DNA of 64,000 nucleotides from Methylobacterium sp. Leaf123. Its GTDB lineage: Bacteria; Pseudomonadota; Alphaproteobacteria; Rhizobiales; Beijerinckiaceae. The translations under genes and the position numbers were made by a program. Positions 1 through 64,000 of the stretch are shown here, piece after piece. The notes below the pieces were generated by a model. That model had not been told where the DNA came from, did no database searches, and saw only the letters and a list, made by a program, of their open reading frames with translations. Where the stretch lies: assembly GCF_001423405.1 (NCBI RefSeq), contig NZ_LMNS01000038.1, positions 62,001 through 126,000 of the forward strand, written 5' to 3'. How positions within the stretch are numbered: position 1 is the stretch's first letter; the number at the start of each line of letters is the position of its first letter.

Positions 1-2
1 GC

Positions 3-179
3 GTGGCCGGACGCAGCTTCGCCTTCGCGGAGGGTGAGTCGATCCACACCGAGAACAGCTACAAGTACACCCTCGACAGCTTCCGGGCGCTCGCCGCCCG
101 CGCCGGCTGGGCCTCGCTCGAAGCCTGGACCGACCCGGACGGATGGTTCTCGGTCCACGCCCTGCGGCGGGACGCCTAG
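3..179 (+). CDS. egtD: L-histidine N(alpha)-methyltransferase EgtD, C-terminal fragment
   Basis: The window opens inside this gene; only the last 58 codons are present, read from base 3 to the TAG at 177-179. The fragment contains IHTENSYKYT followed by AGW, then WTDPDGWFSVHAL just before the end. That is the typical C-terminus of the SAM-dependent methyltransferase that trimethylates histidine to hercynine in ergothioneine synthesis (DUF2260/EgtD family). The start and the catalytic SAM-binding part lie upstream of the window, so intactness and the partner egtB cannot be judged here. The identification rests on motif recognition only, but the conserved tail is distinctive. Confidence 0.8.
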   Translation: MAGRSFAFAEGESIHTENSYKYTLDSFRALAARAGWASLEAWTDPDGWFSVHALRRDA

Positions 180-186
180 GACGCCG

Positions 187-216
187 TTCGACGAATCGGC
201 CACCGGTTCGTCGGAA
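187..216. repeat. Degenerate copy of two-stem palindromic repeat (asymmetric stem)
   Basis: TTCGACGAA at 187-195 and TTCGTCGGAA at 207-216 form an imperfect stem around a CCGG-containing loop. The same layout (TTCGCCRAA, CCGGCATCCA loop, TTYGGCGAA) occurs at 11735-11766, 28549-28577 and, inverted, at 40013-40037. It lies in the 320-base gap between egtD and the metalloprotease (180-499), where I see no gene. It is the most diverged of the four copies. Confidence 0.5.
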
Positions 217-499
217 GAACGCGCGTCACAGCACAGGTTTGGAGGCGTGACCCGACCCCCCATGGTCGGGCACGTCTCTCGGCGCGGCCCGCCGGCCGCC
301 GCGTCCGAGGCGGGGTCCGTGCGGCATTCCGACGTGCCGCACACGCACCGATCCCATCCCGGCCCGCGCCCGAGACGACCTCAGGCTGTAAAGCAAGATC
401 GATAGAATCCGCGGTATCGAAACGATCAAAAATCAGTTTTTGCGTGGCGTTGTCGCCCCAGGGTTCGCCGCACGGTCCGCGGCATGCCAGGGGCAAGTC

Positions 500-2644
500 A
501 TGGTCGAAACCAGCACCTCCGAGAAGTCCGACAGCAGCTTGATCAATGCTGTACTCGCCCCCAACAAGTGGGACGCGAATACACTCAATTACGGCTTCCA
601 AATTCAGGACATCGACCAGAACGGCATCTCGGACTTCAACGAAGGGCAGTGGCGCGGCTTCTACGAATCAATTTTCGACAACATTTCGAGTTTCACGAAT
701 CTGAATTTCCGTGAGACCTCGTTCGAGGAATCGACGCTCGGGCAAATCCTGACCGTTGGTGGCGGCGGGTCTTCGTTCGACCCGCATCAGGGAATGCCCC
801 AGGGTAATACCCACACGTCGGTCGGGATCGGGGGCACCGTCGCAGGGGCCTCGGACGTGGTCTTCCGGGGGCAATGGTCGGAGGTCTGGTATCACGAGAT
901 CGGCCACAGCCTCGGCCTCGATCACCCGTTCGAGAGGCCGGGCGCTATCGCGGGCGTCCGATCGGATGCCGATCTGGGCACCAACTTCATCAACTCGTCG
1001 CTCTACACCGTCATGTCGTACAGCCCTTTCGCATGGGGCGAGGACAATCCGTGGACAACGGCCAAGGACGCCGGCAAGACCTTCCTGAACGCGTCGGTCG
1101 GCTCCTACATGCCCCTCGACATCGCCGCCCTGCAGCACCTGTACGGGGCCAAGGCAGCCAATACGGGCGACACCGTCTACACGTTCGGTGACGATCTCCG
1201 GACGAATGCCGGCTTCAACACCATCTGGGACACCGGCGGCGACGACACGATCCAGTATGTCGGCACGAGCCGCGCCAAGATCGATCTGCGCGCCGCGACC
1301 CTGCAGGACGAGATCGGCGGCGGCGGCTTCCTCTCCACCTCGGAGACGCTGACCGGCGGGTTCCTCGTCGCCAACGGCGTCGCGATCGAGGCGGCGATCG
1401 GCGGCGCGAAGGACGACATCCTGCACGGGCAGGAGCTGAACAACCTCCTGATCGGCAACGCCGGGAATGACAGGCTCTTCGGCCATGCCGGCGACGACCT
1501 GCTCGACGGCGGCACGGGCAGCGACCGGCTCGACGGCGGTGAGGGGAACGACCAAGCGCGCTTCTCGGGCGGGAGCCAGGACTACGCGATCGTCTACAAC
1601 GCGAATGCGCATGAAGATGTCTTCACGATCAAGCACATCGCCTCGGGCGCGATCGACACCCTGACCTCGATCGAGTCCCTGGTCTTCAACGACACCGTGC
1701 TCGGTTCGCACGCTCTGTTCGCCAATCTCGAAGCCCAGTACGGGCCGATCGCGGCCGGCGATCCGTCGAGCCTTCAAGTGACGCTGTCGCCGGGTGCGGA
1801 CGACCCGCTCCCCACCGACATCGGCGACATCGATGGCGCCTTCGCCGCCAGCGCGAAGGCCGTCTTCAACGATCTCGACGGCGGCTCCTGGCAGCGGGTG
1901 TTCGATTTCGGCAACGGCCCCGACAGCGACAACGTCTATCTCGGGCAGATCGACACCTCGAGCGACATGCAGTTCACGATCTTCAACGGCAACCAATTCG
2001 CCAGCATCATCGCCTACGGCGCGATCGAGGAAGGCCGGGAGGCCATCTGGGCCGTCGATGTCGATGCCGTCGGCTGGATGCGCCTGTTCAAGGACGGTGA
2101 ACTCCTGGCGGAAGGCCAGGGCATCGTGCCGCGCGATATCGATCGGGCGAACGAATTCGTCGGCAAGTCCAACTGGGGGGCGGACACGCCGCTGATCGGC
2201 GAGGTCAGCGAACTGACGGTCACCTCGCACAACCCCATCCCGGAGATCGACGGCGCCTTCCAGGTCTCCGCAGACGTTCGGTTCGACGACCTCGGCAGCG
2301 GCTTCTATCAGCGCGTTTTCGACACCGGCAACGGCCCTGACAGCGACAACATCTGGCTCGGACAGGTCGATAACGGGGACGACATGGCGTTCGAGATCCT
2401 CACCGGCTCGACCAAGCACCGCATCACCGCTCTGGACACGATCGTCGAGGGCGAGACCGCGAAGTGGCAGGCCAGCGTCGACGAGGGCGGCATGATGCGC
2501 CTGTTCAAGAACGACCACCTCGTGGCCGAGGGGCAGGGGGCCGTCCCGCTCGATGTCGAGCGGACGAGTGATCTGGTCGGCCAGTCCAACTGGTGGTGGG
2601 ACACGCAGCTCGCCGGCAAGGTCCGCGACCTGCTCTTCGCCTGA
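500..2644 (+). CDS. Secreted RTX metalloprotease, serralysin-like (M10), with two C-terminal LamG-like repeats
   Basis: This is a 714-residue predicted zinc protease. The zinc site HEIGHSLGLDH lies at residues 132-142, with a Met-turn (YTVMSY) downstream, as in the serralysin/M10 metzincins. Glycine-aspartate nonapeptides (GNAGNDRLFG, GDDLLDGG, GSDRLDGG) at about 318-352 are calcium-binding RTX repeats, which usually accompany type I secretion. The N-terminal part has an EF-hand-like loop, DIDQNGISDFNE, at residues 37-48. After the RTX block come two tandem copies (about 441-575 and 582-714) sharing QRVFD, NGPDSDN, LGQ, MRLFK, EGQG and SNW, and resembling concanavalin/LamG-type domains. I chose the ATG at 500 because an AGGGGCAAG stretch precedes it; an in-frame TTG at 440 would only add basic residues. 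No adjacent type I transporter is visible. The substrate is unknown. Confidence 0.85.
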   Translation: MVETSTSEKSDSSLINAVLAPNKWDANTLNYGFQIQDIDQNGISDFNEGQWRGFYESIFDNISSFTNLNFRETSFEESTLGQILTVGGGGSSFDPHQGMPQGNTHTSVGIGGTVAGASDVVFRGQWSEVWYHEIGHSLGLDHPFERPGAIAGVRSDADLGTNFINSSLYTVMSYSPFAWGEDNPWTTAKDAGKTFLNASVGSYMPLDIAALQHLYGAKAANTGDTVYTFGDDLRTNAGFNTIWDTGGDDTIQYVGTSRAKIDLRAATLQDEIGGGGFLSTSETLTGGFLVANGVAIEAAIGGAKDDILHGQELNNLLIGNAGNDRLFGHAGDDLLDGGTGSDRLDGGEGNDQARFSGGSQDYAIVYNANAHEDVFTIKHIASGAIDTLTSIESLVFNDTVLGSHALFANLEAQYGPIAAGDPSSLQVTLSPGADDPLPTDIGDIDGAFAASAKAVFNDLDGGSWQRVFDFGNGPDSDNVYLGQIDTSSDMQFTIFNGNQFASIIAYGAIEEGREAIWAVDVDAVGWMRLFKDGELLAEGQGIVPRDIDRANEFVGKSNWGADTPLIGEVSELTVTSHNPIPEIDGAFQVSADVRFDDLGSGFYQRVFDTGNGPDSDNIWLGQVDNGDDMAFEILTGSTKHRITALDTIVEGETAKWQASVDEGGMMRLFKNDHLVAEGQGAVPLDVERTSDLVGQSNWWWDTQLAGKVRDLLFA

Positions 2645-2676
2645 TCCTCCGCGTCGGAACCAAGACCGAGAGCGGT

Positions 2677-2712
2677 GCGCGCCGCCCCGAGGCGATCTCC
2701 GGGGCGGCGCGC
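2677..2712. terminator. Stem-loop between convergent genes
   Basis: GCGCGCCGCCCC at 2677-2688 pairs perfectly with GGGGCGGCGCGC at 2701-2712 across a 12-base loop. It lies between the protease stop and the convergent DUF779 stop. No clear T tract follows on either strand, so it is a candidate bidirectional terminator on position and stem strength alone. Confidence 0.5.
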
Positions 2713-2719
2713 GGCTATC

Positions 2720-3160
2720 TTAAAGCCGGCAGGCGCCCGACAGCGCCTCGTTCTCGGCCTGCGTGAACAGCCGCGAGCGAACGTGGAAGCGCTTCTCGCG
2801 GCCGTTCTCGAGCGAGAACATACCGCCGCGGCCGGGCACCACGTCGAGCATGATGTGGGTGTGCTTCCAGACTTCGAACTGCGAGCGCGAGATGAAGAAG
2901 TCCGCGCCGCCGACTTGGCCGAGATGCACGTCGCCGTCGCTCGTGATGAAGTCGCCCACGGGGTAGCACATCGGCGAGGAGCCGTCGCAGCACCCGCCGG
3001 ACTGGTGGAACATCACCGGGCCGTATTCGGCCTTGAGCTCCTCGATCAGCGCCAAAGCCGCGGGCGTCGCGGTGACCCGCAGGGGCGTGCCGGCATTGTC
3101 CGCCTGTTCGGCGGTGACGGGCTCGATCCGCTCGGACTGGGGGCTCGCGGACTCGCTCAT
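2720..3160 (-). CDS. DUF779 domain-containing protein
   Basis: A 146-residue protein with the DUF779 signature QSGGCCDGSSPMC (residues about 52-64), followed by the HLGQ and HTHIMLDV segments. The start is the ATG at 3160, with AGGAGAGG just upstream; the same open frame continues another 71 codons upstream but that part looks non-coding. DUF779 genes are commonly found next to aldehyde (acetaldehyde) dehydrogenase genes, and their biochemical role is not established. Here no aldehyde dehydrogenase is adjacent: the gene is divergent from nasA and convergent with the RTX protease. The paired cysteines suggest metal or redox chemistry, which is inference. Confidence 0.85.
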   Translation of the reverse strand: MSESASPQSERIEPVTAEQADNAGTPLRVTATPAALALIEELKAEYGPVMFHQSGGCCDGSSPMCYPVGDFITSDGDVHLGQVGGADFFISRSQFEVWKHTHIMLDVVPGRGGMFSLENGREKRFHVRSRLFTQAENEALSGACRL

Positions 3161-3296
3161 AGCTTCCTCTCCTGATGGGTTTTGTCTGGTTATCTGAGGC
3201 CGGGCCAGCGGATATCCATGTGGCTGGACGTGCGGCCGAGGATAGCAGACGAAGCCCGGCCCGAACCGTCTGAGACGGCTTGGTCTCTCAGAGTGC

Positions 3297-3363
3297 CTCA
3301 CAAAACGCTCGACCGCCGACCGTCGCCTTTCTGGGCACGGCGGCGCAGCGGGAGTTTTGTGAG
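3297..3363. promoter_or_regulatory. Ten-base inverted repeat in the nasA upstream region
   Basis: CTCACAAAAC at 3297-3306 is an exact inverted match of GTTTTGTGAG at 3354-3363. The pair sits in the 304-base gap between the divergent DUF779 gene and nasA, about 100-170 bases before the nasA ATG. Further CTCAC/GTGAG words follow at 3369-3392. Alphaproteobacterial nas operons are often controlled by NasS/NasT antitermination in a structured leader. Whether this repeat is a leader hairpin or a protein operator cannot be told from sequence alone. Confidence 0.4.
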
Positions 3364-3464
3364 AGACACTCACACACGCTCAGGTGGCGTGAGCGCGACC
3401 GGCCCGACTTTTGCGAACTCGGGCGAAACGTCCGTGTGGCGAAAAGATCCGCCGAGGATTCGCG

Positions 3465-6152
3465 ATGTCTCAGCCCGCCCCCGATTGCGCCGCGCCCGCG
3501 GTGAAGACGACCTGCCCCTATTGCGGCGTCGGCTGCGGCGTCCTCGCGACCCCGGACGGACAGGGCGGCGTGGCGATCGCGGGCGATCCCGAGCATCCGG
3601 CGAATTTCGGCCGCCTCTGCTCCAAGGGTTCGGCGCTCGGCGAGACGGTCGATCTCGAGGACCGGCTGCTCGCCCCGACCGTCGATGGCCAGACCGTGAC
3701 CTGGGAGGGCGCGCTCGGCACCGTGGCCGGGGGCCTGAGGCGGATCGCCGAGCAGCACGGGCCGGATGCGATCGCCTTCTACCTCTCGGGCCAGATCCTG
3801 ACCGAGGATTACTACGTCGCCAACAAGCTGGCGAAGGGCTTCCTCGGCACGCCGCATGTCGACACCAATTCGCGGCTCTGCATGTCCTCGGCGGTCGCCG
3901 CCCACCGCCGCGCCTTCGGCTCCGACACGGTACCCGGCTGCTACGAGGATCTCGACGAGGCCGACCTGATCGTGCTCGTCGGCTCCAACGCGGCGTGGTG
4001 CCACCCGATCCTGTTCCGCCGCATGGTCGATGCGCGCACCAAGCGCGGCACCAAGATCGTCACCGTCGATCCGCGCCGCACGCAGACCGGCGAGGAGGCC
4101 GACCTGCATCTCGGCCTCCAGCCCGGCACCGATTCCGCGCTGTTCTCCGGCCTGCTCGCCTATCTGGCCGGACAGGCCAAGCTCGACGGGCGCTTCATCG
4201 AGGAGCACACCGCCGGCTTCGAGGGCGCCCTGGAGCGCGCCCGTCAGATCGCGCCGGACGTTGCCGCCACCGCCCGCGCCACGGGTTTGGCCGAGGCCGA
4301 CGTGCAGGCCTTCTTCGAGCTGTTCGCCCGGACGAAGCGGGTCGTCACCGCCTTCAGCCAGGGGGCCAACCAGTCGGCGCAGGGCACCGACAAGGGCAAC
4401 GCCATCATCAACTGCCATCTCGCCACCGGGCGGATCGGCCAGCCGGGCATGGGCCCGCTTTCGCTCACCGGCCAGCCCAACGCCATGGGCGGGCGCGAGG
4501 TCGGCGGCTTGGCCAACATGCTGGCCGCCCACATGCACTTCGCCCCCGAGGAGGTGGACCGGGTGCGCCGCTTCTGGAAGGCGCCCAACATCATCACCGG
4601 CGAGGGCATGAAGGCGGTCGCGCTGTTCGAGGCCATCGAGCGGGGGAAGATCAAGGCGCTGTGGGTGATCGGCACCAACCCGCTCGTCTCGATGCCGCGG
4701 GCCGACCGCATCCGCGAGGCGCTTCATGGGCTCGACCTCTATGTCGTCTCGGAAGCCGTCGCGAACAGCGACAGCGCCTGCGCGACGGGCAAAAAAACCG
4801 TGCTGCTGCCGGCCCTCGCTTGGGGCGAGAAGGACGGCACGGTGACGAATTCCGAGCGCCGCATCTCGCGCCAGCGCGCCTTCCTGAAGGCGCCGGGGCA
4901 GGCGCGGGCCGATTGGGCGATCCTCTGCGACGTCGCCCGCCGCCTCGGCCATGGCGAGGCCTTCGCCTACAATTCCGCCGTCGACATCTTCCGCGAGCAC
5001 GCCGCGCTCTCGGCCTTCGAGAATGAGGGCACCCGCGACTTCGACCTCGGCGGCCTCGCCGAAATCGACCGGCGCGCCTACGACCTGCACCTGCCGATGC
5101 AGTGGCCGGTGCCGAAGCGCGGCCCGGATGCGAAGAAGGGCCGCGCCCGGCTCTTCGCCGATGGGCGCTTCTACACCTTCGATCAACGCGCCCGCTTCGT
5201 CGCCGTGCAGCCGCCCGCGCTGGCGCAGCCCGTGACCGCCGCACGCCCGCAGGTGCTCAACACCGGCCGCATCCGCGACCACTGGCACACCATGACCCGC
5301 ACGGGCAAAAGCCAGCGCCTCTCGGCCCACCGCGCCGTACCTTTCGTCGAAATCCATCCCGACGACGCCGCCCGCTACCGCCTGAACGACGGGGGATTTG
5401 CCCGCGTCGCGACCGATCTCGGCAGCACGATCCTCGAAGTCATGGTGACGGACGCCGTTCTGCCGGGCTCGATCTTCGTGCCGATGCACTGGAGCGACAT
5501 GACCGCCTCGGACGGGCGCGCGGCGGCGCTCGCCCGCGGCATCCCCGATCCGGTCTCGGGCCAGCCCGAACTGAAGGCGACCCCGGCCTCCGTCGAGGCC
5601 GTGGCCTACCGCTCCCGCGGCTACCTGCTGACGCGGGACGCCCAGGCGGCCTCGGCCGGCTGGTGGTGGGCGCGGGCGACCGTCTCCGGCGGCTCGGGCC
5701 TGATCTTCGCGACGCAGGAGGGCTCGCGGGAGATGGCTCTTTCCGTGCGCGGGATGTTCCCCGGCCACGAACTGGCCGAGTACGTCGATCACGCCCGCGG
5801 GCTCTACCGCTGCGCCGTCTATCGCGACGACCGCCTCGTTGCCGCGCTCGCTGTCGCGCCGGGCGACCGGCGGCCGGATTGGGAACTCGCCAAGGGGGTG
5901 TTTGCCGCCCCCGATATCGAGGCGATCGACCGGCGCACCCTGCTCTCGGGCCGGGCGGCGACCGCTTCGGCCGGTCCGGTGGTCTGCGCCTGCCACGGCG
6001 TCGGGCTCGACGTCATCACCGCGACCATCGCCGCCGGGGCCGGCTCGGTCGAGGCGGTGGGTGCGGCCTGCAAGGCAGGAACGAATTGCGGCTCATGCAT
6101 CCCTGAGATCCGCAAGCTCCTGTCGCCGACGCTTGCGCGTAGCGCCGCGTAG
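3465..6152 (+). CDS. nasA: Assimilatory nitrate reductase, catalytic subunit with C-terminal [2Fe-2S] domain
   Basis: An 895-residue molybdenum enzyme predicted to reduce nitrate to nitrite in the cytoplasm. Cys17, Cys20, Cys24 and Cys52 (CPYCGVGC ... LCSKG) bind the N-terminal [4Fe-4S] cluster. Cys139 in RLCMSSAV is the expected molybdenum ligand. The middle carries the molybdopterin oxidoreductase and MGD-binding regions. The last 60 residues (CACHGVG ... CKAGTNCGSC) are a BFD-like [2Fe-2S] domain, an arrangement known from assimilatory Nas enzymes. No signal peptide is present, which argues against periplasmic NapA. The ATG at 3465 gives an N-terminus beginning shortly before the cluster motif. 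cysG follows after 115 bases, fitting a supply of siroheme for nitrite reductase, which is not in the window. Confidence 0.95.
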   Translation: MSQPAPDCAAPAVKTTCPYCGVGCGVLATPDGQGGVAIAGDPEHPANFGRLCSKGSALGETVDLEDRLLAPTVDGQTVTWEGALGTVAGGLRRIAEQHGPDAIAFYLSGQILTEDYYVANKLAKGFLGTPHVDTNSRLCMSSAVAAHRRAFGSDTVPGCYEDLDEADLIVLVGSNAAWCHPILFRRMVDARTKRGTKIVTVDPRRTQTGEEADLHLGLQPGTDSALFSGLLAYLAGQAKLDGRFIEEHTAGFEGALERARQIAPDVAATARATGLAEADVQAFFELFARTKRVVTAFSQGANQSAQGTDKGNAIINCHLATGRIGQPGMGPLSLTGQPNAMGGREVGGLANMLAAHMHFAPEEVDRVRRFWKAPNIITGEGMKAVALFEAIERGKIKALWVIGTNPLVSMPRADRIREALHGLDLYVVSEAVANSDSACATGKKTVLLPALAWGEKDGTVTNSERRISRQRAFLKAPGQARADWAILCDVARRLGHGEAFAYNSAVDIFREHAALSAFENEGTRDFDLGGLAEIDRRAYDLHLPMQWPVPKRGPDAKKGRARLFADGRFYTFDQRARFVAVQPPALAQPVTAARPQVLNTGRIRDHWHTMTRTGKSQRLSAHRAVPFVEIHPDDAARYRLNDGGFARVATDLGSTILEVMVTDAVLPGSIFVPMHWSDMTASDGRAAALARGIPDPVSGQPELKATPASVEAVAYRSRGYLLTRDAQAASAGWWWARATVSGGSGLIFATQEGSREMALSVRGMFPGHELAEYVDHARGLYRCAVYRDDRLVAALAVAPGDRRPDWELAKGVFAAPDIEAIDRRTLLSGRAATASAGPVVCACHGVGLDVITATIAAGAGSVEAVGAACKAGTNCGSCIPEIRKLLSPTLARSAA

Positions 6153-6267
6153 GCGCAGTTTTCAGGTTCTCCGTCCCACTCTCGCCCCGTTCCTGAGGTG
6201 CTGCAAAGCAGCCTCGGCGGATGGGCGAGGCGGACCGGACCCCTGAGTCGAGTCGCACACAAAGACC

Positions 6268-7725
6268 ATGAGCACGCCCCGCCAACCCCGCGAAACCCGC
6301 GCCGGCCTCGAGCCGCTGGCGGTGCTACCCGTGTTCGTGCCGCTCCAGGACAAGCGGGCGGTGCTCGCCGGCTCCAATGGCGGCGCGCCCTGGAAGGTGA
6401 AGCTGCTCGCCGCCGCCGGCGCGCGGGTCGATGTCTATGCCGAGGCGCCGAGCGAGGAGTTGCGCGGCGTGCCGGCCGAGATCGCCGCCGGCTCGGTGAC
6501 CCTGCACGAGCGCCGCTGGACCCCGGAAGACCTACAGGGCGCGGCCTTCGCCATCGGCGCCATGGAGGACGAGGACGATTGCATCGCCTTCGTCGCGGCA
6601 GCACGCGCGGCCGGAGCCATCGTCAACGCCGTCGATCGGCCGCATCTGTGCGACGTGAAGTTCGGCGCCATCGTCAACCGCTCGCCGCTTGTCGTCGGCA
6701 TCTCGACCGAAGGCGCCGCCCCGGTCTTCGGGCAGACGGTGCGCGCGCGCATCGAGGCGATGCTGCCGCGCGGCTTCAAGCACTGGGTCGCCGCCGCCCG
6801 CGACTGGCGCGAGGCGGTCTCGGCCCGCTTCCACGGCTTCTCCGAGCGGCGCGGCTTCTGGGAGCGCTTCACCGACCGCGCCTTCGCCGAACCGGACCGC
6901 ACGCCGACGGAAGCCGACCTCGCCGACCTGATGGGTCAGGCCGAGGCGCTGCCGCTTGGCGGCGCGGTGACCCTGGTCGGGGCCGGGCCGGGCGATGCGG
7001 AACTCCTCACCCTCAAGGCCCTGCGGGCCCTGCGCAACGCCGACGTGATCCTCTACGACGACCTCGTCGCCCCCGAGATCCTCGATTATGCCCGCCGCGA
7101 GGCGCGGACCATGCTGGTCGGCAAGACCGGCCACGGCCCCTCCTGCCGCCAGGACGACATCAACGCGCTGATGGTCTCGCTGGCCAAATCCGGCAAGCAG
7201 GTGGTGCGGCTGAAATCCGGCGACCCGCTCGTCTTCGGCCGGGCCGGCGAGGAGATCGAGGCCTGCGAGGCCGCGGGCATTCCCTGCACCATCGTCCCCG
7301 GCGTCAGCGCGGCGCAGGGCGCGGCGGCGGCCCTCGGCGTCTCCCTGACCCATCGCGACGCGGCCCGGCGCCTGCAATTCGTCACCGGCCATGACCGGCG
7401 CGGCGCGCTGCCGGAGGATCTGAACTGGAGCGCGCTCGCCGACCGCAGCGTCACCACCGTGGTCTACATGCCCAAGCGCACGCTCCGCGTCTTGCTGGAG
7501 CGGGCGGTCGCCGAGGGGTTGGCGCCCGACACGCCGGCCCTCGTCGTGTTCAACGCGACCCGCGCCAAGCAGGCGACGGTGGCCGGCACCGCCGCCGACC
7601 TTGCGGAACGCGTCGAGGCCTCGGGGCTCGAAGGCCCGGCGCTCTTGATGGTCGGCGAAGCCCTACGCCGGCACAACGCCCGCGGCGCGGACCGGGCCGT
7701 CGAGATCCGGGCCGAAGCCTCCTGA
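6268..7725 (+). CDS. cysG: Siroheme synthase (precorrin-2 dehydrogenase/ferrochelatase and uroporphyrinogen-III methyltransferase)
   Basis: A 485-residue bifunctional enzyme. The first about 220 residues are the Met8p-like half that oxidises precorrin-2 and inserts iron; the NAD-binding region is LAGSNGGAPWKVKLL, near residues 32-46. From about residue 230 the SUMT half begins with TLVGAGPGDAELLTLKAL, then DLVAPEIL, GKTGHGPSCRQDDIN, RLKSGDPLVFGR and VPGVSAAQGAAA, all classic uroporphyrinogen-III C-methyltransferase motifs. Length fits CysG. It lies 115 bases behind nasA on the same strand and is likely co-expressed, providing siroheme for assimilatory nitrite reduction. Confidence 0.94.
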   Translation: MSTPRQPRETRAGLEPLAVLPVFVPLQDKRAVLAGSNGGAPWKVKLLAAAGARVDVYAEAPSEELRGVPAEIAAGSVTLHERRWTPEDLQGAAFAIGAMEDEDDCIAFVAAARAAGAIVNAVDRPHLCDVKFGAIVNRSPLVVGISTEGAAPVFGQTVRARIEAMLPRGFKHWVAAARDWREAVSARFHGFSERRGFWERFTDRAFAEPDRTPTEADLADLMGQAEALPLGGAVTLVGAGPGDAELLTLKALRALRNADVILYDDLVAPEILDYARREARTMLVGKTGHGPSCRQDDINALMVSLAKSGKQVVRLKSGDPLVFGRAGEEIEACEAAGIPCTIVPGVSAAQGAAAALGVSLTHRDAARRLQFVTGHDRRGALPEDLNWSALADRSVTTVVYMPKRTLRVLLERAVAEGLAPDTPALVVFNATRAKQATVAGTAADLAERVEASGLEGPALLMVGEALRRHNARGADRAVEIRAEAS

Positions 7726-7925
7726 ACCGGCTGCAAAGGCTCCGCGCGACCGGTCGCCTTGCGGCGTCGCGCGGGCTTGCGGCACGCCCCGGCTCTGTGA
7801 TGTGAGGGTGTTGCCCGACACGCTCGAACCGCCGCTTTCCCTTCGGCGATGCCATGGGTCGGGCCATTTCCACGCGGCCGCCGCGCCGGTCGGGCCGCCT
7901 CCACCGACACGCCTTCGAGGCCCTC

Positions 7926-8516
7926 ATGCGTCCGTCCCGCAGCGTTCTCCTGCCGCTTGCCGCCTTCGTGGCCGGCCTCGTGGCGATCTCCGTCGCGCTG
8001 GTGATGACGCTGGTGCCGCAGCATCCGCAGAGCGGCCCGAGCGGCATCGGCGGTCCCTTCACCCTGGTGAACCAGGACGGCGCGACGGTCAGCGAGCGCG
8101 ATTTTGCCGGCAAGCCCTACCTGATGTTCTTCGGCTTCACCCACTGCCCCGACGTCTGCCCGACCACATTGCAGCAGATCAGCGACGTGCTGGCGGCGCT
8201 CGGCCCCAAGGCGGACGCGCTGAAGGTCGCCTTCGTCAGCGTCGATCCTGAGCGCGATACGCCCGCCTCGCTCAAGACCTACCTGTCGAGCTTCGATCCG
8301 CGCATCACCGGCCTCACCGGCAGCCCCGAGCAGGTGGCGGCGACGGTCAAGACCTTCCGCGCCTACGCCAAGAAGGTGCCGAGTTCGAGCGGCGACTACA
8401 CGATGGAGCACACCGCGCTCGTCTACCTGATGGACGCCCGCAACGGCTTCGTCGGCGCGGTCAACCTCAACCGGCCGGCAGCGGACACGGCGGCGGAGCT
8501 GTCGAAGCGGATCTGA
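7926..8516 (+). CDS. SCO1/SenC family copper chaperone
   Basis: A 196-residue membrane-anchored thioredoxin-fold protein. Residues 7-30 form one N-terminal transmembrane anchor. The copper-binding CPDVC motif gives Cys74 and Cys78, and His162 lies in TMEHTALVY, so all three Sco ligands are present. Sco proteins deliver copper to the CuA site of cytochrome oxidase subunit II; that subunit is encoded at 49718-50557. I prefer the ATG at 7926 (GAGG upstream) over an in-frame ATG 24 codons earlier whose product would have a basic, Pro-rich extension before the anchor. The 3' end overlaps the convergent glycosyltransferase by 50 bases. Confidence 0.92.
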   Translation: MRPSRSVLLPLAAFVAGLVAISVALVMTLVPQHPQSGPSGIGGPFTLVNQDGATVSERDFAGKPYLMFFGFTHCPDVCPTTLQQISDVLAALGPKADALKVAFVSVDPERDTPASLKTYLSSFDPRITGLTGSPEQVAATVKTFRAYAKKVPSSSGDYTMEHTALVYLMDARNGFVGAVNLNRPAADTAAELSKRI

Positions 8517-10311
8517 TGCCGCCGGCCGGGCGCCGCGCGAGCGCTCCCGTGCGGGAGGTGCGGGCCAGCCCGTGCTCGGTCTTGTTCCAGCGGTGCGGGT
8601 GCCGCGCCAGCTCGAACACGGCGAGCCACGCCGCGAGACTGCCGAGAAGGAAGTAGGCCGGCAACAGCAGCACGAGCGGTATGAGATCGAACCATCCGCG
8701 CCGGAGGCAGCCGACGAGGCCGGGTAGGTACATCGCCGCAAGCCCGCCGAGGAACACCGTCGCGGAGGCCGCCCGCTTGACGATGGCGAGGCTGTCGCCG
8801 TCCGCGGCCGGGATGATCAGGTCGGCAAGGCCGCCGAGCAGCATGAACGGATAGAACAGGGCCGAGATCACGGTGCCGGGCAGAAGCGCCAGCACGCACA
8901 GGCTCTCCGCCGCGCCGAGCCGGCGATAGAGGTCGAGCGGGCGCCGGCCGTGGGTGAAGCTGGTCTGCAAAAAACCCTTCATCCAGCGGGTGCGCTGGCG
9001 CAGCCACTTGCGCGGGTGGGCGAGCGCCTCCTCGAAGGTCGCGCTCGGCAGGTCGCCGACATGGTAGCCCGCGAGCGCCATGCGCAGGCCGAGATCGGCA
9101 TCCTCGGTGACGTTCCAGGCATCCCAGCCGTGGAGCTTGCGCAGGACGCCGGTGCGGAAATGCGTCGAGGTGCCCCCGAGCGGCGTCGGCATCCGCCAGG
9201 CGGCCAGGGCCGGGCCGAGCACGTCGAACAGAGCCGCGTACTCGATGGCAAACAGGCGCGGCAGCCAGCCATCGCCGTGATTGTCGATCACGAGGCGGCC
9301 CTGGAGGCAGGCGGTCGTGGCCGGCGCGCGGGCGAACAGCGTCGCGGCGAGGCGAAGCTGTTCGGGCGAGATCACATCCTCCGCGTCGTAGACCACGAGG
9401 TGCTCGCCGCGGGCGAGCGGCAGGACCACGTTCAGCGCCCGCGGCTTGGTGCGCGGCATCCCCTCCGGCACGGTGACGATCTCGAAGCGGGCCGGGAGCG
9501 GGGTCGCGCGGAACGCCGCGGCGGTCTCGTGGTCGTCGGCCTCCAGCAGGAACTTGATGTCGAGCTTGGCCGCCGGATAGTCGAGCCGGCGCAAGGCTCC
9601 CAGAAGACGCGGCACCACCGGCGCCTCCCGGTAGAGCGCGACGAGGATCGTGTAGGTCGGCAGCGCGTCGTCCGTCAGTAGCACCGGTCTTGGCTCGGAC
9701 ACATCGGCGCGCACGATCTCGGCGGCTCCGATCGCGGCTGCGGCGAGGCGGAAGGTCAGCAGGGCCAGCATCAGACCCTGCACCAGCAGCAGCAGGACGA
9801 AGCCCGACGCCGTCGGGAGGCGGGCGAGCAGGACGACGAGGGCGAGCACGCCGCCGGCCAAAGCCAGGTCGACCGCCAGCGGACCGGGCCGGCAGGACCA
9901 CTCGGGACGAAGACGCCCCAGAGTCTCCGAAGCGTCCTCGGCGATGGCAGCCCCGTTCCGGGCGAACAGGGCCTGCCGCAGGGCCGTCGGCGTCGTGATG
10001 GCCGGAGGCTGTGCCAGCCGGTCCGCCGCCGCGATCAGTCGCGCCACCGCGGCGCCGCGCGGTGCCGCGACGACGGTTTCGCCCCCCTCGGAGACCGCGA
10101 GCGGCGCGGCACCGGAGATGAGACAGCGTGCGTACGGAACGCCCTCGCCGATCGCGAGCGGCCCGTCGAGAAAGGTCGCTCCGAGCCGGCGGGCGAGCGC
10201 GCGGTAGAACGCCTCCTCGGAGAGAAGCCCCTCGTTGAGAAGGGTCGTGGCGGCGTCGGTGCCGCAGCGACGGGCGATGATCGCGGCCCGGCTCAGCGTC
10301 TCGAGGGGCAC
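8467..10311 (-). CDS. Membrane glycosyltransferase family 2 with N-terminal MshEN-like domain
   Basis: A 614-residue protein. Residues about 1-110 resemble the MshEN/T2SSE N-terminal fold (LLNEGLLSEEAFYRALARRLG). Two hydrophobic helices follow at about 150-195, then a GT2 catalytic domain with YTILVALYREAPVV, LEADDHET, YDAEDVIS, VTEDADLGLRMA and QRTRWMKG (the QxxRW-type motif), and a C-terminal set of membrane helices. This order suits a processive, NfrB-like surface polysaccharide synthase, probably inner-membrane. The start is uncertain: GTG at 10311 is the first standard codon, but the frame is open upstream to a TAG near 10420 and the preceding PPEIGFLAAEG looks conserved. In that extension I see only a CTG as possible initiator. 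The acceptor and sugar are unknown. Confidence 0.8.
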   Translation of the reverse strand: MPLETLSRAAIIARRCGTDAATTLLNEGLLSEEAFYRALARRLGATFLDGPLAIGEGVPYARCLISGAAPLAVSEGGETVVAAPRGAAVARLIAAADRLAQPPAITTPTALRQALFARNGAAIAEDASETLGRLRPEWSCRPGPLAVDLALAGGVLALVVLLARLPTASGFVLLLLVQGLMLALLTFRLAAAAIGAAEIVRADVSEPRPVLLTDDALPTYTILVALYREAPVVPRLLGALRRLDYPAAKLDIKFLLEADDHETAAAFRATPLPARFEIVTVPEGMPRTKPRALNVVLPLARGEHLVVYDAEDVISPEQLRLAATLFARAPATTACLQGRLVIDNHGDGWLPRLFAIEYAALFDVLGPALAAWRMPTPLGGTSTHFRTGVLRKLHGWDAWNVTEDADLGLRMALAGYHVGDLPSATFEEALAHPRKWLRQRTRWMKGFLQTSFTHGRRPLDLYRRLGAAESLCVLALLPGTVISALFYPFMLLGGLADLIIPAADGDSLAIVKRAASATVFLGGLAAMYLPGLVGCLRRGWFDLIPLVLLLPAYFLLGSLAAWLAVFELARHPHRWNKTEHGLARTSRTGALARRPAGGIRSASTAPPPCPLPAG

Positions 10312-10503
10312 GCCCTCGGCGGCGAGGAAGCCGATTTCCGGCGGGAGCGGAGCGGCCCGGCTGCTCCGACGGCGGTCGAGGTCGGACAGGGCAACGGCTT
10401 CCCGCGGGCCCGCGCCGTGCTAGGGAGAGGCATGGGCCAGGACCTCTCCATGGACGTGTATTGTTCCGAACCGACAACCCAAGGGTCAATCCGCCACCAC
10501 AGG

Positions 10504-11355
10504 ATGCGGCGGGTAATGGCAGCAACCGTCATCGCTTTATTAACCAATGTTGCACAGGCACAACAGTCGTCCAACCCGGCGGCCCCGTCGGTCAGCATTC
10601 CGAATTTCTGGAATCCCCGGGCCCGCGGCGAGCGGGTCGAGGCGCCGCAGACGGGGCGGGCGATTCGGTTCATGACCGATGACGAGTTCCCGCCGCTCCA
10701 TTTCGCGGGCCCCGACGGCGCGCCGACCGGCTTTGCCGTGGAACTCGCCCGCGCGGTCTGCGAGCGGCTGACGGTGATGTGCACGGTGCAGGCGCGCCGC
10801 TTCGACACGCTGCTCGATGCGCTCGCCGATAAGCAGGGCGACGTGGTGGCCGCCGCGGTGCCCCTGACGCCGGGGCTGCGCGCGCGATTCCTGGCGACGC
10901 GGCCCTATTTCCGCTGGCCGGCCCGGTTCATTGCCCGCAAGGACCGCAGCCTGCCCGACCCCTCGGCGACCACACTCGCGGGGCGGAGCGTCGGCCTCGT
11001 CGAGGGCAGCGCCCACGAGGCCTATCTGAAGGCGTTTTTCCCCAACGCCACGCGAAAGACCTTCACCGATCTCTCGGCGGCCCAAAGCGCGCTCAAGCGC
11101 GGCGAGGTCGAGTACCTGTTCGCCGACGGCTTGAGCCTCGCGCTCTGGCTGAACGGCCAGGAGGCCGAGAACTGCTGCGCCTATTCCGGCGGCAATTATC
11201 TCGAGAATCGCTATTTCGGCGAAGGCATCGGCTTCGTCACCCGCACCGAGGACGCGGCGTTGGCCCGCGCCCTCGACGACGCATTGCAGCGGGTGTGGGA
11301 CGACGGGAAATATGCCGAGCTGTATCTTCGATTTTTTCCGGTCAGTCCGTTCTGA
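10504..11355 (+). CDS. Extracellular solute-binding protein family 3 (orphan)
   Basis: A 283-residue predicted periplasmic protein. It starts with a signal peptide (MAATVIALLTNVAQA within the first 19 residues) and continues with an SBP_bac_3 domain: FMTDDEFPPLHFAGPDGAPTG, FAVELARAVCERL, and a second-lobe segment with GEGIGFV near the end. Such proteins bind amino acids or other small solutes for ABC import. No permease or ATPase gene is adjacent, so it may serve a distant transporter or a sensory role. The start is a choice: ATG at 10504 or 10516 gives a clean signal peptide, while ATG at 10432 has a better ribosome site (GGGAGAGG) but would add about 24 hydrophilic residues. Confidence 0.82.
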   Translation: MRRVMAATVIALLTNVAQAQQSSNPAAPSVSIPNFWNPRARGERVEAPQTGRAIRFMTDDEFPPLHFAGPDGAPTGFAVELARAVCERLTVMCTVQARRFDTLLDALADKQGDVVAAAVPLTPGLRARFLATRPYFRWPARFIARKDRSLPDPSATTLAGRSVGLVEGSAHEAYLKAFFPNATRKTFTDLSAAQSALKRGEVEYLFADGLSLALWLNGQEAENCCAYSGGNYLENRYFGEGIGFVTRTEDAALARALDDALQRVWDDGKYAELYLRFFPVSPF

Positions 11356-11450
11356 CGCGGTCCCGATCGTGGCACCTGTCGCCAAGCGGTGCCGTTCTCT
11401 AGTTTGAGACGCGAATCGAACTCGAACGCAGGACCGAGGGGAGTGCCTGA

Positions 11451-11657
11451 ATGCCGAAGCCGTACAGCACACCACCCGCGAAGGGGCGGCAGCAGATCGG
11501 GAACGCACACCATCTTCATCAGGGCAGCGAGCTGACCTCGGAGCGGCGACAGAAGCTCGCCCTCAACCGGTTCACCTATAGCGGCGGTTTCGACGGCTTC
11601 GAGGGCCGCATGATCCTGACCCGCATGGAGACGGACGGCTCGGACCGCAAGAAATAG
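11451..11657 (+). CDS. Small hypothetical protein, 68 residues
   Basis: A short hydrophilic protein rich in basic and polar residues, with QRRQ-like and TERRQKLALNRF-like segments in the middle (residues about 29-42). The coding case is supported by a strong ribosome-binding stretch, GAGGGGAG, ending 8 bases before the ATG, and by a gap on both sides without a competing frame. No signal peptide, membrane helix or known domain is visible. I do not recognise the family. Confidence 0.6.
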   Translation: MPKPYSTPPAKGRQQIGNAHHLHQGSELTSERRQKLALNRFTYSGGFDGFEGRMILTRMETDGSDRKK

Positions 11658-11734
11658 CCGTCCGCGCCCGAGAGCCGTATCCGACCTGAGGGCATCAGGC
11701 CGGCGTCTCCAGGCCTTTGCTTCAACGCGCATTC

Positions 11735-11779
11735 TTTCGCCGAACCGGCATCCAGTTCGTCGGAAAGCGCTCGAGCGCT
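11735..11779. repeat. Two-stem palindromic repeat, partial copy
   Basis: TTTCGCCGAA (11735-11744), a CCGGCATCCA loop and TTCGTCGGAAA (11756-11766) form the asymmetric stem of the dispersed repeat family. It is followed directly by the perfect 14-base palindrome AGCGCTCGAGCGCT at 11766-11779. It sits just past the stop of the DUF4260 gene, where it may also act as a transcription terminator. Confidence 0.6.
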
Positions 11780-11783
11780 CGCG

Positions 11784-12193
11784 TCAGACGCGGCAGAGTT
11801 TTACGCGTGACCTCTCGCTCGCTCGTCCCAGCGGGCCGAGATGAGTGTCGTTGAAACCGCTGACGTATTTCAGCCCGTATCCCACGGCGCGGTCGAGCCC
11901 GATATGCGCCAGCCAGACGAGCGCCAGTCCGGCCGCCATCGCATTCCCGAGCCCTAATGAGGCTGCCAGCAGCAAAAGCGGGAATACGGTCGTGTGAGCG
12001 GCGTTGTAGCTCGCCGCGCCGATTCGGGGACCGGCCAGATACCCGATCATGCTGAGGTCGGGGAGCAGGATGAGGGCCGCCAGGAGCCACCAGGACTGCC
12101 CCGCCCAGGCATAGCCGGCGAGGGCACAGACGAGCAGCGCCGCCCCCTCGATCCTGAGAAGCCAACGTGGGGCCCCCGCACATCACCCGACAT
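11784..12193 (-). CDS. DUF4260 family membrane protein, apparently frameshifted near the start
   Basis: The conserved frame encodes PRWLLRIEGAALL, then WWLLAALILLPDLSM, GYLAGPRIGAASYNAAHT, WLAHIGLDRAVGYGLKY and FNDTHLG, a full DUF4260 domain of small hydrophobic helices. In this frame there is a TGA only nine codons before the domain begins and no ATG, GTG or TTG until the internal ATG at 12050. A good start, ATG at 12193, is out of frame by one base. Adding one G to the GGGGGCCCC run at 12171-12179 would join it smoothly. So either the gene is a recent pseudogene, the run is miscalled, or only a shortened 88-residue protein from 12050 is made. Function of the family is unknown. Confidence 0.7.
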
Positions 12194-12286
12194 CGGAAGA
12201 TCCTCGCTGGCGGCCATTCGTCCGCAGGGTAGGCCGCCGAGGAACGCTTGCCAATCGAAGCTTTACCGCTCCGATCAACCAGACGT

Positions 12287-14194
12287 TCAGCGCCGCCCGG
12301 CCACTCGCTTCATCCCGCCGCCGCGTGACGCGCCGGTGTTCTCCTCGAACAGCTCGGCGAGCTTTTCCGTCATCGCGCCGCCGAGTTCCTCGGCATCGAT
12401 GATCGTCACGGCGCGGCGGTAGTAGCGCGTCACATCGTGGCCGATGCCGATGGCCAGAAGTTCGACCGGCGAGCGGGTCTCGATCTCCTCGATCATGTAG
12501 CGCAGGTGGCGCTCGAGGTAGTTTCCGGGATTGACCGAGAGCGTCGAGTCATCGACCGGCGCGCCGTCGGAGATCACCATCAGGATGCGGCGCTGCTCCG
12601 GCCGCGCCAGCAGGCGCTTGTGGGCCCAGTCCAGGGCCTCGCCGTCGATGTTCTCCTTCAGGAGCCCCTCGCGCATCATCAGCCCGAGGTTCTTGCGCGC
12701 ACGGCGCCACGGGGCGTCGGCGGACTTGTAGATGATGTGGCGCAGGTCGTTGAGGCGGCCGGGGGCGGGCGGCTTGCCGCCGGCGAGCCACGCCTCGCGG
12801 GACTGGCCGCCCTTCCAGGCGCGGGTGGTGAAGCCGAGAATCTCGACCTTCACGCCGCAGCGCTCCAGCGTGCGCGCGAGGATGTCGGCGCAGGTCGCGG
12901 CCACAGTGATCGGGCGCCCGCGCATCGAGCCGGAATTGTCGAGCAGCAGCGTGACCACCGTGTCGCGGAAGTCGGTGTCCTTCTCCTGCTTGAAAGAGAG
13001 CGGCTGGAACGGGTCGGTGACGACGCGAACGAGGCGGGCCGGATCGAGCTGGCCCTCTTCGAGATCGAAGTCCCAGGCGCGGCTCTGCTGCGCCAGCAGG
13101 CGGCGCTGGAGGCGGTTGGCGAGGCGGCCGACGACGCCCTGAAGGTGGGCGAGCTGCTTGTCGAGATAGCTGCGCAGGCGCGCGAGTTCCTCGGCGTCAC
13201 ACAGATCCTCGGCCTCGACGGTCTCGTCGAAGCGCGGATTGTAGACCTTGTAGTCGGGGCCGGTGCGCTCATTGCCACGCTGGCTCGGGGGGCGCCAGGA
13301 TTCGGAAGCCTCCTCCGATTCCGCATCCTCAGCCTCTTCCGGCAGCTCGCCGGAGGGGGCGTCCGCGGATTCGGTGGCGCCCTCGTCGAGTTCGTCGGTG
13401 GCCTCGTCGGTCACCTCGATCTCGGCACGGTCGCCCTGGCTCTGCTCCTCCGCCTCGCCCTCGCTCGGCTGCTGCGAGTCGTCCTGAGCCTGGTTCTCGT
13501 CCTCGTCGCTCTCGTCGTCCTGATCGAGGGGCGTCTCGTCGGCCATGTCGAGGGAGGAGAGCAGGTCGCGCACGGAGCGGGCGAAACTGCGCTGGTTCTC
13601 GAGCGAACCGAGCAATCCGTCGAGGTTCTTGCCGGCGCGTGCCTCGATATGCTCGCGCCACAGCTCGACGATCCGGGCGGCGGCGGGCGGCGGCTTCTGG
13701 CCGGTGAGGCGCTCGCGCACCATCAGCGCGACGGCATCCTCCATCGGCGCGTCGGCCCGGTCGGTGATGTTCTCGTACTTGCCGCCGCGGTGGTAGCGGT
13801 CCTCCAGCATCGCGGTGATGTTGGCGGCCACGCCGTCCAGGCGGCGCGAGCCGATCGCCTCGACGCGCGCCTGCTCGACCGCATCGTAGACCGCGCGGGC
13901 GGCCGCGTTGTCGGGGGCGAGGCGGCGGTGGACGCTGGTGTCATGGCAGCCGAGGCGCAAGGCCATGGAATCGGAATGCCCGCGCAAGATCGCCGCGTCC
14001 TCGGAGGTGATCCGCCGGGTCGGCTCCGGCAGGCGCGCCTTGTCGCCGATCAGCGCCGGCCGGTCGCTGGCATAGGTGACCTCGATGTCGGGCCGCTTGG
14101 CGATGGCGCGCAGGCAGCCGGCCACCGAGCGCTTCAGCGGCTCGGCGCCCGGTTCCTTGCGGTCGCCGGTCTTGGGGCGGTTGGTCAGGGCCAT
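12287..14194 (-). CDS. cobT: Aerobic cobaltochelatase subunit CobT
   Basis: A 635-residue subunit of the CobN-CobS-CobT complex that inserts cobalt into hydrogenobyrinic acid a,c-diamide in aerobic cobalamin synthesis. The N-terminal CobT domain is followed by a very acidic Glu/Asp/Gln linker at about residues 215-295, and a C-terminal von Willebrand A domain with the MIDAS motif [11 protein letters not shown]. Length and three-part organisation match known CobT. The start is the ATG at 14194. cobS ends 120 bases upstream on the same strand, so the two are probably one operon; cobN is not in the window. Confidence 0.95.
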
Positions 14195-14314
14195 ATCTTC
14201 GCGGACGCCACCGGATCGAGTTCGGAGGCCCGGCCGGGGGATCGCCCCCGGTCACGGGGAGAGGGGCGCCGTCCCCGCCACACGCCGCGCGTGGACGGGG
14301 ACGCCACCGTCAGA

Positions 14315-15298
14315 TCAGCTCAAGGCGACGTTGAGCGCGCTCTCGGGCAGCTCCTTGCCGAAGGCGCGCTGGTAGAACTCGGCCACCAGTGGCCGCTCCA
14401 GCTCGTCGCACTTGTTGAGGAACGTCACCCGGAAGGCGAAGCCGATATCGCGGAAGATGTCGGCGTTCTCGGCCCAGGTGATGACCGTGCGCGGGCTCAT
14501 CACGGTCGAAAGGTCGCCGTTCATGAACGCGTTGCGGGTCAGATCGGCCACGCGCACCATCCGGCTCACCGTGTCGCGCCCGCTCTCGTTCTGGTAGTGC
14601 GGCGACTTCGAGAGCACGATGTCGACCTCACGGTCGTGCGGCAGGTAGTTCAGCGTCGTCACGATCGACCAGCGGTCCATCTGACCCTGGTTGATCTGCT
14701 GCGTGCCGTGATAGAGGCCGGACGTGTCGCCGAGGCCGACCGTGTTGGCGGTGGCGAACAGGCGGAAGCCCGGATGCGGGCGGATGACGCGCTTCTGGTC
14801 GAGCAGGGTCAGGCGGCCGGACAGCTCCAGCACGCGCTGGATCACGAACATCACGTCGGGGCGGCCGGCATCGTACTCGTCGAAGACGAGGGCGACGTTG
14901 TTCTGCAAGGCCCAGGGCAGGATGCCGTCCTGGAAGGCGGTGACCTGCTTGCCGTCCTTCAGGACGATGGCGTCCTTGCCGACGAGGTCGATGCGCGAGA
15001 CGTGGCTGTCGAGGTTGATCCGGATGCAGGGCCAGTTCAGCCGTGCGGCGACCTGCTCGATATGCGTCGACTTGCCGGTGCCGTGATAGCCGGTGACCAT
15101 CACGCGGCGGTTCCGGGCGAAGCCCGCCAGGATCGACAGCGTCGTCTCCCGGTCGAAGATGTAATCCGGATCGAGATCCGGCACATGCTCCTCGGGCTCG
15201 GAATAGGCCGGCACCTTCAGGTCGAGGTCGATGCCGAACACCTCGCGGACGGAAACCTGGCGGTCGGGCAGGGAAGCGGGCGTTTCGTCAGACAGCAT
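14315..15298 (-). CDS. cobS: Aerobic cobaltochelatase subunit CobS (AAA+ ATPase)
   Basis: A 327-residue MoxR-like AAA+ ATPase. The Walker A motif is [11 protein letters not shown] (about residues 67-77), Walker B is [10 protein letters not shown], and [11 protein letters not shown] with a GQMDRWS arginine-finger region follow. CobS drives cobalt insertion together with CobT and CobN. I chose ATG 15298 over ATG 15310, because AGG lies at a suitable distance before it and the extra MRFR is not needed. The upstream gap 15299-15640 has no gene and should hold the cobST promoter; I see no convincing -35/-10 pair. Confidence 0.95.
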
Positions 15299-15640
15299 AC
15301 GGAACCTCATCGGGGCGGCCGGGAGCGGGCGTGAACCCGCGCGACCGCGCTTTCAATCGTCACTCACCTGCCGGGCGGCCCACAGGGAAGCGGGCGGATG
15401 TCTTCCTTAATCGCCGCCCCTCGGCATCGCCAAGGGGGCTCAGCCAGAAAGAAGCCTCGGCGAGAAGAACGGTTCATCCGGGGAAGCCGGCTTCACGAGG
15501 AAGCGGTCTCCGGGAAATATAGGGCACGCGCGGACATTTGCCGCCCCACCCGCCGCCGGGCGGACCGGCTTTCGGCGCATTGCCCGTTCGCGGCAGCGCC
15601 GTCGCCCCCTCGTAGCGGCATCCGTGACGGTCCGGGCGGG

Positions 15641-16348
15641 TCAGCACAGCCCGGCGGCGCGCAGCACGTCGTGGGCGCGGATGATGTCGCGCAGGCGCTC
15701 CTCGAAGGAGCGGTCGCCGCCATTGGCGTCCGGGTGGAAGCGCTTCACCAGCGTCTTGTACTGCGCCTTGATCGCCGCGGTATCGGCCGCCTCGTCGAGC
15801 CCCATCACGTCGAGCGCCTTGCGCACCGCCGCCGAATGGCGCGGACGCTGCGGCTCCGGCTCGGCCTGACGCCGGCCCGCCGCCCCGCCGCCGACGCCGT
15901 TCGCCCGCAGGATGCCCAGCGGGTCGGCATAGGCCCAATCCCGCTCGGCCTCGGGCTGGGCGCCCTTTGCCCCCTTTGCCTTGCCCTCGGCCGCGGCGGC
16001 GGCCGCGTTCATGCCCATCGACCATGTCGGCCGATGGCCGATGATCGCATCCTTCTGGTAGGCTTCGACCGCGGCGTCGTTCATGCCGTCGAAGTAGTTG
16101 TAGGAGGCGTTGTAGGCGCGCACGTGGTCGATGCAGAAGCGCCAGTACTGTCCCTCCTGCCGGCGGCCCTTGGGGGCGCGGTAGAGGCCGGGATGGGTGC
16201 AGCCCTCCGCCTCGCAGGACGCCTCGGCCGTGGCCGCACCGGCCTTCGCGCGCGCGCCGGCCTTCGCCCCCGTCTTCGCTCCCGGCTTGGGATCGTCACA
16301 GGTCGGCTTGATACGGATGCGGTCGAACAGCGGCGAGTTGAGATCCAT
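15641..16348 (-). CDS. J-domain protein with C-terminal DnaJ domain
   Basis: A 235-residue protein with the J domain at its C-terminus (about 175-235): ALDVMGLDEAADTAAIKAQY, then KRFHPDANGGDRSFEERLRDI. The HPD tripeptide that stimulates DnaK ATPase is present. The N-terminal half has Ala/Lys/Gly-rich low complexity and a Cys/His-containing segment (CEAEGCTHPGLYRAP, FCIDHVRAYN). Start is ATG 16348 (MDLNSPLFDRIR); the longer open frame upstream is not needed. This form of short DnaJ-like protein is common in Hyphomicrobiales; the client is unknown. It is divergent from the bolA gene. Confidence 0.9.
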   Translation of the reverse strand: MDLNSPLFDRIRIKPTCDDPKPGAKTGAKAGARAKAGAATAEASCEAEGCTHPGLYRAPKGRRQEGQYWRFCIDHVRAYNASYNYFDGMNDAAVEAYQKDAIIGHRPTWSMGMNAAAAAAEGKAKGAKGAQPEAERDWAYADPLGILRANGVGGGAAGRRQAEPEPQRPRHSAAVRKALDVMGLDEAADTAAIKAQYKTLVKRFHPDANGGDRSFEERLRDIIRAHDVLRAAGLC

Positions 16349-16515
16349 GACGGGCCGATTATGAGGGGCGGAGGCGCCGACGAAAAGGCCGTCGGGCCTG
16401 ATGCCGCATGCATCGATCCGGGGTTGACGCTTTTGTGCCGGGACCGCGCCGGGCAAACGCCTCCGACACAGGGCCGAAACACGGCCGTAGCGCGTCCCTT
16501 CACAGCGAGGACATG

Positions 16516-16794
16516 ATGACCGGAACTCTCAAGGACTGGATCGCCGGGCGCCTGGAGGCCGAGTTGGCACCGACCGCGCTCGATGTCACCGACGAGTCGC
16601 ACCTGCATGCCGGCCATTCCGGCGCCCGGCCGGAGGGCGAGACCCATTTCCGGCTCGATGTCGTCTCGGCGGCCTTCGAGGGGAAAAGCCGGGTCGACCG
16701 CCACCGGATCGTCAACGGGCTTCTCGACGAGGCCTTCCAGCGCGGACTGCACGCTCTCGCGGTGCGGGCCCGGACGCCGGGCGAGGCCGGTTGA
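16516..16794 (+). CDS. BolA family protein
   Basis: A 92-residue BolA-like protein with the family signature VTDESHLHAGHSGA, GETHFRLDVVS, FEGKSRVDRHRIVN and HALAVRARTPGE. BolA proteins pair with monothiol glutaredoxins in Fe-S cluster handling and some act as regulators; the conserved His residues here are the likely cluster ligands. ATG at 16516 follows GCGAGG with 5 bases spacing; an ATG directly before it (16513) is equally in frame. The divergent J-domain gene and downstream arfB are neighbours. Confidence 0.92.
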   Translation: MTGTLKDWIAGRLEAELAPTALDVTDESHLHAGHSGARPEGETHFRLDVVSAAFEGKSRVDRHRIVNGLLDEAFQRGLHALAVRARTPGEAG

Positions 16795-16828
16795 GGGCCG
16801 ACGGGCCGGTCAAGGAAGGGAACCCGCC

Positions 16829-17251
16829 GTGGCGCTTCAATGCACGCCGCAGATCGAGATCGACGAGGCCGAGCTCGAGGAGGCGTTCGTGCGCGCCTCG
16901 GGCCCGGGCGGACAGAACGTCAACAAGCTGTCCACGGCGGTGCAGCTGCGCTTCGACGTGCGCCGCTCCCGCAGCCTGCCCGATGCCGTGGCGGTGCGGC
17001 TGATGCGGCTCGCCGGCCGGCGCCTGACGGGGGAGGGCGTGCTCGTCATCAACGCCCAGCGGTTCCGCACGCAGGAGCGCAACCGGGCCGATGCCCGCGA
17101 ACGGCTCGCGGCGCTGGTGGCGGAAGCGGCAGTGCCGCCGACGCCGCGCCGCGCCACCCGGCCGACGCTGGCCTCGAAGAAGCGGCGCCTCGACGAGAAG
17201 AGCCGCCGCAGCAGCGTCAAACGGCTGCGCGGCGGCCCTGGGGACGATTGA
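16829..17251 (+). CDS. arfB: Alternative ribosome-rescue factor ArfB (YaeJ-type peptidyl-tRNA hydrolase)
   Basis: A 140-residue class I release-factor-like protein. The catalytic GGQ lies in RASGPGGQNVNKLSTAVQLRF (residues about 23-43), and the C-terminal tail is strongly basic (KKRRLDEKSRRSSVKRLRGG), as required for ArfB to enter the mRNA channel of stalled ribosomes. It has no stop-codon recognition domain, which separates it from RF1/RF2. The start is GTG at 16829, preceded by AGGAAGGG. It lies 34 bases behind bolA. Confidence 0.92.
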   Translation: MALQCTPQIEIDEAELEEAFVRASGPGGQNVNKLSTAVQLRFDVRRSRSLPDAVAVRLMRLAGRRLTGEGVLVINAQRFRTQERNRADARERLAALVAEAAVPPTPRRATRPTLASKKRRLDEKSRRSSVKRLRGGPGDD

Positions 17252-17265
17252 CGGCTAGCCGAGCG

Positions 17266-18024
17266 TCAGCGCGCGGCGCGAACGGTCGCCGTCGGCCTTG
17301 CCTCCGGATGCGCGTCGGGCTGCGGGGCCGCGACGCCGGACACGTAGGGCGTGTCCTTGAGCAGGACCGTGAGCACCAGCGCGACCACCGCCAGCAGCGC
17401 CGCGAGTCCGGCCGGGAACAGGAAGGCCTTCTCGCCGTACCAGCCGTGCAGGAAGCCGCCCATCACCGCGCCCGTGCTGAGGGCGCCCCAGAGCGGCGCC
17501 TGCAGCCAGAACGAGGGGTTGGGCTTGTGCAGGATCAGGTTGGCGATGCCCGCGCCGAAGCGCACCACCGTTCCGGTGACGTAGGTGATGGCAAGGCTGC
17601 GGCCCGCCTCGTCCTGCAGCGTCGCGTTCTGGATGCCGAGCGCCAGCACGATCGGGTAGGCGTGGAGCGGGAAGGCCGTGGTGCCGAACGGGACGAACAG
17701 GCCGATCGCAAACAGCACCGCCTGTATGCTCAGCAGGACCGAGAGCCGGAACCGGCCGGACCAGGCTGCGATCAGCGTGCCGATGCAGGCGCCGAAGCAG
17801 AACAGCGCGATCACGCTGGCGAACCGGGTGGTGCCGTCCCAGTCGAAGCCCGAGACGGCCACGCCGAAGCGCGTGGTGTTGCCGCTCATGAACGACATGA
17901 AGAGCTGGGAGAATTCGAGGAAGCCGATCGAGTCGGCGGCACCTGCGGTGCCTGCGAGCATCAGCGCAATTGGGACACGTGTCACCGGACTTGCCGGAAA
18001 GGCCTTGTTCGACTCGTCAGCCAT
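17266..18024 (-). CDS. YoaK/DUF1275 family membrane protein
   Basis: A 252-residue integral membrane protein with six or so hydrophobic segments. Family features include ADSIGFLEFSQLFMSFMSGNTTRFG near the N-terminus (the DxxxF...F.SGNT pattern of DUF1275) and NATLQDEAGRSLAITYVTGTVV in the middle. Function of the family is unresolved; some members are annotated as transporters. Start is ATG 18024, where GAGGAACCG lies upstream. It follows the methyltransferase gene by 35 bases on the same strand, so co-transcription is likely. Confidence 0.88.
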   Translation of the reverse strand: MADESNKAFPASPVTRVPIALMLAGTAGAADSIGFLEFSQLFMSFMSGNTTRFGVAVSGFDWDGTTRFASVIALFCFGACIGTLIAAWSGRFRLSVLLSIQAVLFAIGLFVPFGTTAFPLHAYPIVLALGIQNATLQDEAGRSLAITYVTGTVVRFGAGIANLILHKPNPSFWLQAPLWGALSTGAVMGGFLHGWYGEKAFLFPAGLAALLAVVALVLTVLLKDTPYVSGVAAPQPDAHPEARPTATVRAAR

Positions 18025-18059
18025 CGGTTCCTCTGATGTTGCTCCGCAGCACAACGGTA

Positions 18060-19055
18060 TTACGGCTGTCCGGTTGCGTCCATTGCACCGGCGCGGATCA
18101 AGTGTTTGTGTAGGATTAAGATCCGCCCCGGCACGTTAGACTTCCTTTGGCACCGAATGGCCGCCGGGCGCATCTCGGCGATGTTCAGACGCGCCTGCGC
18201 GGCCGCCGCTCGCAGGTAGGTGTCGGCATGGGCGTAGCGCCCGTCGGCCCCGAGCACGACGCCCGATTCCTCCGGTTGCGGCGATTGGACGGTGAAGGCG
18301 GCCAGCCCGCCGGGCCGCAAGACGCGGGCTATTCCAGACAGCGCCGACGTCAAATCCCCCAGATAGATGAAGACGTCCGCGGCCACGACCAGGTCGGCGG
18401 AAGCCTCGGGCTCGGCGGCGAGGAACGTGACGAGGTCGGCCTCGGCGAGGCGCTCGTAGAGACCGGTGCGGCCGGCCAGCGCCAGCATGGCGGGGGAGAG
18501 GTCGCAGCCCGCCAGACGCCCGACCCGGCCCGACAGCGCCCGCCCCATCAGACCCGTGCCGCAGCCGAGATCGAGCCCGTTCGAGAAGTGTTGCGGCGCA
18601 CCACGCGCGTTAGGCCGCGGCAGCGCGTCGAGGGCCGCGAGCATCAACGCCGGCCCGCAATAGCCGAGTTCGTCCACGAGATGCCGTTCGAAGCGCGGCG
18701 CGTAACCGTCGAACAGCGCCCGAACATAGGCCGGCGTGATCGCGGCGAGCGCATCGCCCCCGCCGAGCGCGGCGAGATGCAGGCGGCTGCCGAGCGTGTC
18801 CTCCGGGTCGAAGTCCAGCGCCCGCTCGAAAGCGGACAGCGCCGCCTGCCGGTCGGCCGCGTCGCGGCTCTGTCCGAACACGGTTTCGCGGGCACGCCCG
18901 AGCAGGAACCAAGCGGGCGCGTAGCCGGGCGCACGTTCCAGCACCTGCTCCGCCATCTCCGCCGCCCCGGCGGGGTCGTCCTCGGCGAGGCAGGCCTCGG
19001 CATAGGCGTAGCGGCGGTCGGCGAGCAGATCGCCGGAGGAAAGCTGTCGGGACAT
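18060..19055 (-). CDS. TPR-containing class I SAM-dependent methyltransferase
   Basis: A 331-residue protein. Residues 10-100 form tetratricopeptide-like helices (YAEACLAEDDPAGAAEMAEQ, AFERALDFDPEDTLG). A Rossmann methyltransferase follows with motif I LDLGCGTGLMG (about 165-175), motif II CDLSPAMLALA and VVAADVFIYLGDL. It resembles the NnrS/trans-aconitate-type methyltransferases with N-terminal TPR common in alphaproteobacteria. The substrate cannot be read from sequence. Divergent from the ligase-associated exonuclease gene; the 45-base gap must hold both promoters. Confidence 0.88.
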   Translation of the reverse strand: MSRQLSSGDLLADRRYAYAEACLAEDDPAGAAEMAEQVLERAPGYAPAWFLLGRARETVFGQSRDAADRQAALSAFERALDFDPEDTLGSRLHLAALGGGDALAAITPAYVRALFDGYAPRFERHLVDELGYCGPALMLAALDALPRPNARGAPQHFSNGLDLGCGTGLMGRALSGRVGRLAGCDLSPAMLALAGRTGLYERLAEADLVTFLAAEPEASADLVVAADVFIYLGDLTSALSGIARVLRPGGLAAFTVQSPQPEESGVVLGADGRYAHADTYLRAAAAQARLNIAEMRPAAIRCQRKSNVPGRILILHKHLIRAGAMDATGQP

Positions 19056-19100
19056 CGTGCGTTAGCGGCCTTGGGAAACCTCCGCCCTATATCCCGGCCG

Positions 19101-20171
19101 ATGTCGCAGCGCGCCTCCGATCTCCTCACCCTGACCCGCGAGGGCCTCTACTGCCCGCTCGGGCGCTTTCACGTCGATCCGACGCATCCCGTCGAGCGGG
19201 CGCTGATCACCCACGGCCATGCCGACCACGCCCGCGCCGGCCACGGCACGGTGCTGGCCACGCCTGAGACCCTGCGGATCATGGCCGTGCGCTACGGCGA
19301 GGACTTTTGTGCCTCGCGCCAGGAGGCGCGGCTCGGCGAACGGATGCGGATCGGCGACGTCACCGTGTTCTTCGCCCCCGCCGGGCATGTGCTGGGATCG
19401 GCGCAGATCGCCATCGAGCGCGAGGGCAAGGGGCCGAGACAGCGCATCGTCGTCTCGGGCGATTACAAGCGCGCCCCCGATCCGACCTGCCTGCCGTTCG
19501 AAGTGGTGCCCTGCGACGTGTTCATCACCGAGGCCACCTTCGGCCTGCCGGTCTTCCGCCATCCCGACACGCGGGGCGAGGTGCGCAAGCTGATCGACTC
19601 GGTGACGCTGTTTCCCGAGCGCGCCCACATCGTCGGCGCCTATGCACTCGGCAAGGCGCAGCGGGTGATGGCGCTGCTGCGCGAGGAGGGCTGGGACCGG
19701 CCGATCCATCTGCACGGGGCGATGGAGAAGCTGACCGAACTCTACAAGCGAGAGGGTGTGCCACTCGGCGAGACGCCGAAGGTGGCGGCCGCCGACCGGA
19801 AGACCCTGCACGGCGCCATCGTGCTCTGTCCCCCTTCCTCGATTCAGGATCTGTGGTCGCGCAAATTCCCCGATCCGGTCACCGCCTTCGCCTCCGGCTG
19901 GATGCGGGTGCGCGCCCGCGCCCGGCAGAAGGGCGTCGAGCTGCCGCTCGTCATCTCCGACCATTCCGACTGGCCGGACCTGTGCCGGACGATCCTCGAT
20001 ACGGGGGCCGAGGAGGTCTGGGTGACGCACGGCCAGGAGGACGCGCTCGTGCATTGGTGCGGCACGCGCGGCATCCGCGCCAAGCCGCTGCATCTGCTCG
20101 GCTACGGCGACGACGGCGAGGCCGAGCCCGATCCGGGACATGATTCGAAGATGGAGGAAGCCTCGTCGTGA
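19101..20171 (+). CDS. Ligase-associated DNA exonuclease (MBL/beta-CASP fold)
   Basis: A 356-residue metallo-beta-lactamase-type nuclease. The metal motif HGHADHARAG (about residues 35-44) and later FFAPAGHVLGSAQI, VVSGDYKRAPDPTC and VISDHSDWPDL fit the mRNA 3'-end processing factor-like exonucleases that occur with ATP-dependent DNA ligases. The next gene, the ligase, starts in a 4-base GTGA overlap, indicating translational coupling. Full ligase cassettes usually also include a DEXH helicase and the PdeM endonuclease, which are absent here. The start ATG at 19101 is the only good one; the frame stays open far upstream but as antisense of the methyltransferase. Confidence 0.92.
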   Translation: MSQRASDLLTLTREGLYCPLGRFHVDPTHPVERALITHGHADHARAGHGTVLATPETLRIMAVRYGEDFCASRQEARLGERMRIGDVTVFFAPAGHVLGSAQIAIEREGKGPRQRIVVSGDYKRAPDPTCLPFEVVPCDVFITEATFGLPVFRHPDTRGEVRKLIDSVTLFPERAHIVGAYALGKAQRVMALLREEGWDRPIHLHGAMEKLTELYKREGVPLGETPKVAAADRKTLHGAIVLCPPSSIQDLWSRKFPDPVTAFASGWMRVRARARQKGVELPLVISDHSDWPDLCRTILDTGAEEVWVTHGQEDALVHWCGTRGIRAKPLHLLGYGDDGEAEPDPGHDSKMEEASS

Positions 20172-22006
20172 ACGACTTCGCCCATCTTCTCGATCGCCTC
20201 GCCTACGAGCCGCGCCGCAACGCCAAGCTGCGCCTGCTCCAGGATTTCTTCGTCGGCACCCCGGACCCGGAGCGCGGCTGGGCGCTCGCCGCCATGACCG
20301 GCGGCCTCACCTTCCGCGAGGCCAAGCCGGCGCTGATCCGCGGGCTGGTGGAAGAGCGGGTCGATCCGGTGCTGTTCGCGCTCTCGCACAATTATGTGGG
20401 CGATCTCGCCGAGACCACGGCGCTGATCTGGCCTGGGCCGGGTGAAAACCCTCCCCCCTCTGCGGGGGAGGGTGCCCGCGGAGCGGGCGGGAGAGGGGCT
20501 GGCGCGGCCTTTCCAGAAGCGTCGCTCCCCTCACCCGCCCCCCTTCGGGGGCCACCCTCTCCCGCAGAGGGGAGAGGGAATGCCGTCGGCCCAGGCCACA
20601 ACAACCCGCCGCCCTCCGTGCCCACCCTCGCCGAAGTCGTCGAAACCCTCGCCACCACCCCGAAGCGCGAACTGCCGCAGCATCTGGCCGGCTGGCTCGA
20701 CGCCCTCGACGAGACCGGGCGCTGGGCGCTGCTCAAGCTCGTCACCGGAAACCTGCGCGTCGGCGTCTCGGCGCGCCTCGCCAAGACGGCGGTCGGCGTG
20801 CTCGGCGGGCACGAGGCGGATGCGGTCGAGGAGGTCTGGCACGGGCTCAAACCGCCCTACACCGAGCTGTTCGCCTGGGTGGAAGGGCGCGGCGAACGGC
20901 CGGAGAGCCGCAACCCGGCCCCGTTCCGCCCCCCGATGCTCTCGCATCCGGTCGAGGAGTTCGAAGACCTCGACAAGCTCGAGCCCGAAGCCTTCTCGGT
21001 GGAGTGGAAATGGGACGGCATCCGCGTCCAGCTCGCGGGCGGGCGCGATGGTCAGGGCCGGCAGGTCCAGAAGGTCTATTCGCGCACCGGCGAGGACATC
21101 TCCGACGCATTCCCCGACCTCGCCGAGGCGATCACCTTCGAGGGTGCGATCGATGGCGAGTTGCTGATCCTGCGTGAGGGGCGCGTCCAGAGCTTCAACG
21201 TGCTCCAGCAGCGGCTCAACCGAAAGGCGGTGACGGGCAAGCTCCTGGACGAGTTCCCTGCCCATATCCGCGCATACGACGTGCTCTCCGCCGAGGGCGA
21301 GGACTTGCGCCCGCTGCCTTTCGCCGAGCGCCGCCCCCGGCTGGAAGCCCTGGTGCAGCGGCTCGATCATGCCCGGATCGACCTCTCGCCGCTCGTCCCC
21401 TTCGCCACCTGGGACGAGGTCGCCGCCGCCCGCGCCGACCCGGCTTCGGCGGGGGCAGGCGCGGATGCCGACGCCATCGAGGGCGTGATGCTGAAGCGGC
21501 TCAACAGCCCCTACCTGCCCGGCCGCCCCAAGGGCCCGTGGTGGAAGTGGAAGCGCGAGCCCTACGTGGTCGATGCGGTGATGATGTACGCCCAGCGCGG
21601 CCACGGGAAGCGCTCGTCCTTCTATTCGGACTACACCTTCGGCTGCTGGCGCGAGGGGGCGGAGGGCGAGGAGCTGGTGCCCGTCGGCAAGGCCTATCAC
21701 GGCTTCACCGATGCCGAGCTGCAAAAGCTCGACCGCTATGTCCGCAACCACACCACCAAGCGCTTCGGCCCGGTGCGCGAGGTCGCCTATGGGCGCGAGG
21801 CCGGGCTGGTGCTGGAGATCGCCTTCGAGGGCGTGCAGCGCTCGACCCGGCACAAATCGGGCGTGGCGATGCGCTTCCCCCGCGTCAGCCGCATCCGCTG
21901 GGATAAGCCGGCGGCGGAGGCCGACCGGGTCGATGTGCTGGAACGGATTCTGGCGCGCGGCGAACGCGAGGTCGCGCCGGGCGCGGCCATGGAGGCATCG
22001 GAATGA
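20168..22006 (+). CDS. ATP-dependent DNA ligase of the ligase-associated exonuclease cassette, carrying a repeat-derived insertion
   Basis: A 612-residue ligase. The adenylation motif EWKWDGIRVQL places the catalytic lysine at residue 281; further motifs include YSRTGEDIS, DGELLILREG and EGVMLKRL, and the OB-fold tail PWWKWKREPYVVDAVM. The N-terminal domain helps DNA binding. Residues about 89-143 are Gly/Pro/Ala low complexity (GAGGRGAGAAFPEAS) that correspond exactly to a 166-bp palindromic element at 20431-20596; without it the sequence runs smoothly from TTALIWPG to PTLAEVVETLA. The frame is kept, and the insertion lies in a linker before the conserved wLDxLD and LKLVTGNLRVG region, so activity may survive. 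The start is GTG 20168. yjbQ begins in a 4-base ATGA overlap. Confidence 0.92.
   Translation: MNDFAHLLDRLAYEPRRNAKLRLLQDFFVGTPDPERGWALAAMTGGLTFREAKPALIRGLVEERVDPVLFALSHNYVGDLAETTALIWPGPGENPPPSAGEGARGAGGRGAGAAFPEASLPSPAPLRGPPSPAEGRGNAVGPGHNNPPPSVPTLAEVVETLATTPKRELPQHLAGWLDALDETGRWALLKLVTGNLRVGVSARLAKTAVGVLGGHEADAVEEVWHGLKPPYTELFAWVEGRGERPESRNPAPFRPPMLSHPVEEFEDLDKLEPEAFSVEWKWDGIRVQLAGGRDGQGRQVQKVYSRTGEDISDAFPDLAEAITFEGAIDGELLILREGRVQSFNVLQQRLNRKAVTGKLLDEFPAHIRAYDVLSAEGEDLRPLPFAERRPRLEALVQRLDHARIDLSPLVPFATWDEVAAARADPASAGAGADADAIEGVMLKRLNSPYLPGRPKGPWWKWKREPYVVDAVMMYAQRGHGKRSSFYSDYTFGCWREGAEGEELVPVGKAYHGFTDAELQKLDRYVRNHTTKRFGPVREVAYGREAGLVLEIAFEGVQRSTRHKSGVAMRFPRVSRIRWDKPAAEADRVDVLERILARGEREVAPGAAMEASE
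20431..20596. repeat. 166-bp palindromic repeat inside the DNA ligase gene
   Basis: The ends GCCTGGGCCG (20431-20440) and CGGCCCAGGC (20587-20596) are exact inverted repeats. Inside them, two arms of about 55 bases are inverted copies of each other (CCCTCCCCCCTCTGCGGGGG near 20450 and its counterpart near 20570), separated by about 25 unique bases. The structure is like a small non-autonomous mobile repeat. It is read through in frame by the ligase gene. A short related fragment, CCCTCTCCCGCCAAGGG, occurs between the thiolase and acyl-CoA dehydrogenase genes near 29880. Confidence 0.8.
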
Positions 22007-22473
22007 GGCAATCTGGAAAGATCGGGCCGCTCGAAGACTTCTCGGCCGGGGACGTGACGCGGCAGGCGAGTGCGCGGGTGACGGTCGCGACGCCCGGCCC
22101 CGGCTTCACGGAGATCACCGAGGCGGTGGCGGGTTTCGTCGCGGAGAGCGACCTCCGCTCCGGCCTCGTCAGCGTGTTCTGCCGGCACACCTCGGCCTCG
22201 CTGACGATCCAGGAGAACGCCGACCCGGATGTGCGCGTCGATCTGATGACCGCGCTGGACGGCTTCGCGCCCCGCCACGGGCAGTATGTCCACGGCATGG
22301 AGGGGCCGGACGACATGCCCGCCCATATCCGCACGATGGTGACCGATTCGGGCCTCACCATCCCCCTGCGCGACGGTCGCCTCGCCCTGGGCACGTGGCA
22401 GGGGATCTACCTGATCGAGCACCGCGACCGCGGCCATCGGCGGGAGATCGTGCTGCACGTCGTCGGTGCGTGA
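22003..22473 (+). CDS. YjbQ family protein (UPF0047, secondary thiamine-phosphate synthase-like)
   Basis: A 156-residue UPF0047 protein with the family signature CRHTSASLTIQENADPDV and HIRTMVTDSGLTIPL, GTWQGIYLIEHRD. Members complement thiE mutants weakly and some are annotated as secondary thiamine-phosphate synthases; the true substrate is unclear. ATG 22003 overlaps the ligase stop by 4 bases, so it is the third gene of the coupled exonuclease-ligase-yjbQ unit. Its last 60 bases (22414-22473) are repeated 1.35 kb downstream (23827-23886), on the far side of the AT-rich DUF2235 islet. Confidence 0.9.
   Translation: MRQSGKIGPLEDFSAGDVTRQASARVTVATPGPGFTEITEAVAGFVAESDLRSGLVSVFCRHTSASLTIQENADPDVRVDLMTALDGFAPRHGQYVHGMEGPDDMPAHIRTMVTDSGLTIPLRDGRLALGTWQGIYLIEHRDRGHRREIVLHVVGA
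22414..22473 (+). repeat. att-like direct repeat, left copy (3' end of yjbQ)
   Basis: These 60 bases match 23827-23886 at 53 positions; a core of 24 bases (22427-22450 and 23840-23863) is identical. The copy ends at the yjbQ TGA. Position at the 3' end of a conserved gene, with foreign-looking DNA between the copies, is typical of an integration site. Confidence 0.8.
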
Positions 22474-23826
22474 GAGGAAATTTTATTACATAAGTTGGGG
22501 CGGGAAGTCTTGATACTTGACGCCGAGCTTTTCTAGCATCAGAAGTTGTGGCGGGCTTTTATTTTAGAGAATTTGACATGAAACGTTTAATATTCTTGTT
22601 CGACGGGACGTGGAATTCTGCAGCAACCGGCCGATTTGTGGACATAACAAATATATTTCGCATGAACTTGGCAATAAGCCGAAGTGCCACTCCCGATATC
22701 CCACAAATAACATTTTATGCGCCCGGCCCTGGAAACAGAGGAGTATTTGACAAAGAAATGGGTGGATTATTTGGCCAGGGCCTAGATCAAATTATTCGGG
22801 AGGCATATGTAAATCTAAGCTCCAATTATGAAGATCATGACGAAATATTAATATTCGGATATTCTCGTGGAAGCATTGCTGCACGAGCTCTTACTTGTTT
22901 GATTGCGGAATCAGGACTGCTAAAGCCTCAGCAACTACATAGGCTTGCATCCGTGTGGAATCGGTTTATCGACATAAATTCCGGAAAGATTTCCTCTGAA
23001 CATCCGTCTGAGGTTCACAGCCACGTACATCGCAACGTGCGCATCAAGTTCGTTGGCTTATTCGATAGTGTGCTCGGGCGCGGACACAAATCTCCAAATC
23101 GATTTTCCCAACTTGTTTTTAAAAACAATACGGTTAGCCCAATAGTCGACAGGGGAGTCCACATTCTTTCAATCGATGACAATAAAAAAATTTTCAAGCC
23201 GATGATTTGGGGTGCAAGAGAAAGCAAGCAGAAAATCGAGCAAATTTGGATGCCTGGCGTTCACAGCGACATAGGCGGCTATGGAGTTCCTAATTTGATT
23301 GGAATATCTTCACTCTTGACGATGATTTCCAAGGTAAAATCTACTGGTGTAGCTTTCAATCAACACTTTCTCGATGCAATGATACGAAAAATTGAAGAAG
23401 TCAACAATATGGAAATTAGATCAGAGCGTGAAGATATTTTCGGGAAAATCTTACGCTCAGCCTGTCGTACACCAGGCGACTCGCAACACTTGGAGAAGAA
23501 ACACCCTTTACTAGATGCCATCTATAACAAAAAGTTCATAGTCAAACGCAGAAGAAGAGCATACAACCATAAATATCTCTCTCCGTTTTTAGAACTTGAG
23601 CCAGAGAAAAATGAGTATACAGATTTGATCATAAATAGTGTCGAGGCAGCAATAGCGCGCACATAGTTAGCTATATTGACATTTTGGCTTAAAAAAACTT
23701 AACAGTGCGGGCTGTGCCAATATTAGTGCGGCCCGAAAACCATCTGCCGAGTACATTTGCACGATAATAATCGATACAATCCCGATGATCGCTTGATATT
23801 TACAAAACAATATATGCATGAGTGTG
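22474..23826 (+). mobile_element. AT-rich genomic islet at the yjbQ 3' end
   Basis: The 1.35 kb between the two yjbQ-end repeats is about 40% GC by eye (one line has only 18 G/C of 60), against roughly 70% around it, and codon choice inside changes accordingly (AAA, ATA, AAT, TTA frequent). It holds one gene (DUF2235) and 160 bases without a recognised feature after it. No integrase, transposase or terminal inverted repeat is present. It is best read as the remains of an integrated element or a cargo gene left behind; this is inference from base composition plus repeats. Confidence 0.7.
22578..23666 (+). CDS. DUF2235 alpha/beta-hydrolase (Tle1-like phospholipase fold)
   Basis: A 362-residue protein. 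LFDGTWN at residues 7-13 and TNIFR follow the usual DUF2235 start. The nucleophile elbow IFGYSRGSIAAR gives Ser96; FVGLFDSVLG offers Asp163, and IWMPGVHSDIGG gives His229, the expected Ser-Asp-His triad. DUF2235 includes the type VI secretion phospholipase effector Tle1 but also many stand-alone proteins of unknown role. No VgrG, PAAR or immunity gene is adjacent and there is no signal peptide or membrane helix, so a cytoplasmic hydrolase is as likely as an effector. Start is ATG 22578; GTG 22548 would add ten residues. Base composition and codons are foreign to the region. Confidence 0.85.
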   Translation: MKRLIFLFDGTWNSAATGRFVDITNIFRMNLAISRSATPDIPQITFYAPGPGNRGVFDKEMGGLFGQGLDQIIREAYVNLSSNYEDHDEILIFGYSRGSIAARALTCLIAESGLLKPQQLHRLASVWNRFIDINSGKISSEHPSEVHSHVHRNVRIKFVGLFDSVLGRGHKSPNRFSQLVFKNNTVSPIVDRGVHILSIDDNKKIFKPMIWGARESKQKIEQIWMPGVHSDIGGYGVPNLIGISSLLTMISKVKSTGVAFNQHFLDAMIRKIEEVNNMEIRSEREDIFGKILRSACRTPGDSQHLEKKHPLLDAIYNKKFIVKRRRRAYNHKYLSPFLELEPEKNEYTDLIINSVEAAIART

Positions 23827-23886
23827 GTCGAGCACGGTAACCGCGGCCATCGGCGGGAGATCGCGCTGCACGCCGTCGGCGCGTGA
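23827..23886 (+). repeat. att-like direct repeat, right copy (second yjbQ 3' end)
   Basis: This copy keeps the yjbQ reading frame to its own TGA and would encode a C-terminus with five changed residues out of 19 (VEHGNRGHRREIALHAVGA). Five of the six changed codons are non-synonymous, so it is more likely a tail from a different yjbQ allele than a slowly drifting duplicate. GC content returns to the genomic level within it. Confidence 0.8.
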
Positions 23887-23892
23887 TCCGTT

Positions 23893-24339
23893 TCAGCGCC
23901 GGATCAGGATCACGCCGCCGACGAGCAGGGCGACGCCGATCAGACGCGGACCGTCGAGAGGGCGCTGGGCGAGACCCATCCAGCCGAAATGATCGAAGGT
24001 GACCGAGGCGAACATCTGCCCGGCCACGAGCAGCGCGATGAAGGCCGCCGCACCGAGCTGCGGCACGAGGACGATGGCCAGGCCGATGAAGAGCGCGCCG
24101 AACAGGCCCCCGCTCCAGGCCCACCACGGCACCCGCGCCGCCACGCTCGCCGCAGGCAGGGGATCGCGCAGGGCCAGAGCGAGCAGCGCCATGCAGGCGA
24201 GGCCGGCGGCGTAGCTGGCAAAACCGGCCCAGGCCGCGGAGCCGAGATCGGCGCGCAGGCGGGCATTCAGCACCTGCTGGACGACGATGCTGACGCCCGC
24301 CGCGACGGCGAGGAGGGAAGGGAGCAGGAGACGGAGCAT
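23893..24339 (-). CDS. DMT family transporter, DUF606/YdcZ type
   Basis: A 148-residue protein with five hydrophobic segments: an N-terminal helix with QQVLNARLRADLGS after it, then FASYAAGLACMALLAL, WAWSGGLFGALFIGLAIVLV, AFIALLVAGQMFASVTFDHFGW and a C-terminal RLIGVALLVGGVILIRR. The pattern matches the half-size DUF606 members of the drug/metabolite transporter superfamily, which may act as dimers. The substrate is unknown. It is convergent with the DUF2235 islet, its stop lying 6 bases beyond the right repeat. Confidence 0.88.
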   Translation of the reverse strand: MLRLLLPSLLAVAAGVSIVVQQVLNARLRADLGSAAWAGFASYAAGLACMALLALALRDPLPAASVAARVPWWAWSGGLFGALFIGLAIVLVPQLGAAAFIALLVAGQMFASVTFDHFGWMGLAQRPLDGPRLIGVALLVGGVILIRR

Positions 24340-24447
24340 CGGTCTCGGCCTCTGGCAAACCTTCGATCGGCCGGGTCGCTGAGGCGACCCGGCTCACGGG
24401 ATCGTCTGGAAGCCGAACAGGATGCTCAGCGCCGCTCGATCAGCGGA

Positions 24448-24612
24448 TCAGCGGTCGCTCAGCAGCAGGTAGAGCGCGTGGATCGAGCCCGGTAGGTAGA
24501 ACAGCAGGCAGAGCAGGATGTTGAAGAGGAATTGAATCCCGAATCCATGCGTCATCAGCACCGAGATCGGCGGCAGGAAGAACGCGATCAGGATCTTGAT
24601 CAGGCTCGACAA
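24448..24612 (-). CDS. YqaE/Pmp3 family membrane protein
   Basis: A 54-residue proteolipid with two transmembrane helices: LIKILIAFFLPPISVLMTHG and FNILLCLLFYLPGSIHALYLL. This is the Pmp3/UPF0057 fold, a small membrane protein family often linked to salt or membrane stress. I placed the start at TTG 24612 because GGAG sits 7 bases upstream and the resulting length equals the family norm; a longer frame from ATG 24678 adds 22 residues with no counterpart in the family. Confidence 0.85.
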   Translation of the reverse strand: MSSLIKILIAFFLPPISVLMTHGFGIQFLFNILLCLLFYLPGSIHALYLLLSDR

Positions 24613-24688
24613 CGGGACACTCCGGTTCGCTGAGTACGGTCGGGCGGTGAACGAAAGCGGAGCGGTTCGGTTCCGCACGCGGCGCAGT

Positions 24689-24721
24689 CCTCCCCCCCAG
24701 GGGCTTGCCCTGAGGGGAGGG
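24689..24721 (-). terminator. Stem-loop after the fadJ-like gene
   Basis: On the plus strand CCTCCCCCCCAGGGG and CCCTGAGGGGAGG pair around CTTG. It lies 11 bases past the stop of the fadJ-like gene on the minus strand and before the Pmp3 gene. No T tract is evident, so its role as a terminator is tentative. Confidence 0.4.
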
Positions 24722-24732
24722 CGCAGGGCGCG

Positions 24733-26934
24733 TTACGCCGCCTGCTTCAGCGCATCGTAGAAGCGCCCCCCGGACTCGGCCATCGACACGAGGTTGTCCG
24801 GCGGGGTGAAGCGGGCGCCGTGCCGGGCTTCGAGCCCGCGGGCCAGTTCCACGAACGTCCCCGCGCCCATGAAGTCGATGTAGGAGAGCGCGCCCCCGGT
24901 GAACGGAGCGAAGCCGAAGCCGAGGATCGAGCCGACATCCGCCTCGCGCGGATCGGTCACCACACCTTCCTGCACCGTGCGGGCGGCTTCCAGCGCCTGC
25001 ACCATGAGGAAGCGGTGCTTCAGCTCCGCCACGTCGATGCTGTCGGGGTCGAGCCGGTTCGGCTGGATCTCGGCGAGCCCCGGCCAGAGCGTCTTCTGGC
25101 CGCCCTCGGGATAGTCGTAGAAGCCGCGCTTGTTCTTGCGGCCGAGGCGGCCATGCGTCTCGACCATCGCGGTCAGGAGCCGCTTCTGATCCGGATCGAC
25201 GGCGCCCTCGCCGAGCTGCGCCTCGGTCGCGCGCATGATCTTGAGGCCGAGATCGAGCGCCACCTCGTCGTTGAGCGAGAGCGGGCCGACCGGCATGCCG
25301 GCCATCCGCGCCACGTTCTCGATCATCGCCGGGGGCACGCCCTCGGCGAACATCTTGTGGCCCTCCTGGATGTAGGCGAGCACGCAGCGGTTGGCGAAGA
25401 AGCCGCGGGAATCGTTGACGACGATGCCGGTCTTCTTGATCGCACGCACGTAGTCGAGGGCGGTGGCCACGGCGCGGTCGCCGGTCTGGTTGCCGCGGAT
25501 GATCTCCACGAGCAGCATCTTCTCCACCGGCGAGAAGAAATGGATGCCGACGAACTGCTCGGGCCGCTTCGAGGTCTGGGCGAGGCCGGAGATCGGCAGG
25601 GTCGAGGTGTTCGAGGCGAAGATCGCGTGCGCCGGCAGCGCGGCCTCGACCTTGGCGATCACCTCGGCCTTCACCCGCGGATCCTCGAACACCGCCTCGA
25701 TCACGAGATCGCAATCGGACAGGGCGCCGTAATCGGGCGTGGCGGTGATGCGGGCGAGCAGGGCGTCACGGTCGGCGGTCTTGGCCTTGCCGCGGTTGAT
25801 CTGCCCGGTGATGAGCTTGTGGCAATGCGCCTTGCCGGCGTCGGCCGCCTCTTGGTCGCGGTCGATCAGCACGACCTCCATCCCGGCCTGCGCCGTGACG
25901 TAGGCGATGCCCGCGCCCATGAAGCCGGCGCCGATGATGCCGACCCGACCGATCTTGCTCGGCTCGATATCCTTCGGGCGGCGGGCGCCCTTGTTGATCT
26001 CGCCCATGGAGATGAACAGGGTGCGGATCATCGCCTGCGCTTCCTTGGTGCGCAGGATATGGGCGAAGTAGCGGCTCTCGACCCTGAGGCCGAGATCCAT
26101 CGGCAGTTGCAGGCCCTCGTAGACCGAGGCCAGGATCGCCTTGGCGGCGGGATAATTGTCGTGGGTCTCGCGGCGGTAGATCGCGTTGGCCGGTGGCCAG
26201 ATCATCATGCCGGCGGGCGAGTAAACCTTGCCGGAGGGTGCCTTGAACTTCGGCACGTCCCAGGGGGCGACCGCCGAGCCGCCCTCGCGGATCCAGGCCT
26301 TGGCCCGCTCGACGATTTCCGCAGCCGGGGCGACGGCGTGGGCCAGCCCCATATTCTTGGCCATGAGCGCGCGGATCTGCTCGCCCTTGAACAGCATCTG
26401 CAACGCATCGCCGGTCTGCATCAGCCGGGCCACGCGCTGGGTGCCGCCGCCGCCGGGGAACAGGCCGACCTTGATCTCGGGCAGGCCGACGCGGGTCTTG
26501 TCGTCATCGGCGAGCACCCGGTGATGGCAGGACAGCGCCAGCTCGAAGGCCCCGCCGAGGCAGAGGCCGTGCACCGCCGCGGCGAACGGCTTGCCGCAGG
26601 TTTCGAGCTTGCGGAAGACGAGGCTGAGGCGGCGGGAGCCTTCGAAGAAGTGGTGCATGGCCACCTCCTCACCCTCGACCGCCTTGAGGCGCTCGTACTC
26701 GACGCCGAGGCCCTGGAGCATGGTGAGATCGGCGCCGCCGGAGAAGTTGTTCTTCCCCGAGACGATGACGCAGCCCTTGATAGCCTCGTCGGCGACGACC
26801 GCGTCGATGATGCGGTCCAACTCGTCCATCACCTCCATGGTGATGACGTTCATGGAACGGCCCGGCATGTCCCAGGTCGCCAGCGCGATGCCGTCGGCAT
26901 CGGTCTCGAAGCGGAAATTCTCGGTGGCGGTCAT
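24733..26934 (-). CDS. fadJ: Fatty-acid oxidation multifunctional protein: enoyl-CoA hydratase/3-hydroxyacyl-CoA dehydrogenase
   Basis: A 733-residue fusion for beta-oxidation. The N-terminal crotonase domain shows GGADLTMLQG, HGLCLGGAFELALSCHHRV and GLPEIKVGLFPGGGGTQR (about residues 60-160). The 3-hydroxyacyl-CoA dehydrogenase part begins with the Rossmann motif VGIIGAGFMGAGIAYV (about 330) and contains SNTSTLPIS, VGIHFFSPVEKM and NDSRGFFANR. Together they hydrate enoyl-CoA and oxidise the 3-hydroxyacyl-CoA with NAD. Start ATG 26934 (MTATENFRFE). The thiolase and acyl-CoA dehydrogenase for the other steps are at 28634-31707. An EAL gene runs divergently. Confidence 0.94.
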   Translation of the reverse strand: MTATENFRFETDADGIALATWDMPGRSMNVITMEVMDELDRIIDAVVADEAIKGCVIVSGKNNFSGGADLTMLQGLGVEYERLKAVEGEEVAMHHFFEGSRRLSLVFRKLETCGKPFAAAVHGLCLGGAFELALSCHHRVLADDDKTRVGLPEIKVGLFPGGGGTQRVARLMQTGDALQMLFKGEQIRALMAKNMGLAHAVAPAAEIVERAKAWIREGGSAVAPWDVPKFKAPSGKVYSPAGMMIWPPANAIYRRETHDNYPAAKAILASVYEGLQLPMDLGLRVESRYFAHILRTKEAQAMIRTLFISMGEINKGARRPKDIEPSKIGRVGIIGAGFMGAGIAYVTAQAGMEVVLIDRDQEAADAGKAHCHKLITGQINRGKAKTADRDALLARITATPDYGALSDCDLVIEAVFEDPRVKAEVIAKVEAALPAHAIFASNTSTLPISGLAQTSKRPEQFVGIHFFSPVEKMLLVEIIRGNQTGDRAVATALDYVRAIKKTGIVVNDSRGFFANRCVLAYIQEGHKMFAEGVPPAMIENVARMAGMPVGPLSLNDEVALDLGLKIMRATEAQLGEGAVDPDQKRLLTAMVETHGRLGRKNKRGFYDYPEGGQKTLWPGLAEIQPNRLDPDSIDVAELKHRFLMVQALEAARTVQEGVVTDPREADVGSILGFGFAPFTGGALSYIDFMGAGTFVELARGLEARHGARFTPPDNLVSMAESGGRFYDALKQAA

Positions 26935-27055
26935 CGCGGAACCTCGGAGGAAATTAGCTTGGCCGTATCGGAATCTTAAGGGGGCGAGGGCGTCATGGGG
27001 GATGCAACGGGTGCGCGATTGGCCCCGTCTCTCCACACCAGACCCCAGACGGATC

Positions 27056-27853
27056 ATGAAGACGGACGCCCGACCGCGAACCGCCTGCCGAGCCTGCCGC
27101 GACGGTGCGGATCTCGACTTTTCCTTCACCATGGCCTTCCAGCCCATCGTCGACGTCGCCAATGCGCGCGTCTGGGGCTACGAGGCGCTGGTGCGCGGAC
27201 CGGACGGCGAATCCGCCGGCTCGATCCTGTCGCGGGTCACCGACGAGACGCTCTACCGCTTCGATCAAGCGGCGCGGGTCAAGGCGATCGAACTCGCCGG
27301 CCGCCTGTTCCCGCCCGGCAGCGACACCAAGCTGTCGATCAACTTCATGCCGAACGCCGTCTACGAGCCGGCGGCCTGCATCCGCGCCTCGCTGGAGGCC
27401 GCCCGCCGCGTCGGCTTCGACAACGGGCGCCTCAATTTCGAATTCACCGAGAACGAGCGCTTCAACGACATCGCCCATGTCCAGCGCATCGTCACGGAGT
27501 ACCGGCGGCAGGGCTTCTTCACGGCGCTCGATGATTTCGGCGCCGGCTATGCCGGTCTCGGCCTGCTGGCCAATTTCCGCCCGGACCTCATCAAGATCGA
27601 TATGGAGCTCGTGCGCGGCATCGATGCGGATGCCGGGCGCCGGACCATCGTCGCGGGCATCAACCAGATCGCGCGGGCGCTCGGCGTCGCGGTGATCGCC
27701 GAGGGCATCGAAACCGCGGCCGAGGCCGAGGCGCTGCACGGCCTCGGCATCGACCTGCTGCAGGGCTACCACTTCGCCCGCCCGGCACTGGAAGCCCTGC
27801 CGCCGGTCGCCGGCTTCGCGGCCGACGGCGCGCCGGCGAAGCGCGTCGCCTGA
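27056..27853 (+). CDS. EAL domain protein, probable cyclic-di-GMP phosphodiesterase
   Basis: A 265-residue stand-alone EAL domain. The expected active-site elements are present: GYEALVRG, INFMPNAV, FEFTENE, TALDDFGAGYAGL, IKIDMELVRGI, VIAEGIE and LLQGYHFARP. So it is likely catalytically active, hydrolysing c-di-GMP to pGpG. The N-terminus has a short Cys-containing stretch (CRACRDG) but no sensory domain, GGDEF or membrane segment. It is divergent from the fadJ-like gene and does not appear part of an operon. Confidence 0.9.
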   Translation: MKTDARPRTACRACRDGADLDFSFTMAFQPIVDVANARVWGYEALVRGPDGESAGSILSRVTDETLYRFDQAARVKAIELAGRLFPPGSDTKLSINFMPNAVYEPAACIRASLEAARRVGFDNGRLNFEFTENERFNDIAHVQRIVTEYRRQGFFTALDDFGAGYAGLGLLANFRPDLIKIDMELVRGIDADAGRRTIVAGINQIARALGVAVIAEGIETAAEAEALHGLGIDLLQGYHFARPALEALPPVAGFAADGAPAKRVA

Positions 27854-27919
27854 CGCTCTCCTTCCGAAGCTGTCCGTCGCACCGCTCATCCTCAAGCCTC
27901 CGCTCGCTGAGTTGACTGT

Positions 27920-28417
27920 TTACTTGGCGGGCGTCGGCATGCCGCCGGGCAGGCCGCCCGGTGCGCCGCCGGTCTGATCGCTGGCAGCCGCCAGCGTCAG
28001 CATGTTCAGGAGCCGGGTCACCACCGCCTGCGAGAGCAGGTTCACCTCCGACTTCGGGTCGGCGTTGACGGCCTGGAACTTCTGGTAGGTCTTGTCCTCG
28101 TAGATCTTGTCGAGTTCCTTCAGCTCGTCGAGGCTGAACTTGTCGGCATATTGCTTGGACAGACCTTCGAGCAGCTCCTTGCGCTGCTTGTCGAACTCGG
28201 CCTTGGCCTCCTTGCGCACCTTCTCGGCCTTGTCCTCGGGCATGGTCGAGACGGTCTTCTCGAGAGCGCCGCCGAAGCCGGTATCGAGGTTCTTCAGAAC
28301 CGTCTTCTCGGTCAGCTTGGTGGCGACGGCGAGCTTGTCCGCGTTGTCGTCGGCCCGCGCCGCGAGCGGCAGGGCCAGCACGAGGGCGAGGCACAGGGCG
28401 GCTTTTGTCGACTTCAT
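27920..28417 (-). CDS. DUF2059 family exported protein
   Basis: A 165-residue protein with a signal peptide (AALCLALVLALPLAARA, residues 5-21) and a helical, Lys/Glu-rich body (KAEFDKQRKELLEGLSKQYA and FSLDELKELDKIYEDKTYQK), as in DUF2059. The C-terminus is Gly/Pro-rich (GGAPGGLPGGMPTP). A periplasmic location is expected; function is unknown. Start is ATG 28417, directly at the signal peptide. The region just upstream (28418-28633) is filled by stem-loops, including a two-stem repeat. Confidence 0.85.
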   Translation of the reverse strand: MKSTKAALCLALVLALPLAARADDNADKLAVATKLTEKTVLKNLDTGFGGALEKTVSTMPEDKAEKVRKEAKAEFDKQRKELLEGLSKQYADKFSLDELKELDKIYEDKTYQKFQAVNADPKSEVNLLSQAVVTRLLNMLTLAAASDQTGGAPGGLPGGMPTPAK

Positions 28418-28488
28418 CGTGGCGTTTCTCCCATGGGTGTTCTGAGACCGCACCCGATCGAAAAGGGTGCGGCGTGGGAGGGCCTTAG

Positions 28489-28577
28489 AGCCGTTCCCGA
28501 TCGCGTTGCAATCGGGAACGGCTTCAAGTCTTCGATGCCGCGCTCCCGTTCGCCAAACCGGCATCCACTTTGGCGAA
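28489..28577. repeat. Two-stem palindromic repeat, complete copy
   Basis: First stem: AGCCGTTCCCGAT (28489-28501) and ATCGGGAACGGCT (28511-28523), 13 perfect pairs. Second stem: TTCGCCAAA (28549-28557) and TTTGGCGAA (28569-28577) around a CCGGCATCCAC loop. A third hairpin, CCGCACCC/GGGTGCGG, at 28448-28472 lies next to it. The copy sits between the thiolase stop and the DUF2059 start. Confidence 0.75.
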
Positions 28578-28633
28578 GAGCGTTCCGGCAGCGATGGCAG
28601 GGCAGGGCGGCGGCGTGACGCCGCCCGCCGCGA

Positions 28634-29842
28634 TCACACCCGCTCGATGATCGTCGCGGTGCCCATGCCGGCGCCGATGCAGAGGGTGACGAGCGCCCGT
28701 TCCTTGCCGGTGCGCTCCAACTCGTCGAGCACGGTGCCGAGGATCATCGCGCCCGTGGCACCCAGCGGATGGCCCATGGCGATCGCGCCGCCATTGACGT
28801 TCACCTTCGCCGGGTCGAGGTCGAAGGCCTGCTGGAAGCGCAGGACCACCGAGGCGAAGGCCTCGTTGATCTCGAACAGGTCGATGTCGGACAGGCTCAT
28901 GCCGGCCCGCGCCAGCACCTTCCTCGTGACATCGACCGGGCCGGTCAGCATCAGCGCCGGATCGGAGCCGATATTGGCGAAGGCCCGGATGCGGGCGCGG
29001 GGCCGCAGGCCCGCGGCGTCGCCGGCCTCGCGCGAGCCGAGCAGCACCGCCGCCGCGCCGTCCACGATGCCCGACGAGTTGCCGGCGTGGTGGACGTGAT
29101 TGACGGCCTCGACATCCGGGTGGGCATCGACGGCCACGGCGTCGAAGCCGCCCATCTGGCCCATCTGCACGAAGGAGGCCTTCAGGCTCGCCAGCGACTG
29201 CATGTCGGTGGTCGGCCGCATGTGTTCGTCGCGGTCGAGCAGGGTGATGCCGTTGATGTCCTTCACCGGCACGACCGAGTTCCGGAACAGGCCCTCGTCC
29301 CAGGATTTGGCCGAGCGCTTCTGCGACTCGACGGCGTAGGCGTCGCAATCGTCGCGGCTGAAGCCGTATTTGGTGGCGATGAGGTCGGCCGAGACGCCCT
29401 GCGGCATGAAGTAGGATTTGACCGCGATCGCCGGATCGACCGGCCAGGCGCCGCCCGAGGCACCGAGGCCGACGCGGCTCATCGATTCGACGCCGCCGCC
29501 GACGGTGAGGTCGTGCTGGCCGGCCATGACCTGCGCGGCGGCGAAGTTGATGGCGTCGAGGCCGGAGGCGCAGAAGCGGTTGATCTGCACGCCCGGCACG
29601 TGGTTGCCGTAATCGGCCACCAGGGCCGCCGCGCGGGCGATGTCGCCGCCGGCCTCGCCGACCGGATCGACGCAGCCGAGCACCACGTCGTCCACCTGCC
29701 GCGTGTCGAGCCCGTTGCGGTCCTTCAGGGCGCGAAGCGCCGTTTCCGCCAGGCGGAGCGCCGTCACCTCGTGCAGCGAGCCGTCCGGCTTGCCGCGGCC
29801 GCGAGGGGTGCGGACGTGATCGTAGATGTAGGCCTCGGGCAT
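28634..29842 (-). CDS. fadA: Acetyl-CoA C-acyltransferase (3-ketoacyl-CoA thiolase)
   Basis: A 402-residue thiolase. NRFCASGLDAINFA places the nucleophilic Cys91; NEAFAS, GGAIAMGHPLGATGA (active-site His) and the second Cys in LCIGAGMG near the C-terminus are all present. It cleaves 3-ketoacyl-CoA to acetyl-CoA and a shortened acyl-CoA, the last step of beta-oxidation. Start is ATG 29842. The acyl-CoA dehydrogenase gene ends 74 bases upstream on the same strand, so the two are likely one operon. Confidence 0.93.
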   Translation of the reverse strand: MPEAYIYDHVRTPRGRGKPDGSLHEVTALRLAETALRALKDRNGLDTRQVDDVVLGCVDPVGEAGGDIARAAALVADYGNHVPGVQINRFCASGLDAINFAAAQVMAGQHDLTVGGGVESMSRVGLGASGGAWPVDPAIAVKSYFMPQGVSADLIATKYGFSRDDCDAYAVESQKRSAKSWDEGLFRNSVVPVKDINGITLLDRDEHMRPTTDMQSLASLKASFVQMGQMGGFDAVAVDAHPDVEAVNHVHHAGNSSGIVDGAAAVLLGSREAGDAAGLRPRARIRAFANIGSDPALMLTGPVDVTRKVLARAGMSLSDIDLFEINEAFASVVLRFQQAFDLDPAKVNVNGGAIAMGHPLGATGAMILGTVLDELERTGKERALVTLCIGAGMGTATIIERV

Positions 29843-29916
29843 ATGCGCTTCCTCGTGTCCTTCATCGCTGCCGCGGTCACCCTCTCCCGCCAAGGGAAGA
29901 GGGTTGGTGCCCGGCT

Positions 29917-31707
29917 TTAAAACGCCTCGGCCGGCAGGGCCATGGTGGTCTCGGCGCCGACCTTGATCCGCGCGAGGCGCAGGCTGGTCTCCGGCAGCAT
30001 CCGCTCCATGAAGAAGCGGCCGAGCACGAGCTTGGCGTCCATCCGCTCGATGTCGCCCCCCTCGGCCTTCTTGGCGAGGGCCGCCTTGGCGATCTTGGCC
30101 CACATGTAACCCAGCACGACCTGACCCAGCAGGTGCATCAGGTCGGTGGCGGCGGCGCCCGCATTGTCGGGCTTCGAGAAGGCGTTCTGCATCAGCCACA
30201 TCACCGCGGCCTGGAGGTCGTTGAGCGCCGGCTGGAGCGGGGCGACGAAGGGCTGCATCGCCTCGTCCTCGCCGTGGTCCTTGATGAAGCTCTGCACCTC
30301 GGTGAGGAAGGCCATCATCGCCCGGCCGCCGTCTTTCGGCAGCTTGCGGCCGATCAGGTCCATGGCCTGGATGCCGTTGGCGCCCTCGTAGATCATGGCG
30401 ATGCGAGCATCGCGCACGAACTGCGACATGCCCCATTCCTCGACATAGCCGTGGCCGCCGAACATCTGCTGCGCCTCGACCGCGTTGGCAAAGCCCCAGT
30501 CGGTCAGCACGCCCTTCACCACCGGGGTCATCAGGCCGAGCATGTCCTCGGCCGCCTGCCGCTGGGCAGCGTCCTGCGAGCGGTGAGCGATGTCGGAATT
30601 GAGCGCCGTCCAGAGCATGAGGGCGCGCCCCGCCTCGTTGAAGGCGCGGATCTGCATCAGCGTGCGGCGCACGTCCGGGTGGACGATGATCGGGTCGGCA
30701 GCCTTGTCCGGCGCCTTCGCGCCGGTGAGTGCGCGGCCCTGGAGCCGCTCCTGCGCATAGGCGACCGCGTTCTGGTAGGCGGCCTCGGACTGGCCGAGCC
30801 CCTGGACGCCGACGGCGAGGCGGGCCTCGTTCATCATGACGAACATCGCGGCCAGGCCGCGGTTCTCCTGGCCCACGAGCCAGCCCTTCGCCCCGTCGTA
30901 GTTCATCACGCAGGTGGAATTGGCGTGGATGCCCATCTTGTGCTCGATCGAGCCGCAGGTCACCGCGTTGCGCTCGCCCACGGAGCCGTCCGCGTTCACG
31001 AGGAACTTCGGCACCACGAACAGCGAGATGCCCTTGGTGCCCGACGGCGCGCCGTCGATGCGGGCGATGACGAGGTGGACGATGTTCTCCGACAGGTCGT
31101 GCTCGCCCGCCGAGATGAAAATCTTGGTGCCGGTGAGGCTGTAGGAGCCGTCGCCGTTGGGCACCGCCTTGGTCTTCAGCAGCCCCAGATCCGTGCCGCA
31201 ATGCGGCTCGGTGAGGTTCATGGTGCCGGTCCAGGTGCCCTCAACCATCTTGGGCAGGTAGGTCGTCTTCTGCTCCTGCGAGCCGTGGACGAGCAGAGCG
31301 GCGATCGCCCCCTGCGTCAGGCCGGGATACATGCTGAGCGCGAGGTTCGCGCCGGAGACGAATTCCTGCATCGCCGTGTTGAGCACGTGCGGCAGGCCCT
31401 GGCCGCCGAACTCCTCGGGGATCGACAGGCCCATCCAGCCGCCGGCGGCGTAGGCATCGTAGGCCGCCTTGAAGCCCTTCGGCGTCACGACGCTGCCGTC
31501 GTCGCGGCGAGTGCAGCCCTCCCGGTCGCCGGACAGGTTCAGCGGCGCGAACACTTCACCCGCGAGCTTGCCGCCTTCGCTGAGCACTGCCTGGGCCAGG
31601 TCGGCGGAGGCATCGGCGAAGCCGGGGAGATTGTCGTAGCGGTGGATCGCGAGAACGTCGTTGAGGAGGAACAGGGTGTCCTCAACCGGGGCCCGGTAGC
31701 TCGGCAT
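29917..31707 (-). CDS. Acyl-CoA dehydrogenase, long (about 600-residue) type
   Basis: A 596-residue flavoprotein for the first step of beta-oxidation. Family features include LSIPEEFGGQGLP, MNLTEPHCGTDLG, FISAGEHDL, KMGIHANSTC and the catalytic-glutamate region MIYEGANGIQAMDLIGRKL. The length and the extra C-terminal domain match the large DUF1974/AcdH-like dehydrogenases acting with FadJ and FadA. I chose ATG 31707 because GGGAGG lies 7 bases upstream; earlier ATGs at 31725 and above have no such site. A palindrome at 31770-31791 precedes the gene. Confidence 0.93.
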   Translation of the reverse strand: MPSYRAPVEDTLFLLNDVLAIHRYDNLPGFADASADLAQAVLSEGGKLAGEVFAPLNLSGDREGCTRRDDGSVVTPKGFKAAYDAYAAGGWMGLSIPEEFGGQGLPHVLNTAMQEFVSGANLALSMYPGLTQGAIAALLVHGSQEQKTTYLPKMVEGTWTGTMNLTEPHCGTDLGLLKTKAVPNGDGSYSLTGTKIFISAGEHDLSENIVHLVIARIDGAPSGTKGISLFVVPKFLVNADGSVGERNAVTCGSIEHKMGIHANSTCVMNYDGAKGWLVGQENRGLAAMFVMMNEARLAVGVQGLGQSEAAYQNAVAYAQERLQGRALTGAKAPDKAADPIIVHPDVRRTLMQIRAFNEAGRALMLWTALNSDIAHRSQDAAQRQAAEDMLGLMTPVVKGVLTDWGFANAVEAQQMFGGHGYVEEWGMSQFVRDARIAMIYEGANGIQAMDLIGRKLPKDGGRAMMAFLTEVQSFIKDHGEDEAMQPFVAPLQPALNDLQAAVMWLMQNAFSKPDNAGAAATDLMHLLGQVVLGYMWAKIAKAALAKKAEGGDIERMDAKLVLGRFFMERMLPETSLRLARIKVGAETTMALPAEAF

Positions 31708-31769
31708 CGCGTCAGCCTCCCGCATCATTTTTGAAGTGAGCCGCACCGGTTCGCCCGGCTCCGACCTTC

Positions 31770-31791
31770 GATAGTTCATATGTAAACTATC
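31770..31791. promoter_or_regulatory. Candidate operator upstream of the acyl-CoA dehydrogenase gene
   Basis: GATAGTT at 31770-31776 and AACTATC at 31785-31791 are exact inverted repeats around CATATGTA, itself nearly symmetric. The site is 63 bases before the ATG of the acyl-CoA dehydrogenase gene. The size suits a TetR-type repressor such as those that control fatty-acid degradation in many bacteria. No TetR gene is in the neighbourhood. Confidence 0.55.
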
Positions 31792-32041
31792 TCCGGACGG
31801 CTTCGCAAGGCCGGCACGATACGACCCGCCCAAGTTGTCTCGCCTGCGACCGAAGGACCACCGTCGCGCGCCATTCACGCGTGTCCCGGAAAAGCGAGGC
31901 CATTCCGTCGCGCGCTTAACCAAGCATTTACCAAGAATGGAAAAGGTCGTTCCAGTCCGATCCGCAGCCCGCCGTTTCACGCCTTGCGCGAAACGATGGT
32001 CCGCCGGGCACCGGAAGCCGCCGACTTCGGATCTCCGCGAG

Positions 32042-35000
32042 ATGAAACAGACTGCCCCGATCAGCCTCGACAGCTTCGACCCGGAGGTACTCGCGGCTGC
32101 CCGCGAGGTCGCCCGGCGAGCGGGGGTGCCGCTGGAGAGCTGGATCGCCTCGGTGGCGACGCCCGACCCGGTCAAGCCGGGCCCGCGGCGGCGCCGTGCG
32201 GATGCGACGCCCCAGGCCCGGGAGACCGGCGCAGAGCCAGCCCGGCAGGTCGGAGGCCGGGCGCCGGAAAAGGCACCCGCTTCACGCAAGGACGGGCCGC
32301 AGCACAAGCGCCGGGAGGCCGGTCAGGGCGCTCCGGAGGCCGAGGCCCCGGAAACGAGGTCGCTCGAAGCTTCGATCGGCGCGATGATGCGGCGGCTCGA
32401 CGCCCTCGACCGCTCGATCAGCCAGGAGCGCGAGGCGTCCAAGGCCGATGCCGCCCGGATGATCGGCGAGATCGAGGCGCGGCTGACCACGGCCCGCCCG
32501 CCCGCCGCACCGGAGATGATCGCCGGCCGCATCGCCGACATCGAACGCAAGATGGGCGAGATCGCCGGCCAGCTCGACACGCCGCGTCCGCTGGGTCGGC
32601 GCGGGCGCCCGCTCGCCACCGAGGTCCGCGATGCGGTCGCCGAGGTGCGCCGCCGCCAGCGCGAGCTGGAAGCCGGCATCGCCGAATGGAACGCCGCCAG
32701 CGCAGCCGCGCCGCAAGACGGCCCGGCCGCCCTTTCGGTGACGCAGGCCGAGGCCGAGTCCGGCCAGGAGCCGTCCCCGGCCATCGCCGAACTGCAACGC
32801 GAGACGAACCGGCTGCGCGACGCGCTCGGCGGCCTCGCCACCGGCCGCGACGTGAGCGAGCTGGAGCAGACCATGCAGACGGTCGCCAGCGACTTGCAGC
32901 GGGCCCGCGCGCCGCAGGAACTCGCCGCCATCGCTGCACCGGTCGAGCTGATGCGCCTCCAAGTGGAGCGGATCGCCGAAGACGTGGCGGACAACGTTCA
33001 CGCCCGCATCGCGGGTGAGGTGGAGCGCCTGGCCGGGAAGGTCGATGCCGTCCTCTCCGGCGCTCTCTCCGGCCCGGCCGACCAGAGCGCCCTCGACGGC
33101 GTGTTCCGTGAACTCGACGAGATCCGCCGCCTCGTGGCCTCTCTGGCGGGGCCGGAGCGGATCCAAAGCCTCGCCCAGGGCGTGCAGGCGATCAGTGCCC
33201 AGATCACCCAGCTCCAGCGGGACGAGGATGCGGGCATCGCCACCCTCAAGCCGCTGCTGGAGGAGATCCGCGGCGAGCTGAAGGCGCCCGATTCCGCCCG
33301 CGAACTCCCCGGCGCGCTGCTCGGACGTTTCGAGGCGCTCGCCGAGCGGCTCGACGGGGCCGAGGCCGGCTCCGTCGGCGAGCTGATCGAGCGGCTCGAA
33401 GGCGTGGCCGAAAAGGTCGATCGTGTCAGCGCGGGCGGCAGCGGGCTCGATGCCCTGGAAAGCCATGTCCTCGCCCTGGCGAGCCGGCTCGAAACGCCGC
33501 GCGACACCGATCCGGCCGTGGCGCGCCTCGAGCGCTCCATGGGCGACCTGCTCTCCCAGGTCACGGCCCTGCGCAACGGAACCGATCTCGAGGCCACCGT
33601 CGCGCATGCGGTCCGTGAGGCCATCGCGGGCTCGGCCGCCCCGCTCGCGGCCGGCGGCGGGTTCGACCTGCTGCGAGCCGATCTCGCCGAAATGCGGGCG
33701 AACCAGAAGGGCGCGGACCAGCGCCTCCAATCGACGATGGAAGGCGTGCAGGCGGTGCTGATGCGGCTGAGCGAGCAGCTCGACCGCACCATGACCTCGT
33801 CCGCCGCACTCACCGCCGCCCAGGAGCGCGCGCCCGTCGTGCTGTCCTCGGCCGAGCGCGTCGATCCCGAGCGCGTCTCGCATGAGCGCCCGCCTGCCCC
33901 GAGGACGGCTGCCCAGCCATCGGTTCAGAACCTTGCACGCCCGAACCGCACCGCCTCCCCCGCCGAGGCCGGCGGGACGGAGGCGAACCGCGTGTCCGAC
34001 GAGTTGCTGGAGCCCGGCGCGGGCCGGCCCGGCCCCAGCCGCCCGGCCGCGCCGGAGGCGAGCCCCACCGCGACGGGCGGCGCCGACATCAAGACGAGCT
34101 TCATCGCCGCCGCGCGCCGCGCGGCGCAGGCGGCCCAGGCCGAATCGACATCCGAGGCGCCGCTGACGGCGCGCCTGCGCGACAAGGTCGCCCCGGCCCG
34201 CGTGCCGGGCGCGGAGACGACGCCGCTCTCGCGGATCCGCGGTGCCCTCGACAGCCGCCGCCGCACGCTCCTGCTCGGCCTCGCCGCCGTGGTGCTGGCG
34301 CTCGGCGCCTACCAAGCCTTCCTCGCGGGCAAGGGCGCCCCGACCGCCGACGCGGCCGCGCCGGAGGCCCGTCCGGTGGCGAGCACCGCCCCGGCGGCCT
34401 CCGACACCACCGCGAGCCGCACCGAGACCACGGCCGAGCAAGGCGCCTCCACCGGGGCGCAGGCGTCACAGGCCCAAGCTTCGTCCGAGACGTCCCCTCA
34501 GGCCGGAACCTCCGCCCCGACGACGCCCGACCCGGCGACGACCCAATCCATCGCCGAGACGAAATCGGCGCCGGCCAAGCGCGGGCTGCCCCAGGTCGCG
34601 GGCATGAACACGCTCGGCCCCGATCTCGCCGGCCTGCCGCCGGCCCTGGCCAAGCTCAAGCAGGATGCGCTCGACGGCGACGGCGCTGCGGTCTGGGAGA
34701 TCGCCTCCCGCGAGGCCGAGGGCCGGGGCATGACCCGCGACCTCGCGATCGCGGCCAAGCTCTACGAGCGGCTCGCGAATGCCGGCTACGCACCGGCGCA
34801 GTTCAAGGTCGGCAACGCCTACGAGAAGGGCTCGGGCGTGGTCCGGGACATCGAGAAGGCGAAGGCCTGGTACGGCCGTGCGGCGGATCAAGGCAATATC
34901 CGCGCGATGCACAACCTCGCCGTGTTGCATGCCGAGAACCCGGCGGCCAACGGCAAGGCGGATTTCGTCACCGCCGCGAACGCCTTCCGCCGGGCGGCGG

Positions 35001-35350
35001 AACACGGGGTACGCGACAGCCAGTACAACCTCGCCGTGCTCTACGCCCGCGGCCTCGGCGTCGGGCAGGATCTCGTCCAGTCCTATCTCTGGTTCTCGGC
35101 CGCTGCCATACAGGGGGACCAGGAAGCGGGCCGCAAGCGGGACGAAGTCGCCGCCAAGCTCTCGCCGAAGGATCTCACCGAGGCCAAGAGCCTCGCCGCG
35201 GGCTTCCGGGCGAAAACCGTCGATCCGGCCGCGAACGAGGCCCCGTCCCAGAAGGCCACCGCCGCCGCGGGGATGTCCCTGATGGGCGCGCCGTCACCGG
35301 GCATGCCGAACGCCACGCCCCCCTCGACGCCGAAGCGCTTCGGGGTCTGA
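32042..35350 (+). CDS. Large membrane protein with coiled coils and C-terminal Sel1-like repeats
   Basis: A 1102-residue protein. Residues about 90-590 are mainly charged helical and coiled-coil segments (LEASIGAMMRRLDALDRSI, LEQTMQTVASDLQRA), followed by a Pro/Ala-rich disordered part. One membrane helix (LLLGLAAVVLALGAYQAFLAG) lies at about 742-762. After a Thr/Ala/Ser-rich linker, four or so Sel1-like repeats start at about 876 (LYERLANAGYAPAQFKVGNAYEKG, WYGRAADQGNIRAMHNLAVL, AFRRAAEHGVRDSQYNLAVLYARG). The order (cytoplasmic coiled coil, one helix, Sel1 repeats) is like PodJ-type polarity factors, but no homology to Caulobacter PodJ can be claimed here. The start at ATG 32042 (MKQTAPISLD) is a choice; the frame is open from 31835. 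Confidence 0.8.
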   Translation: MKQTAPISLDSFDPEVLAAAREVARRAGVPLESWIASVATPDPVKPGPRRRRADATPQARETGAEPARQVGGRAPEKAPASRKDGPQHKRREAGQGAPEAEAPETRSLEASIGAMMRRLDALDRSISQEREASKADAARMIGEIEARLTTARPPAAPEMIAGRIADIERKMGEIAGQLDTPRPLGRRGRPLATEVRDAVAEVRRRQRELEAGIAEWNAASAAAPQDGPAALSVTQAEAESGQEPSPAIAELQRETNRLRDALGGLATGRDVSELEQTMQTVASDLQRARAPQELAAIAAPVELMRLQVERIAEDVADNVHARIAGEVERLAGKVDAVLSGALSGPADQSALDGVFRELDEIRRLVASLAGPERIQSLAQGVQAISAQITQLQRDEDAGIATLKPLLEEIRGELKAPDSARELPGALLGRFEALAERLDGAEAGSVGELIERLEGVAEKVDRVSAGGSGLDALESHVLALASRLETPRDTDPAVARLERSMGDLLSQVTALRNGTDLEATVAHAVREAIAGSAAPLAAGGGFDLLRADLAEMRANQKGADQRLQSTMEGVQAVLMRLSEQLDRTMTSSAALTAAQERAPVVLSSAERVDPERVSHERPPAPRTAAQPSVQNLARPNRTASPAEAGGTEANRVSDELLEPGAGRPGPSRPAAPEASPTATGGADIKTSFIAAARRAAQAAQAESTSEAPLTARLRDKVAPARVPGAETTPLSRIRGALDSRRRTLLLGLAAVVLALGAYQAFLAGKGAPTADAAAPEARPVASTAPAASDTTASRTETTAEQGASTGAQASQAQASSETSPQAGTSAPTTPDPATTQSIAETKSAPAKRGLPQVAGMNTLGPDLAGLPPALAKLKQDALDGDGAAVWEIASREAEGRGMTRDLAIAAKLYERLANAGYAPAQFKVGNAYEKGSGVVRDIEKAKAWYGRAADQGNIRAMHNLAVLHAENPAANGKADFVTAANAFRRAAEHGVRDSQYNLAVLYARGLGVGQDLVQSYLWFSAAAIQGDQEAGRKRDEVAAKLSPKDLTEAKSLAAGFRAKTVDPAANEAPSQKATAAAGMSLMGAPSPGMPNATPPSTPKRFGV

Positions 35351-35398
35351 GCGGCACCGAGCCCCCGTCGGCAGACACGGCATCACGGCTCTGAAAAC

Positions 35399-35433
35399 AG
35401 GCCGCGTTCCCCAGGGGAGCGCGGCCTTTCTCG
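35399..35433 (+). terminator. Terminator after the Sel1-repeat gene
   Basis: GGCCGCGTTCCCC and GGGGAGCGCGGCC pair (one G-T) with almost no loop, followed by TTTCTCGTT. It lies about 50 bases past the stop codon at 35350. The rest of the 442-base gap 35351-35792 holds an AT-rich patch with the palindrome at 35701 and no gene. Confidence 0.7.
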
Positions 35434-35700
35434 TTGTCGCCCCCGGCAATTGCCGGCATCCGCCATCGAAAGGGTTCGGCGGAGCCGCACGCGATTTCAC
35501 AGGCTCCGGCTGCATCTTCGGCTCGCCGGGCGAGACCCAATCCCGCCCCGCCGCGAATGGCACTCCGGCAGAGATCAGGCCATCAGCCGTAAGCCGGACA
35601 GTCTGCTGAGCGCGTCAGCATTTCTATTATACGTCCGAGTAATGATTTTAATCCCTACAGAATAAATTATATTTCTATGGATTAAAATTTATCACATTAT

Positions 35701-35714
35701 TGTGTTTTAACACA
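35701..35714. promoter_or_regulatory. TGTGTT-AACACA inverted repeat in an AT-rich promoter region
   Basis: TGTGTT and AACACA flank TT exactly, inside the AT-rich stretch 35620-35720. It is 79 bases before the ATG of the small secreted protein at 35793. AT-richness marks this as the likely promoter region of that gene; the repeat could be an operator. Confidence 0.4.
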
Positions 35715-35792
35715 CTTCCCCCCGTGGATTTGCATGGTAACTGTGCTCTTGCTTGGAAATTAAGCGGCAATTGAACACAAGAGGAGCACACC

Positions 35793-36119
35793 ATGCTGCG
35801 CTTTGCATCATACGCCTCCGTCCTCCTGCTTGCGTTCGCGACCACGGTGACGCCGGTCGCGGCGCAGTCGGCTCGGGCGAAGAAGGGAACGTGGACCGCG
35901 CTGCCGTCGCAGGTTGTACCGCCGGCCCCGTCCTACATCGCCAATGGCGGCTTCGGCGCGCTTCCGCTCGCAGCGGGCAACCGGTCGGGCTACTGCGACA
36001 TCGTGGTGAAGCGGGGCGGCGGGAATCCGACCCAGGACATGACCGGTTCGATCGGCCACGCGAAGAGCTACCAGGCCGGCGGCGGCGGCCCGGCCCGCCA
36101 GCGGGTCTGCTCGCGCTAA
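35793..36119 (+). CDS. Small exported protein of unknown function
   Basis: A 108-residue protein with a clear signal peptide (ASVLLLAFATTVTPVAAQS, cleaved near residue 25). The mature part is Gly-rich and basic, has two cysteines (GYCDIVV and QRVCSR) that could form a disulfide, and no recognised domain. Coding is supported by the AGAGGAG ribosome site before the ATG, the AT-rich promoter region upstream and a terminator downstream. Function is unknown; the periplasm or outside is the expected location. Confidence 0.75.
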   Translation: MLRFASYASVLLLAFATTVTPVAAQSARAKKGTWTALPSQVVPPAPSYIANGGFGALPLAAGNRSGYCDIVVKRGGGNPTQDMTGSIGHAKSYQAGGGGPARQRVCSR

Positions 36120-36147
36120 ACGCCGCGATGCTTAGAATTAGGAAGAG

Positions 36148-36180
36148 AACGGCGCTCCTCGGTTCGAGGGGCGCCGTTTT
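36148..36180. terminator. Bidirectional terminator
   Basis: AACGGCGCTCCTCG and CGAGGGGCGCCGTT pair around GTT (one G-T), followed by TTT on the plus strand; an AAC-rich side lies on the other. It stands between the convergent small exported protein gene and the AlgX-like gene. Confidence 0.75.
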
Positions 36181-36183
36181 GCG

Positions 36184-37128
36184 TCAGACCAGCGGTGCCA
36201 TCTCCGCCTGACGCGCCGGCTTCTGCATCCCCGGCTTCTCGTAGGCCGCGACGTCGAAATCGTCGCTCGGGATGCGGACGAGGAAGCGCTCGGCCATCTC
36301 GAACATCAGGATGTCGGGGCGCACCCGCTCGACGTAACCCCAGTCGATGCTGGACGACCAGACGAAGTGCATCTCGCGGAACGTCTCGGCGAGGAAGCTG
36401 GTCAGCATGATCGGCGCGAAATGCGCGTAGGAATCCCCGAACAGCACCAGGGTCCGCGGGTCGGCCTGAGGGGAGAGGTTCCGGTAGATGACGTGGGCGC
36501 CGACATGGAGGTCGCCCGCCCGGCCCTCCGCCTCGTAGGACTCGACGAGCGGGCTCGCATAGGCGCGTGAGGCGTCGCGATGCACCGCCCAGTTCACCAC
36601 CGTCTCCCGCGGCCGGTCGGGCAGCTTGTCGCCGAGATCCCACAACCCGTCATGGGGAAAGCGCGGCCGCTCGGCGATATCGGGCGGCGCCACGGCGCCG
36701 CAGGCCCGCAGCAGCGCCCGGCACGCGATCAGGCAGCCCTCATAGGTCCAGTGCGAATCGGTGCGGCGGTAGAGCGGTTCCGCCCCGTCGCGGGCGGCAC
36801 GCAGGGGCGCGACGAGATCGACGAAACCGCTCATCCGGTCGAGCCGGCGGGCGAGCCGCCGGGCCGGCGACAGCCGCGCGTCGTAATCGAGGTCGAGGGT
36901 GCGGTCGTCGTAGACCGAGAGCTTTTCCGGCACGATGGTGTGGATGTAGCGGATGCCGAGCGCCTGGGCGCGGGCGGCGCGCGCCTCGATCAGCCGCGCC
37001 CAGCGGCGCAGATGCCACCATCCGGCGAGCGAGCGCCGGTATTGCAGGAGCACCCCGTTGGTGCCCCCGATCAGGAACAGCCATCCGTCGCGTCCCCGGT
37101 GGATGATCTCTCTCTTCCTGCGGGCCAT
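36184..37128 (-). CDS. AlgX/AlgJ-like SGNH-type protein
   Basis: A 314-residue protein resembling the alginate O-acetyltransferase AlgX/AlgJ family. Motifs are RDGWLFLIGGTNGVL at the N-terminus, YIHTIVPEKLSVYDD, YRRTDSHWTYEGCLIACRAL (the DxH pair) and LVLFGDSYAHF (the GDS serine). Such domains transfer or remove acetyl groups on polysaccharides. No signal peptide or membrane anchor is apparent, and no MBOAT or polysaccharide cluster is next to it, so it is an isolated member; the substrate is unknown. Confidence 0.82.
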   Translation of the reverse strand: MARRKREIIHRGRDGWLFLIGGTNGVLLQYRRSLAGWWHLRRWARLIEARAARAQALGIRYIHTIVPEKLSVYDDRTLDLDYDARLSPARRLARRLDRMSGFVDLVAPLRAARDGAEPLYRRTDSHWTYEGCLIACRALLRACGAVAPPDIAERPRFPHDGLWDLGDKLPDRPRETVVNWAVHRDASRAYASPLVESYEAEGRAGDLHVGAHVIYRNLSPQADPRTLVLFGDSYAHFAPIMLTSFLAETFREMHFVWSSSIDWGYVERVRPDILMFEMAERFLVRIPSDDFDVAAYEKPGMQKPARQAEMAPLV

Positions 37129-37265
37129 GGCAGCTTCCTAGACGCAGCTCGACCGGCTGAACAGCGCAGCCACACCACAGCCCGCCCGCTGGATACGCGC
37201 TCCCGCCGCGCCATCTTGCTCGGACCCGCGCCGGACGCCCCGGCCTCGACCGAGAGTTCAAAGCG

Positions 37266-37784
37266 TTGCCCGAGCCCGCCCCCCTGATCCTGACCGTGCA
37301 GATGGACGAGGCGGCCTTCGCCACCTTCGACGGTTTGCGGCGGCGGCATTTTCCCGAAGCGCTGAACCACATTCCCGCCCATGCGACGCTGTTCCACCAC
37401 CTGCCGGGAGAGGATACGGCGGGCGTGACCGAGACGGTGGCGGCACTCGCTCGCACGCAAGCCGCACCGGAGGTCGCGGTGACGGGGGTGCGCTTCACCG
37501 GGCGCGGCGTCGCCTACGCTCTGGAATCGGATGCGTTGTCCGCCTTCCGCCAGCGGGTCGCGGCGGCGTTCCGCGATCATCTCACGGCGCAGGATCGGCA
37601 GGGCTGGCGCCCGCACGTCACCGTGCAGAACAAGGTCGCCCCCGAGACCGCCCGCGCGCTGCATGCCGCCCTGGCCCAGGACTTCGAACCTTCGCACTTC
37701 CGTGCACCGGGCGTGCTGCTATGGCGTTATCTCGGCGGCCCGTGGGAGCGGGTCGCCACCATCGCATTCGGGGATGCGGCATGA
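37266..37784 (+). CDS. 2'-5' RNA ligase family protein (2H phosphoesterase)
   Basis: A 172-residue protein with the two HxT motifs of the 2H superfamily: HATLFHHLPG (about residue 39) and HVTVQNKV (about 116). These bind the cyclic or 2'-5' phosphate. The predicted start is TTG 37266, giving the LPEPAPLILTVQMDEA N-terminus typical of the family; an internal Met would remove the first strand. The gene overlaps the next by 4 bases (ATGA), so it is translationally coupled to the PAP2 phosphatase. Confidence 0.86.
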   Translation: MPEPAPLILTVQMDEAAFATFDGLRRRHFPEALNHIPAHATLFHHLPGEDTAGVTETVAALARTQAAPEVAVTGVRFTGRGVAYALESDALSAFRQRVAAAFRDHLTAQDRQGWRPHVTVQNKVAPETARALHAALAQDFEPSHFRAPGVLLWRYLGGPWERVATIAFGDAA

Positions 37785-38584
37785 GACTACCCGGTATCGC
37801 CCGCACCGGCGGGGGCGCCCTCTGGCGCGGATCGTCCGCCGTCTGGCTGCGGCTTCACCTCAACGAGGTCGGGCCGCTGGTCTCGCTGCTTCTCGTCAGC
37901 ACCCTCGGCTACGGCTTCTTCGCGCTCGCCCGCGAGGTCGGCGAAGGCTCGACCGCCGCCCTCGACCGCAAGATCCTGCTCGGCTTGCGCAACCCCGCCG
38001 ACCTGTCCGACCCGCTCGGGCCGGCGTGGCTGGAGGAGGCGATGCGCGACATCACCGGCTGGGGCAGCGTCGTCACCATCGTGTTCCTCACGGCGGCGGC
38101 GGTGATCTACCTCGCGCTCTCCGGCCGGCGGCGCGTCGCGGTGTTCGTGCTGGCCGCCGTCGGCGGCGGCGAGGCGGTCTCGACGGTGCTCAAGCTGTTC
38201 TACCACCGCCCCCGGCCCGACCTCGTGCCGCACGGCATGGACGTGTTCACGGCGAGCTTCCCGTCGGGCCACGCGATGATGTCGGCGATCGCTTACCTCA
38301 CGCTCGCGACTTTGCTCGCCCGCGTCGAGCGGCGGCACAGCGTCAAGGCGCTGATGCTGGCGCTCGGCATCGGGATGACGGTGCTGGTCGGCTTCAGCCG
38401 GGTCTATCTCGGCGTGCATTGGCCGAGCGACGTGGTGGCGGGCTGGTGCGTCGGCGCCGCCTGGGCGGCCCTGTGCTGGTTCGTCGCGCTCCAACTCCAG
38501 CGCCGGGGCGAGGTGGAGGATCCCGATCCGACACCGGCCTCGACCGGCCCGGGCCAGCTTAAAGGAACCTCCGCGCCGGGCTGA
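37781..38584 (+). CDS. PAP2 family membrane phosphatase
   Basis: A 267-residue protein with several membrane helices and the three PAP2 phosphatase motifs: KLFYHRPRP, FPSGHAMM and SRVYLGVHWPSD. Members dephosphorylate lipid phosphates such as phosphatidate or undecaprenyl pyrophosphate; active sites usually face the periplasm. Start is ATG 37781, overlapping the 2H gene. The substrate here cannot be told. Confidence 0.92.
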   Translation: MRLPGIARTGGGALWRGSSAVWLRLHLNEVGPLVSLLLVSTLGYGFFALAREVGEGSTAALDRKILLGLRNPADLSDPLGPAWLEEAMRDITGWGSVVTIVFLTAAAVIYLALSGRRRVAVFVLAAVGGGEAVSTVLKLFYHRPRPDLVPHGMDVFTASFPSGHAMMSAIAYLTLATLLARVERRHSVKALMLALGIGMTVLVGFSRVYLGVHWPSDVVAGWCVGAAWAALCWFVALQLQRRGEVEDPDPTPASTGPGQLKGTSAPG

Positions 38585-38639
38585 CGCGTTCCGGCCTCGT
38601 GCTCGCAAGGCACGTGATCAGCAAGGCCGGAATCCTGTC

Positions 38640-39947
38640 ATGAGCGACGACCCCCACCTGTCCCGGCGCCTCCTTCTCGCGGGCGGCGCCGGCCTCACCG
38701 GCGCGGCCCTCGGCCTCGGCGGGGGCGCGCGGGCCGCCTCCGGTGCACCGGCACGCTCGGTGCCGGCCGATACCGGCGCGGTTCAGGGCGACCGGATCGT
38801 CTTCCCGAACTGGCGCGATTCCGGCGACGCGCCACCCCCGCCGCCGCCCGCGCCGATGCCGCCCTCCGAGCGGGTCGGCTTCGCCATCGTCGGGCTCGGG
38901 CGCCTGAGCCTGGAGGAAATCCTCCCGGCCTTCGGCGAGGCGAAGAAGGCGAAGGTCGTCGCGCTGATGTCGGGCTCGCCCGAGAAGGCGCGGCTCACGG
39001 CGGCGCAGTACGGCATCCCGGCCGAGGCGATCTACGGCTACGACCAGTGGGACCGGCTCAAGGCCAACCCCGCGGTCAAGGCGGTCTACATCGTCACGCC
39101 GAACGGCCTGCACCGGGACAACGTGCTGGCCGCCGCGAGCGCGGGCAAGCACGTGCTGTGCGAGAAGCCGATGGCGAACACGTCGGCCGAGGCGCAGGAG
39201 ATGGTCGAGGCCTGCCACAAAGCCGGCGTCAAACTGATGATCGCCTATCGCTGCCAGTACGAGCCGTTCAACCGCGAGGTGGTGCGGCTCGCCCGCTCCG
39301 GGGAGTTCGGGCGCGTGAAGATGGTGGAGGCGTTCAACGGCCAGACCACGGCGCTGCCCGAGCAGTGGCGCCTGCGCAAGGCGCTCGCAGGCGGCGGGGC
39401 GCTGCCCGATATCGGCCTCTACTGCCTCAACGGGGTGCGGGCGCTGCTCGGCGAGGAGCCGGTCTCGATCCAGGCGCAGATCGTCACGCCCGAGAACGAT
39501 CCGCGCTTCAAGGAGGTCGAGGAGAGCGTCGCCTTCACGCTCCGTTTCCCCTCCGGGGTGATCGCGCAATGCGGCACCAGCTACGGCGTCCACGAGAGCC
39601 GGTCGCTCCGGGTCCACACGACGGGCGGCTCGCTCGATCTGGCAAACGCCTTCGCCTATCGCGGCCAGCGCCTCACCATCGCCCACCGCGAGGGCAGCCA
39701 CGTCCAGCGCGACGAGCCGGTGCTGACGCACAAGAACCAGTTCGCGCTCGAACTCGACCACATGGCCGCGTGCATCCTGGCCGATCGCCGCCCCCGCACC
39801 CCCGGCGAGGAGGGCTTGCAGGATATGATCCTGATGGAGGCGATCTACGCCGCCGCCCGCTCCGGCCAGCCCGTCACGGTCGGCCCGCTCGCGGGAACGG
39901 GGCAGGGGACCGATGCGACGCGGGGTCCGGCGCTGGAGGAGAAGTAA
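38640..39947 (+). CDS. Gfo/Idh/MocA family oxidoreductase with Tat signal
   Basis: A 435-residue protein. The twin-arginine signal LSRRLLLAGGAGLTGAALGL (residues 7-26) is followed by a Pro-rich linker (PPPPPPAPMPP). The Rossmann domain has FAIVGLGRLS, and CEKPMANTSAEAQEM is the conserved EKP region. This organisation is like Zymomonas glucose-fructose oxidoreductase, which is exported with bound NADP through Tat. A sugar substrate is likely, its identity unknown. Confidence 0.9.
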   Translation: MSDDPHLSRRLLLAGGAGLTGAALGLGGGARAASGAPARSVPADTGAVQGDRIVFPNWRDSGDAPPPPPPAPMPPSERVGFAIVGLGRLSLEEILPAFGEAKKAKVVALMSGSPEKARLTAAQYGIPAEAIYGYDQWDRLKANPAVKAVYIVTPNGLHRDNVLAAASAGKHVLCEKPMANTSAEAQEMVEACHKAGVKLMIAYRCQYEPFNREVVRLARSGEFGRVKMVEAFNGQTTALPEQWRLRKALAGGGALPDIGLYCLNGVRALLGEEPVSIQAQIVTPENDPRFKEVEESVAFTLRFPSGVIAQCGTSYGVHESRSLRVHTTGGSLDLANAFAYRGQRLTIAHREGSHVQRDEPVLTHKNQFALELDHMAACILADRRPRTPGEEGLQDMILMEAIYAAARSGQPVTVGPLAGTGQGTDATRGPALEEK

Positions 39948-40004
39948 CGCCGCGTCCGGTCTGTCGCTTCGGGGATAAGACGTCCCGAGGCGGCAGCGCC
40001 TGGA

Positions 40005-40106
40005 GCATCGTCCCGAAAGGTGGCTGCCGGCTTTCGGAAAAAGATGATGCAAAAACAAATGGCGAGAGCATCGTCCTGGATCCGATATCCAGGACGATGC
40101 TCTCGC
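40005..40106. repeat. Two-stem palindromic repeat, inverted complete copy
   Basis: The asymmetric stem CCGAAAG (40013-40019)/CTTTCGG (40031-40037) around GTGGCTGCCGG is extended outward by imperfect pairing of GCATCGTC with GATGATGC. It is followed by a perfect 20-base stem (40062-40081 with 40087-40106, CCGAT loop). This is the same organisation as at 28489-28577 but inverted. The second stem ends 2 bases before the stop of the 48-residue gene and could terminate it. Confidence 0.75.
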
Positions 40107-40108
40107 GT

Positions 40109-40255
40109 TCAATCGCCCCAGCGCACGAACAGCCCGATGGCGATGATGACGAGGATGGCGAGCAGCCACGCCTCGCCCACGGTCAGCGCATAGGCGAGCA
40201 GGCCGAAAAAGCCGAGGGCGATGCCGAGCATGGTCGCGACGGCGACGGGGTTCAT
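40109..40255 (-). CDS. Small membrane protein, 48 residues
   Basis: The frame ATG 40255 to TGA 40109-40111 encodes 48 residues beginning MNPVAVATMLGIALG, with two hydrophobic helices (MLGIALGFFGLLAYAL and WLLAILVIIAIGLFVRW) joined by TVGEA. The tight charge distribution and the helix pair favour a real small membrane protein, but no clear ribosome site precedes it. Function is unknown. The M16 protease gene lies upstream of it on the same strand (its stop is 80 bases away). Confidence 0.55.
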   Translation of the reverse strand: MNPVAVATMLGIALGFFGLLAYALTVGEAWLLAILVIIAIGLFVRWGD

Positions 40256-40335
40256 GGCGGGTGGTTTTTATCGCTGGGATCGGGGCCCGGCGCCTTTGGA
40301 GCGCCGGACTTCATAACGACCGAGATAAGGCGGTA

Positions 40336-41631
40336 TCAGGCCGCCTGAAGGGCCGACGCGACGCGTGCGAGCGACGGCAAACCCTTCACCGGGCCGATCG
40401 CGGCGAGCGTCGGGGCGCCGCGCAGCAGGGCACGGCCGGCCGCGCGCACATGCTCGACCTCGACCGCATCGACCTTGGCGATCAGCTCCTGCGGCGGGAT
40501 CACCCGACCCCAGGCGAGAAGCTGGCGGGCGTTGCGCTCGATGCGCCCGCCCGGCGTTTCCAGGGCGGTGAGCAGGGACACCTTGAGCTGGGCCTTGGCC
40601 CGGGCGAGTTCGGCCGCGTCGAGCCGCTCCGCCGCCTCGCGGGTGGTGGCGATGGTGACATCGACGAGTTCGGCCAGATCCGCGCCCGAGGTGCCGGCAC
40701 CAATGCCGAATAGGCCGCAATCGTTGAAGGGCCAGTGGAAGGCCTGGATGTCGTAGGCGAGCCCGCGGGTCTCGCGCACCTCGTGCCAGAGCCGCGAAGT
40801 GAGGCCGCCGCCGAGCACCTGGGAGAACAGGTGGAGCGCGTAATAGCCATCGTCGCGGAAGGAGAGACCGGGCAGGCCAAGCACCAGGTTGGCCTGTTCG
40901 AGCCGCTTCTGCATCCGCCGCTCGCCGCCGCCGTAGACGCCGGCCACGGCCGGGGGCGCCGCCACGGGCTTCAGGGCGCCGAAATGGCGCTCGGCCGCCT
41001 CGACGATCTCGGCATGCTCCACCGCCCCGGCGGCGGCGAGCACCATGCGCTCGGGCACGTATTCGCGGGCGATATAGGCTTCGATCGCGGCGCGGTCGAA
41101 GCTCTGGATCGTCTCGGGCCGGCCCAGGATCGGCCGGCCGATCGGCTGATCGGGGAAGGCCGTCTCGATGAAGGCGTCATAGACGACGTCGTCGGGCGTA
41201 TCCTCGACCGCCGCATATTCCTGAAGGATCACGCCCTTCTCGCGGGCGAGTTCGCCCGCCTCGAAAACGGAGCGGGTGAGGATGTCGCCGAGCACGTCGA
41301 GGGCCACACCCGCATCCTCGCCGAGCACCCGCGCGGTGTAGCTCGTGCTCTCGGTGCTCGTGGCCGCATTGATCTCGCCGCCGACATTCTCGATGTCCTC
41401 GGCGATCTTCCGGGCCGAGCGCGTCGCCGTGCCCTTGAACGCCATGTGCTCGATCATGTGGCTGAGCCCGTGCTCGTCCGGCCGTTCGTGCCGCGAGCCC
41501 GCCCCGACCCAGACGCCGAGCGTGGCGGTGGCAACACCGGGGATCGTCTCGGTGGCGACGGTCAGGCCGTTATCGAGCCGGCTGACGGTGAGGCCGGGCG
41601 AGGCGCCGAAGGTCGAGAAATGCTGGTTCAT
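40336..41631 (-). CDS. M16 family metallopeptidase (mitochondrial processing peptidase-like)
   Basis: A 431-residue zinc protease. The inverted zinc motif HMIEHMAFKG gives HxxEH at about residues 55-59, and a downstream Glu in LQEYAAVEDTPDD completes the site. The C-terminal M16 domain has GLSFRDDGYYALHL and GGGLTSRLWHEVRE. This is the alphaproteobacterial form related to the beta subunit of mitochondrial MPP. It regularly follows thrC in this order, as here. Start is ATG 41631. Confidence 0.93.
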   Translation of the reverse strand: MNQHFSTFGASPGLTVSRLDNGLTVATETIPGVATATLGVWVGAGSRHERPDEHGLSHMIEHMAFKGTATRSARKIAEDIENVGGEINAATSTESTSYTARVLGEDAGVALDVLGDILTRSVFEAGELAREKGVILQEYAAVEDTPDDVVYDAFIETAFPDQPIGRPILGRPETIQSFDRAAIEAYIAREYVPERMVLAAAGAVEHAEIVEAAERHFGALKPVAAPPAVAGVYGGGERRMQKRLEQANLVLGLPGLSFRDDGYYALHLFSQVLGGGLTSRLWHEVRETRGLAYDIQAFHWPFNDCGLFGIGAGTSGADLAELVDVTIATTREAAERLDAAELARAKAQLKVSLLTALETPGGRIERNARQLLAWGRVIPPQELIAKVDAVEVEHVRAAGRALLRGAPTLAAIGPVKGLPSLARVASALQAA

Positions 41632-41817
41632 GCAAACTCCGATCGATCCCTGCGTGATGCGGAGATCGTCTCCGCTCGGATGCCGCGCAGGCTCGATGGG
41701 ATCGCCCCGGCCCTGACGGTCCGGAACGGCCCCGTTGCGTATCAATGTCGCTCACGCAACTCCCGTTGCACTGCCACCGCCGGAACGGTCAGCAACCGGA
41801 AGCTGAGTGACGCGGTC

Positions 41818-43230
41818 TCAAGCGCCGCGCGTGATGCGGGCGTGGTCCGTGATGTAGCGCTCGATCACGGCCTGATCGTTGGCGAGGTTCGCCACCGTCT
41901 CGGGCCGGGTCATCAGTTCGGCGAGGTGGGGCGGCAGAACCGGGCGCCCGCCGCCGGTCGCCTGCGAGACCGCATCCGGGAATTTGGCGGGGTGCGCGGT
42001 GGCCAGCGCCACGACCGGGGTGGCCGGATCCTTCTCCAGCAGCCGGCGGCCGGCGCGCACGCCGATGGCGCTATGCGGATCGAGCACGAGGCCGGTCCGG
42101 CGGTAGGTGCCGGCGATCTCCTCCACCACGTCCGGCTCCCGCACGGCGGTCGCGTCGAACTCGTCGCGCACGGTTGCCAGCACCTCGGGGCTCAGCGAGA
42201 ACCCGCCCGACTGCTTCAGACCGGCCATCAGGCGGCCGAGCGCGGAGGCATCACGGCCCAAAGCCTCGAACAGCAGCCGCTCGAAGTTCGAGGAGATCTG
42301 GATGTCCATAGAGGGCGAGGTCGTCGGCTGCACGCCGCGCGGCTCGTAGCTGCCGTGCTCCAGGGCGCGGGCCAGGATGTCGTTGGCGTTGGTGCCGATC
42401 ATCAGCCGCTCGATCGGCAGGCCCATCCGCTTGGCGACCCAGCCGGCGAGGATGTCGCCGAAGTTGCCGGTCGGCACCGCGAAGGACACCTTTCGGTGCG
42501 GGGCGCCGAGCGCCACGGCGCTGGTGAAGTAGTAGACGGTCTGCGCGGCGACGCGGGCCCAGTTGATCGAGTTGACGCCCGAGAGCTTCACCGTGTCGGC
42601 GAAGTCGCCGTGCTGGAACATCGCCTTCACGATGTTCTGGCAATCGTCAAAATTGCCGTCGATGGCGAGGGCGTGGACGTTCGGCGCGTTCACCGTCGTC
42701 ATCTGCCGGCGCTGCACCTCCGAGACGCGGCCGTGCGGAAACAGGATGAACACGTCGACCTGATCGAGCCCCTTGAAGGCCTCGACCGCGGCACTGCCCG
42801 TATCGCCCGAAGTCGCGCCGACGATGGTGGCGCGGCCACCCTTCTGGCGCAGCACGTAATCCATCAGCCGCCCGAGGAGCTGCATCGCCACGTCCTTGAA
42901 CGCGAGCGTCGGCCCGTGAAACAGCTCCATCAGGAACAGGTTGTCGTCGATCTGGGTGAGCGGGCAGATCGCCGGATGGCGGAAGGTGGCGTAGGCCGCC
43001 TCGATCATTTCATCGAGCGCGTCGTCCGGAATCTCGCCGTCGATGAGCGGGCGCAGCACGCGCTTGGCCACCTCGGCGTAGCGCATGCCGGCAAAGCCCG
43101 CGATCTCGGCACGGCTGATCTGCGGCCAGCTCTCGGGCACGTAGAGACCGCCGTCGCGGGCGAGGCCGGCGAGCAGCGCATCGGAAAAGCTCAAGGGCGC
43201 AGCGGCGCCGCGGGTCGAGACGTGCAGCAA
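41818..43230 (-). CDS. thrC: Threonine synthase
   Basis: A 470-residue PLP enzyme that converts O-phosphohomoserine to threonine. HVSTRG follows the start; the PLP lysine is in FHGPTLAFKDVAMQLLG, with TSGDTGSAAVEAF and AVPTGNFGDILAGWVAKRMG binding the phosphate. The start is TTG 43230 with GGAGG five bases upstream. It lies in the oxidase gene block, upstream of the M16 protease. Confidence 0.95.
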   Translation of the reverse strand: MLHVSTRGAAAPLSFSDALLAGLARDGGLYVPESWPQISRAEIAGFAGMRYAEVAKRVLRPLIDGEIPDDALDEMIEAAYATFRHPAICPLTQIDDNLFLMELFHGPTLAFKDVAMQLLGRLMDYVLRQKGGRATIVGATSGDTGSAAVEAFKGLDQVDVFILFPHGRVSEVQRRQMTTVNAPNVHALAIDGNFDDCQNIVKAMFQHGDFADTVKLSGVNSINWARVAAQTVYYFTSAVALGAPHRKVSFAVPTGNFGDILAGWVAKRMGLPIERLMIGTNANDILARALEHGSYEPRGVQPTTSPSMDIQISSNFERLLFEALGRDASALGRLMAGLKQSGGFSLSPEVLATVRDEFDATAVREPDVVEEIAGTYRRTGLVLDPHSAIGVRAGRRLLEKDPATPVVALATAHPAKFPDAVSQATGGGRPVLPPHLAELMTRPETVANLANDQAVIERYITDHARITRGA

Positions 43231-43315
43231 AGATGCCTCCGGGAAGGCGCTCCCTCTACACGATCGATTCGGCCGTGTCGAAGCGGGGCCGGATCGGTTT
43301 CTCACATCTGCAGCG

Positions 43316-43729
43316 TCAAACCTTCTCGCCCGGCGCCTTCTTCAAGTGACAGCCGGTGATGCGCCACTGGCCGTCGGCCTGACGCTGGAGCGTGTAGAGC
43401 GCGACCCAATCGATGCCGGCCTCGTCCTGAAGGCTCAGGCCTTGGGCCAGTTCGTCCTCGCCGGTCGTCTCGGTCGCCTCGAAGCGGTAGCTGCGCGGGC
43501 GCAGGACCGGGGCGTAGCCCTTCGCGACCATGGCGATGAAGGTTTCGGCCGAGGGAAACAGGTTGCGGACCTGCGGCGCGGCCTCGGCATAGGCCGCCGC
43601 GGCGTCGCTTCGGCGGAAGGCCTCGATCTGCCGCTCGATGGTGGCACGCGCCGCATCGCGGGCCGCATCGTCGGCCCGGACCGCGGCCGATGTCAGAAAA
43701 ACCAATAGAAAGACGGCGACGGCACGCAT
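43316..43729 (-). CDS. DUF4864 family exported protein
   Basis: A 137-residue protein with a signal peptide (AVAVFLLVFLTSAAVRA) and a single domain: IERQIEAFRRSDAAAAYAEA, RNLFPSAETFIAMVAKGYAPVL and RITGCHLKKAPGEKV at the end. The family is of unknown function; it looks like a small NTF2-like fold. Start is ATG 43729. Confidence 0.85.
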   Translation of the reverse strand: MRAVAVFLLVFLTSAAVRADDAARDAARATIERQIEAFRRSDAAAAYAEAAPQVRNLFPSAETFIAMVAKGYAPVLRPRSYRFEATETTGEDELAQGLSLQDEAGIDWVALYTLQRQADGQWRITGCHLKKAPGEKV

Positions 43730-43824
43730 CGGGAGCCCTCCGCATCTCTTTTCGCGAGTCTTAGCCGCGAGGGTCTGGTTGTCCCCGCAGGCTCACGATC
43801 GGAGCAACATGCGGGCCAACGCCG

Positions 43825-44595
43825 TCAACCGGCCTTCGGGTCCGCCGGATCGTACAAGCGCTTCCACGCGAACACCGAAAAGACGCCGATCAGGCAGGCG
43901 GCGATGCCGAACCATGTGAAGGCGTATTGCAGGTGGTTGTTCGGCAGATCGACGCGGAGCTGTCCGCCGCGGGGCCAGCCGCCGGGATTCGGCGTCGCGT
44001 CGGCCTCGATCAGGTAGGGGGCGACATTCGTGAGATGGCGGGCGGCGCTGATGCCGGGGATGTCGCGGGTGAACCATGCATCACGCTTCGGATCGGATTC
44101 CGGCACGAACAGCGTGCGGGTCTCGCTCGCGCGCAGCATGCCGGTCACCGTCGCCGCGCCCGCGACCTGACCGGCGGCGCGGTCCTCCGGGCGCTTCAAC
44201 TCGGTCGGCACGAAGCCGCGGTTGATCAGGATGGTCGTCCCGTCGTCGCGCTGGAGCGGGGTGATGACATAGAAGCCCTGGAGCGCCCGGCCGGGCTCGC
44301 CCGGTGCCAACCCATGCACCAGGGTCTCCTTGTCGTGCAGGAAGGTGCCGCGCGTCTGCACCCGGCTGAACTCGTCGGCCTTCGCGTCCCATTCCCCGAA
44401 GGGGGGAGGGTCGGCCGGCGGCTCGGCCTGCGAGCGCTCGACGATGCGGGCGATCAGCGCCTCCTTCTCGCTCTTGCGGGCCAACTGCCAGGTCCCGAGA
44501 CCGAGCAGGATCGCGAGGCAGACCAGGGCCGCGAGGCCCGGCGCCCACAGGCTGCGCAGGCGCGCGCTTCGCTCGGTCGAGGACAAGGCGGCCAC
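43825..44595 (-). CDS. surf1: SURF1 family cytochrome oxidase assembly protein
   Basis: A 256-residue membrane protein. Two transmembrane helices, LAALVCLAILLGLGTWQLARK near the N-terminus and FTWFGIAACLIGVFSVFAWKR near the end, flank a periplasmic domain with QGFYVITPLQRDDGTTILINRGFVP, the classical SURF1 order. SURF1 helps haem a insertion into oxidase subunit I. The start is GTG 44595, overlapping the DUF983 stop by one base (TAGTG), so it is translationally coupled. Confidence 0.92.
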   Translation of the reverse strand: MAALSSTERSARLRSLWAPGLAALVCLAILLGLGTWQLARKSEKEALIARIVERSQAEPPADPPPFGEWDAKADEFSRVQTRGTFLHDKETLVHGLAPGEPGRALQGFYVITPLQRDDGTTILINRGFVPTELKRPEDRAAGQVAGAATVTGMLRASETRTLFVPESDPKRDAWFTRDIPGISAARHLTNVAPYLIEADATPNPGGWPRGGQLRVDLPNNHLQYAFTWFGIAACLIGVFSVFAWKRLYDPADPKAG

Positions 44596-44969
44596 TAGCG
44601 GAAGCGCCCCTGCGCGGCCTTGTTGGCGAATTGGACGGCGGCGAGCAGCCCCTTCAGCGGGCGCACCAGAGCCAAGCTCAGGCCGATGGCGAGGCTGCCG
44701 GCGACGAGGGCGTGGACCCAGACCGGCGGCTCGTAGGTGATCTCCATCCACAGGGCCATGCCGACGACGACGAAGCCGGTGATCGACATCACGAAGAAGG
44801 CCGGCCCGTCCGCGGAATCGAAGGCGGAGAAGTCCTGGCCGCAGACCTCGCAGGCCGGTTTGACGGCGAGGAAGCCCTTGAACAGGTGGCCCTCGCCGCA
44901 GGCGGGGCAGCGCCCCCGCAGGCCCGTCGCGATCGGGGAGGGGGGCGGATTCGTAGCGGTTCGGCTCAA
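44595..44969 (-). CDS. DUF983 family protein
   Basis: A 124-residue protein. Two CPxCGxG-type pairs (GRCPACGEGHLF, CEVCGQDFSAFD) form a zinc ribbon, followed by two hydrophobic helices (FFVMSITGFVVVGMALW, ALVAGSLAIGLSLALV). DUF983 genes regularly lie between ctaE and surf1. I set the start at TTG 44969, which has GAGGAG six bases before it; the longer frame from 45020 adds 17 unconserved residues. Function is unknown, presumably oxidase assembly. Confidence 0.88.
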   Translation of the reverse strand: MSRTATNPPPSPIATGLRGRCPACGEGHLFKGFLAVKPACEVCGQDFSAFDSADGPAFFVMSITGFVVVGMALWMEITYEPPVWVHALVAGSLAIGLSLALVRPLKGLLAAVQFANKAAQGRFR

Positions 44970-45022
44970 GGGATGCTCCTCGCTGTCCGCCGGTATGGTG
45001 CAACGGACGGCACGCCGCACGT

Positions 45023-45048
45023 GAAAAAGGGCGGCTCGCGCCGCCCTT
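45023..45048 (-). terminator. Terminator after ctaE
   Basis: On the minus strand AAGGGCGGC and GCCGCCCTT pair (9 bases, 4-base loop) and run into TTTTCAC. It lies about 50 bases past the ctaE stop, so transcription from ctaE may end here and the DUF983-surf1 pair may have its own start. Confidence 0.75.
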
Positions 45049-45095
45049 CAGGGTTGCCGCCCGAGCAGGGCGGCGGAGGCTGTCGGCTCGACCCG

Positions 45096-45953
45096 TTAGT
45101 GGGCCGCACCGCCGGCGCCCGCGCCCCAGACGTAGATGGCGGCGAACAGGAACAGCCACACCACGTCGACGAAGTGCCAGTACCAAGCGGCGAACTCGAA
45201 GCCGAGATGCTGCTTCGGGGTGAAGTCACCCTGGTAGGTGCGCAGCAGGCAGACGGCGAGGAAGATCGTGCCGATGATGACGTGGGCGCCGTGGAAGCCC
45301 GTCGCCATGAAGAAGGTCGCCGAGTAGATCGAGCCCGAGAAGCCGAAATGGGCGTGGGCGTACTCGTAGGCCTGGCAGGCGGTGAACAGCACACCGAGGA
45401 TGATGGTCAGCCACAGGCCGTATTTCAGGCCCTTGCGGTCGCCATGCAGCAGGGCGTGGTGAGCCCAGGTCACGGTGGTGCCCGAGGTGAGCAGGATCAG
45501 GGTGTTGAGGAGCGGCAGGTGCCAGGGGTCGAACGCCTCGATGCCCTTCGGCGGCCACATGCCGCCGGTGAACTCGACACGCTGGGGCTGGATCGGGTCG
45601 GCGGTGTAGAGCGCGGCCTCGAAATAGGCCCAGAACCACGCCACGAAAAACATCACCTCGGAGGCGATGAACATGATCATGCCGTAGCGGTGGTGAAGCT
45701 GGACGACGCGGGTGTGGTCGCCGGAATTGGCCTCGTGCGTGACGTCGCGCCACCACGACAGCATCGTGTAGAGCACGCCGAGTGTGCCGGCGCCGAACAC
45801 GTAGGGGCCGATGGCGAGGCCGCCCGCGGAGAGACCCTTCATCCAGAAGACGGCGCCGAACGCCATCAGGAACCCGGAGAACGCGCCCAGCAGCGGCCAC
45901 GGGCTCGGGTTGATGATGTGGTAATCGTGGTTCTTGGCGTGCGCCCCGGCCAT
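45096..45953 (-). CDS. ctaE: Cytochrome c oxidase subunit III
   Basis: A 285-residue membrane protein with seven helices. Family signatures include [63 protein letters not shown] and [24 protein letters not shown]. Subunit III stabilises the oxidase and assists proton uptake. Start is ATG 45953. Confidence 0.96.
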
Positions 45954-46015
45954 CGCAATGGTTCTCCCTCAGCCCTTGCCCGTCACCGCCTGACGGCCGG
46001 GCCCTGTTGCCTTGG

Positions 46016-46038
46016 AGGTCCGGCGGGACCGGACCTCG
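46016..46038 (-). terminator. Stem-loop between ctaG and ctaE
   Basis: GAGGTCCGG (46016-46024) and CCGGACCTC (46030-46038) are a perfect 9-base stem with a CGGGA loop. It lies between the ctaG stop and the ctaE start. With no T tract it may be an attenuator or mRNA stability element rather than a terminator. Confidence 0.4.
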
Positions 46039-46098
46039 GTTGAAAACCCTCTACTGCGGCGGTCGCGCCATTGTCACGCTTGGCCGCCGCTTCGCCCC

Positions 46099-46707
46099 TC
46101 AAAAGTTGCGGGTGGCGGCGGGTTTGGCCGCCTCCGCCACCGGCGCACCGTTCTTCGAAGGGTAGTAGGTGTAGGACAGCGTCATCTCCGAGAGATCGCC
46201 GATATCCGGATCCTTGCGCAGGGCCGGATCGACGTAGAACACCAGCGGGAATTCCGCCGACTCGCCGGGCTGCAACGTGTGCTCGTCGAAGCAGAAGCAC
46301 TGCACCTTGACGAAGTAGCTGCCCATCAGGTCGGGCTGCACGTTGAACACGGCGATGCCGGCCGCGGGTGCCGGGCCGGTATTCGTCACCTTGAAGAACA
46401 CCGTCGCCGTCTGGCCGGGCACGGCCTCGACCCGCGACTGCTCCGGCTGGAAGCGCCAGGACAGGTTCTTCGAGACGTTGGTATCGAAGCGCACCGAGAC
46501 CGGAGCCAGGGCCTCGCCGGTCGGAGCGGAGGGCGCGGCGCCGACGAGGGGCGTGCCGTTGAAGCCGGTCGCCTTGCAGAACATCGAATAGAGCGGCGCC
46601 GAGACGGCCGCGAGGCCGCCCATGCCGAGCACGACGCCCGCACAGGCGAGCACGGTCCAGCGCGTGCCGCGGGCCGCCTGTTTCTGCCTCTCGCCCATAT
46701 TCGTCAT
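46099..46707 (-). CDS. ctaG: Cytochrome c oxidase assembly protein CtaG (Cox11)
   Basis: A 202-residue protein with one N-terminal anchor (VLACAGVVLGMGGLAAVSAPLY) and a periplasmic copper-binding domain. The copper motif is VQCFCFDEHTL, and SAPLYSMFCKATGFNGT is the usual region after the anchor. Cox11 delivers copper to the CuB site of subunit I. Start is ATG 46707. Confidence 0.95.
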   Translation of the reverse strand: MTNMGERQKQAARGTRWTVLACAGVVLGMGGLAAVSAPLYSMFCKATGFNGTPLVGAAPSAPTGEALAPVSVRFDTNVSKNLSWRFQPEQSRVEAVPGQTATVFFKVTNTGPAPAAGIAVFNVQPDLMGSYFVKVQCFCFDEHTLQPGESAEFPLVFYVDPALRKDPDIGDLSEMTLSYTYYPSKNGAPVAEAAKPAATRNF

Positions 46708-46719
46708 CGGGTCACGCCT

Positions 46720-46884
46720 TCAGAGCGGCCGTTGCAGGATCTGCGGACCGAGCTTGGCAATCGTCAGCACGAAGAACAACAGCACCAGGGCGCCCAAAGT
46801 CAGGGCGATGGCGACCGAGCGCTTGCGGCGGGTCTTGGCCTCCTCCGGGGTCAGCGGACGGATCCCTTCGGGGAGATCGGACAT
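46720..46884 (-). CDS. coxF: CoxF-like small protein of the oxidase operon
   Basis: The frame ATG 46884 to TGA 46720-46722 encodes 54 residues beginning MSDLPEGIRPLTPEEAKTRR, with one membrane helix (VAIALTLGALVLLFFVLTIAKL). The position between ctaB and ctaG, 12 bases from ctaG and 8 from ctaB, is where this short protein is found in alphaproteobacteria. The role is not known; assembly is presumed. Confidence 0.85.
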   Translation of the reverse strand: MSDLPEGIRPLTPEEAKTRRKRSVAIALTLGALVLLFFVLTIAKLGPQILQRPL

Positions 46885-46892
46885 GGCGGGCC

Positions 46893-47846
46893 TCACGCTG
46901 CGACCGCGCGGAACAATCCAAGTCCCTGCTCGGCGAGCAGCGCCGAGAAGAGCAGGAACAGGTAGAGGATCGAGAAGGCGAACAGGCCCATCGCCGCCTT
47001 GCGCTCGGGCTCGCCCTCACGCAGCCGGTAGACCTGGACCGCGCCGGCCAGCATGCCGAGGCCGCCGAGCACGCCGACGACGGCGTAGAGCCAGCCGCCG
47101 AAGCCGAGCCAGACCGGCACGAGGGCGAGCGGTGCGAGGACCAGGGAGTACCCAACGATCTGGCGGCGGGTGGAATCCGGGCCGGCGACGTTCGGCATCA
47201 TCGGGATGCCGGCACGGGCGTATTCACCGCTCTTCACCAGCGCCAGCGCCCAGAAATGCGGCGGCGTCCAGATGAAGATGATCGCGAACAGGACCAGCGA
47301 CTCGATGCCGACATGGCCGGTCACCGCCGCCTGGCCCACCACCGGGGGGAGGGCGCCGGCGGCACCGCCGATGACGATGTTCTGCGCGGTCGCCCGCTTC
47401 AGCCACATCGAGTAGATCACGGCGTAGAACACGATGGTGAAGGCGAGCAGCCCCGCGGCGAGCCAGTTCGAGGCCAGCCCGAGGATCAGCACCGAGCCGA
47501 CCGACAGGACGATGCCGAAGGCCAGCGCCTCGTCGGGGCGGATGCGCCCGTCCGGGATCGGACGCTTGGCGGTGCGGGTCATCAGCGCGTCGATGTCTGC
47601 GTCCCACCACATGTTGAGGCAACCCGAGGCGCCGGCGCCCACGGCGATCATCAGCAGCGAGATCGCCGCGATCACCGGGTTTACGGTGGCATCCGAGACC
47701 ACCATGCCGACGAGCGCGGTGAAGATGACGAGCACCATCACCCGCGGCTTCAGCAGGGCGAAGAAGTCGGAGACCTCGCCGCCGGCAGCGGGGGAGAACG
47801 ACGCGGGGCCGGTGCCGGCGCTCAGGCTGTTCGACAGGCTCGTCAT
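46893..47846 (-). CDS. ctaB: Protoheme IX farnesyltransferase (haem o synthase)
   Basis: A 317-residue UbiA-type prenyltransferase. The two Asp-rich motifs are present: [19 protein letters not shown] and, later, the [10 protein letters not shown] and [12 protein letters not shown] region. It farnesylates haem b to haem o, the precursor of haem a. Start is ATG 47846. It follows ctaD after 165 bases that contain a terminator. Confidence 0.96.
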
Positions 47847-47963
47847 GGAAACCGTGCTCTGACGCTTGTTCTGATGTGTTCAAAGGTCTTCGGATCGCGC
47901 CGTTCGTGGCGCCGCCCTTTTCGGGAGGCCTCGCCCAAGGGGTGGGAGGCCTCCGGGAAAGAG

Positions 47964-47987
47964 CGAGGACCGCCGGGGCGGTCCTCG
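47964..47987 (-). terminator. Terminator after ctaD
   Basis: CGAGGACCG (47964-47972) and CGGTCCTCG (47979-47987) pair and, on the minus strand, run into CTCTTTCCC. It is 24 bases beyond the ctaD stop and would separate ctaCD from ctaB and the assembly genes. Confidence 0.65.
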
Positions 47988-48011
47988 CGATCTTCGGTTT
48001 TCGTCCCGCCC

Positions 48012-49640
48012 TTAGTGGGCCGGCTCGTCGACGATCTTGGGGAGCGTCTCGAACTGGTGGAAGGGCGGGGGCGAGGAGAGGGTCCATTCCAGGGTGGTGG
48101 CACCCTCGCCCCACGGATTGTCCGCAGCACGGGTCTTGGAGCGGAAGGCCAGCACGATGCCGATCACGAAGACGATCATGCTGAGGGCGAAGACGTGACC
48201 GCCCAGGGTCGCGACCTTGTGCCAGCCGGCGAAGGCCTCCGGATAGTCGGCGTAGCGACGCGGCATACCGGCCAGACCCAGGAAGTGCATCGGGAAGAAC
48301 AGGACGTTCGCGCCGATGAAGGCCAGCCAGAAGTGCAGCTTGCCGGCCCATTCCGGGATGACGTGGCCGGTCATTTTCGGGAACCAGTAGTAGATACCGG
48401 CGAAGATGATGAACACGGCGCCGAGCGAGAGCACGTAGTGGAAGTGCGCCACGACGTAGTAGGTGTCGTGCAGGTACTTATCGACCGAGGAGTTCGCGAG
48501 CACGACGCCGGTGACGCCGCCGACCGTGAACAGGAAGATGAAGCCCACTGCCCAGTGCATCGCCGCGGTGAAGCGGATCGAACCGCCCCACATCGTCGCG
48601 ATCCAGGAGAAGATCTTCACGCCCGTGGGCACCGCGATCACCATGGTCGCGAAGACGAAGTAGGACTGCGTCTGGAGCGACAGGCCGACGGTGTACATGT
48701 GGTGGGCCCACACGACGAAGCCGACGACGCCGATGGCGACCATGGCGTAGGCCATGGCGAGGTAGCCGAAGACGGGCTTGCGCGAGAAGGTGGCGATGAT
48801 GTGCGAGACGATGCCGAAGGCCGGCAGGATCATCACGTACACTTCGGGGTGGCCGAAGAACCAGAACAGGTGCTGGTAGAGCACCGGATCGCCGCCGCCC
48901 TCGGGGGCGAAGAAGGTGGTGCCGAAGTTACGGTCGGTGAGCAGCATCGTGATCGCACCGGCGAGAACCGGGAGCGACAGGAGCAGCAGGAAGGCGGTGA
49001 CGAGTTCGGCCCAGGCGAAGAGCGGCATCTTGTGCAGCGTCATGCCGGGGGCGCGCATGTTGAGGATGGTGGTGATGAAGTTGATCGCGCCCAGGATCGA
49101 GCCCGCACCGGCGAGGTGGAGCGAGAAGATCGCGAAATCGACCGCCGGGCCGGGATGGCCGGCCGAGGAGGAGAGCGGCGGGTAGACGGTCCAGCCGGTG
49201 CCCGCGCCGGTCGCGCCGGGCGAACCCTCGACGAACAGCGAGCAGAGGAGGCAGGCGAAGCCCGACACCGTCAGCCAGAACGAGACGTTGTTCATCCGCG
49301 GGAAGGCCATGTCCGGCGCGCCGATCATCAGCGGGACGAACCAGTTGCCGAAGCCGCCGATGAGGGCGGGCATCACCATGAAGAACACCATGATGAGGCC
49401 GTGGCCGGTGACGAACACGTTGTAGGTCGCCGGGTTGGAGAAGTACTGGAGCCCCGGCTCCTCCATCTCCATGCGGATGCCGAAGGACAGGAACGCACCG
49501 ATGATGCCCGCCATGAAGGCGAAGATCAGGTAGAGCGTGCCGATGTCCTTGTGGTTCGTCGAGAGGAACCAGCGGGAGAAGAAGGAGGGCTTATGGTCGT
49601 GGCGGGCGTCATGCCCGGCATGTGCTGTGGCGGTGGCCAT
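48012..49640 (-). CDS. ctaD: Cytochrome c oxidase subunit I
   Basis: A 542-residue subunit with twelve helices. The CuB region [17 protein letters not shown] has the cross-linked His-Tyr pair, and [15 protein letters not shown] contains the haem a3 and haem a ligand region. It holds haem a, haem a3 and CuB. Start is ATG 49640, 78 bases behind ctaC. Confidence 0.97.
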
Positions 49641-49717
49641 CGATCCTTGCCTTAATCAGATGTCTGTCGCCTCTGGCGAAGGGAGATCCGGCCGGCGCGT
49701 GCCGGCCCGGAGAAGCG

Positions 49718-50557
49718 TCAGCGGGCGTCCGCGAGGCGCGCGCCGTTGTCGATCGCGGCGTACTTGGTCTTCGCCTCGGTCAGCCAGTCGGCGTAGGCCT
49801 GCTCGCTGACCACGCGCACGGTGATCGGCATGTAGGCGTGACGGGCGCCGCACAGCTCGGAGCACTGGCCGTGATAGGTGCCCTCGCGGTCGGCCTTGAA
49901 CCACCACTGGTTCAGGCGTCCGGGGATCGCGTCGATCTTGCCGCCGAAGGAGGGGATCGCCCAGGAGTGGATGACGTCGTCGGAGGTGACTTGCACCTTC
50001 ACGACCTTGCCGACGGGGATGACCATGTCGTTGTCGGTCGCGAGCAGCTTCGGCTGCTGCTCCTCATCGACGTTCGCGTCGAAGGTGAAGCCGCCCTTGT
50101 CGCCCTCGGCCGGGTAGACGTAGGACCAATACCACGCATGGCCGACGACCTTGACCACGAGGTCGGCCTTCGGGTCCGAGAGCTGCGTGCGCAGGGTGCG
50201 GAACGAGGGGATCGCCACCGCCACGAGGATCAGGACCGGGATGATGGTCCAGGCCACCTCGATCGCCGTGTTGTGCGTGGTGCGCGACGGCGTCGGGTTC
50301 GTCTTCTCGTTGAACTTGAAGATGCAGTAGAGAATGAGAACGAGAACGAAGACCGAGATCGCGAAGGCGATCCAGTGCAGCCCGTGCTCGAAGTTGAGGA
50401 GGTCAGCGGCCTCGGCCGTGACCGGTATCTGACGGCTCATCTGCCACGGCTCGGGCTGACCGATACCGGCCGCGAGAGCGGAGGAGGACGAACCGAGGAG
50501 AGCGCCGAACGCGGCGAGCCCCCACGATAACCGATGTTGCGCCTGCGTCGTCCGCAT
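49718..50557 (-). CDS. ctaC: Cytochrome c oxidase subunit II
   Basis: A 279-residue subunit. A signal peptide (LAAFGALLGSSSSALA) is followed by two helices and a periplasmic cupredoxin domain. The CuA site is CSELCGARHAYMPI plus the earlier His in DDVIHSWAIP, so it is complete. It accepts electrons from cytochrome c. It is the first gene of the oxidase block; the likely promoter is in the 255-base divergent gap to fdhD. Confidence 0.97.
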   Translation of the reverse strand: MRTTQAQHRLSWGLAAFGALLGSSSSALAAGIGQPEPWQMSRQIPVTAEAADLLNFEHGLHWIAFAISVFVLVLILYCIFKFNEKTNPTPSRTTHNTAIEVAWTIIPVLILVAVAIPSFRTLRTQLSDPKADLVVKVVGHAWYWSYVYPAEGDKGGFTFDANVDEEQQPKLLATDNDMVIPVGKVVKVQVTSDDVIHSWAIPSFGGKIDAIPGRLNQWWFKADREGTYHGQCSELCGARHAYMPITVRVVSEQAYADWLTEAKTKYAAIDNGARLADAR

Positions 50558-50812
50558 GTCCCCGCTTGGCTCCCCTGGTGCCTATGGTTTGTTTGCCCTT
50601 GAATTTGCCGACGAGCGTCGCAAATCCCAGAACTGCCCGATCGTATCGCGGGCCTTGCCGGTTCCGGCGTGACCGTGTCGCTGCCGGATGGGCGGTTGCG
50701 ACGTAGAACCATACTGATCAAAAAACCGCAACCACAACAGCGCCCCCAAGCGTCGCTTGGACGCGGTATCAGGGTTGCGCAGCGGGCAATTTGGCTGCCT
50801 CTGGGGATACGG

Positions 50813-51688
50813 ATGCAGGACGTCGGCGCAAAACCTGAGCAAGAAGCCGGAGATGACTTCGGCGCGGGCGGTCCCGCGACGTCGGTCAAGGTCGGAACAC
50901 TCGTCGTTGCCTATGACGCGCCCGAGGCGCGGCCCGACTCCCGGGCGCTGGCCGTCGAGATGCCGGTCAACGTCGTCTACGGCACCGTCCCCTACGCGGT
51001 GATGATGCTGACCCCGGCCGATCTCGAAGATTTCGCCTACGGTTTCAGCCTCACCGAGGGCGTGATCGAGACGCCCGACGAGATCCGCGGCGTCACCGTG
51101 GAGCCCGGTGAGGGCGGGCTGAGGCTGCTGGTCGATCTCGCTCCGGGGCGGCTTCGCGAGCACCTCGCCCGCAAGCGCGCGATCAGCGGGCGCACCGGCT
51201 GCGGCGTCTGCGGCATCGAGGATCTCGCCGCCCTGCCGATTGCCCGGACCCGCTCCGGCAAGGGCCCGCAGGTGACGCTGGCGGCGATCCAGACGGCGCT
51301 GACCGCCCTCTCGGACCGTCAGAGACTGAACCGGGAGACGCGCGCGGTCCACGCGGCCGGATGGGCCGGCCTCGACGGTTCGCTACTGGCGGTGCGCGAG
51401 GATGTCGGCCGCCACAATGCTCTGGATAAGTGCATCGGCGCACTGCTGCGCCAGGGCGTGCGGGCGGACGAGGGTTTTCTCGTCATCACCAGCCGCTGCT
51501 CCTTCGAGATGGCGGAGAAGGCCGCAAGCCTCGGCGCCTCGGTGCTGGTGGCGATCTCCGCCCCGACCTCGCTCGCGATCGAGCGGGCGCGCTGCCACGA
51601 CATGACGCTCTGCGCCATCGCCCGCTCGGACACCCTGACCGTATTCTCGGGGCGCGAGCGGCTGATCCTGGCCGGGGAGGGCGGCTGA
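50813..51688 (+). CDS. fdhD: Formate dehydrogenase accessory sulfurtransferase FdhD
   Basis: A 291-residue protein. The catalytic cysteine pair is in GRTGCGVCGIEDL, and REDVGRHNALDKCIG and ITSRCSFEMAEKAA are further family motifs. FdhD transfers sulfur to the bis-MGD molybdenum cofactor of formate dehydrogenases and may serve other bis-MGD enzymes. No formate dehydrogenase gene is in the window, and the gene stands alone, divergent from ctaC. Start is ATG 50813 (GGGGA upstream); a longer frame opens at 50669. Confidence 0.92.
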   Translation: MQDVGAKPEQEAGDDFGAGGPATSVKVGTLVVAYDAPEARPDSRALAVEMPVNVVYGTVPYAVMMLTPADLEDFAYGFSLTEGVIETPDEIRGVTVEPGEGGLRLLVDLAPGRLREHLARKRAISGRTGCGVCGIEDLAALPIARTRSGKGPQVTLAAIQTALTALSDRQRLNRETRAVHAAGWAGLDGSLLAVREDVGRHNALDKCIGALLRQGVRADEGFLVITSRCSFEMAEKAASLGASVLVAISAPTSLAIERARCHDMTLCAIARSDTLTVFSGRERLILAGEGG

Positions 51689-51712
51689 GCCGCGCCATCC
51701 CGGACGACCCCC

Positions 51713-52720
51713 TTACTCGGCGCCGCTCGCCTCACCGGTGCCGCCGGGGACGATTGTCGCCCCGCCGATCACCCGCACGTTCTTGCGCGGACCGTCGGCC
51801 GGCGGATCCTGCCAGCCCTTGCCGGCGGCCGGCTTCGACTCGGCAGTCTTCGTGGCGTCCTTAGCGAGCTCCGGCTTTGCGGCCTCAGTCTTCGTGTCGG
51901 CCTTGCCGGTTTCGGGCCGGGGCTCGCTCAACTTCGGCTCGACCGCCTTGGCTTCCTTCGTCTCCGTCTTGTCCCGCTCGGTCTTAGCGGCGGGGGTCAT
52001 CGCGGGCGAACCAGACCGGAGCGAGGGCTCCGGAGCCGTCGGGGCAATGCGGGCCTGGGACGGCAGCTTGGGGGTAGGGGCGGTCCGGGCCGCCGCGCGG
52101 CGAGGTTGCTCGGAGCGGGTCGCCACATCCGGATTGACGCCGAGGGGATTGGCGTCCGGCCGTGTGGCTGGGGGTACGCGCTCGGCCCGCACCGCGCTGC
52201 GCTCGCCGCCGGGCGGGGTCGCGCGCAGACCGGGAACGGAGGGGATGTCGGCGGGCGGCATGATGCGCTCGGCCTCGCGGACCGGACGGCGCGGACGCAT
52301 GTCCTCCTCGGTCCAGCCGTAGCCGGGCGCCGCCGGGCGAACACGGTCGGACGGATAGTAGACGCCGCCGAGCGGTTCGCGCCCGATCACGTCGCCCTCG
52401 CGGGCATCGACCACGAGCCGCACGCGCTGGCCGCGCGGGCCCGTCGCCTCCACGCGGTAGTTCCGCCCGTCGTAACGGGGACGGCCGATCTCGGAGAAGC
52501 CGCGATCGCGCAGGTCATCGACGACCTCGCGCGACGGCAGCAGGCCGTCATCCTCGAGGTAGCCAACCCGTGGCGGCCCGTAGATCTCACGGTAGAAGCC
52601 CTGGGCGGCAGCAGCCTGCAGGCCGGCGCCGGACAGGAGCGCGGCAAGGAGGCCGAATCCGAGACCGCGACGCAAAGCCGCTCTCGTGGTTCGACCTTTG
52701 GCGTGACGGCTCGAAGCCAT
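51713..52720 (-). CDS. Exported protein with PepSY-like domain and disordered tail
   Basis: A 335-residue protein. A basic N-terminus and a hydrophobic signal (LGFGLLAALLSGAGLQAAAAQG) are followed by one small domain (about residues 50-110): YLEDDGLLPSREVVDDLRDRG, YRVEATGPRGQRVRLVVDA, resembling PepSY-like repeats. The remaining two thirds is Pro/Ala/Lys/Glu-rich and probably disordered. Periplasmic or cell-wall location is expected; function is unknown. Start is ATG 52720. Confidence 0.8.
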   Translation of the reverse strand: MASSRHAKGRTTRAALRRGLGFGLLAALLSGAGLQAAAAQGFYREIYGPPRVGYLEDDGLLPSREVVDDLRDRGFSEIGRPRYDGRNYRVEATGPRGQRVRLVVDAREGDVIGREPLGGVYYPSDRVRPAAPGYGWTEEDMRPRRPVREAERIMPPADIPSVPGLRATPPGGERSAVRAERVPPATRPDANPLGVNPDVATRSEQPRRAAARTAPTPKLPSQARIAPTAPEPSLRSGSPAMTPAAKTERDKTETKEAKAVEPKLSEPRPETGKADTKTEAAKPELAKDATKTAESKPAAGKGWQDPPADGPRKNVRVIGGATIVPGGTGEASGAE

Positions 52721-53344
52721 AGGGACCTCTCGAACCAAGCTGTGCAGAAGAAGAGGAAAGTCCCGGGAGCCCGCTGTTGATCGCGGGTCCCCCGGCGTCA
52801 CGGCAGACGCATCCCCGCATTCCTTCCGTGCCGGCAAGGTTTTCTAAACGGTTGATTGGGGCGACATTGCGAACCGACCCGGAACCTGCCAGTGCCATTG
52901 TCGTGACGCAGTGCCGCCCGGCACGCGCCCTCCCATCTGGACCAGGCCGAGAGACGGGTGCGCTGCGCGTATCCGAGGCATGTTCAAAAGGTCAGCGACG
53001 GGGGTCAGCGGCCCCTTGCTGGAATGAATGAAATCTGGCAACGTCCACCTATAGGACAGCAAGACTGTCCCATTTGTCGTGCTTGGCCGTCGGGCCGGCT
53101 TTGGGGATCCATCACGTGGTCGACGTGACGTCCGAACGAGCTGAGAAACCGGTGACCGTCGAGGCGATCCGGGCGAGCGCCGGCTGAACAAGCCGGAGCT
53201 TCAGCCCGCGGGTTGGCGGGCGATTCCGGCAGGAAGAACCTGACCCCACCCGACTCGGTATAAAGTAGGCGGCAGCCCGGACACCGACGGTGTCACGGGC
53301 ACGAAACATGCTCGCATGCGGGCAGGGTCGGAGATGTGCGGACG
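52721..53344. other. Intergenic region upstream of gltB
   Basis: This 624-base gap holds no gene I can support. The only structure seen is the inverted repeat GGACAG/CTGTCC at 53054-53070 with a 5-base spacer. Promoters for gltB (plus) and the PepSY-like gene (minus) should lie here, but I cannot identify them. Confidence 0.6.
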
Positions 53345-58063
<4,719 letters not shown>

Positions 58064-58071
58064 GAGAGGCC

Positions 58072-58308
58072 ATGGGCGACTTGACCGCACGCGTCCGCCT
58101 CGTCCGGACACCGGACGGACAGAGGCTCGATATCCCGCCCGGCTTCATGCTGGGCGGGAACGAAGCGGTGCTTCGCACGGAGGGGGGCCGCCTCGTCGTC
58201 GAGCCGGTCGCCGTCCCTTCTCTCCTATCGGTGCTCGGTGGCCTCGACGATCTCGATGAGGACTGGCCGGACATCGAGGATGGACCGCCGGACGACGTTC
58301 GGCTCTGA
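58072..58308 (+). CDS. VapB-type antitoxin
   Basis: A 78-residue protein, 9 bases behind gltB with GGAGAGG before its ATG. The N-terminal half (ARVRLVRTPDGQRLDIPPGF) looks like an AbrB/MazE-type DNA-binding arm, and the acidic C-terminus (LDDLDEDWPDIEDGPPDD) like a toxin-binding tail. The toxin gene starts right after its stop codon. Exact family is an inference from the pair. Confidence 0.75.
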   Translation: MGDLTARVRLVRTPDGQRLDIPPGFMLGGNEAVLRTEGGRLVVEPVAVPSLLSVLGGLDDLDEDWPDIEDGPPDDVRL

Positions 58309-58711
58309 ATGCGGTATCTGCTCGATACCAACATCCTCTCGGCGCTCGTCCGCTCGCCGAGGGGGCCGGTGACGGGGCAAATCGAGCGCGTTGGTGAGAC
58401 GCGTGTTTATACGAGTGTCATCGTCGCGGCGGAACTTCGACTACGGCGCGTTACGAAAAGCCTCGGAGCGGCTGTCTCGGCAGATCGAGGCCGTGCTCGG
58501 ATCAATCCCGATCGAACCCTGGCGCGAGCCGTTCGACCGGACCTACGCGGAACTGCGTCTCGGGCTGGAACGGGCCGGGACGCCGATCGGTGCGAATGAT
58601 GGGCTCATCGGGGCTCAGGCGCTGGCGGATGGCAGCGTTCTTGTGACGGACAACACGAGGGAATTCGAACGGATCACCGGGCTGACGATCGAGAACTGGC
58701 TTCGGCCGTGA
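58309..58711 (+). pseudogene. VapC-type PIN-domain toxin, frameshifted
   Basis: The first frame gives MRYLLDTNILSALVRSP and SVIVAAELR (the first Asp and Glu of the PIN site). The second frame, shifted by one, continues YGALRKASERLSRQIEAVLG, then TPIGANDGLIGAQALA and SVLVTDNTREFERITGL, with the other acidic residues. Skipping one C at 58441 joins them into a full VapC of about 133 residues. As written, the first frame ends at 58599 with a foreign tail, and no intact toxin is made. A base-calling error cannot be excluded. Confidence 0.85.
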
Positions 58712-58779
58712 CCGATCGGCTCGACACGGTGCGACGGACGCTCCTCGCGACAGGCAAAGCGGCGCGATTGGACTGATCG

Positions 58780-60213
<1,434 letters not shown>

Positions 60214-60240
60214 ACCGCGGCGCATCTGAACCGATCACGG

Positions 60241-60270
60241 GGGCATCGCCGGGAGGCGGTGCCCTTTTTT
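60241..60270 (+). terminator. Terminator after gltD
   Basis: GGGCATCGCC and GGCGGTGCCC pair around GGGA (one G-T), followed by six T. It lies 28 bases past the gltD stop and is a classical rho-independent signal. Confidence 0.85.
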
Positions 60271-60481
60271 CCATCGCCGCCCCTCGACCGGTGCAAGCGC
60301 TCCGGCTTGCCGTCATCGCAGGCAATGCTATGACGGAAAGCGGGTCTGCAGATCACCCAGGCGTCACCGCCCCGACAGGGGAGCTAAACCTGCAATTTCC
60401 GTCCTGGGCATGACATCATTCCCGTGCCGCGTCGCAAGCCGGTGACCCTCGACCTCCGATCCGGAGAACGGCACTCGGAGA

Positions 60482-61078
60482 ATGACCGTGCCGAGAGAGC
60501 TGATCCCCTACGCGACCGATGACGTGTCGGCGCTGGCCAAGTCCCTTCGCAGCCAGATGACGGCGCGAACGAAACCGCCGAGCCACGTCGAGATGCTCAA
60601 CATGCTGGCCCGGGCGGCAGGGCACCGCAACTTCCAGCATCTTCGCGCGCTGGCGGCGGGTCTCGTGCCGCTGGAATCCGACGCCGTCGGAGCGCCCGCT
60701 CAAGCCGATGCCGCGCTCGTAGCTCGAGCCGCCCGCTGCTTCGACGAGCAGGGGCGGCTGACGAGTTGGCCGGCCCGCCGATCGGTTCAGGATCTCTGCT
60801 TGTGGGCGATCTGGTCGGCGCTTCCCCGCGACCGCCGGTTCGACGAGCGCGGCATCAGCGCGCTCCTCGGCACCCTGCATCTGTTCGGCGACCCGGCCAT
60901 CCTTCGGCGCACGATGTGCCATCTCGGCCTGATGAGCCGGACCGTGGATGGCCGCGATTATTGCCGCATCGAGCGGGCGCCGACACCCGAAGCGGCGGCA
61001 CTGATCCGGTTGCTTCGCGAGCGGGCGCGAGGCGTGGTCGGACCGCAGGGTCAGAGTGTGGCGCAGACCAGTTCGTAG
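60482..61078 (+). CDS. DUF2087 domain-containing protein
   Basis: A 198-residue protein. Its N-terminal third has SHVEMLNMLARAAGHRNFQHLRAL, a small helical domain seen in several alphaproteobacterial DUF2087 proteins. The C-terminal part, FDEQGRLTSWPARRS, RFDERGISALLGTLHLFGD and RRTMCHLGLMSRTVDGRDYCRI, is DUF2087, a winged-helix-like domain suspected to bind DNA. Function is unknown. It overlaps the convergent MBL hydrolase by 28 bases. Start is ATG 60482. Confidence 0.85.
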   Translation: MTVPRELIPYATDDVSALAKSLRSQMTARTKPPSHVEMLNMLARAAGHRNFQHLRALAAGLVPLESDAVGAPAQADAALVARAARCFDEQGRLTSWPARRSVQDLCLWAIWSALPRDRRFDERGISALLGTLHLFGDPAILRRTMCHLGLMSRTVDGRDYCRIERAPTPEAAALIRLLRERARGVVGPQGQSVAQTSS

Positions 61079-61968
61079 CCCATGCCGGCCCGCTCGATCC
61101 GGCACCGGGTTGCGAGATGCATGCCCGTCACTGCCAGCCCCTCGCTGGCAGCCCGGTCGAAGATGCGGCGGCGGGTGGCGATCGCCTCCGCCGGGTCGAC
61201 ATCCCAGATCACGGTCCAGTCCGGATGCGGCACCTGCAGCAGGCGGGAATGGAGGATGTCGCCCCAGATCAGCAGCCGCTCCGGCCCGTCCTCGATCAGC
61301 ACGCCCGCATGGCCGGGCGTATGTCCCGGCAGCGGCAGGAACGAGACGCCGGGGGCGAGGTCGGCCCCGCCGGAGACGCGGCGCACCCGACCGGCATAGG
61401 CAGCGAGCACGGCCTGCGCGGTGTCGAAGAACAGCCCCATCGTGGAGGGCGCGCGGGAGCGCGCACCGGCATCCGACCAGTAGGCAGCCTCGCGCTCCTG
61501 AAGCACCAGCTCGGCGTTGACGAAGCGGGCGCCGCCCTCGCCCGTGAGCAGGCCGCCCGCATGATCCGCATGGAGGTGGGTCAGCCATACGGTCTCGATC
61601 TGGTCGGGCCGCAGCTCTTCCGCGGCGAGAGCCGCCGTCACCCGGTCGAAGCCCGGCCCGAAGACCGTTCCGCAGCCGGCATCGAGCAATCCGTGCCGTG
61701 CGCCGCGCCGGATCAGGAAGGCGTTGACCGGTTCCGGCGAGGGGCCCTTCGGCGGTAAGCCGGCCTGCGCGAGCAGAGCCCGTCCGGCCTCGCTGTCGGC
61801 GCCGGGGATCATGGCGGGCTCCAACGGGAAAAGGCCGTCGCGCAGCGGCGTGACGGTGAAGGCGCCGACGCGATAGGCGGGGGCCGCGGCCCGCGCTTCG
61901 GGAAACCGAAGGATCGGCAGGCAGGCGCCCGCGGCAAGAACGGCTCGACGGGTCGGCAAAGCGGGCAT
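61051..61968 (-). CDS. MBL-fold metallohydrolase with Tat-like signal
   Basis: A 305-residue protein. The N-terminus TRRAVLAAGACLPILRFPEARA looks like an export signal with twin arginines. The metal motif is HLHADHAGG (about 132-140), followed by LPGHTPGHAGV and WGDILHSR, so a binuclear zinc site is complete. It is like quorum-quenching lactonase relatives and other periplasmic MBL enzymes; the substrate is unknown. ATG 61968 was chosen; TTG 61977 is three codons upstream. Confidence 0.88.
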   Translation of the reverse strand: MPALPTRRAVLAAGACLPILRFPEARAAAPAYRVGAFTVTPLRDGLFPLEPAMIPGADSEAGRALLAQAGLPPKGPSPEPVNAFLIRRGARHGLLDAGCGTVFGPGFDRVTAALAAEELRPDQIETVWLTHLHADHAGGLLTGEGGARFVNAELVLQEREAAYWSDAGARSRAPSTMGLFFDTAQAVLAAYAGRVRRVSGGADLAPGVSFLPLPGHTPGHAGVLIEDGPERLLIWGDILHSRLLQVPHPDWTVIWDVDPAEAIATRRRIFDRAASEGLAVTGMHLATRCRIERAGMGYELVCATL

Positions 61969-62146
61969 CGGCGGCAATCCAGGTGAGGGGACGGGTCACC
62001 GAAATCCTGCGCCGCCTCGTCACCGCCGCCCAGGGAACGGCTCCCGCTTCCGCGCGGGCATTTTTCCCGACATCCCGCCGTCCCCCTTGCGCCCTGGGCA
62101 GCGGCCGGTGCCATCTCTGACGACGCTCCCCTGCACGGTCGCCCCG

Positions 62147-63487
62147 ATGAGCCTGCCCGCGCATCTCGCCCTGCGCCTTCTGATCGTGACCCTGCTCTGT
62201 CTGGCGGGCGCCGTCGCCTGGACCCTGTGGGACGCGCGCAGCGCCCTGCGCGGCGAGGCGGCCGTGTCGGCGGAGCGGATCGCCGCAGCCCTTGCCCGGC
62301 AACCGGGGCTCGGCAGCGTCGGGCCGGCGGCGCTGCCGGTCGGCGAGCCCCAGGCCGAACCGACGATCCTGATGCTGTTGCCAGGCATCTGCGCCGAGAT
62401 CCGCCTCGGCAGCGAGGTACCACGGCGGCTCTGCGGCGATTGGGATGGGCTGGGCACGGCCCCGGCTTGGCTCGCCGCCGTCCTGTCGGCGAGCGCCCTC
62501 GGCGATCCGGTCGTCCACGAGATCGTCTATCGCGGGCGGCGTCTCGGCACCGTCGCGGCTTGGCCGGATTCCAGCGCGGCCGCGGGCCGGGCGTGGCGGC
62601 AGGTGCGGTTCGCGAGCGGCCTCGCCCTCTCACTCGCCGGAGCTACGGCGATTCTCGGCTGGTTCGCCGCCGCCGGCCTCGTCGCGCCCGCAGGACGGAT
62701 CGTGCGCCATCTGGACGGCTTCGAGGCCGGCGCGTCCCGTCCGCCCCTGCCGCGCTTCGGGGCGGCGGAGTTCGACCGGATCGCCACCGCCTTCGACGCG
62801 CTGGCCGGGCGCCTGGCCCGAACTGAAAGCGAGCGGACCGCGCTGATGCAGCGGCTCGTCCAAGTGCAGGAAGAGGAGCGGCAGAGCCTCGCCCGTGACC
62901 TGCACGATGCGTTCGGCCAATGCCTCGCTGCCGCAGGGGCGCTTGCCGCCGCGATCGAGGCCGGCGCGCCGACGGACCGTGCAGATCTGCGCGCCGATGC
63001 GCGGGGCATCGAGGCGGTCGTCGCCTCCATGCGCGAGAGCCTGCGCGGTGCCCTGGCCCAGCTCGAACTCCCGGACTTTGCCGGGATCGGCTTGGGCGAC
63101 GGCATCCGCGGCCTCGTCTCGGACTGGCGGGCGCGGCTGCGGACCGGGCCGAGCCTGCATCTCGATGTGGAGGGCGACGGGTGGGACCTGTCCGACGAGG
63201 CGTCGGCGAGCCTCTATCGGATCACGCAGGAATTGCTGACCAACGCCCTGCGGCATGGACGGCCGAGCCATGTCTTCCTGCGGCTGCGGCGCACCGGAGC
63301 CGGGGGCCGGACCGTTACGCTGACCGTGGACGACGATGGCGGGGGTGACGCCGCCCGCGCGGCCCACGCATCCGGCCGCGGACTTCCCGGCATCCGGGCC
63401 CGGCTCGCCGCCCTCGGCGGCCAGCTCTCGCTCACCGGGAACGGCAGTGGCATCCGTGCCTGCGTCACCGTTCCGGTTCACGGTTGA
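62147..63487 (+). CDS. Sensor histidine kinase, NarX/HisKA_3 type
   Basis: A 446-residue membrane kinase. An N-terminal helix (LALRLLIVTLLCLAGAVAWTL) and a second (FASGLALSLAGATAILGWFAAAG) flank a periplasmic sensor of about 130 residues. HAMP-like and HisKA_3 parts follow, with the phosphoacceptor His in EERQSLARDLHDAFGQ, then the ATPase with ELLTNALRHGRPSH and LTVDDDGGG. The response regulator gene begins 8 bases downstream. The signal is unknown. Start is ATG 62147. Confidence 0.92.
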   Translation: MSLPAHLALRLLIVTLLCLAGAVAWTLWDARSALRGEAAVSAERIAAALARQPGLGSVGPAALPVGEPQAEPTILMLLPGICAEIRLGSEVPRRLCGDWDGLGTAPAWLAAVLSASALGDPVVHEIVYRGRRLGTVAAWPDSSAAAGRAWRQVRFASGLALSLAGATAILGWFAAAGLVAPAGRIVRHLDGFEAGASRPPLPRFGAAEFDRIATAFDALAGRLARTESERTALMQRLVQVQEEERQSLARDLHDAFGQCLAAAGALAAAIEAGAPTDRADLRADARGIEAVVASMRESLRGALAQLELPDFAGIGLGDGIRGLVSDWRARLRTGPSLHLDVEGDGWDLSDEASASLYRITQELLTNALRHGRPSHVFLRLRRTGAGGRTVTLTVDDDGGGDAARAAHASGRGLPGIRARLAALGGQLSLTGNGSGIRACVTVPVHG

Positions 63488-63495
63488 GGCGGGCG

Positions 63496-64000
63496 ATGAC
63501 GACCATCCTCCTCGTTGATGATCATCCTGTCGTGCGGGAGGGCTATCGGCGCCTGTTCGAACGGCAACCGGGTTTCGCGGTCGTGGCCGAAGCCGCGACC
63601 GCGGCGGAGGCCTACCGCCTCTACAAGGCGCAGAGGCCGGACCTCGTGATCCTCGATCTGTCGCTGCCGGGGCCGAGCGGCATCGAGGCGATCCGGCATA
63701 TCCGGCAATGGGACGGCGCGGCCCGCATCCTCGTCTTCAGCATGCGCACCGGCGCCGCCATCGCGCGCCAAGCCTTCGCGGCGGGGGCCAGCGGCTATGT
63801 CAGCAAGGCGAGCGCCCCACGCGAATTGCTGGAAGCGGCGGCGGGCGTGCTGCGCGGCGAGCGGGCCATGAGCGCCGACATCGCCCTGGCGATCGCGCAG
63901 GACGAGGTGGCCGGCGGGCGCAGCAGCCTCGACGAACTCAGCCCGCGCGAGGTCGAGATTCTCGGCATGACGGCGGCGGGCGCGACGGCGCAGACCATCG
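63496..64000 (+). CDS. Response regulator, NarL/LuxR type (truncated by window edge)
   Basis: The first 168 codons are present; no stop is reached. The receiver domain begins TTILLVDDHPVVREGYRRL, has the phosphorylatable Asp54 in LVILDLSLPGPSG and a conserved Lys in GYVSKASAP. The LuxR-type helix-turn-helix begins LDELSPREVEILGMTAAGATA and is cut. It is the partner of the kinase upstream, 8 bases away. Targets are unknown. Confidence 0.92.
   Translation, partial: MTTILLVDDHPVVREGYRRLFERQPGFAVVAEAATAAEAYRLYKAQRPDLVILDLSLPGPSGIEAIRHIRQWDGAARILVFSMRTGAAIARQAFAAGASGYVSKASAPRELLEAAAGVLRGERAMSADIALAIAQDEVAGGRSSLDELSPREVEILGMTAAGATAQTI

What the first reader, a model, noticed from the sequence alone, without database searches (positions are those of the whole stretch)
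22414..23886. AT-rich single-gene islet bounded by direct copies of the yjbQ 3' end
Seen: 60 bases at the end of yjbQ (22414-22473) recur at 23827-23886 with 53 matches and a 24-base identical core. The DNA between them is about 40% GC in a roughly 70% GC neighbourhood and carries one gene, a DUF2235 alpha/beta-hydrolase. Known: integrases often use the 3' end of conserved genes as att sites and leave such duplications. Inference: the yjbQ 3' end is an integration site, and this is a minimal or decayed element. No integrase remains, so mobility would have to come from elsewhere, or the flanks arose by recombination with another yjbQ allele.
Basis: partly seen in the sequence, partly recalled or inferred. 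Interest (0 to 1): 0.78.

Follow-up and report, generated by a model that had tools for sequence, protein, structure and literature searches.

The report
Single-gene islet inserted into yjbQ end
A small AT-rich DNA islet carrying one lipase-like gene was spliced into the end of a conserved bacterial gene by site-specific recombination, at a gene where several related species carry anti-virus defence genes instead.

Summary
62 nt at the yjbQ 3' end (22412-22473) recur at 23825-23886, 89% identical with a 24-nt identical core. The DNA between is 0.39-0.45 GC in a 0.63-0.75 GC neighbourhood and holds one intact gene, a Tle1-like/DUF2235 hydrolase. Near relatives have an empty, contiguous site, and the two copies are reciprocal chimeras: left of the core the yjbQ copy is native and the second copy foreign; right of it the reverse. 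One crossover inside the core explains this, giving attL and attR. No recombinase gene is left in the islet. Of 109 genus loci read, 7 (window included) have a second yjbQ 3' fragment downstream and 2 more show an insertion at the yjbQ end. Seven of those 8 other loci carry genes with PADLOC defence models: AbiL (two), AbiU, DarTG, GajA/B, an NsnA-like gene, a III-A retron; G047 shows none. Recombinases remain in three (G071, G042, G091). The window islet is best read as an integrase-less, att-bounded remnant at a recurrent landing site. Its gene is a candidate solo defence gene, by association only; a T6SS role is unlikely, as the genome has no sheath gene.

The parts
22003..22473 (+). yjbQ (UPF0047, secondary thiamine-phosphate synthase family), 156 aa; target gene, its last 23 nt read as element-derived
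   Evidence: Pfam PF01894 E 3e-40, TIGR00149 E 4e-40; 93% DNA identity to G014; polarity
22412..22473 (+). attL: yjbQ 3' end, host-derived left of the core, element-derived right of it
22427..22450 (+). 24-nt identical core, copy 1 (crossover lies inside it)
   Evidence: contains CCGC-N8-GCGG, which may be chance
22474..22577 (+). AT-rich leader of the islet; one weak promoter-like match 22510-22539, not above the shuffled expectation
22578..23666 (+). Tle1-like/DUF2235 alpha/beta-hydrolase, 362 aa, with S96, D163, H229 of the presumed triad
   Evidence: PF09994 E 2e-52; the three residues invariant in 15 aligned sequences; AlphaFold model pLDDT 75.7, best PDB match 6sjl (Tle1), TM-score 0.35
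23667..23824 (.). AT-rich right arm of the islet; no recombinase reading frame seen
23825..23886 (+). attR: displaced yjbQ 3' end, element-derived left of the core, host-derived right of it
23840..23863 (+). 24-nt identical core, copy 2
23893..24339 (-). native downstream neighbour, YdcZ-family exporter; its DNA directly follows yjbQ at empty sites of the nearest relatives
   Evidence: PF04657 E 3e-40

Best explanation
The islet between the two cores (22427-23863) is an integrase-less element bounded by att sites. A circular DNA whose attP carried a divergent yjbQ 3' end recombined with attB in the last 60 nt of yjbQ. A single crossover inside the 24-nt core gave yjbQ a new, in-frame 3' end and displaced the old one to 23825-23886. 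The enzyme was most likely a tyrosine integrase acting in trans or since deleted. The cargo, a lone Tle1-like hydrolase, is most likely an anti-phage or toxin-type gene like other cargo found at this gene. Shown: the repeat, its reciprocal chimerism, empty sites in relatives, genes with defence models and recombinases at the same gene in other species, and no recombinase in the islet. Inferred: the enzyme class, the circular form, movement in trans, and the cargo's function (for which alone I would give about 0.4).
For: Polarity: at the four differing positions left of the core, 12, 12, 11 and 12 of the 12 best-matching unsplit relatives share the base of the yjbQ copy; right of the core 12 of 12 share the remnant's base at one site, 6 of 12 (the other 6 a third base, none the yjbQ copy's) at another, and one site splits 6:6. 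The nearest relative G014 fits at all seven; its last 24 nt equal the remnant's. Empty site: joined flanks align to G014, 91.4% over 861 nt, 0 gaps. Same gene, other cargo, PADLOC models: AbiLi/AbiLii in G062 and G001, DarT/DarG in G006, GajA/GajB in G091, NsnA and PD-T4-2_A in G058, RT_III-A and PRTase_III-A in G042, AbiU in G071. Same junction, judged by eye: the foreign 3' ends of G058 yjbQ and of the decayed yjbQ piece of G001 begin right after the GARATC of the REI codons. Recombinases: a large serine recombinase 40 nt after the truncated yjbQ in G071 and a related one beside the displaced fragment in G042; a tyrosine integrase 558 nt after the yjbQ stop in G091, where synteny with relatives ends at the stop. 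Mobile cargo: of 38 homologue loci examined, the four best by E-value (L229, L230, L231, L260) have gene GC 43-51%, mostly in 62-68% GC flanks (exceptions L231 upstream 48, L229 downstream 53); the other 34 have 56-71%.
Against: No recombinase for this core was identified: the genome's 19 Phage_integrase stretches lie elsewhere and no att-like DNA lies in the loci around them, about 1.5 kb each side. yjbQ DNA finds in this genome only yjbQ, the remnant and one unrelated short hit. One of the seven sites is uninformative across relatives. In G091 no second copy was found in about 30 kb, and relatives' downstream DNA was not found in that genome beyond short dispersed matches, so it could be a rearrangement. 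No strain of the same species could be compared. PADLOC and NCBIfam have no match for the hydrolase, and the defence reading rests on the company of other cargo; I ran no background control for defence genes near unoccupied sites.
Confidence: 0.78

Rival explanations
1. Allelic replacement: homologous recombination with donor DNA carrying an islet downstream of its own yjbQ brought in the islet together with parts of the donor's yjbQ ends.
For: The flanks are conserved genes; transduction and recombination through conserved flanks is suggested for cDHS1 of Pseudomonas aeruginosa (PMC10250203, passages).
Against: Both crossovers would have to fall inside the same 24 nt, one in each copy; yjbQ left of the core shows no raised divergence from G014, and DNA right of attR aligns normally to relatives. 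It also only moves the question to the donor.
Confidence: 0.13
2. Old tandem duplication of the yjbQ 3' end, or a target-site duplication by a transposon, with later gene gain between the copies.
For: Two direct copies flank the islet.
Against: Both copies would then be native with differences spread at random; instead they sort left and right of the core. A 62-nt target duplication would be far longer than usual (recalled), and one search lists no inverted repeat pairing the islet ends, no transposase-like frame that I recognised.
Confidence: 0.05
3. The hydrolase is a type VI secretion effector that was dropped at this site (a rival about the cargo, compatible with the insertion).
For: Pfam PF09994 and the closest named folds are Tle1-type; many of the 30 papers listed for DUF2235 concern T6SS effectors (listing only).
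Against: The host genome has no VipB/TssC sheath gene, nor have 3 of the 4 hosts of the closest homologues (G008, G023, G752); G010 has (the only T6SS marker tested). The islet has no second gene that could be an immunity gene.
Confidence: 0.1

Closest known systems
CIME (cis-mobilizable element; decayed ICE/IME keeping attL and attR), as described in PMC5704250 (passages)
   Same: Bounded by attL and attR at the 3' end of a gene; no integration or transfer genes.
   Different: Descent from an ICE or IME and mobilisation were not tested; only one gene remains.
Core defence hotspots cDHS1/cDHS2 of Pseudomonas aeruginosa (PMC10250203, passages)
   Same: One chromosomal site with varied anti-phage cargo; 29% and 47% of those sites have no detectable mobile gene.
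   Different: Those sites lie by a tRNA or tmRNA gene and are occupied in most isolates; here the target is a protein-coding gene with two apparent att positions, occupied in 9 of 109 loci.
tmRNA-targeting tyrosine-integrase islands with defence genes (PMC12595487, passages)
   Same: Direct repeats of a gene's end, defence cargo, no transfer genes; G091 has the integrase too.
   Different: Those keep their integrase; the window islet has none, and the target is yjbQ.
SCC elements of staphylococci (ccr serine recombinases at rlmH; recalled)
   Same: The G071 recombinase weakly matches the CcrB model (33.8 bits, cut-off 900) and XisF (43.2, cut-off 375); recombinase-less forms exist (recalled).
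   Different: That is site A; the window islet uses the other site, and its genome has no Recombinase-domain match (PF07508).
Tle1 phospholipase family (PDB 6sjl, 9j3f)
   Same: Catalytic-domain family and S/D/H positions; top fold match.
   Different: 362 aa, 14-17% identity and TM-scores 0.35-0.47 with rmsd 6.5-10 A in the fold matches; no T6SS sheath gene in the genome.

Membership tests
Site-specific element integrated at a gene 3' end | Direct repeats of the gene's 3' end at both boundaries | tested here: met
Site-specific element integrated at a gene 3' end | Reciprocal host/element chimeras in attL and attR relative to empty sites | tested here: met
   6 of 7 sites informative across 12 relatives and all 6 fit; 7 of 7 fit against G014
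Site-specific element integrated at a gene 3' end | Own integrase gene | tested here: not met
   only the hydrolase and short frames inside
CIME | attL and attR kept, integration and transfer genes lost | tested here: met
CIME | Derived from an ICE/IME and mobilised by an integrated partner | not testable with these tools
   no partner element found at yjbQ in this genome
T6SS Tle1 effector | Tle1-like catalytic domain with Ser/Asp/His | tested here: met
   (which residues form the triad is recalled)
T6SS Tle1 effector | T6SS in the host | tested here: not met
   no PF05943 match in G000 (the control rang in E. coli only, 1 of 14)
T6SS Tle1 effector | Cognate immunity gene next to it | tested here: not met
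   single gene in the islet
Described anti-phage systems (PADLOC-DB 2.0.0) | Match to a system model | tested here: not met
   0 families at E up to 1
Anti-phage defence gene | Protects against phage | not testable with these tools
   needs plaque assays

The most novel reading that the evidence does not exclude
An AT-rich, mobile subfamily of stand-alone Tle1-like hydrolases is an undescribed single-gene anti-phage system that acts inside the cell on its own membrane. It spreads in minimal att-bounded cassettes moved by integrases supplied in trans, with yjbQ as one of its landing sites in Methylobacterium.
Probability: 0.3. Interest if true: 0.72.

Novelty: new member of a known kind. Interest (0 to 1): 0.52.

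Why it matters
It adds a protein-coding gene, yjbQ, to the landing sites of defence islands, with two att positions that appear to serve two recombinase classes. One gene then offers islands with recombinases, islets that keep att sites but show no recombinase, and empty sites for comparison. It also points to a lipase-fold gene worth testing as a solo defence gene. I found no paper that names yjbQ as an integration site: searches (15 of 646 listed, none with yjbQ; 4 papers; 2; 2), listings only except passages of PMC3091646 and PMC7877592, which concern thiamine metabolism and a polysaccharide locus. The library holds open-licence papers only.

Tried and rejected
Site A as the insertion point of the window islet: rejected, since yjbQ from nt 298 to 438 is not more divergent from G014 than the rest and the remnant covers only nt 410-471. 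A phage source: no phage record held the hydrolase or the right end of the islet; yjbQ DNA gave 9 weak phage records, the best covering 28% of it; three viral-contig scans found nothing. Plasmids hold only distant hydrolase relatives, all 106 records under 60% identity. Repeats around the other AT-rich hydrolase genes (L248, L249, L250, L279): none convincing; one 16-nt pair, 81% alike, lies on either side of the L279 gene, within chance. Family-wide yjbQ search: 198 of 298 genomes match; the row list was cut, several genomes have 2-3 matches that I did not examine, and flanks were not read, so the site outside the genus is open. Of the 80 named yjbQ loci kept (582 matched), only L019, on a contig of the same length as the G006 contig, has a second fragment, and none matches the G091 or G071 recombinases. 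A second yjbQ copy in G058 and the right end of G091 were not found. Loci were read to about 15 kb downstream for most genomes, so longer islands could be missed there.

Full report
OBSERVATION. The repeat is real: 22412-22473 and 23825-23886, 62 nt, 89% identical, identical over 24 nt. GC falls to 0.39-0.45 between the copies and is 0.63-0.75 around them. The only substantial gene inside is 22578-23666 (+); other open frames there are short. The self-match of the yjbQ end scores 44.5, against at most 35.5 for 1471 random 75-mers of the window, at most 17 for a control piece of yjbQ in the genus loci, and at most 18 for yjbQ ends of loci without a known insertion.

EMPTY SITES AND POLARITY. 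The window lies in a genome related to Methylobacterium/Methylorubrum (named relatives; the genome itself is unnamed). 111 genus genomes were searched with yjbQ DNA and 110 matched. I read 109 loci, the window included; left out were G108 (no match) and G078 (a 25-nt stray match). 98 of the 109 have at least 5 kb downstream. In the nearest relatives one yjbQ end is followed directly by the DNA that in the window follows the second copy (six aligned). The window's joined flanks align to G014 over 861 nt without a gap. The seven differences between the copies sort by side. At the four on the left, 12, 12, 11 and 12 of 12 relatives share the base of the yjbQ copy. On the right, one site points the other way in 12 of 12, one in 6 of 12 with none for the yjbQ copy, and one is split 6:6; the nearest relative fits at all seven. 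One crossover inside the core leaves exactly this: host|element at attL and element|host at attR. yjbQ stays open and 156 aa long.

THE SAME GENE IN OTHER SPECIES. Seven of 109 loci have a second yjbQ 3' fragment downstream: the window, G071, G042, G062, G047, G001, G006. Two more show an insertion without a second copy found: in G058 the last codons of yjbQ are AT-rich and foreign; in G091 synteny with relatives ends at the yjbQ stop (between -1 and +5 in G074, G009, G054, G052) with a tyrosine integrase 558 nt on. I scanned chosen proteins of these 8 other loci, not all their frames. PADLOC models matched in 7 of 8: AbiLi/AbiLii in G062 and G001; DarT/DarG in G006; GajA/GajB, the Gabija pair, in G091; NsnA and PD-T4-2_A in G058, with a partner that reaches the HEPN_RiboL-PSP model only below its cut-off; RT_III-A, PRTase_III-A and a caspase in G042; AbiU, Pfam AIPR, in G071. 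In G047 the two scanned frames gave no defence model, one being a LysR regulator, and its insert has normal GC. In G071 four of the five scanned cargo proteins had no PADLOC match. A 1-kb block under 50% GC lies at 0-1 kb after yjbQ in 4 of 109 loci and in the 1 kb before it in 0 of 108; the 1-2 kb bin holds 4 of 109 and later bins 0-3. That is a modest enrichment, and I ran no background scan for defence genes at unoccupied sites.

TWO ATT POSITIONS. In G071, G042, G062 and G047 the break lies at about nt 285-309 of yjbQ, in the EGPDD codons (site A). Two related serine recombinases, 53% identical over 321 residues, lie 40 nt after the truncated yjbQ in G071 and beside the displaced fragment in G042; the G042 frame is shorter, lacks the zinc-ribbon match and may be broken. 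In G062 a 27-residue stretch, 52% identical to the start of the G042 enzyme, lies by the remnant; this is weak, but it suggests that the G062 islet lost its recombinase. By eye, the element side of attL shares a CAAAG motif in G071, G042, G062, G047 and G006, and G071 shows near-inverted arms on the two sides. The window uses site B; G058 and the decayed yjbQ piece of G001 break at the same REI codons (by eye). G091 is the only locus where I saw a tyrosine integrase beside yjbQ; it is the reason I favour that class for site B, but its att ends were not defined.

THE CARGO GENE. Pfam places it in the Tle1-like catalytic family (E 2e-52); NCBIfam and PADLOC have no match. S96, D163 and H229 are invariant in the 15 aligned sequences; that they form the triad is recalled. 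The AlphaFold model is moderate (pLDDT 75.7, pTM 0.84). Its five PDB matches under E 0.001 are Tle1 (6sjl), two chains of 4o5p (listed as uncharacterised; Tle1 by recall), 4m0m (a Legionella protein of unknown function) and TleB (9j3f), with TM-scores of only 0.35-0.47. The genome has no VipB/TssC sheath gene, so a T6SS role here is unlikely. Of 38 homologue loci from the genus and order searches (genus loci were capped), the four best by E-value are AT-rich genes, mostly in GC-rich surroundings, and the other 34 are not. One sits beside a FRG-domain gene (L248), one in a small AT-rich run of frames (L250), and two stand alone in their AT-rich stretch (L249, L279). Of five plasmid neighbourhoods looked at, one (Hymenobacter) lies near an ABC-three-component system; the others showed a lysozyme, a peptidoglycan-binding protein, transposases, or were unannotated. 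This supports mobile cargo, perhaps of a conflict type; the function is not shown.

WHAT IS NOT SHOWN. The enzyme is unknown. The genome has 19 Phage_integrase stretches and no Recombinase-domain match. Only one of those loci matches the G091 integrase, at 30% identity (L288), and no att-like DNA lies in any of the 19 loci. Within-species variation could not be examined. Literature: no listing or passage reported yjbQ as an integration site. For PMC12595487, PMC5704250 and PMC10250203 I saw only passages.

VERDICT. The kind of element is known; the site and the solo hydrolase appear to be new members. After rechecking, I set the confidence at 0.78 because the cargo part rests on association; the insertion itself I hold at about 0.85.

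Noticed in passing
L114-L121 (G062, G071, G042, G047, G006), yjbQ about nt 285-309: A second apparent att position in yjbQ (site A), with large serine recombinases in G071 and G042. In G042, G062, G047 and G006 the rebuilt yjbQ encodes 171-172 aa; in G071 it is truncated.
   Followed up: partly
L228 (G095); also L224 (G051), L123 (G050), L225 (G030): yjbQ of 172 aa without a detected second copy; G095 carries the same kind of extra codons (LQSR...YVHS) as occupied site A loci, perhaps a scar of a lost element.
   Followed up: no
L132 (G077) 1-177: The contig begins at about nt 297 of yjbQ, close to site A; either an att junction at an assembly break or chance.
   Followed up: no
L221 (G091): GajA/GajB in DNA that starts at the yjbQ stop with a tyrosine integrase; further large frames follow and its right end was not found.
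   Followed up: partly
L120 (G001), about 5762-6009 in reversed orientation: Besides an intact yjbQ there is a decayed second yjbQ piece that breaks at site B, followed by an AbiL pair: possibly stacked insertions.
   Followed up: partly
window 20168-22006: The ATP-dependent DNA ligase frame holds a Pro/Gly/Ala-rich stretch (about codons 93-150) that looks like an in-frame repeat insertion.
   Followed up: no
L002, L251 (G000:C37 149129-150004): A second Tle1-like gene in the same genome, 38% identical over residues 2-118, in DNA of ordinary GC.
   Followed up: no
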